From: Planctomycetaceae bacterium
GTDB lineage: Bacteria; Planctomycetota; Phycisphaerae; UBA1845; UTPLA1
Assembly: GCA_011525745.1 (NCBI GenBank)
Contig: WYBU01000009.1
Location: 62,001-126,000, forward strand
DNA length: 64,000 bases
Reading direction: 5' to 3'
The translations under genes were made by a program, and so were the position numbers. Below the pieces are notes generated by a model. The model was given only the letters and a program-made list of their open reading frames with translations, made no database searches and was not told the origin of the DNA. The stretch's first letter is position 1, and the number at the start of each line of letters is the position of its first letter. Of the stretch, positions 1-64,000 are shown one piece after another.

Positions 1-312
1 CGAGGGCGGCTGTGCTCCATTCACAGCCGGGGGCGGCTGTGCTTCATTCACAGCCGAGGGCGGCTGTGCCCCATTCACAGCCGAGGGCGGCTGAGCTCCA
101 TTCACAGCCGAGGGCGGCTGAGCTCCATGCACAGCCGAGGGCGGCTGTGCTCCATTCACAGCCGAGGGCGGCTGTGCTCCATTCACAGCCCGGGGGCGGC
201 TGTGCTACATTCACAGCCGGGGGCGGCTGTGCCCCATTCACAGTCGGGGGCGGCTGTGCCCCATTCACAGCGGAGGGCGGCTGTGCCCCATTCACAGCCG
301 GGGGCGGCTGTG
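1..312. repeat. 27-bp tandem array with palindromic unit
   Basis: About eleven and a half copies of a 27-bp unit lie head to tail from the window edge. Each unit holds an inverted repeat with arms ACAGCC and GGCTGT around a GAGGGC or GGGGGC loop, joined by GTGCTCCATTC-type linkers. Copies differ by single substitutions, and one near 187 has an extra base. Because 27 is a multiple of 3, several frames stay open across the array; these look like artefacts rather than genes. Single units of the same palindrome recur at about 17093-17113 and 35455-35478. The array may extend left of the window. Confidence 0.9.
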
Positions 313-329
313 CCACGCGGGTGTTTTCA

Positions 330-417
330 CGGGAACGGATTCCCGCGGAGAATCGGTGCGAGATGGGAATCTCGCACCAGCGGTGTGGGAGTGGGTGCGT
401 GATGGGAATCTCGCACC
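330..417. repeat. Two-hairpin palindromic element (copy 1) plus extra hairpin
   Basis: The first hairpin (330-345) has arms CGGGAA/TTCCCG. After a 9-nt spacer the second (355-378) has arms GGTGCGAGAT/ATCTCGCACC with a GGGA loop. A third hairpin at 393-417 repeats the second with one arm mismatch. The same two-hairpin unit with the same 9-nt spacer occurs at 9631-9681. This resembles REP/BIME-type elements in architecture; no transposase is visible nearby. Confidence 0.8.
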
Positions 418-615
418 AGCAATCGGTCCGCCCAGCGCACCTCGCTCGGCTTCGCGCAGGGCCATCGGGTGCAACCAGCACAGGAGATCCATGTGGTGTT
501 TCCGTTCACCTACGTCGCCATCCTCGAATCGATCCTGCTGTTCCTGGGGCAGCTTCCGGCGCTGCGGTTTGCCTTCGACCTGTTCAACCGCATCCTGACC
601 GCGCTGAATCCGTAG
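403..615 (+). pseudogene. C-terminal tail of a membrane-like protein behind repeats
   Basis: An open frame runs from a stop at 400-402 to TAG at 613-615. Its last 45 codons give a coherent hydrophobic sequence (…HVVFPFTYVAILESILLFLG then QLPALRFAFDLFNRILTALNP), unlike the arginine- and proline-rich translations of the repeats upstream. There is no ATG with a ribosome binding site; GTG at 469 is the only possible start. It may be a very small one-helix membrane protein, or the 3' remnant of a gene cut off by the repeat array. I do not recognise the family. Confidence 0.35.
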
Positions 616-631
616 CAAACGCCGCGACCGC

Positions 632-643
632 TATAATGGATTC
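632..643 (+). promoter_or_regulatory. -10 box placed for leaderless start at 644
   Basis: TATAAT at 632-637 is followed by 6 nt and then the ATG at 644. Normal spacing from a -10 box would put the transcription start at or next to the A of the start codon. I see no clear -35 element. Confidence 0.5.
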
Positions 644-841
644 ATGCAAACGCGCTTCTATTGCCCGGCCTGTCGCAGCCATCACGTGCTCGACATGCCG
701 GAGACGACGATTCATATCACGTGCAGCCGCACAGGAAAGCATCTGCGGCTCGATCTGGGCGTCGGCGGCGAGCCGGTCGTCAAGATTCTGGCCGACGACG
801 GCAGCGAAGAAGAGACAATGGAAGAAAGCGAGACCGGGTAG
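644..841 (+). CDS. Small CxxC protein of unknown function
   Basis: This 65-residue protein begins MQTRFYCPACRSHHVLDMPE and has a CPAC motif at residues 7-10 and a third cysteine near residue 27 (ITCSRTGK), followed by a short basic stretch and an acidic tail. A CxxC plus a later cysteine suggests a small zinc-binding fold, but a fourth ligand is not obvious (a histidine pair follows the first motif). No ribosome binding site precedes the ATG; a TATAAT box lies 6 nt upstream, as for several other genes here. No family was recognised. It is called real because the -10 box, ATG and cysteine pattern agree. Confidence 0.55.
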   Translation: MQTRFYCPACRSHHVLDMPETTIHITCSRTGKHLRLDLGVGGEPVVKILADDGSEEETMEESETG

Positions 842-1084
842 CAGGGTAGTAGCCGGCAGCCAGTCGCCGAGTCAGCCGCCGCAATCCTTGTCGCAATGCG
901 CCATGCCATAGCCGTCGGCGCGAAGGCCGCGTCCCTGTAATCTTTCGCCGGGCCTTGTCATCGAGCAGTCGTACCTGGCGTCGCCGCGCGCCGCCGCGGC
1001 AGCGCGCCCGCCGCCGTCTTGCCGGACGATTCCGGGCGGTGAGAGTGCCGGGAACGTCGCCACAAACATGCGAGGGAGTCGCCG

Positions 1085-1750
1085 ATGCCCGCGCGAATGA
1101 TCCCCTACTCGCTGCCGCCCCTGCCTGTCGACGCCGCGCTGGCGCAGGCGGCGGCGTTCGCCGATCGAATGCGGCAGCGCCGAAGCTGCCGCGCCTTCAG
1201 CCCCGAAGTTGTGCCGCGCGAGATGATCGTCGAGCTGGTGCGCACGGCCCATTCGGCCCCCAGCGGCGCCAATCGCCAGCCGTGGCGGTTCGTGGCGGTC
1301 GATGATCCTGACATCAAACATCAGATTCGTCTGGCGGCCGAGGCCGAGGAGCGCGAAAGCTACGGCCGCCGCATGCCGCGCGAGTGGCTCGAAGCGCTCG
1401 AGCCGATCGGCACCGACGCCCACAAGCCGTTTCTCGACATGGCGCCGTGGCTGATCGTGGTTTTTCGTATCGACTGGGAAGAAATCGACGGTCGGCGGTT
1501 TAAGAGCTATTACCCGTCGGAATCGGTCGGCATCGCGGTCGGTCTTTTCCTGACGGCGTGTCATCTGGCGGGTCTTGCGACGCTGACGCACACGCCCAGC
1601 CCGATGAACTTTCTGCGCGACATCCTTGGCCGCCCGGCGAACGAGAAACCGTATCTGCTGATTCCCGTCGGCCGCCCGGCGCCGGACGCCGTCGCGCCGG
1701 ACCTGCCGCGCAAGCCGCTGGAGACGGTGCTTCAGTTCAATCGGGGATAG
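1085..1750 (+). CDS. Nitroreductase family protein
   Basis: The 221-residue protein belongs to the FMN-dependent nitroreductase superfamily. RRSCRAFSPEVVPREMI near residues 32-48 is the usual N-terminal phosphate-binding region, followed by SAPSGANRQPWRF (about 57-69) and, near the C-terminus, TLTHTPSPMNFLRDILGRP and EKPYLLIPVGRP, a pattern seen in the iodotyrosine deiodinase-like and related subgroups. Such enzymes reduce nitro groups, quinones, flavins or halogenated aromatics with NAD(P)H; the substrate cannot be told from sequence. The ATG at 1085 has GAGGGAG 6 nt upstream, which decides the start. It stands alone, with no operon partner. About 240 bases before it hold nothing I can identify. 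Confidence 0.88.
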   Translation: MPARMIPYSLPPLPVDAALAQAAAFADRMRQRRSCRAFSPEVVPREMIVELVRTAHSAPSGANRQPWRFVAVDDPDIKHQIRLAAEAEERESYGRRMPREWLEALEPIGTDAHKPFLDMAPWLIVVFRIDWEEIDGRRFKSYYPSESVGIAVGLFLTACHLAGLATLTHTPSPMNFLRDILGRPANEKPYLLIPVGRPAPDAVAPDLPRKPLETVLQFNRG

Positions 1751-2077
1751 GGCGGCTCTGTCATGCGTCAGTGGGGATCACGTTGGCAGTTGTCAGCCCT
1801 CAGTTGTCAGATTCGTGTCAATTCACTTGCGTGCGTGAATGAAAAGCCCGGCGCACTTGCGGCGGGTTCCAAGCGTGCGGGGCATTTGCGTTCGATGCGA
1901 ATCGGCCCCGGGCTTGCGCCTGGGGACCTGATACGCGCGAGTTGCACGCCCGCGCCACGCGTATTGATCCGCGCCGCAAGCGCAATCGCAGCGGTTATTC
2001 CAGGCAGCAAGCGCGGCCCCAGCGCTTGCGCTTGGGGTTCGGATCAGTGGTTAGTACAACGGACCCTACTGAGCGCG
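1751..2077. other. Intergenic repeats, no gene seen
   Basis: This gap between convergent genes holds a GC palindrome at about 1904-1927 (CCCCGGGC…GCCTGGGG type, also near 5527, and inside dnaX near 10730) and copies of the GCCGCAAGCGCNATCGC repeat near 1972 and 2012. I see no coding sequence. Confidence 0.6.
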
Positions 2078-3625
2078 CTACGGCATTACGATGGTTGAGA
2101 CGAAGTCCTGAATGTCATCCGCGTCGATTCGGCCGTCGCCGTTCATGTCGCCTGCGCAGGCCGAGCACGGCGTGCCGGCGCCGAGCAGCAGGTTGAAGAA
2201 CGGCTCGGCGTCGTCGGCGTCGATCTGCCCGTCGCAGTTGGCGTCGGCCGGACCGCACGCGGCAATCACCTCGCCGATAAGCGTCACGTTCCGCGTCGGC
2301 TGATCGGGCGCGTTGGACAGAATCGTCAGCGTGCCGTTGAGCGCGCCGGGAATCGACGTGTCCATCACGATGGAGTGACTGTTGCCGCCCCCGCCGGCCG
2401 GGTCGCTGAACGAGCCGCCCGGCGCAGTGAAGCCGGCGGTCGCGGACAGCGAGTAGTTCAGCGGTGCGATGCCCGCCGCGCCCCAGAGCGTCACGTCGCC
2501 GTCATTTGAGACATTCAACGTCTGCTGGGCCGGCGCGTTCTGCGGAACCTGGCCGAAATCGAGCACGGTCTCGGACGTCACATGCGGCGGCACGCGGAAG
2601 TCGAGAAAGACCGGCAGATGCCCCGCGCCGTTGGTGACGTCGATCAGCGCCTGGGCGATCGGCGCGCCGACCATCGTGTTGCCGTTGACGGTGAGCGTGG
2701 TGTTATAGCTGGTGCCGTCGTTGCCCCAGGCGCGGTACGAGTGATTGGGATCGTTCCAGGTCGACGTGCTGTAGGCGACGTTGGAGTTGCCGATGTAGTC
2801 GAAGCCGTCGCCGTCGATCAGGCGCTGGCAGACCAGGATCTGATCGTGGCGGTCGTCCATGCCTCCGGGACCCGCCGGGTCCTGCGTGTGAACGAATCGA
2901 AACGCGAAGTTGTTGTTCCAGTTGCCGGGCGTGCGGATGGGATCGAAGAAGCGGCCGGCGTTGTTGGCCTGCGCGCCGACCAACTCGACGTAGGCGGCCT
3001 CGCTGGAGGTCTGAATGTTGAAGTCGCCGCCCAGCAGGAAGTGAAAATCGGGATTGAGCTGCTCGGCGTCGTCGCGGATGCGCTGGGCCTCGAGCAGGCG
3101 GCGATTTTCGTCGTCGGCGCCCGCTTCCTGTGCCTTCATGTGACTGCTGTAGCATGCCAGCACAGCGCCGTTGGAGACGTAGCCGCGCAGGCGCACGTTG
3201 TAGCGTTCGGTGTTGCGCGGCGGCTCGGGCGAGGCGCCGCCGAACGAAATCGTCGTGACGCTGAGGAACTGAATCTTGCCGATGCGATAGAAGAAGGCGT
3301 TATCCGTGTCGGGACCGTTGATGAACGGCGCGGGGGCCCAGTCGCCCGGGCTGCCGGAGGCGCTGTTGAGAATGTTCACCATCGCGTTGACGGCCGACTG
3401 GCTGGTGAACTCCTGGCAGATGAGCACGTCCGGCGTCATCGAGCGGCCTTGAAAGACGCCGTATGCCGCCGTCTGAATTTCCGACGTTCGTCCGCCTGAA
3501 TAGAACGAGATGTTCCAGGTGGCCACGCGAAGCTGACCGAACGCCGTCGCCGCGCCGAACCCCCATACGATCGCCCCCGCCGCCGCCCAGGTTGCCGCGC
3601 GACCGACGCCGCCCACTCCGCGCAT
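2078..3625 (-). CDS. Secreted EEP-family nuclease-like protein with dockerin repeats
   Basis: The 515-residue protein starts at 3625, where GGAGG lies 8 nt before the ATG; a longer upstream frame is less likely. Residues 1-30 form a signal peptide ending ATAFG before QLRVATWNIS. An endonuclease/exonuclease/phosphatase domain follows, with VATWN, DVLICQE, SHMKAQE, LLGGDFN, MDDRHDQIL and GHLPVF, covering the metal-binding and catalytic motifs of that fold. Next is an HYDIN/ASPM-like beta domain (TSETVLDFGQVPQNAPAQQT), then two dockerin-like calcium loops, DANCDGQIDADDAEPF and DMNGDGRIDADDIQDF. Such tails are common in exported planctomycete proteins, where partners are usually unknown. It may cleave extracellular DNA or phosphodiesters; the substrate is inferred only at the level of the fold. 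Confidence 0.85.
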   Translation of the reverse strand: MRGVGGVGRAATWAAAGAIVWGFGAATAFGQLRVATWNISFYSGGRTSEIQTAAYGVFQGRSMTPDVLICQEFTSQSAVNAMVNILNSASGSPGDWAPAPFINGPDTDNAFFYRIGKIQFLSVTTISFGGASPEPPRNTERYNVRLRGYVSNGAVLACYSSHMKAQEAGADDENRRLLEAQRIRDDAEQLNPDFHFLLGGDFNIQTSSEAAYVELVGAQANNAGRFFDPIRTPGNWNNNFAFRFVHTQDPAGPGGMDDRHDQILVCQRLIDGDGFDYIGNSNVAYSTSTWNDPNHSYRAWGNDGTSYNTTLTVNGNTMVGAPIAQALIDVTNGAGHLPVFLDFRVPPHVTSETVLDFGQVPQNAPAQQTLNVSNDGDVTLWGAAGIAPLNYSLSATAGFTAPGGSFSDPAGGGGNSHSIVMDTSIPGALNGTLTILSNAPDQPTRNVTLIGEVIAACGPADANCDGQIDADDAEPFFNLLLGAGTPCSACAGDMNGDGRIDADDIQDFVSTIVMP

Positions 3626-4035
3626 TATTTCGACCTCCTCGACGCCCGCCGCACGTCGGCACGTGAGACTATTCCCGCCCGGATACCCCCCGCGCGGCAT
3701 GATTCATTACATTCTATCAGAACGGCCCATCGGCGGCCAAATGAAAAGCCGCGGGGTCCGCCGTGCGGATCGTAAGCCGTAAGGGGGCTTCGGCCGCAAC
3801 CATGCGCCGTCGTCCGTTCTTGGGCCTGCGCCTCGACCGCGCCTGTGCGTAAACGCGGACGAAATGGACAACATGGACGAGGTGGACGCGCGACATTTGG
3901 ACCGTTTGCAGGTTGCCGCCCCTTGCGGTGCATTCCATCGTTTCCGCGCCGACGCGGGGCAGGAACGTCGCGATGCGCGGTTGCGTGTTCCTGCTTCGCT
4001 TGGCGGGCTTCGTCCGCAATCGCAGGTTCGTCCCA
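3626..4035. other. Divergent gap with degenerate ATGGAC tandem
   Basis: This region separates two divergent genes. Around 3859-3889 it holds a degenerate 9-10-bp tandem of the form GAAATGGACAACATGGACGA. The opposite-strand version of the same motif appears near 30690-30735. The overlapping frames encode low-complexity peptides and are not convincing genes. Confidence 0.5.
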
Positions 4036-4047
4036 TATAATGACGCG
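4036..4047 (+). promoter_or_regulatory. -10 box placed for leaderless start at 4048
   Basis: TATAAT at 4036-4041 is followed by 6 nt and the ATG at 4048, the same geometry as at 632-644. No Shine-Dalgarno sequence could fit in an mRNA starting at the expected site. Confidence 0.55.
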
Positions 4048-5202
4048 ATGGCCCCGGTTTACCTCGACAACAATGCGACGACCCGACCCGCGCCCGAAGT
4101 CGTCGAGGCCATGCTGCCCTTCCTGCGCGAGTCGTTTGGGAATCCCTCCAGCACCCATCCGCTCGGGCAGGCGGCACGGCATGCCGTCGAGAACGCACGA
4201 ACGGCCGTGGCGGCGTTGATCAACGCCCGGCCGCAGGAGGTGTTCTTCACCTCGGGCGGCACCGAGGCCGACAACTTCGCCATCCTGGGCGTGCTGGCGG
4301 AAAATCCGAAGAAGCGTCACATCGTCACGACCGCCGTCGAGCACGAGGCGGTGCTGCGACTCTGCCAGCGGCTCGAGACCCAGGGGTATCGCGTGACGTG
4401 GCTGGGCGTCGATCGACTGGGCCGGCTCGATCCGGCGGAGTTCGAGGCGGCGTTGCGCGACGACACGGCGCTGGCCAGCGTGATGCACGCCAATAACGAA
4501 ACCGGCGTGATCTTCCCCGTGGAGCGGCTCGCGCAGATCTCGGCAGCGCGCGGCGTGCCGCTGCACGTCGACGCCGTGCAGACCGTGGGAAAAATCCCGC
4601 TCGACGTGACAGCCGCGCCGATCAGTCTGCTCAGCCTCTCGGCGCACAAGCTGCACGGGCCGAAGGGCGCCGGTGCGTTGTACGTGCGGCGTCGCGTGCG
4701 GTTGCGATCACTGATGATGGGCGGCCATCAGGAGCGCGACATGCGGCCCGGCACCGAGAACGTGGCGGCCGTCGCGGGCTTCGGTCGCGCGGCGGAGCTG
4801 GCGATGGCGACGATGCACGACGACGCGCCGCGGATCGCGCGGCTGCGCGACCGGCTGGAGGCGGGGCTGCTGGAGCAGACGCGCGGCGCGCACGTCAACG
4901 GCGACCGCGCGAACCGTACCCCCAATACGACCAACATCGGCTTCGAGACGCTGGAGGCCGAGGCGATCGTCATCACGCTCGGTGAGAACGGCGTCTGTAT
5001 CTCGGCCGGAGCGGCGTGTGCCAGCGGCTCGCTGGAGCCGTCGCACGTGCTGAAGGCGATGGGGATCGATCCGATCATTGCGCACGGCGGCGTGCGGTTC
5101 AGCCTGTCTCGATACACGACCGAATCCGAGATCGACGAGACCATTCACCGGGTCCCGCCGTTGCTGGAGCGACTGCGGAAACTGATGCCGGCGGCGACGT
5201 AG
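4048..5202 (+). CDS. Cysteine desulfurase (NifS/IscS family)
   Basis: The 384-residue class V PLP enzyme removes sulfur from L-cysteine to supply Fe-S cluster or thio-cofactor assembly. It opens with VYLDNNATTRPAPEVVEAM. The PLP lysine is K201 in SLSAHKLHGPKGAG; FTSGGTEADN (68-77), ANNETG (149-154), HVDAVQT and PGTENV contact PLP and substrate. The persulfide-forming cysteine is C324 in GAACASGSLEPSHVL, an IscS/NifS-type loop. The start at 4048 gives the normal family length; the longer frame from 3913 adds low-quality sequence. No iscU or nifU lies beside it, so the acceptor is not evident. Whether it is IscS, NifS or a tRNA-thiolation desulfurase cannot be decided here. Confidence 0.93.
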   Translation: MAPVYLDNNATTRPAPEVVEAMLPFLRESFGNPSSTHPLGQAARHAVENARTAVAALINARPQEVFFTSGGTEADNFAILGVLAENPKKRHIVTTAVEHEAVLRLCQRLETQGYRVTWLGVDRLGRLDPAEFEAALRDDTALASVMHANNETGVIFPVERLAQISAARGVPLHVDAVQTVGKIPLDVTAAPISLLSLSAHKLHGPKGAGALYVRRRVRLRSLMMGGHQERDMRPGTENVAAVAGFGRAAELAMATMHDDAPRIARLRDRLEAGLLEQTRGAHVNGDRANRTPNTTNIGFETLEAEAIVITLGENGVCISAGAACASGSLEPSHVLKAMGIDPIIAHGGVRFSLSRYTTESEIDETIHRVPPLLERLRKLMPAAT

Positions 5203-5605
5203 GTCGGCGATCGGAACCTGCCGCGAGCGGCGACATGCCGTCCACGGGCTGAAAGGTGCGCGGCACGCGGTGTGACCCGAGCCGCAAGCGCCATCGCTGC
5301 GGTCAATCAGAGCCGCGAAGCGTCAGCGAGCGGGATCGGACGGCTCAGCCTATTCCGTATCGTTTCGATCTTGCGTCGCCCGTCCAACGCGCCGACAGGC
5401 TCTGGACGCTCGTGCGAGAAACTGACACTCACGCGCGCTTCCGGACTGCGGATCCCGCTTGCTGGCGCTGCGCGGCTCTGATGCCCACGGGCCGCACTCC
5501 CGTGCCGGCGTGGGCCATGCCATGCGGGGAGGCCCCTGGGCCGGCGCCCGGGGTTGTGATGCGCGGCGCGGGCGGGGGATAAAGCAGAATTATTCCTAAC
5601 ATTGC
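5203..5605. other. Intergenic repeat field
   Basis: This holds a GAGCCGCAAGCGCCATCGC repeat near 5280, a copy of the GAGCCGCGAAGCGTCAGCGA repeat at about 5307-5334 (an inverted copy is at 8782-8812), and a GC palindrome at about 5527-5557. There is no gene I can support. Confidence 0.6.
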
Positions 5606-5641
5606 TTGACAGGCCCCGTTATTTGGTATATGTTAATATCC
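5606..5641 (+). promoter_or_regulatory. Strong sigma-70-type promoter, leaderless geometry
   Basis: A perfect TTGACA at 5606-5611, a 17-nt spacer and TATGTT at 5629-5634 lie 7 nt before the ATG at 5642. A possible upstream ATG at 5606 overlaps the -35 box and would lie outside the transcript, so 5642 is the better start. Confidence 0.7.
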
Positions 5642-6580
5642 ATGGCTCGCTGCCCGTCCGTTCCTGCCGGTCCTCCGCGCCGCCCCCTTCCCGAGGATCG
5701 GCCTCTGTCCGACGCGCAGCGTGCCGAGTGCCGCCGGCATCTGCCGCTGGTGGGGCTGCAACTCAAGCGTCAGGCCGGCGTGGGCCGCGCCGGCCGGTTG
5801 GATCGCGATCCGGACGATTTGTTTCAGGAAGGCGCCGTGGCGCTGCTTCGGGCGCTGCGCGATCACGATCCGTGTCGGCACGGCGACTTTCCGCCCTATG
5901 CGCTGGCCCGCATTCATTACGCGATGGGCCGGGCGCTGTGCGAACAGGCGGGCGGCATCCGCATTCCTTTCGGCGTCCATCGTCGGCGCATCGATGCAGA
6001 GCGAGCCGATTGTGCGACACAGCGGCGCGAGCCGCGCAGCGCGCGACAGGCCCGCGGCGCGACGTCCGATGCCTCGCCGTCGCCCGCCGAGCGACATTCG
6101 GACCCATCGCGTCGCGAAGCGGCCGTGCCGCGCGAGGTGCGGCACGATCCCGACCTGGCGCTGCGTCCGGCGCGGACTTCGGCCGGCGGGGCGGATGCGC
6201 GCCCGCGCCTGCTGCACTTGTTCCGCGAGCGTTTCGACGCGATCGCGCGGCGCGTGGCCGATGACATGATCGCGGCGGCCCGCGATCCGCGCAGCCGGAA
6301 GGACGCGGCGGCCGTCATTGTCGCCTGTCTCCACGAGCGCTGGCTGATCCCGGAGGAATCGCAGCGCACGCCGTTTCGCGCGCTGGCGGCGCGCTGCGGC
6401 ACGTCATTGGGCCGGCTCGTGCGGTGCGACAGCACGTTCCAACAGCGGTTGAAGCAGGCCCTGGTCGACGATCCGGCGACGCGCTGGCTGGTCGAACGCG
6501 CCGCGGAGGAAGCTGATGGATTGCGGTACGCGGCGCGGGACGATGAAGTGGAGTGTTTTTATCGTCTGTGTGAAGCGTGA
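5642..6580 (+). CDS. Divergent sigma-70 family RNA polymerase sigma factor
   Basis: The 312-residue protein has a sigma region 2-like block at about 20-95: LPLVGLQLKRQ, then DPDDLFQEGAVALLRALRDHD and FPPYALARIHYAMGRAL, followed by GGIRIPFGVHRRR where region 3 begins in primary-type sigmas. A basic, low-complexity stretch (about 120-185) separates this from a C-terminal part with a helix-turn-helix-like segment, FRALAARCGTSLGRLVRC, comparable to region 4.2. It would redirect RNA polymerase to a particular promoter set. The region 2 match is clear; the region 4 match is weak, so a core-binding protein without normal DNA recognition is possible. No anti-sigma gene is adjacent. Its own promoter is close to consensus. 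Confidence 0.7.
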   Translation: MARCPSVPAGPPRRPLPEDRPLSDAQRAECRRHLPLVGLQLKRQAGVGRAGRLDRDPDDLFQEGAVALLRALRDHDPCRHGDFPPYALARIHYAMGRALCEQAGGIRIPFGVHRRRIDAERADCATQRREPRSARQARGATSDASPSPAERHSDPSRREAAVPREVRHDPDLALRPARTSAGGADARPRLLHLFRERFDAIARRVADDMIAAARDPRSRKDAAAVIVACLHERWLIPEESQRTPFRALAARCGTSLGRLVRCDSTFQQRLKQALVDDPATRWLVERAAEEADGLRYAARDDEVECFYRLCEA

Positions 6581-6619
6581 GTCGTCCGTTGTGTGTGACC
6601 AGGACGGAACAGCGGATGG

Positions 6620-6689
6620 CACGGTCAAGCGACCGGCGCGACGACCGCAACGATGCGCGGGGACTACCGGACGCGGTCGCCTGACCGTG
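6620..6689. repeat. Stem-loop with 16-bp arms before gcvT
   Basis: CACGGTCAAGCGACCG (6620-6635) pairs with CGGTCGCCTGACCGTG (6674-6689) with one G-U pair. There is no T-run, so it is not a classical terminator. A compact palindrome of the same motif (GCACGGTC/GACCGTGC) is at 17054-17071, so this is probably another dispersed repeat. Confidence 0.65.
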
Positions 6690-6721
6690 TCGGACGGCGC
6701 GCGCGTGCCGTTGTCGCTTTC

Positions 6722-6751
6722 TTGATTTCCCGCGTCGCGCGGGTCTAGACT
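6722..6751 (+). promoter_or_regulatory. gcvT promoter, leaderless geometry
   Basis: TTGATT (6722-6727), an 18-nt spacer and TAGACT (6746-6751) lie 7 nt before the gcvT ATG at 6759. I looked for a glycine riboswitch upstream and saw none. Confidence 0.55.
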
Positions 6752-6758
6752 CGCGCCC

Positions 6759-7856
6759 ATGAACAGAACCTGTCTGCACGACCTGCACCAGTCGGCCGGG
6801 GCGCGGATGATCGACTTCGGCGGCTGGCACATGCCGGTCGTCTATACCGGCATCATCGACGAACACCGGCACACCCGCTCGGCCGCCAGTCTTTTTGACG
6901 TGTCGCACATGGGGCGGCTGGAGTTCCACGGCCCCGACGCCGAGGCGCTGCTGCAAAGCGCCTGCACGCGCAACGTCGCCAGGCTGGCGGTCGGCCGCTG
7001 CGGCTATTCGCACGTCTGCAACGAACGCGGCGGCGTGCGCGACGACGTCATCGTCTCGCGTTACGCCGATCACTGGCTGATGGTCTGCAACGCCTCCAAC
7101 CGCGAAAAAATCGTCGCGCACCTCGGCGAACTGATGCGCGGCATGAACGTGCGCCTCGTCGACCGCACGCTCGACACCGCCATGATCGCCGTGCAGGGAC
7201 CGCGCGCCTGGGACACGCTGCGCCATTTGCCGCTCGGCATTACCGCCGATCCGGCCGCGATTCGGCGCTACGCCTTCGTCGGCGGATCGACGCTCGGCGT
7301 CGAGTACGGCTTGTTTCGCACCGGCTACACCGGTGAAGACGGCTTCGAGATCGTCGTCCCCGCGGCCGTCGGCCCGACGGTGTGGAACTATCTGCTGGCC
7401 AGCGAGCAGCGCGGCGGTCCGGCGGTGCGGCCGGCCGGGCTGGGGGCGCGCGATACGTTGCGGCTGGAGGCGGGCATGCCGTTGTACGGTCACGAGCTGG
7501 GCGAAGAGATTGATTCGATTTCGTCCGGCTGCGGCTGGTGCGTCGATTTGAACAAGGATTTCGTCGGCGCCGCGGCGCTTCGGCGGGTGGCGACCGATGG
7601 TCCGAAACGCAAGCTCGTGGGGCTGAACATCGAGGGCAAGCGAATCGCGCGGCAGGGGACGGCCGTGCTGCACGGATCGACGCAGGTGGGCGAAGTGACC
7701 AGCGGTACGCTCAGCCCCACGCTCGACCGCGTGATCGCGATGGCCTACGTCGATGCCGCGCACGCGGCCGAGGGGACGGCGCTGGCGGTGGATCTGCGCG
7801 GTGAGCCGGCAGCGGCGGTCGTCGGGCCGCTGGTTTTCTACAAGCGGGCGGGATGA
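6759..7856 (+). CDS. gcvT: Glycine cleavage system aminomethyltransferase (T protein)
   Basis: The 365-residue protein transfers the methylene unit from aminomethyl-lipoyl H protein to tetrahydrofolate and releases ammonia. Family motifs run in order: LHQSAGARMIDFGGWHMPV at the N-terminus, SLFDVSHMGRLEF, MIAVQGP, YGLFRTGYTGEDGFEIVVP, GLGARDTLRLEAGMPLYGHEL, and VGEVTSGTLSPTL near the C-terminus. The aspartate in RDTLRLEAG and the folate-binding regions look intact. Length is normal for the family. It is followed after 359 nt by gcvH with a separate promoter; the P protein genes are not in the window. No Shine-Dalgarno precedes the start. Confidence 0.95.
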   Translation: MNRTCLHDLHQSAGARMIDFGGWHMPVVYTGIIDEHRHTRSAASLFDVSHMGRLEFHGPDAEALLQSACTRNVARLAVGRCGYSHVCNERGGVRDDVIVSRYADHWLMVCNASNREKIVAHLGELMRGMNVRLVDRTLDTAMIAVQGPRAWDTLRHLPLGITADPAAIRRYAFVGGSTLGVEYGLFRTGYTGEDGFEIVVPAAVGPTVWNYLLASEQRGGPAVRPAGLGARDTLRLEAGMPLYGHELGEEIDSISSGCGWCVDLNKDFVGAAALRRVATDGPKRKLVGLNIEGKRIARQGTAVLHGSTQVGEVTSGTLSPTLDRVIAMAYVDAAHAAEGTALAVDLRGEPAAAVVGPLVFYKRAG

Positions 7857-8136
7857 TTGCGGGGTAGCCGTCAGTCGTCAGCAATCAGCCATCAGCGGTG
7901 AGCCGTCAGCCCTGTGCGTTGCAGCGGTGGAACGGGATGTCAGTGTTCGCCAACTGGAACCTCGTTTGAGAGGAACGAACCGAAGCGCGACCCTCAACGC
8001 TCCCGCCTTGGTCGCCTTCAGGTTCGCGGTTCGGTTCGGCCCCGCCGAACTCGTTCTCAAATCCGCCGAGCATTCACCGCCCGAGCAATGGGGCGGGGGC
8101 GCGGCCGGCGCCGATCGTCCGCTCGGCGGCCCCTAC
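7857..8136. other. Intergenic repeats between gcvT and gcvH
   Basis: Direct and inverted copies of the GAACCGAAGCGCGACC repeat (about 7975-8045) carry a CTCCCGCCTTGGTCGC segment, the same module that appears inside valS near 44800. No gene is supported. Confidence 0.55.
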
Positions 8137-8166
8137 TTGTACGGCGCAACGCGGCTCGGCTACCAT
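8137..8166 (+). promoter_or_regulatory. Probable gcvH promoter
   Basis: TTGTAC (8137-8142), an 18-nt spacer and TACCAT (8161-8166) lie 50 nt before the gcvH ATG. The leader includes AGGGAG upstream of the start. Confidence 0.45.
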
Positions 8167-8215
8167 GCGCGTCCGCGCCGCTTCCCGCGGCCGGCAATCC
8201 AGGGAGACGATTCGG

Positions 8216-8596
8216 ATGTCCGCGCCGAGCGACCGCAAGTACCTGAAGACGCACGAGTGGCACAAGCTGGAGAACGGACTGGTGACGATCGGCGTCACGC
8301 AGTTCGCCGCCGACGAGCTGACCGACATCACTTACGTCGATCTGCCCAAGATCGGCGCCAAGGTCGCGGCCGGGAAAGCGTTCGGCGTAATCGAGTCGGT
8401 CAAGGCCACCAGCGATCTGATGTGCGGCATCGACGGCGAAGTGGCCGAGATCAACAAGGCGCTGAGCGATCATCCCGAACTGGTCAACAGCGATCCCTTC
8501 AACGCCGGCTGGATGATTCGTGTACGACCGGCCAGCCCCGCGCAGCTCGACGGGCTGCTGTCGGCCGACGCATACGCGAAGCAGTTGGCACATTAG
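8216..8596 (+). CDS. gcvH: Glycine cleavage system H protein
   Basis: This is the 126-residue lipoyl carrier of the glycine cleavage system. It begins with the family start (KYLKTHEWHKLENG). The lipoylated lysine is K63 in FGVIESVKATSDL, followed by GEVAEINKALSDHPELVNSDPF and GWMIRVRP. Length and motif spacing are normal. The start at 8216 has an upstream AGGGAG and matches the family; the extra 17 residues of the longer frame do not. It accepts the aminomethyl group from the P protein and presents it to gcvT encoded just upstream. Confidence 0.96.
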   Translation: MSAPSDRKYLKTHEWHKLENGLVTIGVTQFAADELTDITYVDLPKIGAKVAAGKAFGVIESVKATSDLMCGIDGEVAEINKALSDHPELVNSDPFNAGWMIRVRPASPAQLDGLLSADAYAKQLAH

Positions 8597-8984
8597 GCTC
8601 GCCATCCAGGCGAACGGGCACGACTGGTCGTTTCATCCGAGCCGCGCGGCGAAAGCAAGCGGGGTCCGCGCGCTTCGGGCGCTCAACAGCGATTCCCTCG
8701 CGTATGCGCGCTCCAGGCCTGTCGGCGCACGCTGCGCCCGCGACATAGGTTGAATTGACTCAGCTACTTAAACAGCCTGATCCCGCTCGCTAACGCTTCG
8801 CGGCTCGGAATTGAGTTCGATGCCGGTTCCGCGCCCGCCCGGCGCGACCGGTGCGGCGCGTAGCGGGGCACGACACGGCCGAGCCCTCGCCGAACACATG
8901 AGGCGGAATCGCCAGGCCCACCCCCGGCGAGAGCTTGACCGTGCCACTCTGGTGAAATGTTGTCGCTTATTTCCGTGCGGTTCC
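8597..8984. other. Intergenic repeats, convergent gene ends
   Basis: The gap between gcvH and the minus-strand recR holds an inverted copy of the GAGCCGCGAAGCG repeat (8782-8812) and a related GCCGCGCGGCGAAAGCAAGC motif near 8640. I see no gene and no clear terminator hairpin with a T-run. Confidence 0.55.
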
Positions 8985-9587
8985 CTACATGTCCCGCCGG
9001 CCTTCGATGGCGTCCTTCAAGATCGCGCGATTGGCGTATTCGATCTGCGAGCCGGCCGGCAGGCCGCGGGCCAGTTGCGTGACTTTGACCCCCAGCGGCG
9101 TCAACAGGCTGCGGATGTGAAGCGCCGTGCCCTCGCCTTCCATCGTGGGATTCGTGGCCAGCACGACTTCGTTCACGCCGCCGGCCTTGACGCGCTCGAC
9201 CAGCGCGTCGATGGTCAGATCGCCCGGCTCGACGCCGTCGAGCGGCGCGATGTGGCCGAGCAGCACGTGGTACAGCCCGCGAATCAGGCCCGTGTCTTCG
9301 AGCAGCAGCAGGTCCTTAGGCTGCTCGACGACGAAGATGGCAGACGGGTCGCGGCGCGGATCGGCGCAGATCGGGCAGGGATCGGTCTGCGTGAGGTTGT
9401 AACAAACGCGGCAGTGGCGGACGTTCTGCTTGACGTCGGCGATGGCGCGGGCCAGGGCCAGCGCTTCCTCTTTCTCGGACTTGAGGACGTGGAACGCCAG
9501 CCGCTCGGCACTGCGCGGGCCGATGCCGGGAAGCTTTTCGAACTCCTGCATGAGGCGCGTCAGGGCTTCGGGCGTGGCTTGGGACAT
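8985..9587 (-). CDS. recR: Recombination mediator RecR
   Basis: The 200-residue protein acts with RecO/RecF to load RecA at gaps. The N-terminal helix-hairpin-helix (KLPGIGPRSAERLAFHVL) is followed by a C4 zinc site (C59, C62, C71, C74 in CRVCYNLTQTDPCPIC) and a Toprim domain starting AIFVVEQPKDLLLLEDTG, then VVLATNPTMEGEGTA and VTQLARGLPAGSQIEY. Length is exactly that of the family. It is the last gene of the dnaX-ybaB-recR set on this strand, the arrangement common in many bacteria, though here a two-hairpin repeat separates it from ybaB. Confidence 0.96.
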   Translation of the reverse strand: MSQATPEALTRLMQEFEKLPGIGPRSAERLAFHVLKSEKEEALALARAIADVKQNVRHCRVCYNLTQTDPCPICADPRRDPSAIFVVEQPKDLLLLEDTGLIRGLYHVLLGHIAPLDGVEPGDLTIDALVERVKAGGVNEVVLATNPTMEGEGTALHIRSLLTPLGVKVTQLARGLPAGSQIEYANRAILKDAIEGRRDM

Positions 9588-9630
9588 GTTGGATTCTGAA
9601 TCGCGGGCCTCGGGCGGTCGGTTGCGTCGG

Positions 9631-9681
9631 CGGGAAAGGATTCCCGCGAACTGTTGGTGCGAGATAGGAATCTCGCACCAG
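9631..9681. repeat. Two-hairpin palindromic element (copy 2)
   Basis: Hairpin one (9631-9646, arms CGGGAA/TTCCCG), a 9-nt spacer, and hairpin two (9656-9679, arms GGTGCGAGAT/ATCTCGCACC, AGGA loop). The design is identical to 330-378. It sits between ybaB and recR in a co-directional operon, so it lies in the transcript. Confidence 0.82.
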
Positions 9682-9710
9682 CGTCATGCGCACCGGCGAA
9701 GCGCGCGGGT

Positions 9711-10055
9711 CTACGATTTCCCGCCCAGCATGGCGTTCAGCCCCGGCAGATTGAGACCGGCGGTAATCTGGGCCATCTCCGCCTGGGCGGCTTCCTGCGA
9801 TTTCTTAACGGCCGCGTTCACGGCGGCACGGATCAGTTCCTCGAGCGTTTCGATGTCGCCGGGCGTGACCGCCTCGGGCCGGATCTTGACGGCCAGCACC
9901 TCGCCGCGGCCGTTGACGCGGACGGTCACGTCACCCGCGCCGGCGTCGGCTTCGTGGGTGCGTTTGGCCAGTTCTTCCTGGAGCGTCTTCATCCGCTCCT
10001 TCATTTGCGACGCCTGCTTGAACAGGCCCGCGATGTCGCCGAGTGTTCCGAACAT
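9711..10055 (-). CDS. ybaB: YbaB/EbfC family nucleoid-associated protein
   Basis: The 114-residue protein is of the small DNA-binding YbaB/EbfC family, which forms tweezer-like dimers. MFGTLGDIAGLFKQASQMKE and KTLQEELAKRTHEADAG match the N-terminal helix; VTVRVNGRGEVLAVKIRPEAV is the conserved beta region; the tail NAMLGGKS resembles family C-termini. An AGGGAA sequence precedes the ATG. It lies between dnaX and recR, its usual place. Confidence 0.93.
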   Translation of the reverse strand: MFGTLGDIAGLFKQASQMKERMKTLQEELAKRTHEADAGAGDVTVRVNGRGEVLAVKIRPEAVTPGDIETLEELIRAAVNAAVKKSQEAAQAEMAQITAGLNLPGLNAMLGGKS

Positions 10056-10339
10056 TGGGGGTTCCCTGGGTTGATAAAAAACCGCGAATCAGCGTTTCGG
10101 CCCGGATCATAGGCGCCATTCCGCGCGGCACGGGCTTATGGCGCGTGTCGGGACCGTTCCATTGGGTTACCCCCGCGCAGGCGGGGGTCCGGTGATTGCC
10201 GACCGGGTCCTGGATTCCCGCCTGCGCGGGAATGACGCGGGTATCCGGCTGTTGCCGGCACACGGTGTGTTCATCACGCCCCGGTTACAACGGTCGACCA
10301 CAGCGCCGGCGCCGGCGGCTGGGTACGCGTCGCCGCGCC
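10056..10339. other. Repeat-filled gap between dnaX and ybaB
   Basis: Two palindromes stand out: one of the form ACCCCCGCGCAGGCGGGGGT at about 10162-10182 and GATTCCCGCCTGCGCGGGAA at about 10215-10234. The second recurs near 42087. Such elements inside a normally tight operon may change the ratio of its products. There is no gene. Confidence 0.6.
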
Positions 10340-11929
10340 TCACGGGCGATGCAAATCCGTGTCCTCCAACCGCTTGATGTTCACCAATTGCCCTTCAAAA
10401 AGCTCCATCGCCTGGCGCACCATCGGCTCGGTCATCATCGCCTTGACTTCCTCGGTGCGCGGCCGGCCGGCGATGTTGAGGGCGGGCGGCGCGGCGTTGC
10501 GCGATTCGGGTGCGACGGCCGGAACTGCCACCGGTCGATGATCAGCGGGGATCGGCGCGATGGGCATCGGCTCATCGGCGTCCGCCGCTGACGCGACCGC
10601 GTCAGTCAGTTGCGGCTCTTTTTTTTTTGACGCCGGCGGCAATGCGACGCTGCTTCGAGCGGCGCCGGCGGCGACACGGCCGGCGTCGTCGGAACTTGTC
10701 GCGCCGGCGGCGAGCGTTGTCCCCGGGCTGGCGCCCGGGGTTCTGACAGCCGGTGTGGCTCCGGGGATTGTGCCGGCGGTTCTGACCGGAGCGGCGCCTT
10801 CCAGCCGCGACAGCAGCGCTTCGATCGAGGCGAACTTCGCGGTGTCGGCCAGGCGCACGAGGGCCGCTTCAATCAACGCGCGGCTCGATCCGCTGTAGCG
10901 CGTGGCGCGGCGCAGCTCTTCTATCACCGAGATCATGAACACATACGCCGGCGGCTCGAAGCGTTGCGCCTGCTCGGACATCCTGGCGCGAACGGTGGCC
11001 GGCACGTCGATCAGCTCGGTCTCGGCGCCGCAGACGCGCAGCATCATCAGATCGCGCAAGTGCGACACGACCGCCGCACACCACTGATCGGCCGCCTGAC
11101 CGCCGCTGAGTCCGTGATCGGCGGCGGCCAGCGCCCCGGCCGGATCGCTCGCGGCCAGACAATCAATGACGGCGGCGATGCGCTCATCGTGCGGAACCGG
11201 CAGGAATTCGTCGACGATCTCGGCTGTGAGCTTGCCCTCGCTGACCGACAGGAGCTGATCGAGCATCGACACGCCGTCGCGCAGCGAGCCGTTGGCCAAC
11301 CGCGCGACGCGCCGCAGGGCGGCCGAATCGGCCTTGACCTTTTCGCTCTTGCAGATGAAGGCCAGCCGATCGGCGATGAGATCGGCGGTGATGGGTCTGA
11401 AGTCGAATCGCTGGCAGCGGCTCTGGATCGTGGCGGGGACCTTCTGCGGATCGGTGGTGGCGAGGATGAACTTGACGTGACCGGGCGGCTCTTCGAGCGT
11501 CTTCAACAGGGCGTTGAAGGCGTTGGACGAGAGCATGTGAACTTCGTCGATGATGTAGATTCTGTAACGACCGCGGGCGGGCATGTAGATGGCGTTACCG
11601 CGCAGCTCGCGGATGTCGTCGACGCCGGTGTTGCTGGCCGCGTCGATTTCGATCACGTCAATGTCCTCGCCGCGGGCCACGTTCACGCACGATTCGCATT
11701 CTTCGCACGGTTGCGTCGTGGGGGCGTCGGCCTTCAGGCAGTTGAGGCACTTGGCGAGAATGCGGGCCATCGAGGTTTTGCCCGTGCCGCGCGTGCCGCA
11801 GAAGAGGTAGCCATGATGCACGCGGCTGGACTGAATGGCGTTCTTCAGCGTCGTCGTGACGGCGGATTGACCGATGACCTCGTCGAAATTCTGCGAACGG
11901 TATTTGCGAGCGAGTACGGTGTAGGACAT
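10340..11929 (-). CDS. dnaX: DNA polymerase III tau/gamma subunit
   Basis: This 529-residue clamp-loader ATPase has MSYTVLARKYRSQNFDEVIGQ at the start, Walker A GTRGTGKT (45-52), zinc cysteines C61, C64, C75, C78 and C81, Walker B IIDEVHML (126-133), and the sensor/SRC region LATTDPQKVPATIQSRCQRF. Domain III (RSGS-like GSSRALIEAALVRLA) ends near 370. A proline/alanine/threonine-rich linker follows and includes a GC palindrome repeat (about 10730-10749). Three consecutive lysine codons (435-437) come from an A10 run; slippage there would end the protein within about six codons and yield gamma. The C-terminal tau tail is short. It is the first gene of the dnaX-ybaB-recR set, downstream of the SRP RNA gene. 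Confidence 0.96.
   Translation of the reverse strand: MSYTVLARKYRSQNFDEVIGQSAVTTTLKNAIQSSRVHHGYLFCGTRGTGKTSMARILAKCLNCLKADAPTTQPCEECESCVNVARGEDIDVIEIDAASNTGVDDIRELRGNAIYMPARGRYRIYIIDEVHMLSSNAFNALLKTLEEPPGHVKFILATTDPQKVPATIQSRCQRFDFRPITADLIADRLAFICKSEKVKADSAALRRVARLANGSLRDGVSMLDQLLSVSEGKLTAEIVDEFLPVPHDERIAAVIDCLAASDPAGALAAADHGLSGGQAADQWCAAVVSHLRDLMMLRVCGAETELIDVPATVRARMSEQAQRFEPPAYVFMISVIEELRRATRYSGSSRALIEAALVRLADTAKFASIEALLSRLEGAAPVRTAGTIPGATPAVRTPGASPGTTLAAGATSSDDAGRVAAGAARSSVALPPASKKKEPQLTDAVASAADADEPMPIAPIPADHRPVAVPAVAPESRNAAPPALNIAGRPRTEEVKAMMTEPMVRQAMELFEGQLVNIKRLEDTDLHRP
10588..10628 (-). promoter_or_regulatory. dnaX A10 slippage site and hairpin
   Basis: On the coding strand a run of ten A (10628 down to 10619) reads TCA AAA AAA AAA GAG in frame. 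One base gained or a -1 shift leads to TGA after five codons (R-A-A-T-D); one base lost leads to TGA after S-R-N. Thirteen nt after the run, CTGACGC and GCGTCAG (10605-10588) form a 7-bp stem with a GGTC loop. A-runs of this kind drive transcriptional slippage or -1 frameshifting in known dnaX genes (Thermus thermophilus, Escherichia coli). Function here is inferred. Confidence 0.75.
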
Positions 11930-12011
11930 GGTCGTGGGTCTTACGGGTTATCCCGAGGGTCTGGCCGGCTGAGTCCGCCGGGCGAAATCCACAGGTCGCG
12001 GTTCATGCGCC

Positions 12012-12143
12012 GGCGCGCCCTCGACAAACGGCCCGGAGACCCACGGCACAGACGGCCACACTGGTGGGCTGCTCTGTTTCCAGCCTGACCCGTTGCCGGC
12101 GGGTCGCCTTGCATGGGGCCGGACCGTTTGTCGAAAGCGCGCC
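12012..12143 (-). ncRNA. ffs: Signal recognition particle RNA (small/4.5S type)
   Basis: The minus strand contains the conserved domain IV: GGGTCAGG, then CTG GAAA CAG (a GNRA tetraloop), then AGCAGCCC, giving a stem with the symmetric UCAGG/AGCAG internal loop bound by Ffh. The flanks pair over a long helix: GGCGCGCTTTCGACAAACGG on the 5' side (12143 downward) with CCGTTTGTCGAGGGCGCGCC on the 3' side (12031-12012), mostly Watson-Crick with a few G-U pairs. The RNA is about 132 nt and lies upstream of dnaX, a frequent neighbour of ffs. A TATAAT box lies upstream. The ends are set from pairing and are approximate. Confidence 0.85.
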
Positions 12144-12173
12144 ACGGCGCGCGAACAAATCTGAGCGAGCGGC

Positions 12174-12203
12174 ATTATAGCGAAGGAAACGTTGAAACGT
12201 CGA
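12174..12203 (-). promoter_or_regulatory. Probable SRP RNA promoter
   Basis: Read on the minus strand, TCGACG (12203-12198), an 18-nt spacer and a perfect TATAAT (12179-12174) would start transcription near 12167, about 24 nt before the predicted long SRP helix. The -35 falls within a stretch of the TTTCGACGTTTCAACG type that also occurs in other gaps here. Confidence 0.55.
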
Positions 12204-12374
12204 AACGTCAAAGCAAAGGCACGCAGGCACGTAGGGAAGAAGGGAAGCGACGGGGCGGAGAAGCGAAGATGGGGGAACGCGGAGCGACTTGTACAACGAG
12301 CATACGGTCCGCGGCTGGGTCGAAGACGAGAGCGACCTGCGATGCGCTTTCTTGATCGCCTATCGACCAGCGAC
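12204..12374. other. Gap downstream of the transglutaminase gene
   Basis: This low-complexity stretch has AAGGCACGCAGGCACGTAGG-like sequence, related to the 8-bp tandem found inside valS. No gene or terminator was identified. Confidence 0.45.
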
Positions 12375-14798
12375 TCACGCTTGCACCGAAAACCGTCCGC
12401 GATCGCGGAGGTTTTCGAGCAGTTCCGAAATGCGGCGGCGGCGGTCGGGGTCGAAGCGCGCGGCGCCGTACTGCGCCTCATAGAACCAGTCGGTCAGTTG
12501 CACCACGGCCGACAGGTCGGGCCGCTCCGCGGCGATGCGGCGTGCGAACTCGCGCGGTGTCAGCTCGGGCGGCTTGTTCAGTCCCTGCCGCGCCAGCAGG
12601 ATCAGCAGCCGGTCGTAGTAGCGCGCGTCGGGATGGCGCGTCAGGCTGCGGCGGCCGCGCCGCACGCGCGGGACGAATTCGTGTACGATCAGCAGCGCCA
12701 TCCACGCGGCGCGCAACACCAGCACGACCAGCAGCAGAAGCAGCAGCGCCACGAACCAGTAAAGCAGCCGCTGGCTGAACGTGAAGATCGACGGTCCCAG
12801 CAGCAACTCACGCAGCCGCGTCCGCAGGTCGCCGCCGCCCTCGTCGCGGCCGGTGATCTGCCGCCACCATTTCGTGATGGCGTTCCACAGCTCTTCGCGA
12901 TGGGCGGCTTCGAACGAAACGATGAGATTGGCCCATTCGAACTGCACGAAGTCATACCAGGCCCGCATGGTCGCGAGCCAGGGACGCTGCGACCGGCGCG
13001 TCTCGTCGCCGGCGTCGGGAGTCGGATCGAAATCGGTCCAGCCGCGGCCGGGCAGCAGCACCTCGACCCAGGCGTGGGCGTCTTTCTTCCGCACGCGGTA
13101 GAACTGGCCGGCCTCGTTGAACTCCGCGGCGCGATAGCCGGTCGCCAGACGGGCCTCGATCCCGACCGCCTGACACATCAGCGTCATGGCGGAAGCGAAG
13201 TGGGCGCAGTAACCGCGGCGCGTGACGGTGAGGAATTCCTCGATCGTCGGCATGCGGCCGGTGGGCGTTTCGCGCGGATCGGTCGTGCCGCGCGGATCGC
13301 GCGAGTAACTGAACCGGCTGGAGCGCAAAAACGCCTCGATGGCCTCGGCCGCGGCGGCGTGTCGCTCGGGCGGCAGCGGCGCCGCGTCGGCGCCGGCGAC
13401 GCGGGCAGCCAGCAGATGAATCGTGTCAGAAATATCCGACGTCGGCGGGAGGCGCGATTCGCCGCCGTCGGGCGGCGCGGCGCGGCGGCCCAGCGGGCCG
13501 GCGCCGCGTCCGGCGCGGGCGGTTTCTCGCGCGGTGCGCTCGGCCCGCGCGGACGCCTCCATCAACTCGAACAGCTCGGGCGTCACGCGATGGGCCGAGA
13601 TCACGCGGTAATACAACGCCCCGCGCGGCGCCTGGCTGAGCTTGAGCGACTGATCCGAATTGTCGAATTCCACCCGCTCCAGGTCGGGCGACGTGATCGC
13701 CGCCGCCGGATACACCGCGAACAGGTACGGTTCGCCGTCGCGCACGCCGTCGAGCCACACGTCCTGCTCGAGCTGATTGGCCGAATCGAGCGATTCAAAC
13801 CATCGCTCCAGGGCGCACGGCTGTGTGCGGCGCTCGACGTCCAGGCTGCGGGCCAGGCGGCGCGGCCGGTGGAACCATCGGCCCGCGCGAAACTGCCCGA
13901 ATGTCGTGCCGCGCAGGTAAACGGGGCGGTCCTCGCTGCCGACCGGCCGCCCAGCCAGCCGCAGGCGCAGCCGCAGGACCGGCTCTTCGCTTTCGATGAT
14001 CGGCCCCAGATCGTTCAGCGACACGTGCGTTGTGTAGCCGGAAAGCGACGGCGGAACGCGCAGCTCGAACTGCGTACGAAAGACGTTGCGCGGCACCGTC
14101 AGAAACAGGATGCAGATGATCAGCAGCATGACCAGCGCATAGCCGATGCAAACGAGACGCACCGGCGCGGCGCCGGCGGCCGGCGGCTGAATGCCCGCGA
14201 CCTGCGCCCAGCGCATCAGGGCGGGATTCCGCATGTTCCAGGCGTGGCGATCGACGTCGTCCTGCTCGATCAGCAGCCGGAACCGCGCCAGCCAGCCGAC
14301 GCCCAGCGTCAGATAGAGAATCAGCACGAGGCCGAAGACGATATTGGCGCTGATCATCGCGCCGATGACCAGCAGCACGGTGGCGATGACCAGTACGACG
14401 AGCCGGTCGCGCGGCTCGGCCAGTTCGAGGAACTTCGCCGCGCCCAGGGCCATGACGAGGTGGCCCAGCGCCAGCACGGGAATCTGCCGGAACAGAATGA
14501 ACTCGCAGAAGACGTAACTCATCGCGAGAAACACCAGACCGCGGCTGAGGACGCGGTTGCGGCCGGGCCGCCGGGGCGTGGGCGGGCACAACGCCCCGCG
14601 GACGCCGGCCAGCAGCGCGACGCCCAGAAAGACCAGCGCCTGCCCGCGGAAGTCGAGATCGCTCGACAGTTCGGCCAGCACGACTGGCAGCATTGCGGCG
14701 ATCGTCAGCGCAACCAGCGCCGCGTCGTGACGGCGGAGCCTGCGACCGCGCGAATGCGCGTCGGCGTCGGCCGGTAAGCCGGGCGTTGCCGTCGTCAT
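12375..14798 (-). CDS. DUF3488 and transglutaminase domain membrane protein
   Basis: The 807-residue protein starts at 14798, overlapping the stop of the preceding gene as ATGA; the long upstream extension of the frame is a shadow of that gene. The N-terminal third has several membrane helices (LVALTIAAMLPVVL, LVFLAMSYVFCEFILF, LVVLVIATVLLVIGAM, ALVMLLIICILFLTV). A periplasmic transglutaminase-like domain follows with the catalytic triad in RRGYCAHFASAMTLMCQ, KKDAHAWVEVLLPGRG and WTDFDPTPD. One more helix (LLYWFVALLLLLLVVLVL) and a cytoplasmic C-terminal domain end it. Proteins of this type commonly accompany MoxR ATPases and DUF58 proteins; their substrate is mostly unknown. Confidence 0.9.
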   Translation of the reverse strand: MTTATPGLPADADAHSRGRRLRRHDAALVALTIAAMLPVVLAELSSDLDFRGQALVFLGVALLAGVRGALCPPTPRRPGRNRVLSRGLVFLAMSYVFCEFILFRQIPVLALGHLVMALGAAKFLELAEPRDRLVVLVIATVLLVIGAMISANIVFGLVLILYLTLGVGWLARFRLLIEQDDVDRHAWNMRNPALMRWAQVAGIQPPAAGAAPVRLVCIGYALVMLLIICILFLTVPRNVFRTQFELRVPPSLSGYTTHVSLNDLGPIIESEEPVLRLRLRLAGRPVGSEDRPVYLRGTTFGQFRAGRWFHRPRRLARSLDVERRTQPCALERWFESLDSANQLEQDVWLDGVRDGEPYLFAVYPAAAITSPDLERVEFDNSDQSLKLSQAPRGALYYRVISAHRVTPELFELMEASARAERTARETARAGRGAGPLGRRAAPPDGGESRLPPTSDISDTIHLLAARVAGADAAPLPPERHAAAAEAIEAFLRSSRFSYSRDPRGTTDPRETPTGRMPTIEEFLTVTRRGYCAHFASAMTLMCQAVGIEARLATGYRAAEFNEAGQFYRVRKKDAHAWVEVLLPGRGWTDFDPTPDAGDETRRSQRPWLATMRAWYDFVQFEWANLIVSFEAAHREELWNAITKWWRQITGRDEGGGDLRTRLRELLLGPSIFTFSQRLLYWFVALLLLLLVVLVLRAAWMALLIVHEFVPRVRRGRRSLTRHPDARYYDRLLILLARQGLNKPPELTPREFARRIAAERPDLSAVVQLTDWFYEAQYGAARFDPDRRRRISELLENLRDRGRFSVQA

Positions 14799-16042
14799 GC
14801 GGCATTCCCCATCGCCGCCACCGCGGCCATGACGCGCGCCGTCGGCGACGCCATCTGCGCGCGGGGCGCATAGAGCGAATCGAACGCGCCGGCGCCCGGC
14901 ATCAACAGCGACACGGGGCCGACGTGCGCCGTCAACCAGTTGCTCGCGCGCGTCACCGCGGGGTCCAGAACGGACGTGAACAGCAGACACGAGCCGCGCC
15001 AGCGCGACGGCCAGTTCATGCGGCCGAGGCAGACATCGAGCGGATCGGTCGTGTTGGCGGCGCGCTGTGCCAGCTCGCGCAGCAGGCGTCCGCGCAGCTC
15101 GCGTCCCGAGCCGGGCGGGCTGACGAGCACCGGCTCGCCGTTGACGATCAGGCCGATCTTGCCGCCGCGTTCCAGCACGTCGCAGACGACGGTCGCGACG
15201 CAACTGATGACCGTTTCGAGCCGGTCCTGCATCACGTCGTTCGGTTGAGGCAGGTGCGTATTCAGCACGCACCAGAGTTGGCGTAGGCGCGGCCGGGCCA
15301 TTTCGCGCACGTAAATCTGCCCGGTCCGTGCCGAGCGCCGCCAGTGGATGCGCTTGGGGTTGTCGCCCGGCCGATAGGGCCGCAGGCCGTGAAAGACTTC
15401 GTCACCGCCGGGTCGAGTGGCGTGGCCGTCGCCCTCGCCGGAGGTTTCGATGCCGCGCGAGGCGTCCCACACGGCCCTGCGCAGAACGCCCAGCGCGGGA
15501 AACACGATCGTCTCCCCGCGCATGCTCAGCGTCAGGCGCTTGAGAAAAAAACCGAACGGAAAGCGCGTCTCGACGATCAGCGGATCGAAGCGCAGCCGGC
15601 CGCGCTGCGGCCAGACCACGGGGGTCGAAATCACGATGTCGCCGCCGGCCGGCAGGGCGGGAACGAAGGACTCGACGACGTAGGTGCGGCCGGTGGCGGA
15701 GGAGGTGACGAAGTCGCGCAGGCGCAGGCCGTACACGCCGCTGAAGCGGCGGTCATTCCGCAGGCGGTATTTAATAACGTGCGGCGCTCCGGCCGAGACG
15801 GAGTCGGACAAGACGCGCTGCACGGTCAAGCGGCGCAGCGACCACCAGCCCGCGCCGAAATTGACGGCCAGCGCGCCGACGAACATGCCCAGGACGATGA
15901 TCAGCAGATTGGCGCTGGGTTGCAGCGCGACCATGGCGGTGACGGCGACGGAAGCGGCGAAGAGGATTCCGGCGGGCGTGGGGCGCGGGAATTCGCCGCG
16001 CCGGACGGTGTCGTCGACTTGTGGGCGGCGCGTGACGCGCAT
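14795..16042 (-). CDS. DUF58 domain protein
   Basis: The 415-residue protein has two N-terminal membrane helices (AGILFAASVAVTAMVALQP, NLLIIVLGMFVGALAVNFG), a beta-rich region, and the DUF58 signature LRPYRPGDNPKRIHWRRSAR at about 235-254, followed by a von Willebrand A-like part. In well-studied cases DUF58 proteins work with MoxR-type AAA ATPases in assembly or maturation of envelope or enzyme complexes. It overlaps the transglutaminase gene by 4 nt and follows moxR by 16 nt, so the three are one operon. Confidence 0.92.
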   Translation of the reverse strand: MRVTRRPQVDDTVRRGEFPRPTPAGILFAASVAVTAMVALQPSANLLIIVLGMFVGALAVNFGAGWWSLRRLTVQRVLSDSVSAGAPHVIKYRLRNDRRFSGVYGLRLRDFVTSSATGRTYVVESFVPALPAGGDIVISTPVVWPQRGRLRFDPLIVETRFPFGFFLKRLTLSMRGETIVFPALGVLRRAVWDASRGIETSGEGDGHATRPGGDEVFHGLRPYRPGDNPKRIHWRRSARTGQIYVREMARPRLRQLWCVLNTHLPQPNDVMQDRLETVISCVATVVCDVLERGGKIGLIVNGEPVLVSPPGSGRELRGRLLRELAQRAANTTDPLDVCLGRMNWPSRWRGSCLLFTSVLDPAVTRASNWLTAHVGPVSLLMPGAGAFDSLYAPRAQMASPTARVMAAVAAMGNAA

Positions 16043-16058
16043 GGGGCGGCCCTTGAAA

Positions 16059-17033
16059 TCAACTCGGAGCGGGGATCTGGTTGAGCACCTCGTCGAGCAA
16101 CTGCTCTCCGGTCATTTTCTGTCCGTCGTGCAGATAGGACTTGGCCATGATGCGATGGGCGCAGACGGGCCGCACGAGTTCCTTGACGTCGTCGGGGATG
16201 GCGTAGTCGCGGCCGTCGAGCAGGGCGGCGGCGCGGACGGCGCGCATCATGGCGACGGCGCCTCGCGGCGAGATGCCGATTTCGATGCCGGGATGATGGC
16301 GCGTGGCGTTGACGATGTCCTGCACGTAGTCGAGCAGCGCGTCGTCGACGCGCACCGTCTCGGCCCGCTGCTGAAGCTCCAGCACGTCGGCGCCGCTCAT
16401 GACCGGGCGGACCTCTTCGAGCAGCTTCTGGCCCGGCTCTTCCCGCAGGATGCGGCGCTCGTCCTCGCGCGAGGGATAGCCGATGCGCAGCCGGAGCATG
16501 AAGCGGTCGAGCTGGCTTTCGGGCAGGAAGTAGGTGCCCTCGAACTCGAACGGGTTCTGCGTGGCGATGACGATGAACGGCGGATCGAGCGGCATGGTCT
16601 GGCCGTCGACGCTGACCTGGTATTCGTTCATGGCCTCCAGCAACGCCGACTGGGTGCGCGGCGTCGTGCGGTTGATTTCGTCGGCCATGACCACGTGGGC
16701 GAAGATGGGTCCGCGCTTGAAATCGAAGCGCCCCAGCCCCTCGTTGTAGATGCTGACGCCCAGGATGTCCGACGGCAGCAGGTCCGGCGTCAGTTGGATG
16801 CGCGCAAACGAGCAGTCGATGCTGCGGGCCAGCACGCGCGCCAGCACGGTCTTGCCCACGCCGGGGACGTCTTCGATCAATACGTGTCCGCGCCCGATCA
16901 GGCCGATCAGCAGATGGCTCACGGTCGTTTTCTTGCCGAAAAAGACCGATTCCACGTTTTCGCGCAGGCGGCGAATGCGGTGATCCGTTTCGCCGGCTTC
17001 GACGCGGGGATGGCGGGTTTCGGTCTTCAGCAT
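16059..17033 (-). CDS. MoxR-type AAA+ ATPase
   Basis: The 324-residue protein starts at 17033; the longer frame runs back through palindromic repeats and is not credible. Motifs: HVLIEDVPGVGKTVLARVLA (Walker A), LLPSDILGVSIYN, FAHVVMADEINRTTPRTQSA (Walker B and MoxR region), FIVIATQNPFEFEGTYFLPE (sensor 1) and GISPRGAVAMMRAVRAAAL (sensor 2). MoxR ATPases act as chaperones for partner proteins with vWA-like domains, here the DUF58 protein. It is the first gene of the moxR-DUF58-transglutaminase operon. Confidence 0.94.
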   Translation of the reverse strand: MLKTETRHPRVEAGETDHRIRRLRENVESVFFGKKTTVSHLLIGLIGRGHVLIEDVPGVGKTVLARVLARSIDCSFARIQLTPDLLPSDILGVSIYNEGLGRFDFKRGPIFAHVVMADEINRTTPRTQSALLEAMNEYQVSVDGQTMPLDPPFIVIATQNPFEFEGTYFLPESQLDRFMLRLRIGYPSREDERRILREEPGQKLLEEVRPVMSGADVLELQQRAETVRVDDALLDYVQDIVNATRHHPGIEIGISPRGAVAMMRAVRAAALLDGRDYAIPDDVKELVRPVCAHRIMAKSYLHDGQKMTGEQLLDEVLNQIPAPS

Positions 17034-17293
17034 GAACGACTCTCGAACGCGCGGCACGGTCCTGACCGTGCGTGCGGCATGGCCCGTGTGCCACAGCCGC
17101 CCCCGGCTGTGCATCCTCGCGTGGCACGGGCTTGTAGCCCGTGGACAGTCCCGGCGCTTGCGCGGCGGGTTCCGAGGACCGAAACTCTGGCGCTTGCGGC
17201 TCGGTCCAGGCCACGTGCCACGCGATCATTATATGCGACGTGTCGACTCGATTGCACCGAGGCCGAACATGCGCGGCAGCTCCGTGAATGCCT
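17034..17293. other. Gap with palindromic repeats
   Basis: This holds the palindrome GCACGGTC/GACCGTGC at 17054-17071 and a single unit of the CACAGCC/GGCTGTG repeat at about 17093-17113, followed by GC-rich GCGCTTGCG-type repeats. The moxR promoter should lie here but no clear box was seen. Confidence 0.5.
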
Positions 17294-18307
17294 TCATGCC
17301 GACATCGCCGCCATCATTGCCTCGATGACTCGGTGGCGCGCATGAGCCAGCGGACCGTTCAGCGTCGCGCCGGACGCCAGCGCGTGTCCGCCCCCGCCGA
17401 ACCGCTGGGCCACCGCGGCCACGTCGATGCCGCCCTTGGCGCGGACGCTGACGCGCACGTGACCGTCGTCGGTTTCGGTCAACAGCACCGAGGCGCACAC
17501 TTCGCCGATGCGCAACGGCTCGTTGACGAGGTCTTCCGTCAACTGCGACGTTGCGCCGCTGCGCGCCAGCATCTCGCGCGTGACTTCCATTACCGCCAGG
17601 CTTCCGCCCGCCTCCAGCGACAGCCCGTGCATGGCCGCGGCAAACAGGCGGAATCGCGCCGCCGGTTCCGACTGATACAGGCGCCGGTGCAACTCATCCG
17701 GCCGCACGCCGTAGCCCATCAGCGCGGCCGCCGTCTGAAACGCCCGCGCATCGGCGTTGGCGTGGCGGAACCAGCCGGTGTCGGTCGCCAGCCCGATGAA
17801 CAGCGCCTCGGCGGCGGCGGGCGACAACGCCCAGCCCGCGGCGATGAACCAGTCGTAAACGATCAGCGCCGCGGCGGCCGCCTGTTCATCGATCAGATTG
17901 ATGTCGCCGGCGATGTCGCGCGAGCGGTGATGGTCGATGACGATCAGGCGGGCCGTTCGTCGAGCGAGTCGCTGTGTCAGGGGCGGAAGCTGAGCGGCGG
18001 CGGCGGTGTCGACGATGATCCACAGGTCCGCGGCGTCGAAGAGCGGCTCGGCGTGCCGATCGTCCCAGGCGCGCAGGTTCTCGCGTTCGGCGATGAAGGC
18101 GTAGCGCGGCGCGGGCTGTTCAAAGAGCAGCCCTTCGGCCCGTTTGCCCTCCAGCCGCAATATGTGTTGCAGCGCGGCGAGCGACCCGATGGCGTCGCCG
18201 TCCGCGCGCGTGTGCGTCACGATGGCAATCCGATCGGCCGCCCGCACCAGATCGCGGGCTTTGAGAAATTCGGGGCTGGCAGCGATCGGCGGCATGAGCA
18301 AGGTCAT
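17294..18307 (-). CDS. DHH/DHHA1 phosphoesterase (NrnA-like)
   Basis: The 337-residue protein starts at 18307 (MTLLMPPIAASPEF). DHH-family metal motifs are present: VTHTRADGDAIGSLAAL, WIIVDTAAAAQ, VIDHHRSRD and LATDTGWFRH. The C-terminal DHHA1 domain ends with RFGGGGHALASGAT. Family members degrade short oligoribonucleotides and/or dephosphorylate 3'-phosphoadenosine 5'-phosphate; which applies here is not visible. It diverges from the yggS-like gene across an 80-bp gap. Confidence 0.9.
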   Translation of the reverse strand: MTLLMPPIAASPEFLKARDLVRAADRIAIVTHTRADGDAIGSLAALQHILRLEGKRAEGLLFEQPAPRYAFIAERENLRAWDDRHAEPLFDAADLWIIVDTAAAAQLPPLTQRLARRTARLIVIDHHRSRDIAGDINLIDEQAAAAALIVYDWFIAAGWALSPAAAEALFIGLATDTGWFRHANADARAFQTAAALMGYGVRPDELHRRLYQSEPAARFRLFAAAMHGLSLEAGGSLAVMEVTREMLARSGATSQLTEDLVNEPLRIGEVCASVLLTETDDGHVRVSVRAKGGIDVAAVAQRFGGGGHALASGATLNGPLAHARHRVIEAMMAAMSA

Positions 18308-18386
18308 ACGTGGCCGGGCGCCGATGTTCAAGTCCGATCGGGCGACATGGCGGCATGTTCCACGCTCCGTATAATCCCCGGCAGGG

Positions 18387-19226
18387 ATGCACGCCATGAC
18401 CACATCGTCGCCCAGCATCAAGCGCCGGCTCGCCGACAACCTGCGAAAGGTGCGCGATCGCATGGAGGAGGCCTGCTCCCGCGCGCGACGCCGGCCGACC
18501 GACGTTACGCTGGTGGCGGTTACGAAAGAAGTCGATATCGACGTCGTGCGGCAATGTCTTGAGTCCGGACTGGTCGACCTGGGCGAAAGCCGCCCGCAGC
18601 AGCTCAATCAGCGCGCGGCGATGTTGCACGAATTCGTTTCGCGGCGACAGGCGCTCGGCGCACCGGCGGAGGGTGCATCTTCGCAGCCGCGATGGCACCT
18701 CGTCGGTCATCTTCAGCGCAACAAGATCAAGCTGGTGCTGCCGTGGACTGAGATGATCCACTCGGTCGACAGCCTGCGCCTGGCGGAGGATATCGACGAG
18801 CACGCGCGCAAGCTGGGTCGCGTCGCGCGGCTGTTGTTGCAGGTGAACACGAGTGGGGAGCGCAGCAAGTTCGGCGTGGCGGTCGCGGCGGCGTCGCACA
18901 TCGCCGAGCACCTGCGCGGGCTGGAGGGCATCCGATTGTGCGGGCTGATGACGATGGCGCCGCTGGATGCCACGCCCGATGAGATTCGGCTGTACTTCGA
19001 CCGGCTGCGCGAGCTGTTCGAGGACATGCGCTCGGAGAAAGTGGTCGGTCCGGACTTCACACATCTGTCGATGGGCATGTCGAGCGATTTCACGATTGCG
19101 ATTGAGGCCGGCGCGACGATGATCCGGTTGGGGCACGCGCTGTTTGAAGGCCTGGCCACGATGCGCGGCGAAGATCGCGCCGGGGCGGGACCTGTCGACG
19201 ATCGTGTCAACGAAAATGAGATCTGA
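18387..19226 (+). CDS. YggS-family PLP homeostasis protein
   Basis: The 279-residue protein is of the PLP-binding YggS/PROSC (PLPBP) family, which buffers PLP and affects amino acid balance. The PLP lysine is K47 in VTLVAVTKEVDIDVV. Also present: DLGESRPQQL, WHLVGHLQRNKIK, IHSVDSLRLAEDI, LLLQVNTSGERSKFG, GLMTMAP, and THLSMGMSSDFTIAIEAGAT with IRLGHALFEG. ATG at 18387 and 18396 are both possible; a TATAAT at 18370-18375 lies upstream of both. It is slightly longer than usual because of a C-terminal tail. The next small gene overlaps its end. Confidence 0.94.
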   Translation: MHAMTTSSPSIKRRLADNLRKVRDRMEEACSRARRRPTDVTLVAVTKEVDIDVVRQCLESGLVDLGESRPQQLNQRAAMLHEFVSRRQALGAPAEGASSQPRWHLVGHLQRNKIKLVLPWTEMIHSVDSLRLAEDIDEHARKLGRVARLLLQVNTSGERSKFGVAVAAASHIAEHLRGLEGIRLCGLMTMAPLDATPDEIRLYFDRLRELFEDMRSEKVVGPDFTHLSMGMSSDFTIAIEAGATMIRLGHALFEGLATMRGEDRAGAGPVDDRVNENEI

Positions 19227-19551
19227 TCTTCGGCTGGCGGGGCGGGATATGGAAAAGCTCCAGGGCAGTTGGCTCGATCCGACCTCGCTGGATTTGTTTG
19301 AATTCTGGCGATGGATGCTGGCGGTCGTCTGTACCGTTTATGCGGCGATAGTGCTGATAAGGTCGGCGTGGGACTGGTGCGAATTCCTGTCTGGCCGGCA
19401 GAAGGCCGCGGTGGTGTTACGACGGTACATCCTGCTTCAGCTCCTGCGGCTCAGAATCCGCACTTTTGGCGTGGAAATAGCGAAAATAATCATTCTGTGC
19501 GCTTTATTCATCCAACTCGTCCAGATTCATCGGTACATCCCCGCACGATAG
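19216..19551 (+). CDS. Small two-helix membrane protein
   Basis: The 111-residue frame starts at an ATG 11 nt before the yggS-like stop; a second ATG at 19249 would give 100 residues. It has hydrophobic segments FWRWMLAVVCTVYAAIVLI and EIAKIIILCALFIQLVQI, separated by a basic region. The position resembles YggT in some genomes, but I do not recognise YggT motifs, so no function is assigned. The overlap suggests translational coupling to yggS. Confidence 0.6.
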   Translation: MRSDLRLAGRDMEKLQGSWLDPTSLDLFEFWRWMLAVVCTVYAAIVLIRSAWDWCEFLSGRQKAAVVLRRYILLQLLRLRIRTFGVEIAKIIILCALFIQLVQIHRYIPAR

Positions 19552-19560
19552 CCTCGCCTC

Positions 19561-19589
19561 TTGACGTAAACGGCAAATGGTGATAACAT
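19561..19589 (+). promoter_or_regulatory. Promoter for the secreted propeller gene
   Basis: TTGACG (19561-19566), a 17-nt spacer and TAACAT (19584-19589) lie just after the previous gene. This implies a leader of at least 60 nt before the first plausible ATG (19658 with GAGGG upstream, or 19760). Confidence 0.5.
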
Positions 19590-19759
19590 CGGTGTTTTCC
19601 TGATTGTCTTTCTGTTTGCTGGTTTTGGTGTCTGCAACCTTCTTCGAGGGACCCCACATGCAAGGCGAGGAGGTGAAATACAGCGCGACAACTCTGTCCA
19701 TTGTTCGTTGTTTGTTCAGGTCCATGCTTTTCCGACCCACACCTTGGAACTGTTCTAAC

Positions 19760-22678
19760 ATGACAATTCGCTTGGAGTCATCGGGCGGCGCCGCTCGTGC
19801 ATCTACGCACGCGCGAGCCGTTGGTTTTTTCGCTGTGGTCTTCTGTCTCATCTTGTTAACGATCACCCCCGCCCTGGCTCAATGCCCGCCGGAATGGTCT
19901 GATCAATTCGCGGCTACCGATCTCAACGAACGCGTGAAGGCGTTTGTGCTTTTCGATGAAGATGCCGCGGGGCCGATGCCGCCGTCAGTGTTCGTCGGCG
20001 GATATTTCACAACTGCCGATGGGGATCCGGCGCACCGTATCGCTCGTTGGAGCGGCGCTCGTTGGACGCCGGTCGGCGACGGCATGGATGGTCCGGTCGA
20101 CGCTCTGGCCGTTTTCGACGCGGATGGAGCCGGGCCGAATCCGCCCGCGCTTTTTGCAGGCGGATCGTTCACCACGGTCGACGGCCAGCCGATTTCGTAT
20201 CTGGCGCGATGGGATGGCACGACGTGGACCGACGTCGGCGGCGGCCTCAACGGGCCGGTCAAAGCGCTTCTCGTTCACGACGAAGACGGCCCCGGACCGC
20301 TGCCGCCTTCGCTCTACGTCGGCGGAACCTTCAACATTGCCGGCGGCGCCATTTTTGCATTCAACATCGCGCGCTGGGACGGTAACACCTGGTGGCCGGT
20401 AGGGCTTGGCACGAACGGAACCGTCGAGGCGCTGACCGTGTTCGATCCCGATGGGTCCGGCCCTGGCCTGCCGTTCCTCTACGCCGGCGGGTCGTTTTCA
20501 CAGGCCGGAACGACCTCGGCGCAACGTATCGCGAGGTGGAACGGCGCCAATTGGGGAACGCTGGGAACCGGCATGGGCGGACAGACGTTCACGTCGGTTT
20601 ACGCGCTGACCGTGTTCGATCCGGACGGCAGCGGTCCCACGGCCGCGTCGCTGATTGCCGGAGGCGTGTTCACCAACGCCGGCGGCGTTGCCGCGAACTA
20701 CATCGCCCGCTGGAGCGGCACGGCGTGGTCGGCTCTGGGCAGCGGACTGGATCGCGAAGTGCACACGCTTGCGGTCTATGATCCGGACGACGCCGGCCCC
20801 ACGCCGCCGTCGTTGTATGTCGGCGGGTTCTTCACGCTGGCCGGAGGGCAGCCCGCCAGCTACATTGCCCGCTGGCGAAGCCCGAACTGGTTCTCGGTAA
20901 GCGGCAGCATGGACAGTTTCGTATCCGGTCTGGGAGTCATCGACGCCGACGGCGCCGGACCGAATCCACCCTTGCTTTACGTCGGTGGGTTCTTCACTCA
21001 GGCGGGCAGCGTATCGGCCAATCACATCGTCACCTGGAACGGTACGACTTGGTCGCCCTTGAACAGCAACTCCCCCGGCAACGGCACGAATAACACGGTC
21101 AATGTCCTGGCGACTTTCGATCCCGACGGCAGCGGCCCCTGCCGGCCGCGGCTGTACGCGGGCGGATTCTTCACGACCGCCGGCGGCGTGCCGGTGAATC
21201 ACGTGGCGGAGTGGACCGGCAACTCGTGGTTGCAGCTCGGCACGGGAATGAACGACGTGGTGTATTCGCTGGCCACTTATGACGACGACGGCGCCGGTCC
21301 CAATCCGGCGAGGCTTTACGCGGGCGGGCAATTCACCAATGCCGGCGGCGTAACGGCCAATCGCGTTGCACAGTGGAATGGCACGACGTGGAGCGCGCTG
21401 GGCGTCGGCGTGAACGGCACCGTCGAAGCGATCGTCGAATTCGACGAAGACGGCAGCGGTCCGAATCCTCCCTCCTTGTTCGCCGGCGGTTCATTCACGA
21501 CCGCGGGCGGGAATCCGGCGGTCGGCATCGCGCGCTGGAATGGCAGCGCCTGGTCGCCCGTCGGGCTGGGACTGAACAGCGCGGTCTTTGCGCTGGTCGT
21601 GGCCGATCTCGACGGGCCGGGCGGCAGTCCTCCCGCACTGTACGCCGGCGGCGTCTTTACAACCGCCGGTGGCCTCCCTGCCAATCGTATTGCCAAATGG
21701 GACGGTACCGTATGGACGCCGCTGGGCCTCGGCTTCAACAACTACGTGTTCTCCCTTCAGCAATACGACTCCGACGGTCCCGGCCCGAATCCGCCGTTGC
21801 TCTTCGCCGGCGGCTTGTTCACGCAGTCGGGGACGCTGGGCGTCAATCGCATCGCGAGCTGGAACGGAGTCACGTGGTCGGCGGTCGGCGGCGGCGTTCC
21901 GCAGACCGGCGCCGAGGTCGACTCGCTCGAAGTGTTCGATTTCGACGGTGACGGACCGAATCAACCGGTGCTGTGCGTCGGCGGATACTTCACCGGCGTC
22001 GGTTCCAGCGGAAGCGTCCCGGCGAATTTCGTCGCGCAATGGAACGGCTCGAACTGGGCCACGCTCAACGGCGGCACCGATGGTCTGGTCGCGGCACTGA
22101 TTCAATTCGACGACGATGGCGCCGGCGCCAACCCGCCCGTGCTTTTCGTCGGCGGAGACCTGACGGTCGCCGGCGACGTTTCGTCGCAGAACATCGCACG
22201 CTGGGGCTCGCCACTGCCCTACGTGACGGTTTCGCCCTCGGACGAAACCGTGGCGGCCGGCAGCCTGGTGGCGTTGTCGGTCGGCGCCGGCGGTGCGACG
22301 CCGCTGAGCTATCAGTGGCGGCGCAACGGCGAGAACCTGTCGGACAATTGCCGCTTCGGCGGATCGCAGACCTCCACGCTGACCATACTGACGTACGGCC
22401 CGCAGGACAACGGACTGTACGACGTGGTCATCACCAATGTGTGCGGCACGACGACCAGCGTTGCGGCAACGTTGACGGTCAACGGCTGCGCGGCGGTCGC
22501 GTCGGGTGATCTCAACGCCGACTGCGTTTCGGACGGCACGGACATTGCGCTGTTCCTCGATGCGCTGTACAGCGCGTCGACCGATCCGGGCCATGTGTGT
22601 GCGGCCGACTTTAACGGCAGCGGCGGGCTGGATGTCGGCGACGTGGGTCCGTTTGTGCAGTCGCTGCTGGGTTCCTAG
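19760..22678 (+). CDS. Large secreted repeat protein: 14 propeller-like repeats, Ig-like domain, dockerin tail
   Basis: From the ATG at 19760 the protein has 972 residues and a signal peptide (VGFFAVVFCLILLTITPALA). An ATG at 19658 with a Shine-Dalgarno-like GAGGG would add 34 residues, so the start is uncertain. Fourteen repeats of about 60 residues follow, with the pattern IARWNG-T-W-LG, then FDxDGxGPxPPxLYAGGxFTTAGG, probably forming beta-propellers. An Ig-like domain follows (LSYQWRRNGENLSDN, DNGLYDVVITNVCG), then a dockerin-like pair (DLNADCVSDGTDIALFL, DFNGSGGLDVGDVGPFV). It is probably a cell-surface or secreted protein; the ligand is unknown. Repeats DPDGSGP could bind calcium. A strong terminator follows. 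Confidence 0.85.
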   Translation: MTIRLESSGGAARASTHARAVGFFAVVFCLILLTITPALAQCPPEWSDQFAATDLNERVKAFVLFDEDAAGPMPPSVFVGGYFTTADGDPAHRIARWSGARWTPVGDGMDGPVDALAVFDADGAGPNPPALFAGGSFTTVDGQPISYLARWDGTTWTDVGGGLNGPVKALLVHDEDGPGPLPPSLYVGGTFNIAGGAIFAFNIARWDGNTWWPVGLGTNGTVEALTVFDPDGSGPGLPFLYAGGSFSQAGTTSAQRIARWNGANWGTLGTGMGGQTFTSVYALTVFDPDGSGPTAASLIAGGVFTNAGGVAANYIARWSGTAWSALGSGLDREVHTLAVYDPDDAGPTPPSLYVGGFFTLAGGQPASYIARWRSPNWFSVSGSMDSFVSGLGVIDADGAGPNPPLLYVGGFFTQAGSVSANHIVTWNGTTWSPLNSNSPGNGTNNTVNVLATFDPDGSGPCRPRLYAGGFFTTAGGVPVNHVAEWTGNSWLQLGTGMNDVVYSLATYDDDGAGPNPARLYAGGQFTNAGGVTANRVAQWNGTTWSALGVGVNGTVEAIVEFDEDGSGPNPPSLFAGGSFTTAGGNPAVGIARWNGSAWSPVGLGLNSAVFALVVADLDGPGGSPPALYAGGVFTTAGGLPANRIAKWDGTVWTPLGLGFNNYVFSLQQYDSDGPGPNPPLLFAGGLFTQSGTLGVNRIASWNGVTWSAVGGGVPQTGAEVDSLEVFDFDGDGPNQPVLCVGGYFTGVGSSGSVPANFVAQWNGSNWATLNGGTDGLVAALIQFDDDGAGANPPVLFVGGDLTVAGDVSSQNIARWGSPLPYVTVSPSDETVAAGSLVALSVGAGGATPLSYQWRRNGENLSDNCRFGGSQTSTLTILTYGPQDNGLYDVVITNVCGTTTSVAATLTVNGCAAVASGDLNADCVSDGTDIALFLDALYSASTDPGHVCAADFNGSGGLDVGDVGPFVQSLLGS

Positions 22679-22713
22679 CGGACCGGCGACGCTCGACAGG
22701 ATGTAATCTCATC

Positions 22714-22748
22714 GAGGCGGCCGAGTTGCGGCCGCCTCTTTTTTTTTC
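22714..22748 (+). terminator. Rho-independent terminator
   Basis: GAGGCGGCCG and CGGCCGCCTC form a perfect 10-bp stem with a 5-nt AGTTG loop, followed by nine T residues. It lies 36 nt after the stop of the propeller gene. It is the clearest intrinsic terminator in the window. Confidence 0.92.
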
Positions 22749-22879
22749 GTCTCCGTTATGATTCCGGCGGACGGTGGCTGCGTACTTGCTTCGCACACTC
22801 GAAAGGCGCTCGTGTCGGAGCGCGGCGTCAACGACGCACGAATCCGTATCTGCTCGCCGCCGGTTGTGCCAAATACAGA

Positions 22880-23701
22880 ATGGGCGTCGTCCGCAAGACA
22901 TTCCTGACGGATCGCGAAGGCCCGGCGCTGATCGGCATGGTTCACGTCGGCGCTTTGCCCGGCACGCCTCGCGCGGCTTCGGGCGTGGCGTCGCTTGTGC
23001 AGTCCGCCGCCGACGAAGCGCGGGCGCTGGCCGATGCCGGCGTCGACGCCGTGCTGCTCGAGAACATGCACGACACGCCCTATCTGAACCGGCGCGTCGG
23101 GCCGGAGATCGTCGCCGCGATGACCGCCGTTTGTTGCGCCGTGCGGGCCGTGGTGCGGCTGCCGCTGGGCGTGCAGGTTCTCGCGGGCGCCAATCGTGCC
23201 GCGATGGCCGTGGCACACGCCGCGGGGTTCCAGTTTATCCGCGCCGAGGGTTTTGTTTTTTCGCACGTGGCCGACGAGGGGCTGATGCCCGAGGCCGACG
23301 CCGGCCGGCTGCTGCGATTCCGCAGGCGGATCGGCGCCGACGGCATTGCGGTGTTCGCCGACGTGAAGAAAAAGCACGCGGCCCACGCGATGACGGCCGA
23401 CGTGTCGCTGGCGGAGACGGCACAGGCGGCCGAGTTCTTCGGCGCCGATGGCGTCGTCGTGACTGGCGCTGCGACCGGCCTGCCCACGTCGCCGGCGGAC
23501 GTCGAGGCGGTCCGCGGCGCGGTGACGATTCCGGTGCTGGTGGGTTCGGGCGTTACGCCGGACAACGCGGCGCCGATGGCGGCTCACGCCGGCGGGTTCA
23601 TCGTGGGCAGCTTCATGAAGCGCGACGGTGTGTGGTCGAACTCGGTCGATCCGAAGCGCGCGGCGGCGATGGTCGCAGCGATCCGGCTGCCGCGGGGATA
23701 G
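22880..23701 (+). CDS. BtpA/SgcQ family protein
   Basis: The 273-residue protein has the TIM-barrel-like BtpA family layout: ALIGMVHVGALPGTPRA at the N-terminus, LADAGVDAVLLENMHDTPY, LPLGVQVLAGANRAAMAVA, FIRAEGFVFSHVADEGLM, IAVFADVKKKHAAHA, ADGVVVTGAATGLPT and IPVLVGSGVTPDNAAP. BtpA was linked to photosystem I stability in cyanobacteria, but homologues in other bacteria have no settled role, so I assign only the family. No clear Shine-Dalgarno is present. It is monocistronic. Confidence 0.9.
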   Translation: MGVVRKTFLTDREGPALIGMVHVGALPGTPRAASGVASLVQSAADEARALADAGVDAVLLENMHDTPYLNRRVGPEIVAAMTAVCCAVRAVVRLPLGVQVLAGANRAAMAVAHAAGFQFIRAEGFVFSHVADEGLMPEADAGRLLRFRRRIGADGIAVFADVKKKHAAHAMTADVSLAETAQAAEFFGADGVVVTGAATGLPTSPADVEAVRGAVTIPVLVGSGVTPDNAAPMAAHAGGFIVGSFMKRDGVWSNSVDPKRAAAMVAAIRLPRG

Positions 23702-23758
23702 CGGTTTGTGCACAGGCAAGGGAGGTTTCGGACATGGGCCATATCAGGTCGAGGGGGC

Positions 23759-23830
23759 GGCACGGTTAGGCCCTCGTGCTCGACAGAGCTGGCGATTCGG
23801 AAGAACGTGTCTCGCGAGGGCTTGGCCGTG
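23759..23830. repeat. ~70-bp stem-loop element (copy 1)
   Basis: The right arm CTCGCGAGGGCTTGGCC (from 23811) and the internal AAGAACGTGT match the copies at 26400, 28955 and 38333; the left arm (TTAGGCCCTCGTG) is degenerate. It lies in the 336-bp gap between btpA and the ABC ATPase gene. The rest of that gap shows no gene. Confidence 0.7.
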
Positions 23831-24037
23831 TTGTGCCTCGATGGTGCACAACCGCCCTCGGCAGTGTGCGACGGTTCACTCCAATTCACATCATCGTGGC
23901 CCCAACGCAACACGGTGGGCCACGCGGGCGGCGGCCGCGGCGGTGGAGCGGCTCCACTGCGAGTCGAGCCGAGACGGACCTTAATCGTCGCAGTGTATCG
24001 ACCGATATTGTTGGGGACCGGGAGTCCCCGCGTGTCG

Positions 24038-25318
24038 ATGCATCCGATCGTGATCGAAAACGTCTCGAAGGCCTTTCGCCGCAGGGCGATGCAGAATCCG
24101 CTGCGTGCGCTGGCGCGACGTTGTCGGAAGCGGGATGCCGCGGCGGGCCGCGCGGAACCATTCTGGGCGCTGCGCGACGTCAGTTTCACCGCGGCGGCCG
24201 GTGAAGCGCTCGGCATCATCGGCCCCAACGGTGCGGGCAAGAGCACGCTGCTGAAGATCATCGCCGGCATCCTTCGGCCGCAGCAGGGCGCGGTGCGGCT
24301 GGCGTCGCGGGCTACGGCGCTCATCGAGCTGGGGGCCGGGTTTCACGGCGAGCTGACGGGTCGCGAGAACATTCTGCTCAACGCCCGCATCCTCGGCATG
24401 TCGCGGCGCGACACGCGGCGGAAGTTTGACGACATCGTGGCATTCGCGGAGATCGGCGAGTTTCTCGATACGCCCGTCAAGCGCTACAGCAACGGCATGT
24501 TCGCGCGGCTGGGATTCGCCATCGCCATTCACGTCGAGCCGCGAATCCTGTTGGTCGACGAGGTGCTCTCGGTCGGCGATCGCGCCTTTCGCGCCAAGTG
24601 CATGGAGCGGATGAACGAACTGTTGCGCGCCGGCGCGACGGTCGTTTTCGTCTCGCACGATGTCGATGCCGTTCAGCGATTCTGTCAGCGAACGCTCGTG
24701 CTGGACGCCGGCCGAGCGGCGTTTCTCGGGCCTGGCGCCGCGGCCGTGCGCGCGTACTTTGACGCGTGTCAGGCGGCCGGCGCTTCGGCGGCCCGTCGCA
24801 CGGCGGATCTGGCGACGTTTGACCAGGTCCGCGTGGCCGACGCCGAGGGTCGTGGCGGGCCATTCCGGCCGGGTGACGCGGCGCGGCTTGAGTGCCGCGC
24901 GACCTGGGACGATCCGCCGGCGGCGATCCGACTCACGGTGGCACGGGGGGATGACCGGCTGCCGCTGTTTCATGTTGACGCCGCCGTGCCGCCGCCCGCG
25001 ACGACGCAGCGCGGTCGCGCCGACCGCATGAACGTCCGCTTCGAGTTCCGGCTGAACGTCCCGCCTGGAGAATACGTGGTGACGCTCTCCACGCAGGATG
25101 GCCGGCAATCCGTCGACGAGTCTTGTTCGGCGGACGTGGCACGACTGATCGTCGCCGGCGTGCCCGAAGGAACCGGCCTGGTTCACGTCGAGCCGCGCAT
25201 CTACGTGACAGGCGATTCGCAAAGCCCGTCGTCGCGCACGCCGCGCCGCGCGATTTCAGAAATTACCGTGCAAACGGCAAAAGGCGCCCGGGCCTCAATG
25301 CCGTGCCGCGCGGATTGA
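24038..25318 (+). CDS. Wzt/TagH-type polysaccharide ABC transporter ATPase
   Basis: From the ATG at 24038 the protein has 426 residues. It shows Walker A IIGPNGAGKSTLLKIIAG, the Q-loop region ALIELGAGFHGELTGREN, the signature YSNGMFARLGFAIAIH (typical of O-antigen and teichoic acid exporters rather than LSGGQ), Walker B ILLVDEVLSVGD and the switch VFVSHD. A C-terminal domain of about 170 residues (from about 250) resembles the Wzt beta-sandwich that recognises the glycan end. The cognate permease (Wzm/TagG) is not beside it, which is unusual; polysaccharide genes lie 2-6 kb downstream on the other strand. The frame upstream of 24038 crosses a repeat and is rejected. Confidence 0.9.
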   Translation: MHPIVIENVSKAFRRRAMQNPLRALARRCRKRDAAAGRAEPFWALRDVSFTAAAGEALGIIGPNGAGKSTLLKIIAGILRPQQGAVRLASRATALIELGAGFHGELTGRENILLNARILGMSRRDTRRKFDDIVAFAEIGEFLDTPVKRYSNGMFARLGFAIAIHVEPRILLVDEVLSVGDRAFRAKCMERMNELLRAGATVVFVSHDVDAVQRFCQRTLVLDAGRAAFLGPGAAAVRAYFDACQAAGASAARRTADLATFDQVRVADAEGRGGPFRPGDAARLECRATWDDPPAAIRLTVARGDDRLPLFHVDAAVPPPATTQRGRADRMNVRFEFRLNVPPGEYVVTLSTQDGRQSVDESCSADVARLIVAGVPEGTGLVHVEPRIYVTGDSQSPSSRTPRRAISEITVQTAKGARASMPCRAD

Positions 25319-25338
25319 TTCTGCGCCGCGCGGCCACG

Positions 25339-25393
25339 ACCGAACCGAAACCCCGAATGCGACCCATGCGGGAGCGTGAAGGAAGCGCCGCGG
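25339..25393. repeat. Dispersed GAACCG repeat, long form
   Basis: CGACCGAACCGAAACCCCGA, a GCGACCCATGCGGGAGCGTG segment and AAGGAAGCGCCG form a block closely matching 36279-36337. Both sit between convergent or unrelated genes. Confidence 0.6.
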
Positions 25394-25533
25394 CACGAGC
25401 CTACAACGCCGCTGCTCACAGGTTCGACCATCCGCCACCCAGTCGCGAATGCGCACGCCGCGCCGCGCTCATTGCGTTGCCCGCCGCTTCAGCGCGGGCG
25501 CAGTTCGGAACAAGGGGCGCGCCGGGCCGCCCT

Positions 25534-26310
25534 TCACAACGGGAGTTCCATCGCAGCCGTTACCGGCCGATGGTCCGATCCCGGTGCGACGATCACGCCG
25601 TAATCGCTGACGCGGAAATGCGGCGTCACGAGAATGTGGTCGATCACGAACGGCCAGCCCCACGTCGGCCGCGTGCCCGCGTGTCGGCCGCCGACGGCGC
25701 GGCGACAATCGATCAGTCCGCGCGCCGCCAGTCGATAGCCCGGCGCCGGACGGAACGTGTTGAAGTCGCCCATCGCGATAACCGGATGTCGACAGCGGCG
25801 AATCAGCCGGTTCAGATGCGCGGCTTCGCGCATGCGCGTCGGCTCGGTGAGGGGGAAGGCGAACGGCATTGGCCCCTTCAGTGGCGCGAGATGGATGTTC
25901 ACGATAATGACAGTAAGCGATCCGAGGCGCACGCGCGACCACGTCGCATAGGGCTCGGAGCCGCGAGCGCGCAGCAGGCGGGCCGGACCAACGTCCCCGT
26001 TGCGCACGAGGGTCATGTTGCCGACGCGCTTCGGATGCCGCAGCCACAGCGGCGCGAAGTTGAAGGGCATATCCAGCTCGCGAACGATCCGTGACGGGCG
26101 CGCGATGCGCCACGGGTGGTCTTCCTCCGGCACTTCCTGAAGACAGATCACGTCGGCCGGATGATCGCGCAGCACGCGGCGGATATTCGGCCAGTCGTCG
26201 CCGAGATAAATGTTCCACGTCATGACGCGCAGCGTGTGCGTCACGGCGCGCGGAGCGGCGTGCGTCCGGGAACGTGCGACCGGCGTGGCGTCGAGTAAGA
26301 AGTTCATCAT
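25534..26310 (-). CDS. Endonuclease/exonuclease/phosphatase family protein
   Basis: The 258-residue protein (ATG at 26310; the frame goes on upstream without good support) has EEP motifs: RVMTWNIYLGDDWPN, DVICLQEVPEE, VIIVNIHLAPLKG, VIAMGDFNTF, FVIDHILVTPHF and GSDHRPVTAAMEL. These cover the Asn, Glu, His/Asp and terminal His positions of the metal-dependent hydrolase. It lacks a signal peptide, unlike the EEP protein at 2078. Substrate may be DNA, lipid or another phosphodiester. It is followed on the same strand by nothing closely linked. Confidence 0.85.
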   Translation of the reverse strand: MMNFLLDATPVARSRTHAAPRAVTHTLRVMTWNIYLGDDWPNIRRVLRDHPADVICLQEVPEEDHPWRIARPSRIVRELDMPFNFAPLWLRHPKRVGNMTLVRNGDVGPARLLRARGSEPYATWSRVRLGSLTVIIVNIHLAPLKGPMPFAFPLTEPTRMREAAHLNRLIRRCRHPVIAMGDFNTFRPAPGYRLAARGLIDCRRAVGGRHAGTRPTWGWPFVIDHILVTPHFRVSDYGVIVAPGSDHRPVTAAMELPL

Positions 26311-26399
26311 CCTGTTCTTCGGACGCACGCCGCCGCGAGTCGACCAGCGCGACCCAACGCCATGCCCCGAAAACACACAAACGACTTCATTCGGTGCGG

Positions 26400-26470
26400 C
26401 ATGGTCAATCCCTCGCGCGAGGCGGTTCGGGGCGAACGAGATGAACGGACCTCGCGAGGGCTTGGCGATG
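26400..26470. repeat. ~70-bp stem-loop element (copy 2)
   Basis: The left arm CATGGTCAATCCCTCGCG and right arm CTCGCGAGGGCTTGGCGATG (26451-26470) pair with few mismatches; the inner GATGAACG is shared with other copies. It lies in the 256-bp gap between two minus-strand genes. Confidence 0.8.
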
Positions 26471-26566
26471 TTTCGCCTCGCGACGCGCGAAAGGCGACCA
26501 ATCGCACGGGTTCATTCCGCGCGAGTCGTTCCAATCGTCCCGCCCCATTGCGGACGATACGCCCGC

Positions 26567-27727
26567 TCACGGCTGATGGTTCGCGCGAGGCGGCGGCGCG
26601 TGGTCCATCCGCAACATGCCCAGCCGCAGCACCGTCAGCCACACGCACGCCACCACCAGCATGAAAATCATGACCGAATAGCGCGTCCGCACCACGATCA
26701 CCAGGCAGCCGATCGCCGCAAGTCCCGCCGCCAGCAGATAGGCAATCGCCACCGTCTGACGCACGGTGAAACCGCGGTCGCGAAGCTGGTCGTAAAAATG
26801 ACTGCGGTCGCCCTGCATGAGCGGCCGGCCGTTCAGCCATCGCCGCATGATGGCCAGCGCCGTGTCGAACACCGGCAGCGAAAACACCATGCACGCCCCG
26901 AGAAACCAGCGCAGCACGCCGCGCTCGACGAACAGCAGCAGGATCACAGCCGCGTTGAACCCCAGCAGCAGCGAGCCGGCGTCGCCCATGAACACCTGCG
27001 CGGGATTGAAGTTGTACCGCAGAAAGCCCAGGCACGATCCCAGCAGCGCGAAGGCGATGATCAGCCGCACCGGATCGCCGCGCGTGTTGTGGCCGTCCGC
27101 CGCCAGGTGGGCCGCGATGGCCGCGAATCCGACGCAGATGATCCCCGTCACCCCGCTGCACAGTCCATCCAGCCCGTCGATGAGATTCGTAGCGTTGCCG
27201 GCGGCGATCACAATCAGCACGGTGACGCCCGACGACACCACCCGCTCCAGCATTTCCGGCGGGTGCAGATATTCCGGCTTCAGCCAGCCGACCAGCATGG
27301 GCAGCACGCCGCGCCCCACGTCGCCATACACCAGCACGCCCGCCGCGACGAGCTGAAAGAGCAGCTTGGTGCGGGGCCGCAGATCGACCAGATCATCCAT
27401 CAGCCCCGTCAGCATCATGATCGTGCCGGCGATCAGCACGTACGTCAGCACCTCGCGCGATTCGGGATGAAGCCCCGCGGGCATCAACCAGAACATGCTC
27501 AGCAGTCCCGCCGCCCAGCCGCAGTAGATCGCCACGCCGCCCAGGTAGGGGATCGGTCTGGCATGTGGCTTCAGCCGGGTGTCGGGCTGGTCGTAAATTC
27601 GTCCGGCCACGGCGATGGCGCGCACGATCGGCGTCATGACGATCGTGACCCCCAGCGCAATAACGAACGGCCAGAGATACGGCTCCAGCAGCTCGGTCAT
27701 GGTCGGCTTGGGAACGGCGGGCGGCAT
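26567..27727 (-). CDS. WecA/MraY-like polyprenyl-phosphate sugar-1-phosphate transferase
   Basis: The 386-residue integral membrane enzyme (about 10-11 helices) starts the lipid-linked assembly of a cell-surface glycan. Motifs: RPIPYLGGVAIY, MLTGLMDDLVDLRP (DD pair), AAGNATNLIDGLDGL, FMGDAGSLLLGF and GDRSHFYDQLRDRGF, the cytoplasmic loop equivalent of the HIHH region. It is closer to WecA/RgpG/TagO than to MraY. The ATG at 27727 shares one base with the stop of the aminotransferase gene (TGATG), so the two are coupled; an ATG at 27700 is an alternative. Confidence 0.92.
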   Translation of the reverse strand: MPPAVPKPTMTELLEPYLWPFVIALGVTIVMTPIVRAIAVAGRIYDQPDTRLKPHARPIPYLGGVAIYCGWAAGLLSMFWLMPAGLHPESREVLTYVLIAGTIMMLTGLMDDLVDLRPRTKLLFQLVAAGVLVYGDVGRGVLPMLVGWLKPEYLHPPEMLERVVSSGVTVLIVIAAGNATNLIDGLDGLCSGVTGIICVGFAAIAAHLAADGHNTRGDPVRLIIAFALLGSCLGFLRYNFNPAQVFMGDAGSLLLGFNAAVILLLFVERGVLRWFLGACMVFSLPVFDTALAIMRRWLNGRPLMQGDRSHFYDQLRDRGFTVRQTVAIAYLLAAGLAAIGCLVIVVRTRYSVMIFMLVVACVWLTVLRLGMLRMDHAPPPRANHQP

Positions 27728-28875
27728 CAGCCCCTGGCTCCGCTTTCGCCGGCGTAGAAATCGCGGATGGCGCGGGCCACGTACTCCTGCGCATCCGGCG
27801 GCAGCTCGGGATACACGGGCAACGCCAGCACTTCGCGCGCGGCCGCCTCGGCATGGGGAAGCTGTCCGGCGCTGCCGCCAAGATACGCGAAGCACTGCTG
27901 GAGATGCAGCGGAACAGGATAATAAATCTCGACGCCGATGCCGCGCTGCTGAAGGTGTTCTCGCAGGGCGTCGCGCCGCGGCGCGCGGATGACGTACTGG
28001 TTGTAGATCGTGCGGTTGTGCTCGACGACGAACGGCGAGACGACCGGCGTCCCCGCCAGCAGCTCGTCGTAGCGCCGACCGTTGCGGATGCGCGCCGCGG
28101 TCCAGGCGTCCAGGTGGCGCAGCTTGACCCGCAGCACGGCGGCCTGAATCGCGTCGAGCCGGAAGTTGCCGCCGACGTGCGCGTGGTAGTACTTGGGCTT
28201 GCTGCCGTGCTCGCGCAACATGCGGCAGCGATCGGCGAGGGCGTCGTCATCGGTCAGAATCATGCCTGCGTCGCCGAACGCGCCCAGGTTCTTGCTGGGG
28301 AAGAACGACAGCGCCGTCAGCCGGCCGAACCGGCCGGCCTTGCGGCCCTTATACGTGCTGCCGATCGACTGGGCGGCGTCCTCGAGAATGGGTATGTCGC
28401 GCGACGCGGCCAGCTCGACGATCGGGTCCATGTCGGCGCACTGCCCGAACAAGTGCACGGGGATGATCAGCCGCGTGCGGGGCGAGAGGCGCGGTGCGAT
28501 GTCCTCGGCGCGGACGTTGAATGTGCGCGGACAGGCGTCGACGAAAACGGGCGTGGCGCCCAGCCTTGCGACGCAGCCGGCGGTGGCGAAGAAGGTAAAC
28601 GTCGGCACGATGACCTCGTCGCCCGGACCGATGCCCAGCGCCATCATGCCGCACAACAGTGCATCGGTGCCGCTGGCCACGCCGATGCCGTGTTTGCAGC
28701 CGCAGTAGGCGGCCACTTCGGATTCGATCGCGGCGACTTCCGGGCCGCCGATGAACCGTTGCGAGTCACAGACGCGGTCGATGGCGGCACGGATGTCGTT
28801 GCGCAGCGCGCCGTACTGGGCCGTCAGATCGAGCAGCGGAACGGTGCGGGACGAAGACGCAGGTGTGGTTTGCAT
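27727..28875 (-). CDS. DegT/DnrJ/EryC1/StrS family aminotransferase
   Basis: The 382-residue PLP enzyme aminates a nucleotide-linked keto-sugar. It has VPLLDLTAQYGAL at the start, FIGGPEVAAIESEVAAYCG, GVASGTDALLCGMMALG, GPGDEVIVPTFTFFATA, ILEDAAQSIGSTYKG and the PLP lysine in LSFFPSKNLGAFGDAG, then NFRLDAIQAAVLRVKL and IGVEIYYPVPLHLQQCF. This resembles WbpE/FdtB-like sugar aminotransferases. It lies upstream of the WecA-like gene and downstream of UDP-glucose dehydrogenase, consistent with exopolysaccharide or capsule precursor synthesis. The exact sugar is not known. Confidence 0.92.
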   Translation of the reverse strand: MQTTPASSSRTVPLLDLTAQYGALRNDIRAAIDRVCDSQRFIGGPEVAAIESEVAAYCGCKHGIGVASGTDALLCGMMALGIGPGDEVIVPTFTFFATAGCVARLGATPVFVDACPRTFNVRAEDIAPRLSPRTRLIIPVHLFGQCADMDPIVELAASRDIPILEDAAQSIGSTYKGRKAGRFGRLTALSFFPSKNLGAFGDAGMILTDDDALADRCRMLREHGSKPKYYHAHVGGNFRLDAIQAAVLRVKLRHLDAWTAARIRNGRRYDELLAGTPVVSPFVVEHNRTIYNQYVIRAPRRDALREHLQQRGIGVEIYYPVPLHLQQCFAYLGGSAGQLPHAEAAAREVLALPVYPELPPDAQEYVARAIRDFYAGESGARG

Positions 28876-28954
28876 TCGCGATGGTTCCTGCCTGGTGATT
28901 GCCCTGAACAAGGAATCGCACAGTTTGGGCCTGCCACATTTCTCCGGTGTGTGG

Positions 28955-29022
28955 CATCGTCAAGCGTTCGCGCGCGGCGGACTTTGCGATCCCGATGAAC
29001 GTGTCTCGCCGGGGCCTGGCCG
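28955..29022. repeat. ~70-bp stem-loop element (copy 3)
   Basis: The left arm CATCGTCAAGCGTTCGCGCG (28955-28974) and right arm CTCGCCGGGGCCTGGCC (to about 29021) are a diverged copy with the shared inner GATGAACGTGT. It lies in the gap between the DegT and ugd genes. Confidence 0.65.
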
Positions 29023-29050
29023 GGCGCGGGCCGGGAACTTTGCCGGACGC

Positions 29051-30382
29051 TCACCCGTGCCAGTCGCGCGACGTGACCGGCGGACGTCCGATCGAGTAAT
29101 ACTCGAAGCGCAGCCGCTTCATCTGCGCCGTGTTGTATACGTTGCGGCCGTCGAAAATGATCGGAGTTTTCAGTAGCTGCCTCATGCGGTCGAAGTCGGG
29201 CGAGCGATAATCGTTCCACTCGGTGCAGATGATCAGCGCATCGGCGTTGACCAGCGCGTCGAACGCATCGGGGCAGCAGGTGACCTTGTCGCCGTAGATT
29301 CGCGCGATGTGCGGCAGCGCCTTCGGATCGTGCGCCCTCACGGCGCCGCCCAGCTCCACAATGCCGTCGATCGTCCGCAACGCGGGGGCCTCGCGGATGT
29401 CGTCGGTCCGCGGCTTGAAGCTGCAGCCCCACAGCCCAAACGTGCGGCCGGCCAGGTCCTTGCCGAAGCGGTTCACGACGAAATCGACCATGCGCCGCTG
29501 CTGCCGCAGATTGACCGCGTGGACCGCGGCGATCAGCTCGGCCCTCATGCCGTTTGAATCCGCCACGTGCGCGAACGCCTGCACGTCCTTCGGAAAACAA
29601 CTCCCGCCGTAGCCCACTCCGGGATAGAGGAACTGATAGCCGATCCGCACATCGGCCCCGATGCCGCGGATGACCTCATCGATCTCGACTCCCACCGCCT
29701 CGCACAGGCACGCCACCTCGTTGATGAAGCTGATCCGCGTGGCCAGGCAGGCATTGGCGGCGTACTTGATCATCTCGGCCGCGCGGCGCTGGACCACCAT
29801 GATCGGCCGCTGATTGCGGACGAACGGCTCGTGCAATTCGCGGACTACCGCGGCGGCCTCGGGATCGTTGGCCCCGATCACCACGCGGTCGGGCCGCTGA
29901 AAGTCGTCGACCGCCGAGCCTTCCTTGAGAAATTCGGGATTACTGACGACGTGGACGAGCGAACCCTTGCCCAGCGCGTTGAACTCGTCCTCGATCCACT
30001 TGCACGTGCCCACCGGCACGGTCGATTTCATCACGACGATCTTCTTCGTGTCGATGTGAACCGCCATGTCGCGCACCGCGGCGCGGATGTAGGACAGATC
30101 GGGCGAGCCGTCCGGCCGCGGCGGCGTGCCGATAGCGATGAAAATAACCTGGCCGTGACGGACGCTGTCGGCCAGATCGGTCGAAAAGCGCAGTCGTTTG
30201 GCCTGCACGTTGGACGTGAGCAGATCGAGCAGTCCCGGCTCGAAAATCGGGCACTCGCCCTTTTGCAGCCGGGCGATCTTGGCGGCGTCGATGTCGTAGC
30301 CGATGACGTCGTTGCCGGTGTCGGCGAGACAGACGCCGGTCACCAGCCCCACGTACCCGGTCCCCATGACCGTAATGCGCAT
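29051..30382 (-). CDS. UDP-glucose 6-dehydrogenase
   Basis: The 443-residue protein (start at 30382, MRITVMGTGYVGLVTGVCLA) oxidises UDP-glucose to UDP-glucuronate with 2 NAD. The Rossmann motif GTGYVG opens the protein; IFIAIGTPPRPDGSPDLSYI, MKSTVPVGT, SNPEFLKEGSAV, RRAAEMIKYAANACLATRIS, the catalytic cysteine in GYGGSCFPKDVQAF, and WGCSFKPRTDDIREAPAL all follow in order. It supplies UDP-glucuronate for the nearby polysaccharide genes. A UDP-N-acetyl-hexosamine dehydrogenase is less likely given the SPDLSYI and PGVGYGGSC pattern. I leave the symbol blank because ugd paralogues are common. Confidence 0.93.
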   Translation of the reverse strand: MRITVMGTGYVGLVTGVCLADTGNDVIGYDIDAAKIARLQKGECPIFEPGLLDLLTSNVQAKRLRFSTDLADSVRHGQVIFIAIGTPPRPDGSPDLSYIRAAVRDMAVHIDTKKIVVMKSTVPVGTCKWIEDEFNALGKGSLVHVVSNPEFLKEGSAVDDFQRPDRVVIGANDPEAAAVVRELHEPFVRNQRPIMVVQRRAAEMIKYAANACLATRISFINEVACLCEAVGVEIDEVIRGIGADVRIGYQFLYPGVGYGGSCFPKDVQAFAHVADSNGMRAELIAAVHAVNLRQQRRMVDFVVNRFGKDLAGRTFGLWGCSFKPRTDDIREAPALRTIDGIVELGGAVRAHDPKALPHIARIYGDKVTCCPDAFDALVNADALIICTEWNDYRSPDFDRMRQLLKTPIIFDGRNVYNTAQMKRLRFEYYSIGRPPVTSRDWHG

Positions 30383-31082
30383 GCGTAATAGCTCCGGCCC
30401 GGGCCGGTCGGGCGGTCGCCCGTTGCACCCAGGCATTCCGGCGAACCAACGCACGCCCGCGGCGTACGCCGGTTCGAGTCGATGGTATTATCGAAGAAGT
30501 CGAGAGCGGATTCCAGTGACCGCAAATGGTCCGGCACGAGGCACGGGCAAAGTCGAAGGTCGAAACGAAACGTCAAAAAGTCGAAACAATCTCACAAGGG
30601 CACGAAGGGGACCGGGGAAAGCGACGCAGAGGAAGACTTGAAAGTGACGCTCATCCGGCTCGGCCCCAAATGCGAGCCTATTTCATTCATCTTGTCCACA
30701 TTGCCTATGCCGTTCACGCAGTCCATTCCGTCCGCGGTCACGCAACGCAGCGCAGGATATCGATTCCCGCCACCGGTTGAATGACGTAACCCCGGAATAA
30801 TTGATGGTCGAAAGTCGAACAGTAAATGCATGTGGTCGAGGCGCGCCGGCGGACACCGCAGGGAATGCCGCGAACGACGAAATGGCACGAAGCGAGTCAG
30901 CGCCGCCCCGTTGCAGTGGCAAAACCGCGCAAATGCACGAACACAAATATGATAATAACAATCTGCAATATGCGATCTGAGATCTGAAACATGACATTCG
31001 AGATCTGAAATTTCAATTCTCGAATTTCAAATCTCGCATCCCAGGCAACTTGTTTCGACGTTCTACTTCGACTTTCGACCTA
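30383..31082. other. 700-bp gap, low-complexity repeats, no gene
   Basis: From about 30540 it holds AAAGTCGAAGGTCGAAACGA-type repeats and a CACGAAGG segment, then the opposite-strand form of the GGACAATGTGGACAAGATG motif (about 30690-30735), and an AT-richer part at 30950-31060 (ATCTGAAATTTC, CGAATTTCAAATCTCG). All frames are short with shadow-like composition. It is the longest gene-free stretch of the window. Confidence 0.55.
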
Positions 31083-32126
31083 CTACTCGACCGCCTCTTG
31101 ATCCTTCAGCGACCGCGTCAGCCGAATCACCCGATTGCCGCGCGCCTGGGCGAGGCGGCCGGCGAACTTGTTGCGGCCGTCGATCTGGATGAACATCTCG
31201 CTGTCGATCGGCTTGTCGAGCTTCAGCAGATCGCCGGGCGACAGCTCGAACAGCTCTTTGACGCTGATGCGCGTCTGCGCCAGATACGCCCGCAGTTCCA
31301 GCGGTCCGCCCGACAGGCCGTGGCGGATCTGATCGAAGCTCTCGGTCTGCCGGCCGCGCTCCGAGTAGGCCAGCCAGCTTTGCGTGGCGAGCTTGTGAAT
31401 GATCGGCTCGATGACCGCGAACGGGATGCACAGGCTCATCGTTCCGCTGCGCGGCCCCATCTTGATCTCGAAGCCGACGACGACCACCACTTCATTGGGC
31501 GCGACGATCTGCACAAGCTGCGGGTTGCTCTCGGTCTCGGCCAGCTCGAACCGCACCGGTGCAAGCTGCGACCAGACTTCGCTGAGGCTCTTGAGCACGC
31601 GCTCGGTGATGCGGTTGACCAGCCGCTGCTCGATGTTGGTCAGCGCCCGCTGCGGAATCAGCGTGTCGACGCTGTGGCCGCCCAGCAGCCGGTCGATGAT
31701 CGGATAGATGATCAGCGGGCTGATCTCGAGGCACATCTGCCCCGACAGCGGCGGGACGTTGAGCAGATTGAAGCAGGTCGGCGTGGGCAGCGAGCGGATG
31801 AACTCGTTGTAGGTCAGTTGCTCGCAGATCGCGACGCGCGTTTCGACGATGGTGCGCAGATAGCCCGAGAACGAGGCGCCGAAGTTTCGCGCAAAGCCGT
31901 CGTGCAGCCCCTCCAGCGCGCGCATCTGGTCCTTGCTGACGCGCTCCGGCCGCTTGAAGTCATACACGGCCACGTTGCGGCGAAAATCGGAAGCCACCCC
32001 GCCGGGCGCGACCGCCGCCAGTCCGCTCGCGGCGGCGGCCAGCAGGGAATCGACTTCGCCTTGATCGAGGACTTCAGGCAATGGGCTACGTGCTCCGTTC
32101 GTCGATGGCGATGGCAGCGCGCTCAA
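31083..32126 (-). CDS. fliM: Flagellar motor switch protein FliM
   Basis: The 347-residue protein of the flagellar C ring has an N-terminal segment EVLDQGEVDSLLAAAA (the FliM-type start that binds CheY-P), a CheC-like middle domain with VYDFKRPERVSKDQMRALEG, LRTIVETRVAICEQLTYNEF, LPTPTCFNLLNVPPLSG, IDRLLGGHSVDTL and GTMSLCIPFAVIEPI, and a C-terminal SpoA domain (ELFELSPGDLLKLDKP, GRNKFAGRLAQARGNRVIRL). It stands alone without other flagellar genes, as is common in planctomycetes. It diverges from pilT. Confidence 0.95.
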   Translation of the reverse strand: MSALPSPSTNGARSPLPEVLDQGEVDSLLAAAASGLAAVAPGGVASDFRRNVAVYDFKRPERVSKDQMRALEGLHDGFARNFGASFSGYLRTIVETRVAICEQLTYNEFIRSLPTPTCFNLLNVPPLSGQMCLEISPLIIYPIIDRLLGGHSVDTLIPQRALTNIEQRLVNRITERVLKSLSEVWSQLAPVRFELAETESNPQLVQIVAPNEVVVVVGFEIKMGPRSGTMSLCIPFAVIEPIIHKLATQSWLAYSERGRQTESFDQIRHGLSGGPLELRAYLAQTRISVKELFELSPGDLLKLDKPIDSEMFIQIDGRNKFAGRLAQARGNRVIRLTRSLKDQEAVE

Positions 32127-32321
32127 TTGGTCCGCACAGCGGACCCTGCGGCGCGGACCCTTCCGGTGTTTCCTCCCGGATCGTTATCGGAAAGCGGACG
32201 TTCCGGTCTTGAGCGAACGACGGACCTTCGCCGATTGCCCCCGCCGCCGGCGTGCCTTTCGGGGGCAACGGGCGACTTTCCCGCATCCCGGGAGCGTCGG
32301 CGCGGTACAAACCTTGGCTGA

Positions 32322-32340
32322 GACGTGTCCCCGACACGTC
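32322..32340. repeat. Perfect palindrome upstream of pilT
   Basis: GACGTGTC (32322-32329) and GACACGTC (32333-32340) are perfect inverted 8-mers around CCC, ending 20 nt before the pilT ATG. It could be an operator in the fliM/pilT divergent gap or a dispersed repeat; no second copy was seen in the window. Confidence 0.5.
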
Positions 32341-32360
32341 ATCGGGAAAGGTACGTCTGC

Positions 32361-33455
32361 ATGGCCGCAACGCCCGAATCTGTCATCGATCAACTGCTTC
32401 ACGACACGGTCGACAAGAACGCTTCTGATCTGCACCTGGTGCCCGGGTATCCGCCGACGCTGCGCGTGCACGGCGACCTGATCGAGGCCGGAGAAAAGCC
32501 GCTGACCGGCGAGGACGTGCGGCGGATGGTCGAGCATGTCATGCCCGCGACGGCCCGCAAGCCGAAGCCGGACTCGCGAGACATCGACTTCGCAACGCAG
32601 ATCGAGCACGGCGGACACACCGAGCGCTTTCGTGTCAACGTCTTTTTCAGCCGCGGTGACGTAGGCGCCTGCTTCCGGCACATTCCATCGTGCGTGCCGC
32701 GCCTCGAAGAAATCGGCTTTCCGCAGGACCTGGCCGACCGCATCCTTCAGCAGACCAACGGCCTGGTGCTGGTGACCGGCATCACCGGCGCGGGCAAGAC
32801 CACGTCGCTGGCGGCGCTGGTGCAGTGCTTCAACCGGGCGGGCGGTTATCGCATCGTGACGATCGAAGAGCCGATCGAGTACCTGTTCGAGCGCTGCCCC
32901 GGCAGCGTGATCACGCAGCGCGAAGTCGGCGCCGACGTGTCTTCGTTCTTCGACGGCCTGCGTTTCGGGCTGCGGCAGGATCCGGACATCATCCTGGTCG
33001 GCGAGATTCGCGACCGGGAAACGGCCCAGCTCGCGCTGTCGGCGGCGGAGACGGGCCATCTGATTTTCGCCACGCTGCACACGGCCGACGCCAAGGGAGC
33101 GATCACCCGCCTGGTCGACCTGTTCCCCACCGAAGTGCACGACGACGTGCGCACGCAGCTTTCGATGAGCCTGCGTTACGTCATCGCGCAGCACCTGCTG
33201 CCGCCGCGCGAGCGGGGCGGACGGCGCGTACTGGCGATGGAAGTGCTGTACGCGAACTTCGCCGTGCGGGCGGCGATTCGCGCGGGCAAGATCGAGAACA
33301 TCGAGTCGGCGATCCAGAGCGGCAAGCGCGACGGCATGTGGACGCTGGACATGCACCTGCGGCTGCTGTTGCAGGAGAACCGCATCGACCTGGCGACGGC
33401 GCGGGCGTTCGCCAAAGACCCGAGCGAATTCGGGAACGGGAACGGTTTCGGTTGA
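32361..33455 (+). CDS. pilT: Type IV pilus twitching ATPase PilT
   Basis: The 364-residue hexameric ATPase drives pilus retraction. The N-terminal domain has NASDLHLVPGYPPTLRVHGDL; the core has Walker A GLVLVTGITGAGKTTSLAAL, the Asp box RIVTIEEPIEYLF, SVITQREVGADVSSF, Walker B LRQDPDIILVGEIRDRET, and the His box ETGHLIFATLHTADAKGAITR. The C-terminal AIRAGKIENIESAIQSGKRD matches the PilT/PilU tail. The start at 32361 is the ATG nearest the conserved part. It indicates a type IV pilus, in line with the PilN/O/P-like genes at the right end of the window. Confidence 0.94.
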   Translation: MAATPESVIDQLLHDTVDKNASDLHLVPGYPPTLRVHGDLIEAGEKPLTGEDVRRMVEHVMPATARKPKPDSRDIDFATQIEHGGHTERFRVNVFFSRGDVGACFRHIPSCVPRLEEIGFPQDLADRILQQTNGLVLVTGITGAGKTTSLAALVQCFNRAGGYRIVTIEEPIEYLFERCPGSVITQREVGADVSSFFDGLRFGLRQDPDIILVGEIRDRETAQLALSAAETGHLIFATLHTADAKGAITRLVDLFPTEVHDDVRTQLSMSLRYVIAQHLLPPRERGGRRVLAMEVLYANFAVRAAIRAGKIENIESAIQSGKRDGMWTLDMHLRLLLQENRIDLATARAFAKDPSEFGNGNGFG

Positions 33456-33623
33456 TCGGAATCGCAGGGTCCGATGTGCGGACCGCTTGACGCTCGCGTC
33501 GCTTTGCTTCACATCATCGCCGACCCGCCGCCGAAGCGGCAGGCCACCCGACCGCAGCGCGGGCGCTTGCGGCTCTGATCGACGCAAGCTCGCGTCGCCC
33601 GTGCGAGGGATTTCCCTGACGGG

Positions 33624-34541
33624 TCATCGATCCTTGCGTCGCAGCACCGAATCCAGCTCCAGAAACCGGAAGTTCACGAGCTGCACCGTCACGCCGATAC
33701 CGATCGAAATCAGGCTGGTCACCATCGACACGCCCGCCGCGATGAACATCACCGCCCGGTTGGCCGCGGTCTCAAGCCCCGCGCCCCACACCGCCGCCGC
33801 CAGCGCGATCAGAAAAAACACGATCCCCACGCCGCCGAAAAACGTCAACGGCTTGTAAGACCGGAACAAGTTCAGAATGCGAAACAGCACCCGCAGCCCG
33901 TCGGAAAACGTGTTGAGCTTCGACACGCTTCCCGGCGGTCGCGGCCGGTATGCCACCGGAACCTCGCGGATGATCCAGCGGCGATACAGGCATTGCAGCG
34001 TCACCTCGGTCTCGATGTCGAAACCGATCGCCAGAATGGGCATGTTGCGCGCGATCATGCGGTTGAACGCGCGATAGCCGCTCATGATATCCGTCAGATT
34101 TGATCCGAAAATCACGTTGATCAGCGTCCGCACCAGCCAGTTGCCGAAGACGTGAAAGCGCGGATACGACGCATCCAGATCGGCCGCCTGCCGCCGACCC
34201 ACGACCATGTCGGCGCGGTCCTCCATCACCGGCGTCAGCAGATCGCGGGCGCTCTCCGCCGGATAGGTGTCGTCGCCATCGACCATCAAATAACAGCGCG
34301 CGTCGACCTTCTCCAGCATCGCCGCCACGACGTAGCCCTTGCCCTGTCGCTTCTCGCGGAACACCACCGCCCCGGCCTGTCGCGCCAGCTCGGCCGTCGT
34401 GTCGGTGCTGTTGTTGTCGAAGACGAACACCGTCGCCTCGGGCAGCGCGCGGCGGAAATCGCCGACCACCTTGGCGATCGTCGGCGCTTCGTTGAAGCAG
34501 GGGACCAACACGGCGATGTCGCAGGACGCGGTCTGGGCCAA
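33624..34541 (-). CDS. Family 2 glycosyltransferase (DPM1/GtrB-like)
   Basis: From a TTG at 34541, with GGGAG 6 nt upstream, the protein has 305 residues and starts just before the GT2 core IAVLVPCFNEAPTIAKVVGD. The core has VFVFDNNSTDTTAELARQAG, EKRQGKGYVVAAML, LMVDGDDTYP (DxD-like), LTDIMSGYRAFNR and IETEVTLQCLYRRW. Two C-terminal helices (TFFGGVGIVFFLIALAAAV, FIAAGVSMVTSLISIGIGVTV) anchor it. Such enzymes move sugars to polyprenyl phosphate or to glycans. No ATG fits the core; the annotated long frame upstream is the shadow of nadD. nadD lies 32 nt upstream. Confidence 0.88.
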   Translation of the reverse strand: MAQTASCDIAVLVPCFNEAPTIAKVVGDFRRALPEATVFVFDNNSTDTTAELARQAGAVVFREKRQGKGYVVAAMLEKVDARCYLMVDGDDTYPAESARDLLTPVMEDRADMVVGRRQAADLDASYPRFHVFGNWLVRTLINVIFGSNLTDIMSGYRAFNRMIARNMPILAIGFDIETEVTLQCLYRRWIIREVPVAYRPRPPGSVSKLNTFSDGLRVLFRILNLFRSYKPLTFFGGVGIVFFLIALAAAVWGAGLETAANRAVMFIAAGVSMVTSLISIGIGVTVQLVNFRFLELDSVLRRKDR

Positions 34542-34573
34542 GCGGTTCTCCCGGGCGTCGCGGCGCCGGCGAA

Positions 34574-35197
34574 TCAGCCCGCCGCCGCGTACAGGCCGTG
34601 ACGCAGAATGTAATCCACGACCGCCTGCGGCGTCAGGTAGCGAATCGACCGTCCGGCCGCCAGCCGCGCACGGATGTCCGAGGCGCTGATCTCGATCGCC
34701 GGCGTGTCCAGCCGATCGGCCAGCAGTGCGTCGACCGCCGGACGGCCGATGCGGCCCGTCAGCGCGGACAGTTCTCCGAACACCGTTCCCGGCCGCACGA
34801 CCGTGATGATGCGCGCGACGCGCACCAGTTCGTCGATGCGGCGCCAGCCGGCCAACTCGGGCAGCGAGTCGGCGCCGATGATCCAGCACAACTCCACGGC
34901 TTCGCCGAGCCGGCCGCGAAAGTGCGTGACGGTGTCGAAGGTGTAGCTGGGACCTGCTCGGCGCAGCTCCAGTTCGTCGATCTCGAAGAGCGGATCGCCT
35001 TCGGCGGCCAGGCGCAGCATGGCCAGCCGGTGATCCGCGGCGGCCAGTGCGGCGGCGTTCTTATGCGGCGGCGCGGCGGCGGGGATGAGCACGACGCGCG
35101 ACGCATCCAGTTGCTCGGCGGCGCTCCGCGCTGCGATAAGATGCCCAAAATGGACCGGATTGAAGCTGCCGCCGAAAAGAATCACGCGCGAAGTCAT
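34574..35197 (-). CDS. nadD: Nicotinate-nucleotide adenylyltransferase
   Basis: The 207-residue protein makes deamido-NAD from nicotinate mononucleotide and ATP. It has RVILFGGSFNPVHFGHLIAA with the GSFNPxHxGH nucleotidyltransferase motif, VVLIPAAAPPHKN, RLAMLRLA, SYTFDTVTHFR, WIIGADSLPELAGW and the C-terminal ISASDIRARLAAGRSIRYL and YILRHGLY. The start at 35197 fits the family; the frame upstream enters a 24-bp tandem repeat. It is followed by the GT2 gene on the same strand. Confidence 0.95.
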   Translation of the reverse strand: MTSRVILFGGSFNPVHFGHLIAARSAAEQLDASRVVLIPAAAPPHKNAAALAAADHRLAMLRLAAEGDPLFEIDELELRRAGPSYTFDTVTHFRGRLGEAVELCWIIGADSLPELAGWRRIDELVRVARIITVVRPGTVFGELSALTGRIGRPAVDALLADRLDTPAIEISASDIRARLAAGRSIRYLTPQAVVDYILRHGLYAAAG

Positions 35198-35245
35198 GTT
35201 GAGACAAAAGGCACGCCGCGCATATGCGCATCGCCGCGGGCGGCC

Positions 35246-35346
35246 TGAACCGAACCGCGACCGCCGCTCCGCACCGAACCGCGACCGCCGCTCTGAACCG
35301 AACCGCAACCACTTCTCTTAACCGAACCGCGACCGTGAGGGAGCGG
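35246..35346. repeat. 24-bp tandem of the GAACCG repeat in the nadD leader
   Basis: Four units start at 35246, 35270, 35294 and 35318, an exact 24-bp period, each with core ACCGAACCGC(G/A)ACC; the last continues into GTGAGGGAGCGG, the form found singly elsewhere. It begins about 50 bp upstream of the nadD start codon. The rest of 35347-35519 holds a GCCGCAAGCGCCATCGC copy and one CACAGCC/GGCTGTG palindrome (35455-35478). Confidence 0.75.
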
Positions 35347-35519
35347 CGGAAGCCCCCCCTAACCACGCCGCGATCGCTTCTGATCCGAGCCGCAAGCGCC
35401 ATCGCTGCGGTCCACGGGCTACACCCCCGCGCAGGCTGGGGCCGTGCCACGCGACACAGCCGAGGGCGGCTGTGCCACTTCACCCTCACCTCAGCCCTAT
35501 CCCTGGAGGACAGAGGGAG

Positions 35520-36233
35520 TCACGGCCGAGGGCGCATGCTCAGCGAGGCCGACCGCAGCGACAACTCCGCTTCGGCCCGACAATCCTCGATCCCCGTGGC
35601 CGTCGCTCGGCCGACCAACATCACGTAATATCCCACGTCGCCGCCGAGCTTGATCTCGAACTGCACGATCTGCTGAAACGACCGCTCGGCCACGTCGCCC
35701 GTCCCGGCAAACAGCGCTTCGCGCCGCAGCATCACGCCGTTGGTGTCCTTCACGAACGCCCACAGTTCGGCAGCGGCCTCCGGCGTTTGCTCGCCGGCGG
35801 CGCTGTGCCGATACGTGCCTGCTGCGTCAATCTGAATGAGTACGTCCAGCCCGTCGCCGGAACCGATATCAAACTTGTGGCCCAGCAGAAATTCCGCCGT
35901 CGCGCTGCCCGCACCCGCGACCGCGGCGCGGCAGGACGCCCGGCCATCCGGCTCGGCGGATGCCGCGGCCTGTCCCCCGCCGTCGTTGGACGAATTCGGA
36001 TGCGCGATGTTGAACGGCGCATCGGCGGGTATGCCGATGCCGCCGCGCGTCAGTTGAGTGCGATCGACGCGCGCCGAGGAACGGCGGGCGTGATGAGACG
36101 GCAGCTCGAAATTCGCGCCGCCGCCGCAGCCGATCGGCGCGGCGGTCATGCAGGTCAGCGTCACAAGGGTCAATACGCGACAGTGACGGTTCGGCACGCT
36201 CGGTATGGTGTCGGCGGCATCGCGCGCGATCAT
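35520..36233 (-). CDS. Putative exported lipoprotein of unknown function
   Basis: From the ATG at 36233 the protein has 237 residues. The N-terminal region has a hydrophobic stretch, VLTLVTLTCMTAAPIGCGGG, whose APIGC could be a lipobox, although the proline is atypical. The mature part has DKFDIGSGDG-like and LDVLIQIDAAGTYRHSA, ELWAFVKDTNGVMLRRE, and a C-terminal VQFEIKLGGDVGYYVMLVGRA, predicted beta-rich. No family is recognised. The frame open upstream to 37112 is a shadow of the DUF6600 gene. It stands in a repeat-rich stretch and has no clear operon partner. Confidence 0.6.
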   Translation of the reverse strand: MIARDAADTIPSVPNRHCRVLTLVTLTCMTAAPIGCGGGANFELPSHHARRSSARVDRTQLTRGGIGIPADAPFNIAHPNSSNDGGGQAAASAEPDGRASCRAAVAGAGSATAEFLLGHKFDIGSGDGLDVLIQIDAAGTYRHSAAGEQTPEAAAELWAFVKDTNGVMLRREALFAGTGDVAERSFQQIVQFEIKLGGDVGYYVMLVGRATATGIEDCRAEAELSLRSASLSMRPRP

Positions 36234-36278
36234 GCGATCACTGTACGTACCCGCGACGCGCGTGTAAAGACACGCACC

Positions 36279-36460
36279 TGAAACCGAACCGCGACCCTGA
36301 ACGCGACCCAGGCGGGAGCGTGAAGGGAGCGCCGGGGCGTCTCTCACGGTTGCTGCCGATTCCTGCGTCGACGGTTCGCCGCACGGCGCAGGATTCGTGC
36401 GTCGCTCCGCGTTCGCTGTGGCTCCCGCCGCTTCCTCACGGGCGCGGTTCGGTTCAGACT
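36279..36460. repeat. Dispersed GAACCG repeats, direct and inverted
   Basis: A long-form direct copy (36279-36337: AACCGAACCGCGACCC, then GCGACCCAGGCGGGAGCG) and an inverted short copy (about 36428-36460: TTCCTCACGGGCGCGGTTCG) flank a stretch without a gene. Confidence 0.6.
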
Positions 36461-36478
36461 CGCTCGGCGCCCCCTGCC

Positions 36479-37645
36479 TCAGCCCTTGATCTTGTACTTG
36501 CGTCCCTCGGACCCGGTCGGGCCGACCTTGCCGTCGCGCGTCCGTTGCTGATAGCGTTCCAGCAGCTTGCGCTCGCGACTCATCTGTTCCTCCAGCGCCT
36601 CGCGCTCGCGCTGCTGCCACTTCTTCAACTCCTCGGTCTTCATGCTGCGCGACAGTCGCACCGCTTCGCGCTTCTGCCGATCCTCCAGCGCTCGGCGCTC
36701 GGCCTCGAGCCGCCGATCCAGCAACGCGCGCTCCGATTTCTCGCGAACCGATATCTCGCCCGGCGAGCCGGTCGGCCCGATCTTCCGCCCGCCGATGATC
36801 CGGTCCGGCGTGCGATCTGGCGGCGCATCCTGTCCGATGCGCGGCCGGAAAAACCGGATCACGCGGTCGGAGTCGCTGACGATCACGCCGCGCGTGCGCT
36901 GCTCTTCCTGAACGCGATAGCGCGTCACCGGCCGACCGATGCGCCGCTCGATCGGCTCGACGCCGAAGGCCTGGTTGACGATCTGCTGATTGACGACCGT
37001 GTAATTCGTGACGTTCTGCGTGACGTTGACGATGTTGACGTTGCGCGACTGTCGAATGATGTGCGGGTGCAGCCGCGGCTCGCACAGGCGCGCCTCTTCG
37101 ACAAAATTCCACGAAAAGCGTTTCAGCGAGTTGACGTCGACGCGAATGTCGATGCCGAAGTCATCGGTCCGCACGCCCACGCCGACGCGCACGCCGCCGC
37201 TCGGCTCCGGCGGCAGCGCCGCCCAGCCGACCCAGCCGCCGCCGCGCCGCCACGCCACCCACGCCGGCCCCCAGCGCGTGCCGGGGACCCACACCCAGCC
37301 ATGATACGGATGATACGTCCAGCGTCCGTAGTGATATGTGGCCCAGCCGAACGGCTCCGACGAAATCCACGTCCAGCCGCATTCGGTCCAGACCCAGCGG
37401 CCGAGCAGATAGGGCCGCCAGTCGGGATCGACGTCGTAGGGCGACCAGACCCAGCCCCAGGGCGGCAGTTGAATCCATTCGCCGTAGGGGGCCAGCGATT
37501 CGTAGAAGATCGATACGTCAACGACGTTCGGTCCGGCGACCGGCCGCTTCGGCTCGACGCGTTGCGGCTGGGCATGGGCCGCCGCGGTGAGAACGATCGT
37601 CGCTGCCACGACACACGAAACGGACAGGCGGGCGCGGAGCAACAT
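36479..37645 (-). CDS. DUF6600-like exported tryptophan-rich protein
   Basis: The 388-residue protein has a signal peptide (LSVSCVVAATIVLTAAAHAQ) and then repeated WG/YxW motifs: FYESLAPYGEWIQLPPWGWV, WRPYLLGRWVWTECGWTW, WATYHYGRWTYHPYHGWVW and WGPAWVAWRRGGGWVGWA. This is the DUF6600 pattern seen in many exported proteins of unknown role. After a VNIVNVTQNVTNYTVVN segment, the C-terminal 100 residues are highly charged and coiled-coil-like (EAERRALEDRQKREAVRLSR). AGGAG precedes the ATG by 8 nt. Its function is unknown; the envelope is its likely location. Confidence 0.85.
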   Translation of the reverse strand: MLLRARLSVSCVVAATIVLTAAAHAQPQRVEPKRPVAGPNVVDVSIFYESLAPYGEWIQLPPWGWVWSPYDVDPDWRPYLLGRWVWTECGWTWISSEPFGWATYHYGRWTYHPYHGWVWVPGTRWGPAWVAWRRGGGWVGWAALPPEPSGGVRVGVGVRTDDFGIDIRVDVNSLKRFSWNFVEEARLCEPRLHPHIIRQSRNVNIVNVTQNVTNYTVVNQQIVNQAFGVEPIERRIGRPVTRYRVQEEQRTRGVIVSDSDRVIRFFRPRIGQDAPPDRTPDRIIGGRKIGPTGSPGEISVREKSERALLDRRLEAERRALEDRQKREAVRLSRSMKTEELKKWQQREREALEEQMSRERKLLERYQQRTRDGKVGPTGSEGRKYKIKG

Positions 37646-37784
37646 GATGAATCTCCTGGCTTGGTGAATTCGCGCGGTTGAGGCTCGACGGTCGGGCCTA
37701 TTGTAACGACCCGCGGCGCGGGCGGGGGTTGGGTCGAGCCTGCCGCCGCCCGCACCGATTGCGCCTGCCGGCCGCCCCTCTGAT

Positions 37785-37981
37785 CCGAACCGCGCCCGTG
37801 AGGAAGCGTCGCGGCAGTGTTCACCGTCAACGCCCGTTTCGACTTCGAGTGTCCGCAGGGTCTTTTCGAAAGCGTATGCCGTTCCGGGTTCGATGCGTTT
37901 TCCGCCGCTTCCTCACGGGCGCGGTTACGATTCGCGCTGATACCAGCGTTTTGATCCGAACCGCGACCGTCAGGGAGCGGT
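37785..37981. repeat. Three GAACCG repeats upstream of tRNA-Glu
   Basis: Copies at about 37785-37812 (direct), 37905-37930 (inverted) and 37952-37980 (direct, CCGAACCGCGACCGTCAGGG) lie in the gap between the DUF6600 gene and the tRNA. No gene is seen in 37646-38005. Confidence 0.6.
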
Positions 37982-38005
37982 AGTTCGCCTTCGAATGTGA
38001 AAAAA

Positions 38006-38078
38006 CGTCCCCACGGGGATTCGAACCCCGGTCGCCGGGTTGAAAACCCGGTGTCCTAGGCCTCTAGACGATGGGGAC
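38006..38078 (-). tRNA. tRNA-Glu (UUC)
   Basis: The minus strand folds as a standard tRNA: acceptor GTCCCCA/TGGGGAC, D arm TCGTCTAGAGGCCTAGGACA, anticodon stem CCGGG/CCCGG with loop TTTTCAA (anticodon TTC), and T arm CGGGG-TTCGAAT-CCCCG. G is the discriminator base and CCA is not encoded. A T-run directly follows the 3' end. It reads GAA and GAG codons. Confidence 0.97.
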
Positions 38079-38332
38079 TCGTCCGCTCCGGAAAAGTGAA
38101 GCGAAGCAGCACGCTCAAGGGAGGTTGGCGCCCCGGAAGACCGGATTGGGTTGAGCACAAAGGCTCTTAATCTGACGCCCCGGGCATCAAGACCTCTTGT
38201 CCGGTACTTGATACGAGCTGTACCGCTTTGCTGGTCGTAGCGTAGCCTGCCTTTCGGAGAAACTCAAGCCTGTCGGAATTTGCTCGGCGTTCGAGTTCGA
38301 CCCTACGCGGGCGCGTGTTTCGACCCGCGTGG

Positions 38333-38403
38333 CATGGTCAAGCCCTCGCGAAAGCCAATTTGCAGGAAGGTGAATGAACGCAACTCGCGAGGGCCTGGAC
38401 ATT
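38333..38403. repeat. ~70-bp stem-loop element (copy 4)
   Basis: The left arm CATGGTCAAGCCCTCGCGA (38333-38351) and right arm TCGCGAGGGCCTGGACATTG (38385-38404) are nearly perfect inverted repeats around a 33-nt loop with GAATGAACGCAA. It is the best preserved copy. The rest of 38079-38464 shows no gene. Confidence 0.82.
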
Positions 38404-38464
38404 GTGAGGTGGGCGGCGCGCGGAGGCAACGACCCGTACAAGCTCATCCGGCACGGGTCCTCAC

Positions 38465-39046
38465 TTACTGCGCAGCGACCGGCGTATCTCGAACGAGTCG
38501 ATAGTCGATGTCGACCGGCTCGACGACGCCGTCTTCCCACTTCACGCTGATGCGCACCGTCTGCGGGTGACCCGACAGATCGGGTCCGTCTTTGTTCCCG
38601 ATGAGCATGATCGCAAGGTTTCCAGCGGATATCGGCAATCGCAGGCTGTTGATGCGCACCCATCCCTCGGGCGGCAGAACGCGGTCGGCCGTTACGAGGT
38701 TCTCGGCGCCGAGCTTCTCGTCCATCAGGTAGCTGGCGCCTGCGTCCACGCGCGCCAATACCGGCCGCTTGTTGTGGATCTCAAGCGCGGCGAGCAGCGC
38801 GTCGCCGCAATCCCAGGCCGCGGGATCGCGAAGGCCGACCTTGATTCGCAGCAGTTCGGTTTCGACGGTGTCCGCTTGCGTCGATCCGTCGCCGTTTGTC
38901 AATTCGATTCGATAAGCAGGACGTGCCGACCGGCACGTGTCCGCGGGACCTCAGTTGCCTCCGATGCAGCCCGTTCCAAGCAACGGGAACGACGCAACGG
39001 CAACGAGCATCAGAGCGGATGCACCGCGGTTCAAAATCCGTGGCAT
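38465..39046 (-). pseudogene. Lipoprotein gene interrupted by an in-frame TGA
   Basis: AGGAGG lies 7 nt before the ATG at 39046. The first 31 codons encode a lipoprotein signal (MPRILNRGASALMLVAVASF then PLLGTGCIGGN, with lipobox LGTGC), then TGA at 38953-38951. The same frame stays open for another 161 codons: GPADTCRSARPAYRIELTNG, ELLRIKVGLRDPAAWDCGDA, VRINSLRLPISAGNLAIMLI, VRISVKWEDGVVEPVDIDYR. A TTG at 38902 could restart translation but has no ribosome binding site. The simplest reading is one envelope lipoprotein gene with a nonsense change or sequencing error. Alternatively a 31-residue small lipoprotein precedes a separate gene. The mature protein belongs to no family I know. Confidence 0.65.
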
Positions 39047-39380
39047 GGGAACGCCTCCTGCAATTCGCGTGCGGCCGATGCACCGGAGCATCCGGCGCCG
39101 CGCCAAACGGCATCCTATCCTCACGTGGCCCCCGTCTGCAACTCGATCGCGCCGCACGCGGCTGCCGCACCTCTGATGAGCAATCGTCGAGCGACAACGC
39201 GGCTTCCCATGCTACCCGGAGGATTTACAGACATGAGGCGGCGGTTGAGGCCGAAGGCCGACACCGCCGGTAGCGTTCCTCACGTTGGAATGCACGCTGA
39301 AGGCGCGCCAGCATCGTTCTTCGCACCGTTCGAAACAACCTCAAACTGAACCTCATGATGCGGAATCATCGACCACGCCC
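39047..39380. other. Gap without a recognised feature
   Basis: I see no gene, palindrome or tRNA in this 334-bp stretch between the interrupted lipoprotein gene and ispE. Frames here have shadow-like composition. Confidence 0.4.
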
Positions 39381-40313
39381 TCATCCCGCCACCACACACG
39401 CAGGCTCGTCGAGAAGGCGCGCCGGCCGGAACCGTGGCCCGGCAGCGCCATCGGTTGCCAGCGCGCGGCGGCATTCAGTCGCGGCAAGTGCCGTCCATCG
39501 CCGCGCATCGGCTTCCGAATCGAACAGCGCGAAAAGCGTGCTGCCGCTGCCGGACATGTGAACGGCGACGCCCTCCAAACCGTCGATCATCGAATGCAGC
39601 GCCGCCAGGCGCGGCTCGACCGCGAACGCCGCCGGCGCCAGATCGTTGCGCAGTCGCGCCGACAACTCCGCGGCGCCGTGCCAGGGCGCTTCCCAGGGCA
39701 ACGCTTCGTCCGCGGCCATTCCCGTCGGCCGGCAGCGCGCGTACACCGCGCCGGTCGGCACGCCGTAGGGCGGCAGCGCCAGTACGGACCATCCCGCGAA
39801 CGCGCGCGGCGGCCGCGTCAGCGCCGTGCCGCGGTCGCCTGCAATGGCCGCGCCGGTCCCGAGGAAGAACGGAACGTCGGACCCGATCGATTCGGCCGCC
39901 GCGACGATGCGCGGATCGTCGCGCTTCAGTCCCCACAACCGCGCCAGCCCCAGTAGGGTTGCGGCGGCGTCGGCGCTGCCGCCGCCCAGCCCCCCACCGA
40001 TCGGCAGGCGCTTTACAAGATGGATCGTCACACCGGCCGATCGGCCCGTCAGCGCCGCGAGCCGCCGAGCCGCGCGGACGATGAGGTTGTCGTCGCCCGT
40101 CGGCAGGCCGGCCGGCTTGCAGATCAGGCGCACGTCGTCGCCGTGCGCGGCGGGGCGAAGCGTCAGCTCGTCGCCCCAGTCGATCGGCTGCATCCACGAA
40201 AGAATGTCGTGAAACCCGTTGTCGCGCCGCCGCAGCACGCGAAGATGCAGATTGAGCTTGCCGCGGGCCAGCCAGCGAAGCGCATGCGAGTTGTCTGAAG
40301 CTATTCTCATCAC
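39381..40313 (-). CDS. ispE: 4-diphosphocytidyl-2-C-methyl-D-erythritol kinase
   Basis: The 310-residue GHMP kinase performs the ATP-dependent step of the methylerythritol phosphate pathway to isoprenoids. It has ARGKLNLHLRVLRRRDNGFH with the substrate-binding region, DDNLIVRAARRLAAL, the ATP loop LVKRLPIGGGLGGGSADAAA, ESIGSDVPFFLGTGAAIA and the C-terminal GVAVHMSGSGSTLFALFDSE. Length is normal. No partner genes of the pathway are adjacent. Confidence 0.95.
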   Translation of the reverse strand: MMRIASDNSHALRWLARGKLNLHLRVLRRRDNGFHDILSWMQPIDWGDELTLRPAAHGDDVRLICKPAGLPTGDDNLIVRAARRLAALTGRSAGVTIHLVKRLPIGGGLGGGSADAAATLLGLARLWGLKRDDPRIVAAAESIGSDVPFFLGTGAAIAGDRGTALTRPPRAFAGWSVLALPPYGVPTGAVYARCRPTGMAADEALPWEAPWHGAAELSARLRNDLAPAAFAVEPRLAALHSMIDGLEGVAVHMSGSGSTLFALFDSEADARRWTALAATECRRALATDGAAGPRFRPARLLDEPACVVAG

Positions 40314-40979
40314 AGGCGCCCGCGCAGCATGCGCGCCGCGAAGGAGCGTACCGCGCGCTCGCCGCGGCCCTCCGTGCGGCGTCTATTGTGTATGCTAAAG
40401 GAGAGTGACCTCGCGTGCCGCAAGGCATTTCTTTCCATTGTCGGTGCGCCCGCCAGAACGATGTGCAGCACGCGCATCGCCGATGTCACAAGAACCGCGC
40501 CGTATTCGCACTCCGAAGGAGTGCCGGATTGTTGCCACGGGTGCAGCGAGGCCCGGCAGGGCCGAGCGGAACCCGTGGTCCGCGTCACCCCCATGTCGAC
40601 CCCGCCCCGGACGGGGCGGCGGAAATTCGCGACGGGCATTGGTGTCTTGTTTGGGTGGCGCCGTTCCCCCTGCCGAGGGAATTGAATGAAAGAAGTCGCC
40701 GCTGTTCACGGGTTGCGTTCGCCTGCGGCGAACCGCACCCGTGGCTACAGCCCGCCGCCCCATTCGGGGCGGTCCGCTTCGCGATCCGATCCCCACAAAC
40801 CGTCGTCGCGTCGTCGCGTCGTCGCATGGATTGCGGTCACAGCCTGAACTGTGCTATTCAAGTTCGCACCGGAGCCGTCGATGCAGCGACAGGAAAGATA
40901 CGTGAAATAGCAGTCGCGCTCGGGCAAGAGCGTCCGGAAACAAGACACCAGGTGGTCCTGCACGAAGGCTTCAAGAGCC
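40314..40979. other. 666-bp gap with GC palindromes
   Basis: It holds several short palindromes: CCGCCCCGGACGGGGCGG near 40603-40622, GCCCCATTCGGGGCGG near 40756-40772, and a GCGTTCGCCTGCGGCGAACCGC segment near 40717-40738 (arms GGTTGCGTTCGCC/GGCGAACCGC). The short frames here change phase at each palindrome. I support no gene. The promoter of the cyclase gene probably lies after 40850 but is not clear. Confidence 0.5.
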
Positions 40980-41936
40980 ATGACGACGAATGACGCGATG
41001 TACCGCGAATTGATCAATCACATGTTCGACGGCGTCTATTTCGTCGACGTCGAACGCCGCATCAGTTTCTGGAACGCGGGGGCCGAGCGCATCACCGGAT
41101 ACCGCGCCGAGGATGTCATCGGCACGCACTGCTGGGACAACATCCTGGTACACGTCGACGAACATGGCGGGAGCATGTGCTGCAATCGCTGCCCGCTCGC
41201 GGCCACCATCGGCGACGGGAAACCGCGCGTGGTGGAAGCGTATCTGCGCCACAAGCAGGGGCATCGCGTGCCGGTTCGCGTCGCAGCGGCGCCGTTCCGC
41301 GACGGTCAGGGGCGCATCATCGGCGCCGTCGAATCGTTTGTCGACAATTCCGCCCGGCTCGCCGATCTGGAGCGCATCCGCCAGCTCGAAGAACTCGCCT
41401 ACCTCGACGCCCTGACCGGCGTCGCCAATCGCCGTTATCTTCAGATGTCGCTCGACGCGCGACTGGCCGAGTTGCACCGCAACGACTGGCCCTTCGGCTT
41501 TGTCATGATCGACGTCGACGACTTCAAGCGCTTCAACGATCTTCACGGCCATGAGATCGGAGATGCGGTTTTGTTGATGGTGGCGCGGACGTTGACGGGG
41601 CTGTGCCGGCCGTTCGATCTGATCGGGCGATGGGGCGGCGAGGAGTTCGGAATCATCGTGGCCAACGCGGACGCGATGCAGACGCGGCGCGTGGCGGAGC
41701 GGGCGCGGGCGCTGGTGGAACAATCGGGCATGGATCACGGTCGCGAGCGGCTGTCGGTGACGGTTTCGGCCGGCGCGGCCATCGCGCGGCCTGACGACGA
41801 CGCTCATTCGCTCGTGCGCCGCGCGGACGAACTGATGTATGAGAGCAAATCCCTGGGCCGCAATCGCGTGACGACCGAAACGGTTTCGGACTGGAGCGAA
41901 TCGACCGTTCCGTTACGCGTCCTGCGGACGGCATAG
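40980..41936 (+). CDS. PAS-GGDEF diguanylate cyclase
   Basis: The 318-residue protein makes cyclic di-GMP. A PAS domain (about 5-125) has MFDGVYFVDVERRISFWNAG and AERITGYRAEDVIG, and carries a cysteine cluster, HGGSMCCNRCPLAATIGDG, frequent in this PAS subtype. The GGDEF domain starts at YLDALTGVANRR; the active-site loop is GGEEF, and the inhibitory RxxD I-site is present (RPFD five residues before GGEEF), so product inhibition is expected. It is a soluble protein without a membrane segment. An EAL phosphodiesterase is encoded 8.5 kb away. Confidence 0.95.
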   Translation: MTTNDAMYRELINHMFDGVYFVDVERRISFWNAGAERITGYRAEDVIGTHCWDNILVHVDEHGGSMCCNRCPLAATIGDGKPRVVEAYLRHKQGHRVPVRVAAAPFRDGQGRIIGAVESFVDNSARLADLERIRQLEELAYLDALTGVANRRYLQMSLDARLAELHRNDWPFGFVMIDVDDFKRFNDLHGHEIGDAVLLMVARTLTGLCRPFDLIGRWGGEEFGIIVANADAMQTRRVAERARALVEQSGMDHGRERLSVTVSAGAAIARPDDDAHSLVRRADELMYESKSLGRNRVTTETVSDWSESTVPLRVLRTA

Positions 41937-42192
41937 GCATCGCGCAAAAGTGGATGATCGCGCAGGACTGGTCATTACGGTTTCACGGAGCGGGCTGCGC
42001 TGGCGGCCAGTTGGTGACTTAAAAAGGCGCGAATGGAAAGTCGAAATGGGGAATTTCACACAGAGGCGCGGAGGTGGCGGAGGACTGGATTCCCGCCTGA
42101 GCGGGAATGACGGCATGGAATGAAAGCCGATGGCGGATGGAATATGGTCCGCACGGCGGACCCTGGCTACAGCGGAACCTGAGCGGCTTTCG
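41937..42192. other. Gap with GGATTCCCGCC palindrome
   Basis: The palindrome GATTCCCGCCTGAGCGGGAA (about 42087-42106) matches the copy near 10215. It is preceded by an AAAGTCGAAATGGGGAATTT stretch similar to that near 53330. No gene. Confidence 0.5.
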
Positions 42193-45100
42193 TCATCCCA
42201 AATCCGCCAGGTGCCCCTCGATCAGGCGGCACTGGCGCTCCAGTTCCGTGGCGCGATCGCGGGCCTGCTGAACGGTCTCGGGCGCGGCGCGAGCCACGAA
42301 CGACTCGTTGGCGAGTTGTGCCCGGGCACGCGCCAGCGCCGACTGCTTTTCGCCCAGTTCGTCGCGCAACCGCTTCGCCTCGATCGCCAGATCCACCAGC
42401 CCGGCCAGCGGTACATAGACCTGAAAACGCTCCTCGACGTGCGAACGCACCTGGTGCGGCTTGGCCGCGTCCGGCCCGATCGTCAGCGCATCGACGGCGC
42501 CCAACCGCCGCACCAGCGCTTCGTTCTCGCTGATCAGCGTGCACGTGGTCGCGTCGGTGTGGACGACCGCCTGCGGCAGCGTCTTGACGGCCGGCTGGCC
42601 GCCGCGGGCGCGGGCCAGGTTGATGTCGGTTTTGGCCTGTCGCAGCGCCGTAATCAGCGGACGAATCACGTCTTCGACCGCCCGCTCGCAGGCCGGATCG
42701 TCGAACGCCGGACAGGGCCTCGGCCAGGCGGATTCAATCAGCAGGCGCGGTCCGTCGCCCGCTGCGGCGTCGTCGTCGACCAGTTCGACATGATGCGGCA
42801 TGCGCCGGCCGATTTCTTCCCACAGCGCCTCGGTGATGAACGGAACGAACGGGTGCAGCAGCCCCAGCGTAATGTCGAGCGCCTGGAGCAGCACGATCTT
42901 CACGTCATGGCCGTCCTCGCCGCGGATGCGCAGCTTGCTTTCCTCGAGATACCAGTCGCAGAACTCGGTCCAGAAGAAGTCGCGCACGCGGTCGGCGGCG
43001 CGGGCGAACTGGTAGGACTCGATCGCCGCGTCGACGTCGCGGATGCAGGCGTTGAGGCGCGTGCGAATCCAGCGGTCGAACAGCGGCAACTCGTTCGGCA
43101 GCGTGCGCGTGTGCCAGCGCCCGTGATGACGCTTCGTGCAGACCCCCTCGACGTTGGGCAGGATGTATCCGGTCGAAGCCTGCCACAGCTTGTTGCAGAA
43201 GTTGCGGCCCAGCTCGAATTTCTCGCTGGTGTTCACCTCGCGCCCATCCGGCAGGCGGGCCTTCTTGACCGGCACACGGATGTCCTGCGTCTCGGTCGCC
43301 ATGCCGGCCAGCGTGAAGCGAAGCGCATCGGCCCCGTAGAGGTCGATGATGTCCACCGGATCGACGCCGTTGCCGAGCGTCTTCTTCATCGGCCGGCCCT
43401 GGCCGTCCTGTATGACGGGATGAATCACCACGTCGCGGAAAGGGACCTTGCCCACGTTGTACAGTCCGGCGATGACCATGCGCGCCACCCACAGGGTGAT
43501 GATCTCGCGCGCGGTCGACAGCACGCTGGTGGGGTAGAAGACGTTGAGCAGGTTGGGCTCAAGCATCGAAGCGGTATTCGAGGCGCCGCCCCCCCGATCT
43601 GAACCGCGACCTGGCCAGCCCATCGTCGACAGCGGCCACAGCGCGGAACTGAACCAGGTGTCGAGAACATCCGGGTCTTGGAGGTATCCGGCGCTTTCCA
43701 TTGCTGGAATTGCAACCGCATCTGCTTCACCCTTCACGCAAGCCAATTGCTCTTTTGTCGCAAACGACTCGCGATCATCGAGTTGCGATGGCGATACGCA
43801 AGTGGATAGTCCAGCATACGCAAGACAGAGGGAGCCTGACTCGATCCACTTCTTCATGGCGCCCCGGGCGCTTTCGAGGATTTTTCCATGTTGAATGGCG
43901 GGTTCTGGGACCTTAAAAGTGTGTTCGAATCCGAAATAGCGCCACACCGGTATCCGATGCCCCCACCACAACTGCCGGCTGATGCACCAGTCGCGCTTCT
44001 CGCTCAGCCAGTCGCGATAGGTGTTAACATAGCGGCGCGGAAAGATGTGTACCTTGGCGCAATTCGCCCGCGCGGCCGCGGCGTTCGGGCCGTCGTAGTG
44101 CGCATCGTCGTCGCAAATCGCATCCAGCGCCGCCTGCGCCAGGCCGCTCGAGGTCGAGCCGTCCCCCAGCCGCACGCCGCCTTCCACGTCGCCCATCTTC
44201 ACGAACCACTGATCCGACAGGTACGGCTGAATCGGCGTCTTGCTGCGATCGGAGTGGCCGATGTCGGTCTGATAGTCCTCCACCTTCTCCAGCAGGCCGG
44301 CGGCCTCGAGATCGGCCACGATCTGTTTGCGGGTGGCTTCGAGCTTCAGGCCGGCGTACTTGCCGCCTTCGCCGGCGTTCTCCTCATTTACGCGGCCGTC
44401 CGGCGTCATCATGTTGCGGATGCCGATCTCGGGATGGCGCTGATAGCAGGCGTAGTCGTTGGGATCGTGCCCCGGCGTGACCTTGACGCAGCCGGTGCCG
44501 AATTCGCGCTTGACCAGCAGCCCGTCGGCGATGATCGGGATCGTTCGCCCCGTCAGCGGCAGCACCACGTGACGACCGATGAGATGGCGATAGCGCTCGT
44601 CGTCGGGATGAACCGCGACTGCCGTATCCGCCAGCATCGTCTCGGGGCGCGTCGTGGCGACGACGAGGCAGTTGACGCCGGCGGCCCAGGGAAGCGAATC
44701 CCCGGGCTTTTGCACTTCGTCGCCCGCTTTTTCCACTTCGTGCCGTCGTGCCGTCGTGCCTTCGTGCCTCTCTTCTGATCCCTGTTCCTTCGTGCTCCCG
44801 CCTTGGTCGCACTCAGTCCCTGTTCCCTGCATTTCCCCTTCGTGCCTTCGTGCCTTCGTGCCTTCGTGCCTCTCCTCTAAGGGATACCGCACGTGCCACA
44901 AATGCCCCTTCACCGTCTCGTGATACACCTCGTCATCCGCCACCGCCGTCTGCAAGTGCGTGTCCCAGTTCACGAGCCGCTTGCCGCGGAAGATCAGCCC
45001 GTCGCGGAACATGCGGAAAAACCACTCGCGCACGGCGCGGGCGCACACGTCGTCCAGCGTAAACCGCTGCCGCTGCCAGTCGCACGAGCAGCCCATGAGC

Positions 45101-45516
45101 TGAAGTTGCCGGACGATGCGGTCGCCGTACTGCTCTTTCCATTGCCAGATGCGCCGCACTAGCTCGTCGCGGCCGACGTCGTGACGGGTCTTCTTCTCCT
45201 GCTCGAAAAGCTGCCGCTCGACCACCGCCTGCGTGGCGATGCCGGCGTGATCGACGCCGGGCATCCAGAGCGTGTTGCAGCCCTGCATGCGCTTGCGGCG
45301 GATGAGGATGTCCTGAAGCGTGTTGTTGATCGCGTGTCCCAGGTGCAGCGCGCCGGTCACGTTGGGCGGCGGAATGACGATCGAATAGGCGGGTTTGTGC
45401 GGGGGCTGGAGCGTGACTTCCGGCACGGCGTGGAAGCAGCCGCGCTCGATCCACGTCTGGTAAATGCGCGACTCGATGCCGGCGGGGGAATAGGCCTTGG
45501 GAGCGTCGTTGCTCAT
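42193..45516 (-). CDS. valS: Valyl-tRNA synthetase with in-frame repeat insertions
   Basis: From the ATG at 45516 the protein has 1107 residues, longer than the usual 870-960. It has the HIGH-equivalent IPPPNVTGALHLGHAINNTL, MPGVDHAGIATQAVVE, editing-domain VVATTRPETMLADTAVAVHP and TPGHDPNDYACYQRH, DVLDTWFSSALWPLSTMGWP, and a C-terminal coiled coil (ELGEKQSALARARAQLANES). The KMSKS-equivalent loop reads RPMKKTLGNGVDP. Between WHVRYPLEE and SLPWAAGVNCLVVATTR lie about 60 residues of repeat-derived sequence (RHEGTKARRHEGE and variants). A second block, RGSDRGGGASNTAS, contains a GAACCGCGACC repeat. All insertions keep the frame. It charges tRNA-Val; it is monocistronic. Confidence 0.95.
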   Translation of the reverse strand: MSNDAPKAYSPAGIESRIYQTWIERGCFHAVPEVTLQPPHKPAYSIVIPPPNVTGALHLGHAINNTLQDILIRRKRMQGCNTLWMPGVDHAGIATQAVVERQLFEQEKKTRHDVGRDELVRRIWQWKEQYGDRIVRQLQLMGCSCDWQRQRFTLDDVCARAVREWFFRMFRDGLIFRGKRLVNWDTHLQTAVADDEVYHETVKGHLWHVRYPLEERHEGTKARRHEGEMQGTGTECDQGGSTKEQGSEERHEGTTARRHEVEKAGDEVQKPGDSLPWAAGVNCLVVATTRPETMLADTAVAVHPDDERYRHLIGRHVVLPLTGRTIPIIADGLLVKREFGTGCVKVTPGHDPNDYACYQRHPEIGIRNMMTPDGRVNEENAGEGGKYAGLKLEATRKQIVADLEAAGLLEKVEDYQTDIGHSDRSKTPIQPYLSDQWFVKMGDVEGGVRLGDGSTSSGLAQAALDAICDDDAHYDGPNAAAARANCAKVHIFPRRYVNTYRDWLSEKRDWCISRQLWWGHRIPVWRYFGFEHTFKVPEPAIQHGKILESARGAMKKWIESGSLCLAYAGLSTCVSPSQLDDRESFATKEQLACVKGEADAVAIPAMESAGYLQDPDVLDTWFSSALWPLSTMGWPGRGSDRGGGASNTASMLEPNLLNVFYPTSVLSTAREIITLWVARMVIAGLYNVGKVPFRDVVIHPVIQDGQGRPMKKTLGNGVDPVDIIDLYGADALRFTLAGMATETQDIRVPVKKARLPDGREVNTSEKFELGRNFCNKLWQASTGYILPNVEGVCTKRHHGRWHTRTLPNELPLFDRWIRTRLNACIRDVDAAIESYQFARAADRVRDFFWTEFCDWYLEESKLRIRGEDGHDVKIVLLQALDITLGLLHPFVPFITEALWEEIGRRMPHHVELVDDDAAAGDGPRLLIESAWPRPCPAFDDPACERAVEDVIRPLITALRQAKTDINLARARGGQPAVKTLPQAVVHTDATTCTLISENEALVRRLGAVDALTIGPDAAKPHQVRSHVEERFQVYVPLAGLVDLAIEAKRLRDELGEKQSALARARAQLANESFVARAAPETVQQARDRATELERQCRLIEGHLADLG
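44700..44882. repeat. Repeat DNA inside valS
   Basis: The stretch has tandem 8-mers TGCCTTCG at 44851-44873 and CGTGCCGTCGTGCCTTCGTGC at about 44742-44767, with a CTCCCGCCTTGGTCGCACTC module between them (about 44795-44814). The same modules occur in intergenic repeats (CGCGACCAAGGCGGGAG-type near 8015, CACGAAGG near 30600). The whole block is about 180 nt and translates without a stop. Confidence 0.8.
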
Positions 45517-45596
45517 GATGCCGCGATTATCGCGGCGGCCGAGCATTATCCGCAAGCGCGCTGCGCAAGCCCACGCGGGTCCGACCTCGATGCGTC

Positions 45597-45825
45597 CCCC
45601 GCCGCTTCCTCACGGGCGCGGTTCGGTTCAGAGACACCCATCGTGTTGAATCGGACCGCGACCGCTCATCTGATCCGAACCGCGACCGTCAGGGAGCGCC
45701 GCGGAACCGCCCGCCGTCGCCGCACGCCCCGACTGCGAATGTTCGCTGCCGCGCTGCGCATGCCCACGCAGGTCCGACCTCGATGCGTCCCCCGCCGCTT
45801 CCTCACGGGCGCGGTTCGGTGGAGC
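45597..45825. repeat. Cluster of GAACCG repeats upstream of valS
   Basis: Inverted copies at about 45602-45630 and 45790-45820 (CCGCTTCCTCACGGGCGCGG) and direct copies at about 45650-45705 (CCGAACCGCGACCGTCAGGG) fill the gap between valS and the SNase-like gene. The valS promoter is probably between 45517 and 45600; a GATAAT lies just upstream of its ATG. Confidence 0.65.
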
Positions 45826-45832
45826 AAAACAT

Positions 45833-46378
45833 CTACCGCGGTGCGTCGCCCCACAGGCCGAGCTGCTGGCGGCGGGCGCGGCGCTCATGACTCTCGAACC
45901 GCACACGGAAGGGGTGTTGCTGCCCGTCGGTCCGCGCGATTCCGTCGCGCACCAGCGCCTCGTTGAGCATCTCTCGCTGCGGATCGTCCTCGAACCACAC
46001 GTAAGCCCGCACCGCGGCATCCGCGTCGCGCGGCGGTTGATGCGGATCCAGGAGCAGTCGCACCGATCGAGCGGTGGCCAGCTCGACCGCGCGCTGAACG
46101 GCGTGTTGAGACTCGTCCGGACCGGCGCCGCCTGCAATGGGGGCGACGCCGATCAGTCGCACGCGCGTGTTCGCGCGGCCGGCGTCGGCGATATCGACTT
46201 CGATCGTGACGGCATCCGCCATGCCCGCGATGCGCCCGACGCGCCGATGATACGCCGCGCGATCGTCTCGCCCGCGCGGCGCAATCCATGTGTGATCGAC
46301 CCACGACGCCAGCCCCAGCAGGCCGAGCACGATCGCCACGCGGGCGCGCCGCCGCCATGCGAAATAGTGCGTGTTCAT
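45833..46378 (-). CDS. Staphylococcal-nuclease-fold protein, active site altered
   Basis: From the ATG at 46378 the protein has 181 residues; an upstream TTG adds six. A hydrophobic segment (RVAIVLGLLGLASWVDHTWI) anchors it. The rest matches the SNase/TNase-like fold: NTRVRLIGVAPIAGG, ESQHAVQRAVELATARSVRL, VRAYVWFEDDPQREMLNEAL, VRDGIART and a C-terminal RRARRQQLGLWGDAP. In active enzymes the RLxGIDxPE motif carries Asp and Glu; here it reads RLIGVAPIA, so both acids are missing. It may be a membrane-anchored OB-fold protein without nuclease activity. Confidence 0.7.
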   Translation of the reverse strand: MNTHYFAWRRRARVAIVLGLLGLASWVDHTWIAPRGRDDRAAYHRRVGRIAGMADAVTIEVDIADAGRANTRVRLIGVAPIAGGAGPDESQHAVQRAVELATARSVRLLLDPHQPPRDADAAVRAYVWFEDDPQREMLNEALVRDGIARTDGQQHPFRVRFESHERRARRQQLGLWGDAPR

Positions 46379-46543
46379 GTCGTTCGACTGATTCAAGCAA
46401 TCGACTTACCCGGAACCTCATGCATTCGTCACATGCAGCGGATCATTCGTTTACAGGCACGACTTGGCCAGGCCGTTTCGAGCGGCGCGCCACGGGGCAT
46501 CGAAGCGCGTTCGCGCGAGGGCGCAACACATTAACCGCAACGC

Positions 46544-47776
46544 TCAGCCCTGCGTCGGCTGCTGCAACTCAAACGCCGCGTGCGCCGTGCGCAGCGCCTT
46601 TTCCCCGTCGGCGCGGCGGACGATGCAACTGATGACGATTTCGCTGGTGCTGATGTTCTCGATGTTCACATCCGCGTCGCGCAGCGCCTGGAACAGCCGC
46701 GACGCCACGCCCGAGTGCGCCCTCATGCCCACGCCCACGACGCTCACCTTGGCCACGTCCTCGTCGATGCGCACGTGACGCACGCCCATCTCGGCCACGA
46801 TCTGATCGGCCATGCCGCGCATCTCGGCCACGTCCGACGAGTCGATTGTGAAGTTGATCGTCGGCGGCGCGTCCGGCGCGGTGACGACCTGAACGATGTC
46901 GTCGACCAGAATGCCGCGGGCCGCGACCGCGCCGAAGACCTGCGCCGCCGCGCCGGGCGCGTCGGGAACGCCTTCGAGCACTACCCGCGCCAGGTTCTTC
47001 CGCAGCGCGGCGCCGCGCACCACCACCTGCTGCATGTCGGCGGTCTCTTTCACGATGTAGGTCCCTTCCGAGTCGGTCAGGCTGCTGCGGACGTGAATCC
47101 GCACGTCGTAGTTCTTGCCCAGTTCGATCGAGCGCGAGTGCATCACTTGCGCGCCCAGCGACGCCAGCTCGAGCATCTCATCGTAACAGATCGACTCCAG
47201 CTTGCGCGCCTCGGCCACGATGCGCGGATCGGCCGTGTAGACGCCGTCGACGTCGGTGTAAACCTCGCACACGCTCGCCTTCAGCGCCGCCGCCAGCGCC
47301 ACCGCCGTCGTGTCCGATCCGCCGCGCCCCAGCGTCGTCACGTTGAAATCCGGATCGACCCCCTGAAAGCCGGCCACGATGACGATCTTGCCCTCCTCCA
47401 GCCGCCGCAGCACGCGGCCCAGCTCGACGATCTCGCGGATGCGCGCCCGGCCGTGGAAATCGTCGGTGCGCAGGCCGATCTGCCCGCCGGTCAGGCTGAT
47501 CGCGTCGTGCCCGAGGTGCTGGATGGCCATCGCGGTCAGGGCGATCGACACCTGCTCGCCGGTGGCGAGGAGCTGATCCATCTCGCGGCGATTGGGACGG
47601 TCGGTGATCTGATACGCGAGATCGACCAGGCGATCGGTGGTGTCGCCCATGGCCGAGACGACGACAACGACGTGATTGCCGGAGGAGGCGGCGCGGATGG
47701 CGCGGCGCGCGGCGCGGTGAATCAGCTCCGCGTCGCGAACGCTGGTGCCGCCGAATTTCTGGACAGTCAGCCCCAT
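46544..47776 (-). CDS. lysC: Aspartate kinase
   Basis: The 410-residue monofunctional aspartokinase makes aspartyl phosphate, the first step to lysine, threonine and methionine. VQKFGGTSVRDAEL opens it; VVVVSAMGDTTDRL, LATGEQVSIALTAMA, TTLGRGGSDTTAVALAAALK and CEVYTDVDGVYTADPRIV form the kinase domain. Two ACT domains follow (ARVVLEGVPDAPGAAAQVF, and VSVVGVGMRAHSGVASRLFQ with NIENISTSEIVISC), so feedback control by lysine and/or threonine is likely. No fused homoserine dehydrogenase. Confidence 0.96.
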   Translation of the reverse strand: MGLTVQKFGGTSVRDAELIHRAARRAIRAASSGNHVVVVVSAMGDTTDRLVDLAYQITDRPNRREMDQLLATGEQVSIALTAMAIQHLGHDAISLTGGQIGLRTDDFHGRARIREIVELGRVLRRLEEGKIVIVAGFQGVDPDFNVTTLGRGGSDTTAVALAAALKASVCEVYTDVDGVYTADPRIVAEARKLESICYDEMLELASLGAQVMHSRSIELGKNYDVRIHVRSSLTDSEGTYIVKETADMQQVVVRGAALRKNLARVVLEGVPDAPGAAAQVFGAVAARGILVDDIVQVVTAPDAPPTINFTIDSSDVAEMRGMADQIVAEMGVRHVRIDEDVAKVSVVGVGMRAHSGVASRLFQALRDADVNIENISTSEIVISCIVRRADGEKALRTAHAAFELQQPTQG

Positions 47777-47839
47777 CGTCGATCGCCCCGACGGGCGGAA
47801 TCGTACAACGCACGGGCCGACTTCGTCACGCGCTGTCCG

Positions 47840-50269
47840 CTACTTGCGAACCGGCACGGCGGCGTTTTCCTGAACGCTGCGCGACAGCAGCCGATCGAAG
47901 ACGACCCGCTGTCCTTCGAGCACCCGCACGCGCCCCGGCTCGGGGCCGCGCGGCGTCAGCGTCACTTCGTACGTGACGTCGCGGCCGGGCAGACGCACGG
48001 TCAGCGCCGCGTCCCCGGTCGCGGCCGCGCCGGCCTCGCCGCCTCCGCCGGCGCCGCGATCGAATCGAATCTCCGGCTCCGGCGGCGGCGGTTCGTCGCG
48101 GTCCTGCGGCACGAGCAGATTCACGATCACCGACTCGGCCGCCGCCTCGACCGGCTCGACTTCCAGCCGCCCCCAGCCCGCCCCGACGCCGAAAGCCGGA
48201 CCCAGGTCGACCGGCTGCCCGAGTCGGTACCACGCGTTCATGCCGCCGGAGACCGAGAACGGCGTCAACCAGTATTCAAACGTGTCGTGACCGCCGCCGA
48301 CGTAGCTGCGTCCGCGATGCGGTCCCGCCGAAACCTGCTCGACCTTCTGCGGTCCGCCGATGATCGCCCAGCGGCGTGCGTCGGGCAGCAGCGTCCGGAC
48401 GAACAGACGCCCCTGCCCGCCGTCGGCCGAGAGCCAGCCCTTGAACTGCGGATAGACCCACGCCCCCGCGTCGTTGGCCACGCCCAGGCGGCGCATCTCG
48501 GGATCGAGATCGGCGCCGTCGACCCGCGGGCGGCTGGGCAGATGCAGCATCCACGTCCGGCCGACGTCGGGCTTCTCGGTTACAACTCGATCGACCACGA
48601 ACAGATATCGCCCGCCGACGAACAGCAGGTGCCGATCGTAAAGCAGCACGGTCCGCACGGCGTACGCCTTGGCCAGATCGGCGGCGGCGTAGGAGTAATG
48701 CGCGTTGGTCTCGAACGCCAGCAGCCGGCCGGTCTGGCGCTGCGACGACTCGATCGGCTCGGACAACTGCTTCCAGTCGCCGTCGATCAGCCGCTGATTG
48801 CCGACGGCGGGCCAGTCCTGTCCGCGCCAGCGCAGCCGGTCGCGCGGATCGCAGATGACCATGCAGTTGTGCGCGACGGTCGCCTGGGCGTACAGATCGA
48901 ACTCGCCGGTCTTGCGACCGATGCCCTGCGCCCCGCGCCGCGCGGGCACGGCTTCGAGCCGCACGTCGTCGCCGCTGTCCAGCGCCAGACGGCCTTTCCG
49001 CAGGATCTGAAACTGACCGGCGTCGTAATGCTGCCGCGCCAGCCACATCGGTTGACCCGCGTCGAACGCGATCACCGTCGCGCCGGGCCGCCAGTCGGAA
49101 CGCATCAACACCCAGCCGTCGCCGAGTTGACGCGCCAGCGGCGCTTCGGTGCGGTCGGCCACGGGCTGATCGGGCACGTCGTGGATGATGCGCAGCAGCA
49201 GGCCGTTCATCGCGGCGACGCTGTCGTCGGCGGTGATCGCCCGCGACAGTTGCGCATACCACGCGGCGATCGGGCTGCCGGTGCGCCGCGCCAGCACATC
49301 GGCCACGCCGCGCGCCAGGGCCGAATCGGCCTCTCCCGGCATGGTGGCGGCGCGCGTGCCGAAGTCGTGCACCAGCGCGCCAAAGTGGCCGGGATAAGTC
49401 GTATCGGTCCAGAAATAGACGTCGGCGGCGTCGCGCATCACGGGCGCGAGGCGCGGCCAGTACGGCTCGCTCGCGGCGGCGTGCCACAGTTCGGCGGCGA
49501 AGACCACGTCGGCCTCAAAGTCGGGCCGAAGCGTCGTGGCCGGCGCGCGGCCGTGAAGCTGCGCGACGTATTGCGGCAGCGTGGCTTCGAAATAGGCGGC
49601 GGCGGCGCGCAGCGTCTGATCGATGCGCCGTCGCTCGACGGAACCTTCGCTGAACGCGTCCCGCAGCGCCAGCGCGGCGGCGACGTGGCACAGGCGCGGA
49701 TGAAACAGATAGTGCTCGAGCGGCGAGTCGTTTGCCGTCAGCGGCTCCATCGCCCGTGCCAGCTCGTTCGCCGCCTGCCGCCGCGCCTGCGGCTCCAGCG
49801 CATCCCAGCACCAGTCCAGCGCGGCGATGACGTCGTCGGAGTCGACAACATAGGGCTGCCGCCGGGTCAGTTCGCGCTCGATGCAGCGGGTGTACTTGTC
49901 AGGCCGGCCGGGCGCACCGGTCATCAGGTGCGCGAACGCGGGCAGATACAACGCGCCGTCTTCCATCGCCAGGTCGACATGCGCGTCGACCCACCGAAGC
50001 AATCGATGAAACTCCGCCGCGTGCGACGCAAACGTGACCGGATCGGCGGGGTCCTGCTCGGCCGGATCGAGCCGCTCGACGCCGCAGCGCGCCTTGAGGC
50101 GCGGAAGATCGGACGGTCGCAGCAGCACGCGCGGCCGTACGGGGTCGGCGGAAGCGGACGTTGGGCGGGTCGTTTCGTTTTGCGGACGCTGTCCGCGCGG
50201 CGCATACGAATTCTGTACAACCGAATCGGCGGCGAGCATGGCGAGCAGAATGACGGGGATGGTTGACAT
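47840..50269 (-). CDS. Heparinase II/III-like exported protein
   Basis: The 809-residue protein has an N-terminal hydrophobic signal (TIPVILLAMLAADSVVQNSY). The middle is alpha-helical (ALDWCWDALEPQARRQAANE, FHPRLCHVAAALALRDAF), followed by a beta-rich C-terminal half starting at GWVLMRSDWRPGATVIAFDA and RQHYDAGQFQILRKGRLALD, the typical heparinase II/III junction with conserved Tyr and His. AHNCMVICDP fits the lyase domain. Such proteins are polysaccharide lyases for uronic-acid glycans such as heparin or alginate; no sugar-specific neighbour is present. It is followed 63 nt later on the same strand by lysC, which seems unrelated. Confidence 0.8.
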   Translation of the reverse strand: MSTIPVILLAMLAADSVVQNSYAPRGQRPQNETTRPTSASADPVRPRVLLRPSDLPRLKARCGVERLDPAEQDPADPVTFASHAAEFHRLLRWVDAHVDLAMEDGALYLPAFAHLMTGAPGRPDKYTRCIERELTRRQPYVVDSDDVIAALDWCWDALEPQARRQAANELARAMEPLTANDSPLEHYLFHPRLCHVAAALALRDAFSEGSVERRRIDQTLRAAAAYFEATLPQYVAQLHGRAPATTLRPDFEADVVFAAELWHAAASEPYWPRLAPVMRDAADVYFWTDTTYPGHFGALVHDFGTRAATMPGEADSALARGVADVLARRTGSPIAAWYAQLSRAITADDSVAAMNGLLLRIIHDVPDQPVADRTEAPLARQLGDGWVLMRSDWRPGATVIAFDAGQPMWLARQHYDAGQFQILRKGRLALDSGDDVRLEAVPARRGAQGIGRKTGEFDLYAQATVAHNCMVICDPRDRLRWRGQDWPAVGNQRLIDGDWKQLSEPIESSQRQTGRLLAFETNAHYSYAAADLAKAYAVRTVLLYDRHLLFVGGRYLFVVDRVVTEKPDVGRTWMLHLPSRPRVDGADLDPEMRRLGVANDAGAWVYPQFKGWLSADGGQGRLFVRTLLPDARRWAIIGGPQKVEQVSAGPHRGRSYVGGGHDTFEYWLTPFSVSGGMNAWYRLGQPVDLGPAFGVGAGWGRLEVEPVEAAAESVIVNLLVPQDRDEPPPPEPEIRFDRGAGGGGEAGAAATGDAALTVRLPGRDVTYEVTLTPRGPEPGRVRVLEGQRVVFDRLLSRSVQENAAVPVRK

Positions 50270-50462
50270 TTTGGGGCGGTGCTTCGGCAGGCGTTGCGGA
50301 TGAGCGTAACGGGGGGATGCTTCTACAGCAACAGGCGCAATCGCACGAATGACATGATTGAGGCAATTTTTCGATTCGTCTGAAAGCCGATTTCGCGGTG
50401 TTCGATACGTGACTGTCGGACGGAGAACGAGGCAATCCGCCGGGTCCGAGAAGGTAGCAGGA

Positions 50463-51617
50463 ATGTCCGCATTGCTGACATCGCAACCGATCGCGGAGCA
50501 CGTGGCCGGTCAGCGCGGCGGTCGTCGCGTGCTCTCGCTGATCGCGCCGGGACTGCCGCACGATTACCCGGAGATCCAGAACTGGGCGCGTTCGTTCGGC
50601 TGGAGCGTGTTTCCGGACGCCGGCATCGTCTCGTTGCCGCTGGGCGACGGAGCGCCGTGGCAGAATCTGACGCAATTCGTCGATGCGTTGCGCAACGCGC
50701 TGAACGAGAAGCAGCTTGTCGAGCTGCGCGCCGCATGGCTTCGACCCGGTCAGCCGCTGAGCGAGCAACTCCACGCGCTGGTTCATGCGCGGCCGGTGTT
50801 GTCGATGGTGCCGTTCGAGGGTTCGCCACTCTCGGAGATTCTGAAGGAGAAACGGATCGAGACCTGGTTCCAGCCGGTCGTTCGGGCGCTTGACCACGAG
50901 GTTTGGGGATACGAATGCCTGATGCGCGGCCGCACGGCCGACGGCGATCTGATCCTGCCGGAGCGGCTGTTCCAATGGGCGTCGCAGGAGCGGCTGCTGT
51001 TTATTCTCGATCGAATCTGTCGCGAAACGCACCTGTACAACGCCGGCCGGGCCGGCCTGCCGCCGGGCTGCAACGTGTTGATCAACTTCCTGCCGGCGGC
51101 CGTTTACGATCCGAAGCATTGCCTGCAAACCTCGATTCGCGCCGCCTACGACAGCGGGCTGTCGCCGGAGCAGGTGACGTTCGAAGTAGTCGAAACGCAT
51201 CAGGTCGACGACCCCGAGCATCTGCGCGGCATCCTCGACTATTACCGCTCGCACGGCTTTCGCGTGGCGCTCGACGACGTCGGCGCCGGCTACGCGGGGC
51301 TTTCGCTGATGGCCGAGTTGCAGCCCGATCTGGTAAAGCTCGATGCGAAGGTCGTCCGCAAGTCGGAGCACAACGCCGCTTATCGCGACGTGTGTGCGTC
51401 GGTCATCGAGCTGGCCCACAAGGGCGGCCATCGCGTCGTGGCAGAGGGAATCGAAACGCCGGAACAATGCGCCGTGATGGAAGCGCTGGGCGTCGATCTG
51501 CTCCAGGGCTTTTTGTTCGGCCGACCCGCGGCGGAGCCGGCCGGCTGTCGGTTGTCCGTAGTCAATCTCCCGCCCTCGGACGATGATGCAGAGTCCCAAC
51601 GCGAAGCGGCCAGTTGA
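50463..51617 (+). CDS. EAL-domain cyclic di-GMP phosphodiesterase
   Basis: The 384-residue protein (ATG at 50463, AGGA upstream) has an N-terminal region of about 130 residues without a known domain, then an EAL domain. The EAL motif reads ECL (VWGYECLMRGR) but the first glutamate is kept. Other catalytic positions are present: NVLINFLP (Asn), TFEVVET (Glu), LDDVGAGYAGL (Asp-Asp), DLVKLDAKVV (Lys), VVAEGIET (Glu) and LLQGFLFGRP (Gln). It should therefore hydrolyse c-di-GMP to pGpG. It diverges from the heparinase-like gene. Confidence 0.9.
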   Translation: MSALLTSQPIAEHVAGQRGGRRVLSLIAPGLPHDYPEIQNWARSFGWSVFPDAGIVSLPLGDGAPWQNLTQFVDALRNALNEKQLVELRAAWLRPGQPLSEQLHALVHARPVLSMVPFEGSPLSEILKEKRIETWFQPVVRALDHEVWGYECLMRGRTADGDLILPERLFQWASQERLLFILDRICRETHLYNAGRAGLPPGCNVLINFLPAAVYDPKHCLQTSIRAAYDSGLSPEQVTFEVVETHQVDDPEHLRGILDYYRSHGFRVALDDVGAGYAGLSLMAELQPDLVKLDAKVVRKSEHNAAYRDVCASVIELAHKGGHRVVAEGIETPEQCAVMEALGVDLLQGFLFGRPAAEPAGCRLSVVNLPPSDDDAESQREAAS

Positions 51618-51768
51618 CGTGTTGGCATTATCCTGCCTCTCGTTTTCAACTTCTTGACTTTTTGACGTTTCGCCGGTTCGCCGTTTCGCTTCAGCGCGTC
51701 CACCGCGGCGTGCTTCGCTACAATCACCTCGCCCGAACGCGGCGCCGCCGCGCCGAACGAGGTGAATC

Positions 51769-53211
51769 ATGACGCCGCACATTCCCATCCTGCGACACGG
51801 TAAGCCCTATGCCAGCGTCACGACATGCGACATCCTCCATCACGCCACCGGCGAGCCGGTGGCCACGCTCAGCCTCGCCAACAGCGGCATGATCGTCCGC
51901 GACGTCCGCCGCATGGCGCACGACGCGCTGTCGCGCATCGGCGTCGCCGATCTGCTGGCCGCCTGCCGCCGGGCCGCCGACCTGTTCATGACCGCCGCGC
52001 TGCCGCTGGGCGACGGCGCGCAGACGTTTGACGACTATTTACGTCAGCTTTCGGCCACGACCGGCCTGCCCCTCGTGCTGTGCCGCGGCAACGCCGAGAA
52101 AATCCGCAAGGTGCTGGCCGAAATGGACGAGGTGCTGGCCGGCTTGATGCGCGGTTGCGATCCGGCCATTCTCGACCGCGGCTGGACCGTGCGCGACGGC
52201 CGGACGTTGAGCTTCTTCCGCCAGGCGCGCGTCTTCGGCGCCGTGCTGCCGAGCAACTCGCCCGGCGTACATTCGCTCTGGCTTCCGACCGTGGCGATGA
52301 AGACGCCCCTCGCGCTGCGGCCCGGCCGCGAGGAACCGTGGACGCCCGTTCGCATCATCGCGGCACTGATCGAAGCCGGTCTGCCGGCCGAGGCGTTCGG
52401 CTTTTACCCGTCGGATCATGAAGGCTCCGCCGCGCTGCTGCGCGCCGTCGATCGCGGCATGATCTTCGGCGACACGACGACCACGCGCCCGTGGGCCGAC
52501 GATCGCCGCATCGAGATACACGGAACCGGTTTCAGCAAAGTGATCCTCGGCGACGACGCCGCCGACGACTGGCCCCGCTACATCGACCTGATGGCCTCGT
52601 CGATCCTCGCCAACGGCGGGCGATCGTGCATCAATGCTTCGGCGGTCTGGACGCCGCGGCACGGCCGGGCGATCGCCGAGGCGCTGGCGGCGAAGCTGGC
52701 GACCGTTCGCGCGCTGCCGGCCGATCACTCGGACGCCGCGCTGGCGGCGTTCGCCAATCCCGACGTGGCCGAGCGGATTTCGACGATGATCGACCGCCAA
52801 CTCGCCGAGCCGGGGGCCGAGGACGTGACGCTGCGGCTGCGCGGCACGCCGCGGCTGGAGCGGATCGGCCGCTGCGCCTATCTGCTGCCGACGATCGTCT
52901 GGTGCGATCCGACGCGCGAAGACGGACCCGCGTCGCACCCGCTGGCCAACCGCGAATTCTTGTTCCCTTACGCATCGGTGATCGAATGCCCTGCGGCGAC
53001 CATGCCCGAGGCGATCGGCCCGACGCTGGTGGTCTCGGCCGTGACGAACGACGCGGCGTTTCGCGCCCGTCTGATGTCGTGCCCGCACATCGACCGGCTG
53101 AACCTCGGCCCGATTCCGACATGGAAGATCAGTTGGAACCAGCCGCACGAGGGAAACCTGTTCGAGTTGCTCTATCGCCAGCGTGCGTTCCAGATGGAGC
53201 CGGCGGCGTGA
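51769..53211 (+). CDS. Aldehyde dehydrogenase superfamily protein
   Basis: The 480-residue protein aligns with the aldehyde dehydrogenase fold: FGAVLPSNSPGVHSLWLPTV (cofactor-binding start), ALRPGREEPWTPVRIIAALI, GLPAEAFGFYPSD, FGDTTTTRPWADDRRIEIHG and the nucleophile in NGGRSCINASAVW (C287). The glutamate in RIEIHGTG (E249) is where the general base is expected, but the usual ELGGK is replaced. It may be an unusual NAD(P)-dependent aldehyde or acyl-CoA dehydrogenase. A TACAAT box (51719-51724) and GAGGTG upstream of the ATG support the start. No linked pathway genes. Confidence 0.82.
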   Translation: MTPHIPILRHGKPYASVTTCDILHHATGEPVATLSLANSGMIVRDVRRMAHDALSRIGVADLLAACRRAADLFMTAALPLGDGAQTFDDYLRQLSATTGLPLVLCRGNAEKIRKVLAEMDEVLAGLMRGCDPAILDRGWTVRDGRTLSFFRQARVFGAVLPSNSPGVHSLWLPTVAMKTPLALRPGREEPWTPVRIIAALIEAGLPAEAFGFYPSDHEGSAALLRAVDRGMIFGDTTTTRPWADDRRIEIHGTGFSKVILGDDAADDWPRYIDLMASSILANGGRSCINASAVWTPRHGRAIAEALAAKLATVRALPADHSDAALAAFANPDVAERISTMIDRQLAEPGAEDVTLRLRGTPRLERIGRCAYLLPTIVWCDPTREDGPASHPLANREFLFPYASVIECPAATMPEAIGPTLVVSAVTNDAAFRARLMSCPHIDRLNLGPIPTWKISWNQPHEGNLFELLYRQRAFQMEPAA

Positions 53212-53459
53212 AGGGCGACGTAAGCCGTCAGCCAACAGCTTTCACCCATCAGCGTTCAGACGACAGCCGTCATTCACGCGCAGGTGGGTATCCAGTCCTC
53301 CGCGACCTCCGCGCCACTGCATGAAATTCCCCATTTCGATCGTCGATTTTCGACTTTCCCGTTCGTCGCATCTTCGCTGTCTTCTGCTTCCTGTTCCCTT
53401 GCCTTTCGTTTCGACGTTTCGATTCTTTGACGTTTTCTTTCGACGTTCGACTTCTCTTC
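53212..53459. other. Gap with low-complexity TTTCGA repeats
   Basis: From about 53325 it holds AAATTCCCCATTTCGATCGT, GACTTTCCCG and TTTCGACGTTTCGATTCTTT stretches, similar to those near 12190, 30550 and 51650. Other sequence resembles TCAGCCATCAGC-type filler. No gene. Confidence 0.5.
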
Positions 53460-55196
53460 TCACCCATCGAGGCTTACCGCCCGCGCAAAGTACTTGTTGC
53501 GCCAGTCGTCGCCGATCCAGGTCTCGACGCGCTGCGGACCGCGGGCCATCGCTTCGACGAACCGCCGATCGGCCGCCAGGTGGGCCAGGCTCAGCAACAG
53601 CGCTATCGCGCTGGCGGTCAGCCACAACGCACAGGCCGACGCAAACGCGCGGCGCGACTCGCCAGAGTCGGCGGTCGGCGCTGGCTGGGCCGCACCCGCG
53701 GGCCGTGCCGGCGGTCGGCGACTCCTCAGCGCGCGAATGCCGTCGATCGCCAGCACAATCGCGACCACGCCCATCGCAAGCGCGAGCAGCCAGAATTCGC
53801 CGCCCAGCCGCCGCGCCGCCAGGCTGCTCCACGTCGGAGAAAGCAGGGCATAGGCCGCCAGGGCAACGCCCAGCCCGAATCGAAGTCCGCGCCGCGCGCT
53901 GAGCAGCATCATGCTCAGAATTCCCGAGATGGCCAGCATCACCGGCCACTGCTTCCACGACAGTCCGCCGTGCGTAAATTGCCAATACATGACGGCGCCC
54001 GCCAACAGCGGCGGCAGGCACGCAACCCAACGCACCGACCGGCAAAGCGATCCCGCCCTGCTTGAGTCGGAAGAGCGCGATACGTGTTGGTTCTTCGCCG
54101 CGCCGCGCAGCCAGATGGCGCCGATCGTGCCGGTGACAATGGCGAACGAGCCGCCGAAAACCAGCAGCGCGCCCGCAAAGAGCGTGGCAAGCGCCGTCGC
54201 GTGCGCCGTACCGGCCGGCAGCGGTCGTGATGAGTCGAACGCGTCGGCGCCGGCATGTTCGATCAGGACGTGCAGATCGGCGCGAAAGCGCCGCGCGTTG
54301 TCAGCGGCGTCCCACCAGTCAAATTCCGATTCGCCCGCGGTCTCCGCCGCCGCGCGGCGCGCCGCGATGGCGCGATCGCACGTGCGCGCGATCAGATCGG
54401 CGCACAGCAGCGCCAGGCCGGGCGACACCTCTTCGCGCAGCAGTCCGCCCGACAGTGCGACGACGCTGCGCCGACACGCGGACGCATCGGCCGGCCGGTC
54501 CGCCGCAGCCAGTTCGTCGGCCAACTCGTTGAGTGTATTCGCCAGCGCCGGCAGCACCGCGTAGGGCGACTCATCGAGCAGGCCGGGCATCAGCAACCGC
54601 GCCAGATCGGCGCGATTCGCATGTTGCGCAAAGACGGCGTACCAACGCGCGTGCTCTTCGGCCTCATACGCCGTCGTGCGCCGTGCCGCCGGCCGCGCCT
54701 GCATCCGCGACTGATACGCCGCCCAGCGCGTGGCGGCGTCGGCGTCCTGTGCGCGAAGTAGTTCGATGTCGAGCCACGCCGCAACCGCACGCGACAGGCG
54801 GTTGCCGTTGTCGCTTGCCGCCAGGTCGTTCGCCGACGCCGCCGCGTCGATCGACGTTTTGCCCGCGGCGTAGTCGGCCGCCGCGTTCAACAGTTGCAGG
54901 CAGGCGTTGAACGATTCGGCCGGCACGTTCGGCGGCGGCGTGCGCCGCAGCTCGGCATAGCGGCTTTGCCACCACTCGTCGCGGCGCGGATCGTCGCGAT
55001 CCGCGTAGAGAAGTTGATAACGCCGGTGGAGCGACGCGACGTAGCCGTTGAGGCGCAAGAGCGTCGCCAGCGACACCGTCGCGCAGACGAGAGCGGCCAG
55101 CATGAGCAGAAACAGCGTTAACGCACCGGGCCGCGGGCGCGGCGCGCGAGGACGCGCATGTGCCGGGTTCGATTTGCCGGTGACACGACGGCTCAT
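53460..55196 (-). CDS. Multi-helix membrane protein of unknown function
   Basis: From the ATG at 55196 the protein has 578 residues. An N-terminal helix (LTLFLLMLAALVCATVSLAT) leads into a large alanine-rich, helical domain (about 45-320) with RDEWWQSRYAELRRTPPPNV and EHARWYAVFAQHANRADLAR, probably outside the membrane. Several helices follow: ATLFAGALLVFGGSFAIVTG, CLPPLLAGAVMYW, WPVMLAISGILSMMLLSA, LGVALAAYALLSPTW, WLLALAMGVVAIVLAIDGI and LWLTASAIALLLSLAHLA. No known family is recognised. No operon partner is obvious. Confidence 0.7.
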   Translation of the reverse strand: MSRRVTGKSNPAHARPRAPRPRPGALTLFLLMLAALVCATVSLATLLRLNGYVASLHRRYQLLYADRDDPRRDEWWQSRYAELRRTPPPNVPAESFNACLQLLNAAADYAAGKTSIDAAASANDLAASDNGNRLSRAVAAWLDIELLRAQDADAATRWAAYQSRMQARPAARRTTAYEAEEHARWYAVFAQHANRADLARLLMPGLLDESPYAVLPALANTLNELADELAAADRPADASACRRSVVALSGGLLREEVSPGLALLCADLIARTCDRAIAARRAAAETAGESEFDWWDAADNARRFRADLHVLIEHAGADAFDSSRPLPAGTAHATALATLFAGALLVFGGSFAIVTGTIGAIWLRGAAKNQHVSRSSDSSRAGSLCRSVRWVACLPPLLAGAVMYWQFTHGGLSWKQWPVMLAISGILSMMLLSARRGLRFGLGVALAAYALLSPTWSSLAARRLGGEFWLLALAMGVVAIVLAIDGIRALRSRRPPARPAGAAQPAPTADSGESRRAFASACALWLTASAIALLLSLAHLAADRRFVEAMARGPQRVETWIGDDWRNKYFARAVSLDG

Positions 55197-55366
55197 GGGC
55201 AGGCGCAGTTGTAACCGACCCGCGGCCTCGTGCGCAAGAGCCTGCTGTGGTTGTTCAGCCTGCTCGCATCTGACGCACCGTGCGGCGCGGGCATTCGGAC
55301 TGCGCGAACGGCAACAAGTTTGTTCCGCGCGACGTTCAAAAGATGCGCCGATTCCGACCAGGAACA

Positions 55367-56296
55367 CTACGTGTGTGCGACATCCAGCCGGCGCGACCGA
55401 ATCGCGCGCCGCGGCACAGGATTAAGGTCCCACACCAGCCCCAGCCACGAAAGCACCAGCAACCCGTAATAGCTCAGATCGATCTCCCACCAGAAAAAGC
55501 CCTGCCGCACCGAGCCGGGATAGTGATGATGGTTGTTGTGCCAGCCTTCGCCGAACGTCAACAGCGCCAGCAGCAGGCTGTTGCGGCTGTGGTCGCTCGT
55601 GGCGAAGCGCTTGCGGCCGATGAGATGGGCCAGCGAGTTTATCGTGCAGGTCGCGTGAAACAGCACGATCGTCGAAATGAAGAACCCCCACACCAGCATC
55701 TGCCAGCCGCTGGTTTCCAGCCACGGCGCCCATCGCTCCATCGCCGCGCCGAGCGCGAACAGCCCCACCGCCAGCAGCACCGGCACGAGCGTGTCGAAGC
55801 GGTCCAGAAAGCGCAATTCGGGATATTTTGCCAGATCGGGCACCGCCTCGAGATTCGTGCGGTAGGCGCCGCGCGAGGTGATCCAGCCCATGTGGCTCCA
55901 GGCCCAGCCGTGCGTGTGCGGCGAGTGAACGTCAAGCTCGTCGTCCGAATGCTGATGATGATGCCGATGATGCGCCGCCCACCACAACGGGCCGCGCTGC
56001 ACGGCCGAATTTCCCAGTACGCCGGCGACGAACTGGAACGCCCGCGACGTGCGGAACGTGCGATGCGAAAAATAACGATGATAGAACGCCGTCACCGCAA
56101 ACATGCGGATCGCGTACAGCGCGGCGGCCACGCCGACGGCCGTCCAGCTCCAACCCACCCAAATCACGCCCAGGCAGGCGGCATGCATGGCGAAAAACGG
56201 CGTACAGCGCACCCAGTCGATGCGCTTGGCCTCGGCCGGATCGACCGCCGTTGCGTCGCCCGTTCCGCCGACGGTCGTGTCGAACCAGCGGACCAT
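55367..56296 (-). CDS. Acyl-CoA/fatty acid desaturase (delta-9 type)
   Basis: From the ATG at 56296 the protein has 309 residues. It shows the three histidine boxes of the membrane di-iron desaturases: FYHRYFSHRTF, WWAAHHRHHHQHSDD and GEGWHNNHHHYPGS, plus HGWAWSHMGWITS and hydrophobic helices (CLGVIWVGWSWTAVGVAAAL, VLLAVGLFALGAA). It inserts a double bond in saturated acyl chains using O2 and reductant, changing membrane fluidity. Start is uncertain, since the frame stays open upstream through repeat-like sequence. It stands alone. Confidence 0.93.
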   Translation of the reverse strand: MVRWFDTTVGGTGDATAVDPAEAKRIDWVRCTPFFAMHAACLGVIWVGWSWTAVGVAAALYAIRMFAVTAFYHRYFSHRTFRTSRAFQFVAGVLGNSAVQRGPLWWAAHHRHHHQHSDDELDVHSPHTHGWAWSHMGWITSRGAYRTNLEAVPDLAKYPELRFLDRFDTLVPVLLAVGLFALGAAMERWAPWLETSGWQMLVWGFFISTIVLFHATCTINSLAHLIGRKRFATSDHSRNSLLLALLTFGEGWHNNHHHYPGSVRQGFFWWEIDLSYYGLLVLSWLGLVWDLNPVPRRAIRSRRLDVAHT

Positions 56297-56877
56297 TGCG
56301 ATCAGCGGGCGGAGCCAGCGCGAGCGCGCGTGTGAGCGTGCGGCTGTTGGGGGCGATGGGAAATCGATCGACGTATCCGTGATGGCGGGCGAGGTAACAG
56401 TGGACGAAGCATGGATCCGTGAAATAGCGCAGACCTCCGTTGTTCGACCAGCGAGGCCGCACAATGCGGAGGCGCCGGCGGCGTTTTTTGCGGGTAATGA
56501 CAGACGAGCGGACTTTAGGCGGCCGCGACCGGGCGGTCAAGCGGAACGGCCGGTTGGAACCCCGTCAAGCCGCGCGGCACGCCGATCTGAACCGAACCGC
56601 GCCCGTGAGGAGGCGGCGGGTGAGGCATCGAATGCGAACCGCCAATCGCATGCGCGACCGGGCAGCGCGCAGCCGAAGGCGGGACGCGCGGCGATTGTGA
56701 ACGGCGTTCCGTCGCTCCCGCACGGTCGCGGTTCGGATCATCGCGTCAGTCGTCACGCCCCAATTACGGGATTCCGCCGGTTGCTGCCCGGCCGCGGTGC
56801 GTTCATAATACGTGGTTCACCCCGTCACGGCGCGAGCCGTGACGAAGGAAGCATGGGCCGTTCCGGGGAGGCGCTCG
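56297..56877. other. 580-bp gap with GAACCG repeats
   Basis: It contains a direct copy at about 56583-56612 (CCGAACCGCGCCCGTGAGG) and an inverted one at about 56712-56740 (TCCCGCACGGTCGCGGTTCG). A GGGGAGG motif just before 56878 is the ribosome binding site of the next gene. The desaturase promoter should be here; I do not see it clearly. Confidence 0.5.
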
Positions 56878-57618
56878 ATGGGAACCACGCTGGCCGCGTT
56901 GCAGCGATTGCAGGCGGTCGAAACGCAATTAGCCGAAATACGCAACCGCATCACCGCCCTGGGCCGGCGGGTTGAACTCCAGGAAACGAAACTGCGCCAG
57001 ATCGACGACGCGCTGGCGAACGAACAGCGTGAGCTGCAATCGCGGCAGATGGAGGCCGACCGGCTTGAGCTGGACGTGAAGTCGTACGAGTCCGAAATCT
57101 CCAAGCTGCGGACGGCGCTGAACTCCGCCAAGACCAACAAGGAATACGCGGCCATCCTGACGCAACTGAACACCGTCAAGGTCGACTCGAGCAAGGTCGA
57201 AGAACGCGCGCTCGAAATGATCGCGCGGGTCGACGAGCTGAAGCAGAAGATGGCCGCCGCGCGCATCGCCCGCGAGGCCGAGGAAGAACGCCGCGACGAG
57301 CTGAAGGCCGAGGCCGGGCGTTACGAGGCCGAGTGTAAGGATCGGCTCGAATCCCTCATTCGCCGGCGCGACGAAACCGCGGCCCACGTGCCCGCCCCGG
57401 CGCTGAAGCTGTTCGATCGCGTGGCCTCCAAGAACGACGGCAAGGCGCTGGCCATGGTCGTGCGCACCAACCCGCGGCGAGAGGAATTCGCCTGCGAATG
57501 CTGCAACATGTCGATCACGCTCCAGCAGGTCAATGCCCTGCTCTCGCGCGATGAGCCCGTGCTTTGCCACACCTGCGGGCACATTCTTTACCTCGAGACA
57601 CAGTCCACTCCCGTGTGA
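56878..57618 (+). CDS. C4 zinc-ribbon coiled-coil protein (CdsZ-like)
   Basis: The 246-residue protein is mostly long coiled coil (about 5-165; LQAVETQLAEIRNRITALGR, EISKLRTALNSAKTNKEYAA) with a C-terminal zinc ribbon: ACECCNMSITLQQVNAL and VLCHTCGHILYLE give CxxC pairs. This matches the widespread zinc-ribbon family (formerly DUF164) with roles proposed in type III secretion or in flagellar or nucleic acid functions. The start at 56878 has GGAGG 6 nt upstream. It sits 4 nt before the RNase HI gene, an association also known in actinobacteria, so the pair forms an operon. Confidence 0.9.
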   Translation: MGTTLAALQRLQAVETQLAEIRNRITALGRRVELQETKLRQIDDALANEQRELQSRQMEADRLELDVKSYESEISKLRTALNSAKTNKEYAAILTQLNTVKVDSSKVEERALEMIARVDELKQKMAAARIAREAEEERRDELKAEAGRYEAECKDRLESLIRRRDETAAHVPAPALKLFDRVASKNDGKALAMVVRTNPRREEFACECCNMSITLQQVNALLSRDEPVLCHTCGHILYLETQSTPV

Positions 57619-57622
57619 CGTC

Positions 57623-58462
57623 ATGCAACTGACGCTCAACATCGACGGTGGTTCGCGCGGCAATCCGGGACCCGCCGGCGCCGGCGTCGTCGTGCGAGAC
57701 GATCGCGGCCGCGCCCTGTTCGAGGGCGGGTTCTTTCTCGGCGAGATGACCAACAACGCCGCCGAATACAACGGGCTGCTGCACGGGTTGCGGATCGCCG
57801 CCGGCTGGCCCGACGCCGATCTGGTGATCATCTCGGACAGCGAGCTGATGGTGCGACAGGTCACGGGCGAATACCGCGTGCGCAGCCCCGACCTGGCGCC
57901 GCTGTTCGAACAGGCGCAACGCCAGCTCTTGCGTCGCGGGCAGTGGCAGATTCGACACGTCCGCCGCGAGCACAATATCCGCGCCGACGATCTGGCTAAC
58001 CGCGCCATGGACGCCGGCGCGGACGTCATCATCACCGATGCCCGCCCGCCGGCCGGCGCAACAAACGCGACTCGATCGACGCCGACCGCCGACAAAGCTC
58101 GGCCCCCTGTGCAGACGGCCCGTTCGCGCGACACGGCCGCCGGCGGCAACGGCCGCCGGCCGGCGCCGGCCGGATCGGGCAGCACGCCGGCGGCGCCGGG
58201 CGCCGGGCGCGTGGTGAATGCCCGCTGCACGATTCCCGCGGCACGAGGCGCCTGTCCGGCCGGCTGCGCCCGCGGACAGGTTTTTGCGTTCGGCGACGGC
58301 CCGCCGGCCGATCTTTGCCTTGACGCGCTGGCTGCGATGCTGAACACGGTGCTGGCGCTGCGTGATGCGCCGCTGGGGGAGGACGAGTCGGTTCCGGCGC
58401 TGACGATCCGCTGCTTTCGCCCCGGCTGCGGCGGCGTGTTTGAGTTGTACTGTGAAGGTTGA
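57623..58462 (+). CDS. RNase HI fused to a TIGR04076-like C-terminal domain
   Basis: The 279-residue protein has an RNase HI domain (1-135) that cleaves RNA in RNA-DNA hybrids: LNIDGGSRGNPGPAGAGVVV, NNAAEYNGLLHGL, VIISDSELMVRQVTGEY and REHNIRADDLANRAMD supply D8, E48, D72 and D122. A proline/alanine-rich linker (about 138-190) leads to a cysteine-containing domain: VNARCTIPAARGACPAGCAR, ADLCLDALAAMLNTVLALRD and LTIRCFRPGCGGVFELYCEG. This resembles TIGR04076 proteins, whose role is not established. It follows the zinc-ribbon gene by 4 nt. Confidence 0.88.
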   Translation: MQLTLNIDGGSRGNPGPAGAGVVVRDDRGRALFEGGFFLGEMTNNAAEYNGLLHGLRIAAGWPDADLVIISDSELMVRQVTGEYRVRSPDLAPLFEQAQRQLLRRGQWQIRHVRREHNIRADDLANRAMDAGADVIITDARPPAGATNATRSTPTADKARPPVQTARSRDTAAGGNGRRPAPAGSGSTPAAPGAGRVVNARCTIPAARGACPAGCARGQVFAFGDGPPADLCLDALAAMLNTVLALRDAPLGEDESVPALTIRCFRPGCGGVFELYCEG

Positions 58463-58586
58463 GCGGCGGGCCGCGCCCTCATTCACGCGAAGCCGGGATC
58501 GTGGGGACGCGAAGGGAATCCTTCAGGCCCGCGCCTGCGCGGCGGGACCGACGCGGCTTTACCGCATTGCGGCCGTCCGCATGGCC

Positions 58587-58597
58587 TACACTCCACC
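58587..58597 (+). promoter_or_regulatory. -10 box placed for leaderless start at 58598
   Basis: TACACT (58587-58592) is followed by 5 nt and the ATG at 58598. No Shine-Dalgarno is present. The -35 region is not clear. Confidence 0.4.
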
Positions 58598-59461
58598 ATG
58601 AGCGATGCACATGGCCGCCGCAGGCGGCGCGAGACGAAAGTCCTGGGCGGGCAGGCGATGTTACTCATTCCAATACATCCGCGCTTGCAGGGTCCATGGC
58701 GTCCGCGCATCAGCGCCCTGCTGGTTGCGTCCGCGCTGGTATTGTCGGCTTCCGCCGAGCCGCCGTCCGACGCCGAACGCCCGACGACGTCGCAGCGAGA
58801 CGGCAAATCGAGCCGTCGGGCGCGTCCGGCCACGTCGAGCCGGCCCGTCGATCCGCTGGAAGCGGTCCGCGCATTGCGCATCGTAATGGCGCAGGCCGAT
58901 TTCGAAGACGTTCCGTTCGACGAATTCGTGGCCTGGCTGTCGCGCGAAACAAAGGTCAACGTCGTCGTGCGCTGGAAGCTGCTCGAGCGGGCCGGCATCG
59001 AGCGCGACGCGCCCATCAACCTGAGCGTTCACGATTCCTCGATCAGCGCCATCCTTCATGCCGTGCTCAAGCAGGTCGCCGACGATCGCGCCGAACTCGG
59101 ATTTCGCGCGGCCGACAACATCATCACGATCTCCACCCGCGCCGATCTGAACCGGCTGCTCGTCACCGCGACCTACGACGTGAAGGACCTGCTCGTGCTC
59201 GTGCCCAACTTTGAGTCGATGCGGCCCGATGGCATCGGGCTGGGGCTTCAGCAGCGCGAGACGCTTCGTGGCTCGGTCAAGGACGCCGACGCCGCGGTGA
59301 TGGAACTGATCGAGGTCATCGTGATGGCGGTCTATCCCGATTCGTGGAAGGTCAACGGCGGGCTGGGCACCATCTCCTACTTCCGCGGCCGACTCGTGGT
59401 GCGCAACACGCCCGAGGTGCATCACGCCCTGCGCGGTCAGCTTCGCGCACTGCGCAACTGA
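58598..59461 (+). CDS. Exported secretin-N/STN-like domain protein
   Basis: The 287-residue protein has an N-terminal hydrophobic segment (ISALLVASALVLSASAEPPS) after a basic start, then FEDVPFDEFVAWLSRETKVN and VVVRWKLLERAGIERDAPI and NLSVHDSSISAILHAVLKQV, the pattern of secretin N-terminal (STN) domains that form ring parts of type II secretion and type IV pilus systems. The C-terminal YPDSWKVNGGLGTISYFRGR resembles planctomycete proteins of the same kind. No secretin pore domain is present. Its end overlaps the convergent DUF167 gene by 25 nt. It may work with the pilus-like genes downstream. Confidence 0.75.
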   Translation: MSDAHGRRRRRETKVLGGQAMLLIPIHPRLQGPWRPRISALLVASALVLSASAEPPSDAERPTTSQRDGKSSRRARPATSSRPVDPLEAVRALRIVMAQADFEDVPFDEFVAWLSRETKVNVVVRWKLLERAGIERDAPINLSVHDSSISAILHAVLKQVADDRAELGFRAADNIITISTRADLNRLLVTATYDVKDLLVLVPNFESMRPDGIGLGLQQRETLRGSVKDADAAVMELIEVIVMAVYPDSWKVNGGLGTISYFRGRLVVRNTPEVHHALRGQLRALRN

Positions 59462-59772
59462 ATCCCCGCCTGTTCCGCCGACACGCCCTCGACGCGAACG
59501 GTCTTGCGCGGGCTGGTGGGGCCGGCGACGACGCTTACTTTGTTCTCAGACACGCCCAGCGCCTCGGCCAGCAGACGAACTACCGCCGCATTGGCGCGGC
59601 CTTTCTCGGGCGGAGCGGCGACCTGAATCTTCAGATCATCGCCCAGCGGCCCGACGATCCGATCGCGCGAAGCGCCGGGCACGACCTTGACGGCGATTTC
59701 CACGCCGCCGGCGACGGCGCGCAGATAACCGGGAAGCGGTTGCGCCGGTACGCCGAGTGATGGTTGCGCCAT
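59437..59772 (-). CDS. DUF167 (YggU) family protein
   Basis: The 111-residue protein starts at 59772. It shows the family pattern: VEIAVKVVPGASRDRIVGPL, LKIQVAAPPEKGRANAAVVR and LAEALGVSENKVSVVAGPTS, ending in RKTVRVEGV. Function is not known. It follows the 59849-61567 gene by 76 nt on the same strand and overlaps the 3' end of the gene on the opposite strand. Confidence 0.92.
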   Translation of the reverse strand: MAQPSLGVPAQPLPGYLRAVAGGVEIAVKVVPGASRDRIVGPLGDDLKIQVAAPPEKGRANAAVVRLLAEALGVSENKVSVVAGPTSPRKTVRVEGVSAEQAGIQLRSARS

Positions 59773-59848
59773 GACGGGCGGATGTTTCCAACGTTGCGGC
59801 CGCGCGGATCGTGCCCGCGAGCGGAGTGATCCGCACGAGCCGGCCGTC

Positions 59849-61567
59849 CTATTTCGATTGCAGTTCCTGGTACTTCTCATTCGCCAGATCGACCGACATC
59901 ACGCGCTCGCGCAGCGCCGACGGATCATTCTCATCGGCGCAAACGAGCAGCGTCGTCGGCTCGGGCTGTCCGACGCCTCCGGGCGGGCGAAATACGTAGC
60001 CAAAGTCGATGTCCACGACCACCAGATTGGTGACGAAGTCGATCTGCGTGCGGCCCTTGCGCTCCAGGCGCCCGATCGAATCGCCGGGCTTCACCGTATA
60101 GCGCTTGCTCTCGTACCGCGCGGCGCGGCTTGAGCCTTCGCGGCGGAATACCTCGACCGTCGCCTCGTTGCGGTCGGCGGCCGAGCGGATCAGAAACACG
60201 TACAAATCGGACGGCACCTCGAAGACCGGCGTCGGCTCGGACCAGGCCCCCTCGATGAGGAGCCGCCGCGCATCGTCCGGGCGCAACAAATCGCGCGGGC
60301 GGCCGACAAGCTGATTCAACGCGCGCAGCCTCATGCGGTATTGGTAGTCGTGTCCCGGTTCCGCGCTCAGGTCGTAGGCGATGATCGGCATGTATCGCCG
60401 CAGGACGCCGCGCGTGAGCTTGCGCCCCTGGGCCTGAAGCTTCTGATCCAGGAGGTTCAGAAGTTCGTCGGCCCGCTGCCGATCGGTGGGCGAAAGCCCC
60501 GCCGCCCAGAAGGCCGACTCGGCATACATCACCGCCAGATCCAGTTTGCCCTCGGTTGAGGCCTTTTCCGCCTCGCGCAGCCAATTGCGAACATGCGACC
60601 GAATCTCTGGATCGATCGGAGGCGCGGCCGCGGTCGGGTCGAAGAATCCCTTCGGTTCCATGAACAGGTAGGGGACCAGCGGCAGCCGGATCGTATCGCC
60701 CGAATCGCGCTTCGGATGCGGCGGCCGCAGCACCCACGGCTGATTGCCGCGGTACGGGCTGATGAACGACTCGACCGCCGCCCGATCGGCCACCGCCGTG
60801 ATGGCGCCGTCGGAGTCGAAATTCACGCGCGGCGGCAAGGGACGCTCGTACGGCGTCCACGCAGCGACGTCGGTCCACGGTCCGACCATATTGCCGTTTC
60901 GAGAACGCGTTACTTCACGCCGTTGCAATTGTACGTCATGCGCGACCAGGTCGATCAGGTCGTTCGGATAGTCCGCGTCGCGGAAGGCTTTTTCGACGGC
61001 CGACAGATCGACCTGACCGGCCACGAGCACCCAGTATCGACCGCCCCCCTCGCTGCCCCACTGCTCGCCGCTGTCCTTCAACGCGTCGAAACCGTACGCC
61101 GGCATATCGATCAACGCCCGACGCTCCGGCATGTTCAGCACGTTGCGATGCACGGCGTACTGGACATTGATCGGCGCGACGACGCGCGCCAGGGAATGCC
61201 TGCGCCCGGTGGCGCTGCGCTCGCCCTCGACCAGCGGCGGTTGCCACGGTTGCGCGGCCGGCACCGTCGGCTGGATGTCCTTGAACTGTTCCAGCAACGA
61301 AAACACCGTCGGGGCGGAGTCGTCGGTCGGCGCGGCCGGTTGGGGCGGTGACAACGTTCGCCAACGGTCGGCCAAAGCGCGGGCCTCGTCGCGGATTTTC
61401 TGGCCCAGCTCCGCGGGAGTGAGCGATTCGTTGGAAAACGCCTCGATCTGATACGGCGCGCCGACGACGAGGAAATACACGGCGCCGCCCAGCAGCAGCA
61501 ACAAGGCCACCCCGAGCACGATCTTCTCGACGTGCTGCTCCAGCGGGCTGATCGTCTTCTTAGCCAT
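59849..61567 (-). CDS. PilP-like inner-membrane assembly protein
   Basis: The 572-residue protein (ATG at 61567) has one N-terminal helix (IVLGVALLLLLGGAVYFLVV) and a long periplasmic part. The C-terminal region, YTVKPGDSIGRLERKGRTQI and FVTNLVVVDIDFGYVFRPPG, resembles the PilP/GspC homology fold (a GDxIG motif followed by beta strands). Intermediate segments (FWAAGLSPTDRQRADELLNL, ALNQLVGRPRDLLRPDDARR) are unassigned. It is linked with two other one-helix proteins on the same strand and lies next to an STN-like gene, so a pilus or secretion inner-membrane platform is likely. Exact orthology is uncertain. Confidence 0.65.
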   Translation of the reverse strand: MAKKTISPLEQHVEKIVLGVALLLLLGGAVYFLVVGAPYQIEAFSNESLTPAELGQKIRDEARALADRWRTLSPPQPAAPTDDSAPTVFSLLEQFKDIQPTVPAAQPWQPPLVEGERSATGRRHSLARVVAPINVQYAVHRNVLNMPERRALIDMPAYGFDALKDSGEQWGSEGGGRYWVLVAGQVDLSAVEKAFRDADYPNDLIDLVAHDVQLQRREVTRSRNGNMVGPWTDVAAWTPYERPLPPRVNFDSDGAITAVADRAAVESFISPYRGNQPWVLRPPHPKRDSGDTIRLPLVPYLFMEPKGFFDPTAAAPPIDPEIRSHVRNWLREAEKASTEGKLDLAVMYAESAFWAAGLSPTDRQRADELLNLLDQKLQAQGRKLTRGVLRRYMPIIAYDLSAEPGHDYQYRMRLRALNQLVGRPRDLLRPDDARRLLIEGAWSEPTPVFEVPSDLYVFLIRSAADRNEATVEVFRREGSSRAARYESKRYTVKPGDSIGRLERKGRTQIDFVTNLVVVDIDFGYVFRPPGGVGQPEPTTLLVCADENDPSALRERVMSVDLANEKYQELQSK

Positions 61568-61668
61568 CCAATACTCCCGAGCCGCTTGTCGGACGCCGCC
61601 ACAATACGCGGCCCCGTTTTGATGCTCAATGTCGGCCGACCTTCGGCGACGTCGGCCGCGCCGTCGCG

Positions 61669-62964
61669 TCAGCCGCCGAGTCGGCCGCCGCCGCCGCGGA
61701 TCATGCCGGGACTGCCGCCGCCCTGGGCGTCGGGCAGCAGATCCTTGCCGATCGGATTGGTCAGTTGCTCCTTGACCTCGGGCGGCATCCACTTTCCGAA
61801 AACCGAGTGGAGATAATACCCTTCGAGATCGATATTCACTTCCACGAGCCGGGCCGAGCCGTACACGTAGGGCTTCTGCCGCCAGTCGGCGCGCACGTGA
61901 GTGTACTTGATCCGCACCGGCGTGAAGAAGCTGATCCGCACGAGCGAGTCGAGCACCACCGGAATCTGCTCCGCCTCGACCACCAGTGTCAGATGCACCG
62001 GCACGACGAAGTATTTGTCGGTGTTCTCGCGACCGGTGAACGAGGGATAGAAGTACCCGTCGCGCGGCGGCGAGTTGGAAAAGCCGGCGAAACCCAGGTG
62101 CCGATCGATGCCCAAATACACCAGCCGCTTGATCGGCATGTACGCCACCCACGCTTGCTCGGGCGTGCCGGCGTCGGTCAGCCGGCGGACGCGTTCGTCG
62201 TTGACGCGCGCCAGCGCCTCGACCACGTCCTGAAGAATCCACAATGACATCTGCGCCTGCCAGATTTCGACGTCATGCGGCGGCTCGGTCTTGTCGGTCA
62301 GCGGATGCGGCGCCAGCGCGCCGGCGTCGATGTACATCAGCAGGTTGCGGGCGCGGCGATACTGTGCCCGCGCTTCGGGATCGGCCCAGACGGTGCGGGC
62401 GCGATCCCAGGTCTGTCCTTCGCCAACAACGTTGCCCGCCGTGTCGAGCTTCAGCGTCCACGGATCTTCCATCTGGGCCAGTCGTGCCTGCTCTTCCAGG
62501 CCGGCCCGCTCGACTTCGGCGGTCACCTCGTTGTCGCTCAGCGGCCGGTCGCCCTTGAGCCGTGTGAACAGCAGCGCGAACTCCTCTTTGTAGCGCCGCC
62601 GGAATTCGATCTTGGGCTGTGTGCGGTCGGCCTTCGGCAGAACGCCCTCGACCAGCGGCGCCCGCTCGACGCGCTGACCCGTGCGAAAATCGGTCATGAA
62701 GCTCTGGCGCTGCTGTGCGTCGCGAAGCGAATCGCTGAACCGGTTCTCGCTCTCGGCGACTTCCTTGCGCTTGGTGTCGATCCAGTTGTGGTTGTACATC
62801 TTGGCCGTTGCCTGGGACTTCAGGCGGGTACCGACGCTGTTGGCGGTCTGCATCGCCGCGACCACGTCCGACGCCGCCATCCACTGCCAGATTCCCAGGC
62901 CCAGACCCGCGGCGCACGCCAGTCCGAACGCCAATGCGCGCCACTGTTTCTTGACGAAGTCCAT
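61669..62964 (-). CDS. PilO-like single-pass inner-membrane protein
   Basis: The 431-residue protein starts at 62964 (MDFVKKQWRALAFGLACAAG), with GAGGAG 8 nt upstream. One N-terminal helix (RALAFGLACAAGLGLGIWQW) is followed by a helical region and a ferredoxin-like part: YFVVPVHLTLVVEAEQIPVV, LDSLVRISFFTPVRIKYTHV and RLVEVNIDLEGYYLHSVFG. This V-L-V-xx-PV-xx-L layout matches the C-terminal fold of PilO/GspM-type proteins. A glycine-rich tail ends it. It is co-directional with the genes on both sides, about 100 nt apart. Confidence 0.65.
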   Translation of the reverse strand: MDFVKKQWRALAFGLACAAGLGLGIWQWMAASDVVAAMQTANSVGTRLKSQATAKMYNHNWIDTKRKEVAESENRFSDSLRDAQQRQSFMTDFRTGQRVERAPLVEGVLPKADRTQPKIEFRRRYKEEFALLFTRLKGDRPLSDNEVTAEVERAGLEEQARLAQMEDPWTLKLDTAGNVVGEGQTWDRARTVWADPEARAQYRRARNLLMYIDAGALAPHPLTDKTEPPHDVEIWQAQMSLWILQDVVEALARVNDERVRRLTDAGTPEQAWVAYMPIKRLVYLGIDRHLGFAGFSNSPPRDGYFYPSFTGRENTDKYFVVPVHLTLVVEAEQIPVVLDSLVRISFFTPVRIKYTHVRADWRQKPYVYGSARLVEVNIDLEGYYLHSVFGKWMPPEVKEQLTNPIGKDLLPDAQGGGSPGMIRGGGGRLGG

Positions 62965-63069
62965 GTTCAACACTCCTCGCGCCGCCGGGCGAGGGTCGGC
63001 CCAACGGCGTCGATTGCGTTCGCGTTTTTCGGGCGACGCGCCGCGTGCCGCCCTGATCGCCCCCGCAGG

Positions 63070-64000
63070 TCAGTCGCGACGGGGGGCCGGCGGCGGAGTC
63101 GTTGCCGGCTCGCCCGCCGCGGCGCCTTCGCCGGCCGCACCTTCCGTTTTGGGCAGGAACCGCGCCGGCGTGTCGGAGCGAATCACCAGCAGATCGATCA
63201 GAAACCGCGCGTCATTGCCCAGGTATTTCTCGCCCGTCGTCGGATCATGCCCCGCGGGCAGGCGGTATCGCTTTTCCGAATCGGCCTGTGGCGGACCACC
63301 GAATGTCGGCGGCGGCGTGCCCGGTCCGAATCCGCCGGGGCGACCGCCGCGCGGCGCACCGAACCCGCCCATCCTTCCATCGCCTCCGCGCCCCAGCCCT
63401 CCGCCGGTGCGTCCGGAATCAAACTCATCGGACTCCTCGGCGCCGCGAATCGGCACGACGGTGCGCAGGCGCGACTTGACGATGTAGAACCCCATTTTCG
63501 GCTTGCGGCCTTCGGCCTCGATCGCGGGAATGACCTGGTCCTCGAGCCATCCGGCCGGCTCGGGATTGGTCGTTCGCCCGCGGACTTCAATCTGCCAGCC
63601 GCTGGCGCCCGAAATCTCGTTGATCTCGCTGTCGGTGATCTCGGGCCAGGTGCCGACGAACTGATCGACGTTGCCCTCGTAGGTCATGTTGAACGACTCG
63701 ATCCAGATTTCTTTCCGCTCCGCCCGTTCGACGATCTGGTTCAGCGCTTTGACTCGCGGATCGGTCGCCGCCACGCCGCTCTTGAGCAGTTCGTCCCGGG
63801 CGCGTCGCGCCTCCTCGATGGCCGTCAGATAGTCTTCGGTGCTCCGGGCGTCGGGGACGCTTTGCATGTGCCGCGCGATGCCGACGTGGATCGCCTGAAA
63901 TATCCGCGGCAGGATGGCGTTGTACCGCCCCAGTGTGTTGAACATCCGTGTCGCGTCGATCTGGCGCGTCGCTTCCTCCTCCACCTGACGATATTCCTGC
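63070..64000 (-). CDS. PilN/PilM-operon-type protein, 5' end cut by the window
   Basis: The frame reads through the right edge (QEYRQVEEEATRQ before the first candidate start at 63984, GTG), so the N-terminus is outside the window. The visible 309 residues have helical parts (LGRYNAILPRIFQAIHVGIA, LTAIEEARRARDELLK) and a beta segment (IWIESFNMTYEGNVDQFVGT, GWQIEVRGRTT, PKMGFYIVKSRLRTVVPI), then a glycine/proline-rich linker and a tail. This fits a PilN-like or related platform protein of a pilus or secretion operon. No catalytic motif is seen. Most of the operon is probably to the right of the window. Confidence 0.6.
   Translation of the reverse strand, partial: QEYRQVEEEATRQIDATRMFNTLGRYNAILPRIFQAIHVGIARHMQSVPDARSTEDYLTAIEEARRARDELLKSGVAATDPRVKALNQIVERAERKEIWIESFNMTYEGNVDQFVGTWPEITDSEINEISGASGWQIEVRGRTTNPEPAGWLEDQVIPAIEAEGRKPKMGFYIVKSRLRTVVPIRGAEESDEFDSGRTGGGLGRGGDGRMGGFGAPRGGRPGGFGPGTPPPTFGGPPQADSEKRYRLPAGHDPTTGEKYLGNDARFLIDLLVIRSDTPARFLPKTEGAAGEGAAAGEPATTPPPAPRRD

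Follow-up and report, generated by a model that had tools for sequence, protein, structure and literature searches.

A probable Thermus-type slippage site in dnaX of a planctomycete, and the division of gamma and tau among its relatives

The reverse strand of the window, that is the whole stretch of 64,000 nucleotides that was analysed (G+C 66.6%), carries a dnaX gene whose zero-frame product is tau. The assignment is based on the open reading frame, the NCBIfam models dnaX_nterm (TIGR02397) and PRK05563, Pfam, and solved gamma/tau structures, the chains of which align to DnaX residues 1–359, and the nearest named DnaX records are from Phycisphaerae, Planctomycetota. The clamp-loader core constitutes residues 1 to about 375, and near the end of the tau-specific part there is a motif, EPMVRQAMELFEGQLVNIKR, common to the tau ends of the relatives. 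The features of the locus are the following.

10340–11929, reverse strand: dnaX, zero-frame product tau, 529 aa.
10340–10618, reverse strand: tau-specific linker and C-terminal end.
10619–10628, reverse strand: putative slippage run of ten adenines (A10; T10 on the forward strand), from the sequence.
10606–10608, reverse strand: TGA in the +1 frame (mRNA with nine As), ending a predicted gamma of 440 aa, from in silico editing of the run.
10602–10604, reverse strand: TGA in the −1 frame (mRNA with eleven As), ending a predicted gamma of 442 aa, from in silico editing of the run.
10588–10605, reverse strand: stem-loop with a 7-bp stem and a tetraloop (CTGACGC-GGTC-GCGTCAG), 13 nt 3' of the run, probably not functional.

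The coding strand at the run reads TCA AAA AAA AAA GAG (product KKK) and corresponds to dnaX codons 434–437, past the clamp-loader core as in a run of the Thermus type. The A10 is exactly as described in the initial annotation, which also considered it unlikely to arise by chance, and a whole-genome count agrees with this, as the dnaX run is the sole A10/T10 in 5.40 Mb; runs of nine or more number 15 in the genome. A shift in either direction had moreover been expected to meet a TGA soon afterwards, allowing both a gamma of about 440 residues and a tau of 529, and editing of the run in silico gives products of 440, 442 and 529 aa, the shifted-frame TGA codons beginning 10 nt (+1 frame) and 14 nt (−1 frame) 3' of the A10. 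The only other A/T run of eight or more in the window is a T9 at 22739–22747, which together with a preceding GC stem occupies positions 22718–22747, 3' of a gene encoding 1024 aa. It was rejected as a second slippage site and is likely to be an intrinsic terminator.

A long run is found at the same place in many relatives. In a set of 59 dnaX genes from the order and two named close relatives, taken largely from draft genomes, 36 genes in and near the order have A9 or more and 22 are without a run, and 11 genomes, the window's own and those of 10 further relatives, contain no A10/T10 other than the dnaX run. Across Planctomycetota an A9–A11 run recurs where the conserved clamp-loader core gives way to the unalignable linker, at about codon 373–434, and a Gemmata and a Schlesneria are among the more distant planctomycetes that have A9–A10. 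Among the single-ORF genes the lengths peak at A9 (28) and A10 (38), and the zero frame is that of tau in nearly all genes with A9 or more. The run-bearing relatives share only about 45–65% DnaX identity and have linkers that cannot be aligned. Among them the run is found in each of the codon phases 0, 1 and 2, with different encoded residues, indicating that the nucleotides and not the residues are kept. At the linker of the run-less relatives of the order no other slippery heptamer is held in common, and no lysine cluster was found; gamma should in these relatives be either dispensable or made otherwise. Outside Planctomycetota, the dnaX linker begins with an A10 in a member of Spirochaetales and with an A9 in a member of Bacteroidetes, and each of these genes has stops near the run in both frames. 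In one genome of the window's family (L075) dnaX is split near residue 200 with an intact A9 at the linker; the frame break is probably a base-calling error unrelated to the run, and this genome was left out of later counts.

Of the 60 genes that have A9 or more and tau in the zero frame, 42 have a stop within 30 nt in each of the two shifted frames, against 2.6% at matched sites of run-less genes. In an earlier set the corresponding figures were 33 of 50 genes against 6% of shuffles of the downstream codons, with a combined p of 9e-29, where the p-values are only indicative since the homologues share ancestry and their independence is overstated. Such a comparison of run and stops across related planctomycetes had been proposed in the initial annotation. 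A −1 ribosomal shift needs only the −1 stop and polymerase slippage needs both, and the stops in both frames are therefore the best single discriminator between the two.

Six relatives show the reversed arrangement. In L072, from the same order, an A10 is closely followed by the end of the zero frame at 399 aa, and only with one A more is a tau of 560 aa obtained, which has the conserved DPLVQQVMELFDATLTNLRR at its end. Five others (L182, L236, L351, L356 and L359) likewise have A10, a zero-frame stop, and tau only in the −1 frame. If the base calls are right, slippage would be obligatory for tau in these six, and the uniform −1 direction is compatible with polymerase slippage biased towards insertion as well as with a −1 shift of the ribosome. 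Two-ORF dnaX genes with A10 form a GeneTack cluster in other bacteria, for which transcriptional slippage was inferred (PMC3711429), and the six planctomycetes match this form. The window shares with it the long A run between the gamma and tau parts, but tau needs a slip there, whereas the two-ORF form is not found in the window, where tau (529 aa) is read in the zero frame.

Of the hairpin that the initial annotation placed after the A10, the stem is present, with 7 bp and 13 nt from the run, but a role for it is not supported, its stability being ordinary for such GC-rich sequence (z about −0.8 to −1.0) and the stem not being conserved. No conserved downstream structure was found in single-ORF dnaX genes with A9 or more (mean z 0.02, 54 genes), and the mean downstream z is −0.41 in the reversed genes with A9 or more and −0.12 in run-less genes. 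A functional downstream hairpin was rejected, as there is no excess stability across 45–54 homologues, and so was an upstream stem stimulating polymerase slippage, as the upstream windows show no excess compared with run-less genes. The CGCCGGCG directly 5' of the run pairs with an upstream copy. A Shine-Dalgarno-like element about 10 nt upstream was not found, GCATTGCCGCCGGCGTC being judged by eye to be without an AGGAG-like stretch.

Other relatives have a short site and no long run, and in these the zero frame closes gamma shortly past the site, and the rest of tau is read in the −1 frame. One class contains 13 cases, 12 with A7 and one with A8, all in phase 2 and with the zero-frame stop adjoining the site; eleven genes of this kind are Phycisphaerales-type (A8 in L083). 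In three of them (L082, L083 and L086) the stem is located 5–6 nt from the site, as against 13 nt in the window. Five other genes (L170, L174, L181, L345 and L347) read G_GGA_AAA GCC TGA followed by a stem, with the tau end ARELFAPE in the −1 frame. In family f21 (L313–L331; also L227, L230, L239, L247, L248 and L264) the zero frame ends at 383–396 aa, and every readable member but one has a C_CCN with one codon or none between it and the stop, the exception being L321, where it is five codons upstream. In this family the remainder of tau is read in the −1 frame, and a strong stem starts at or just past the stop. The mean z of the downstream stem is −1.96 for A7, −2.20 for G_GGA_AAA and −2.12 for C_CCN of f21. 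In 12 aligned f21 sequences 96.4% of the cells are paired, with 6 double-sided changes, and the covariation is 0.271 compared with 0.093 in shuffles, slid versions coming nowhere near; the rows were chosen for folding, so the covariation is support and not proof. The arrangement in family f21 suggests −1 frameshifting by the ribosome at a proline site that lacks a classic heptamer, and its C_CCN is possibly a new type of dnaX shift site; the f21 and f9 lines are to be taken as leads. In L211 (family f61) DnaX ends at 376 aa and an ATG precedes a tau-like end in the +1 frame, so that the tau part is perhaps separately started.

The dnaX gene is the standard case of two bacteria reaching the same two proteins by different slippage, of the polymerase in one and of the ribosome in the other, and in the T. 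thermophilus type the mRNAs have a heterogeneous number of As and the two DnaX proteins are made at about 1:1. The T. thermophilus site is an A9 with transcriptional slippage according to the accounts of Larsen 2000 in PMC1088944 and PMC5009743, and the situation of two tRNA-Lys in Thermus has been linked to polymerase slippage (PMC5009743). As a sign of purposeful slippage, a run of nine As with its length conserved in homologues has been proposed (PMC1088944). The window resembles T. thermophilus in the long A run late in the gene, the zero-frame tau, the near stops in both frames and the two tRNA-Lys genes (UUU and CUU in the window's genome); unlike it, the window has A10 in place of A9 and comes from another phylum. 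E. coli dnaX is the same gene with the same two products, and uses −1 ribosomal frameshifting at A_AAA_AAG with a Shine-Dalgarno-like element and a stem-loop. The window differs by having no AAG, no close or conserved stem and an extra stop in the +1 frame, and a stimulatory stem-loop shortly downstream, as in E. coli, was not found there. The heptamer A_AAA_AAA is unavoidably in phase inside the A10, but it is not the efficient A_AAA_AAG.

Taken together, the A10 is probably a programmed slippage site of the T. thermophilus dnaX kind, at which RNA polymerase would slip on the run. The mRNAs in which the run counts 10 As, or differs from 10 by a multiple of three, would then give tau, and those with other numbers would reach a TGA 10–14 nt further on and give a gamma of about 440 aa, with the whole clamp-loader core and without the tau-specific C-terminal end. 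We infer that the run does slip, mainly during transcription, and that the cell makes use of both proteins. The proposal of gamma and tau from one slip, made in the initial annotation, is strongly supported by the conserved run, the stops and the reversed relatives; the machine had there been left undecided, and the comparison favours the polymerase, since the absence of a hairpin beside a long run, the both-frame stops and the pair of tRNA-Lys genes speak for RNA-polymerase slippage rather than a −1 ribosomal shift. A mixture of polymerase and ribosome is possible, as the A10 includes A_AAA_AAA and ribosomal −1 slippage could therefore contribute.

Ribosomal −1 frameshifting of the E. coli type as the main event, where A_AAA_AAA and the −1 TGA would give gamma, perhaps helped by the hairpin, is unlikely. 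The heptamer is in phase with the −1 TGA 14 nt past the run, ribosome-type sites, namely a phase-2 A7 with a stem, do occur in relatives of the same class, and all six reversed A10 genes go in the −1 direction, but A_AAA_AAA is far less shift-prone than A_AAA_AAG in E. coli (PMC5009743), and the genes with A9 or more are without a conserved stem, compared with z of about −2 in the short-site genes. Seven As would suffice for the ribosome, yet the lengths cluster at 9–10, the stops in the +1 frame are selected too, and the two tRNA-Lys genes likewise speak for the polymerase.

That the run merely encodes a lysine cluster wanted in the linker, with coincidental stops, would suit the KKK here and the lysine-rich homologues, but it is very improbable in view of the varying codon phase and hence residues, the absence of such a cluster at the linker of run-less relatives, the both-frame stops far above chance, and a lysine codon usage that prefers AAG 3:1 in these genes (76% AAG elsewhere in them). 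Chance or a homopolymer assembly error is still harder to credit: the base count rests on a single draft genome with no very close relative, but dozens of independent genomes have a conserved A9–A10 in the same position and the dnaX A10 is the only one in its genome. Equally implausible is a hypermutable DNA-level switch (phase variation) instead of a decoding signal, since, although long runs are mutable in replication too (PMC1088944), dnaX is expected to be essential, the length is held at 9–10, and tau is in the zero frame of nearly all genes with A9 or more.

In a FastTree tree of 221 DnaX cores, a quick one, the three states (long run, ribosome-type site and none) need at least 21 changes, and long run against none needs 8 in and near the order; these counts give no direction. 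In the midpoint-rooted tree of the window's family the first branch is that of the window, which has the run, and the run-less members are scattered, which suggests that the long run has been repeatedly lost in this family. Homologues lacking the run had been named in the initial annotation as evidence against a slippage site, and 22 of the 59 genes do lack it, but the states are scattered on the tree.

The A10 of the window is very probably a clear new case of the known Thermus-type slippage, and the result for the wider phylum is of more interest. No report of planctomycete dnaX recoding was found in the open-licence literature, which is weak evidence of novelty. For annotation the relatives carry a warning: several planctomycete groups encode the tau part of dnaX in a different frame, where it might be overlooked or mistaken for a pseudogene. 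Both solutions occur within this one phylum, and with them several shift sites. On balance we favour the view that Planctomycetota split gamma and tau by two machines that have repeatedly been swapped, the polymerase at hairpin-less A9–A11 runs and the ribosome at short sites with a hairpin (A7, G_GGA_AAA and C_CCN, with tau in the −1 frame), run and hairpin being mutually exclusive. If this is true, that exclusiveness would make the phylum a natural experiment on a recoding signal moving between machines, in which one could ask at what point and for what reason one machine takes over from the other, and whether the change is driven by tRNA-Lys content or by loss of the hairpin.
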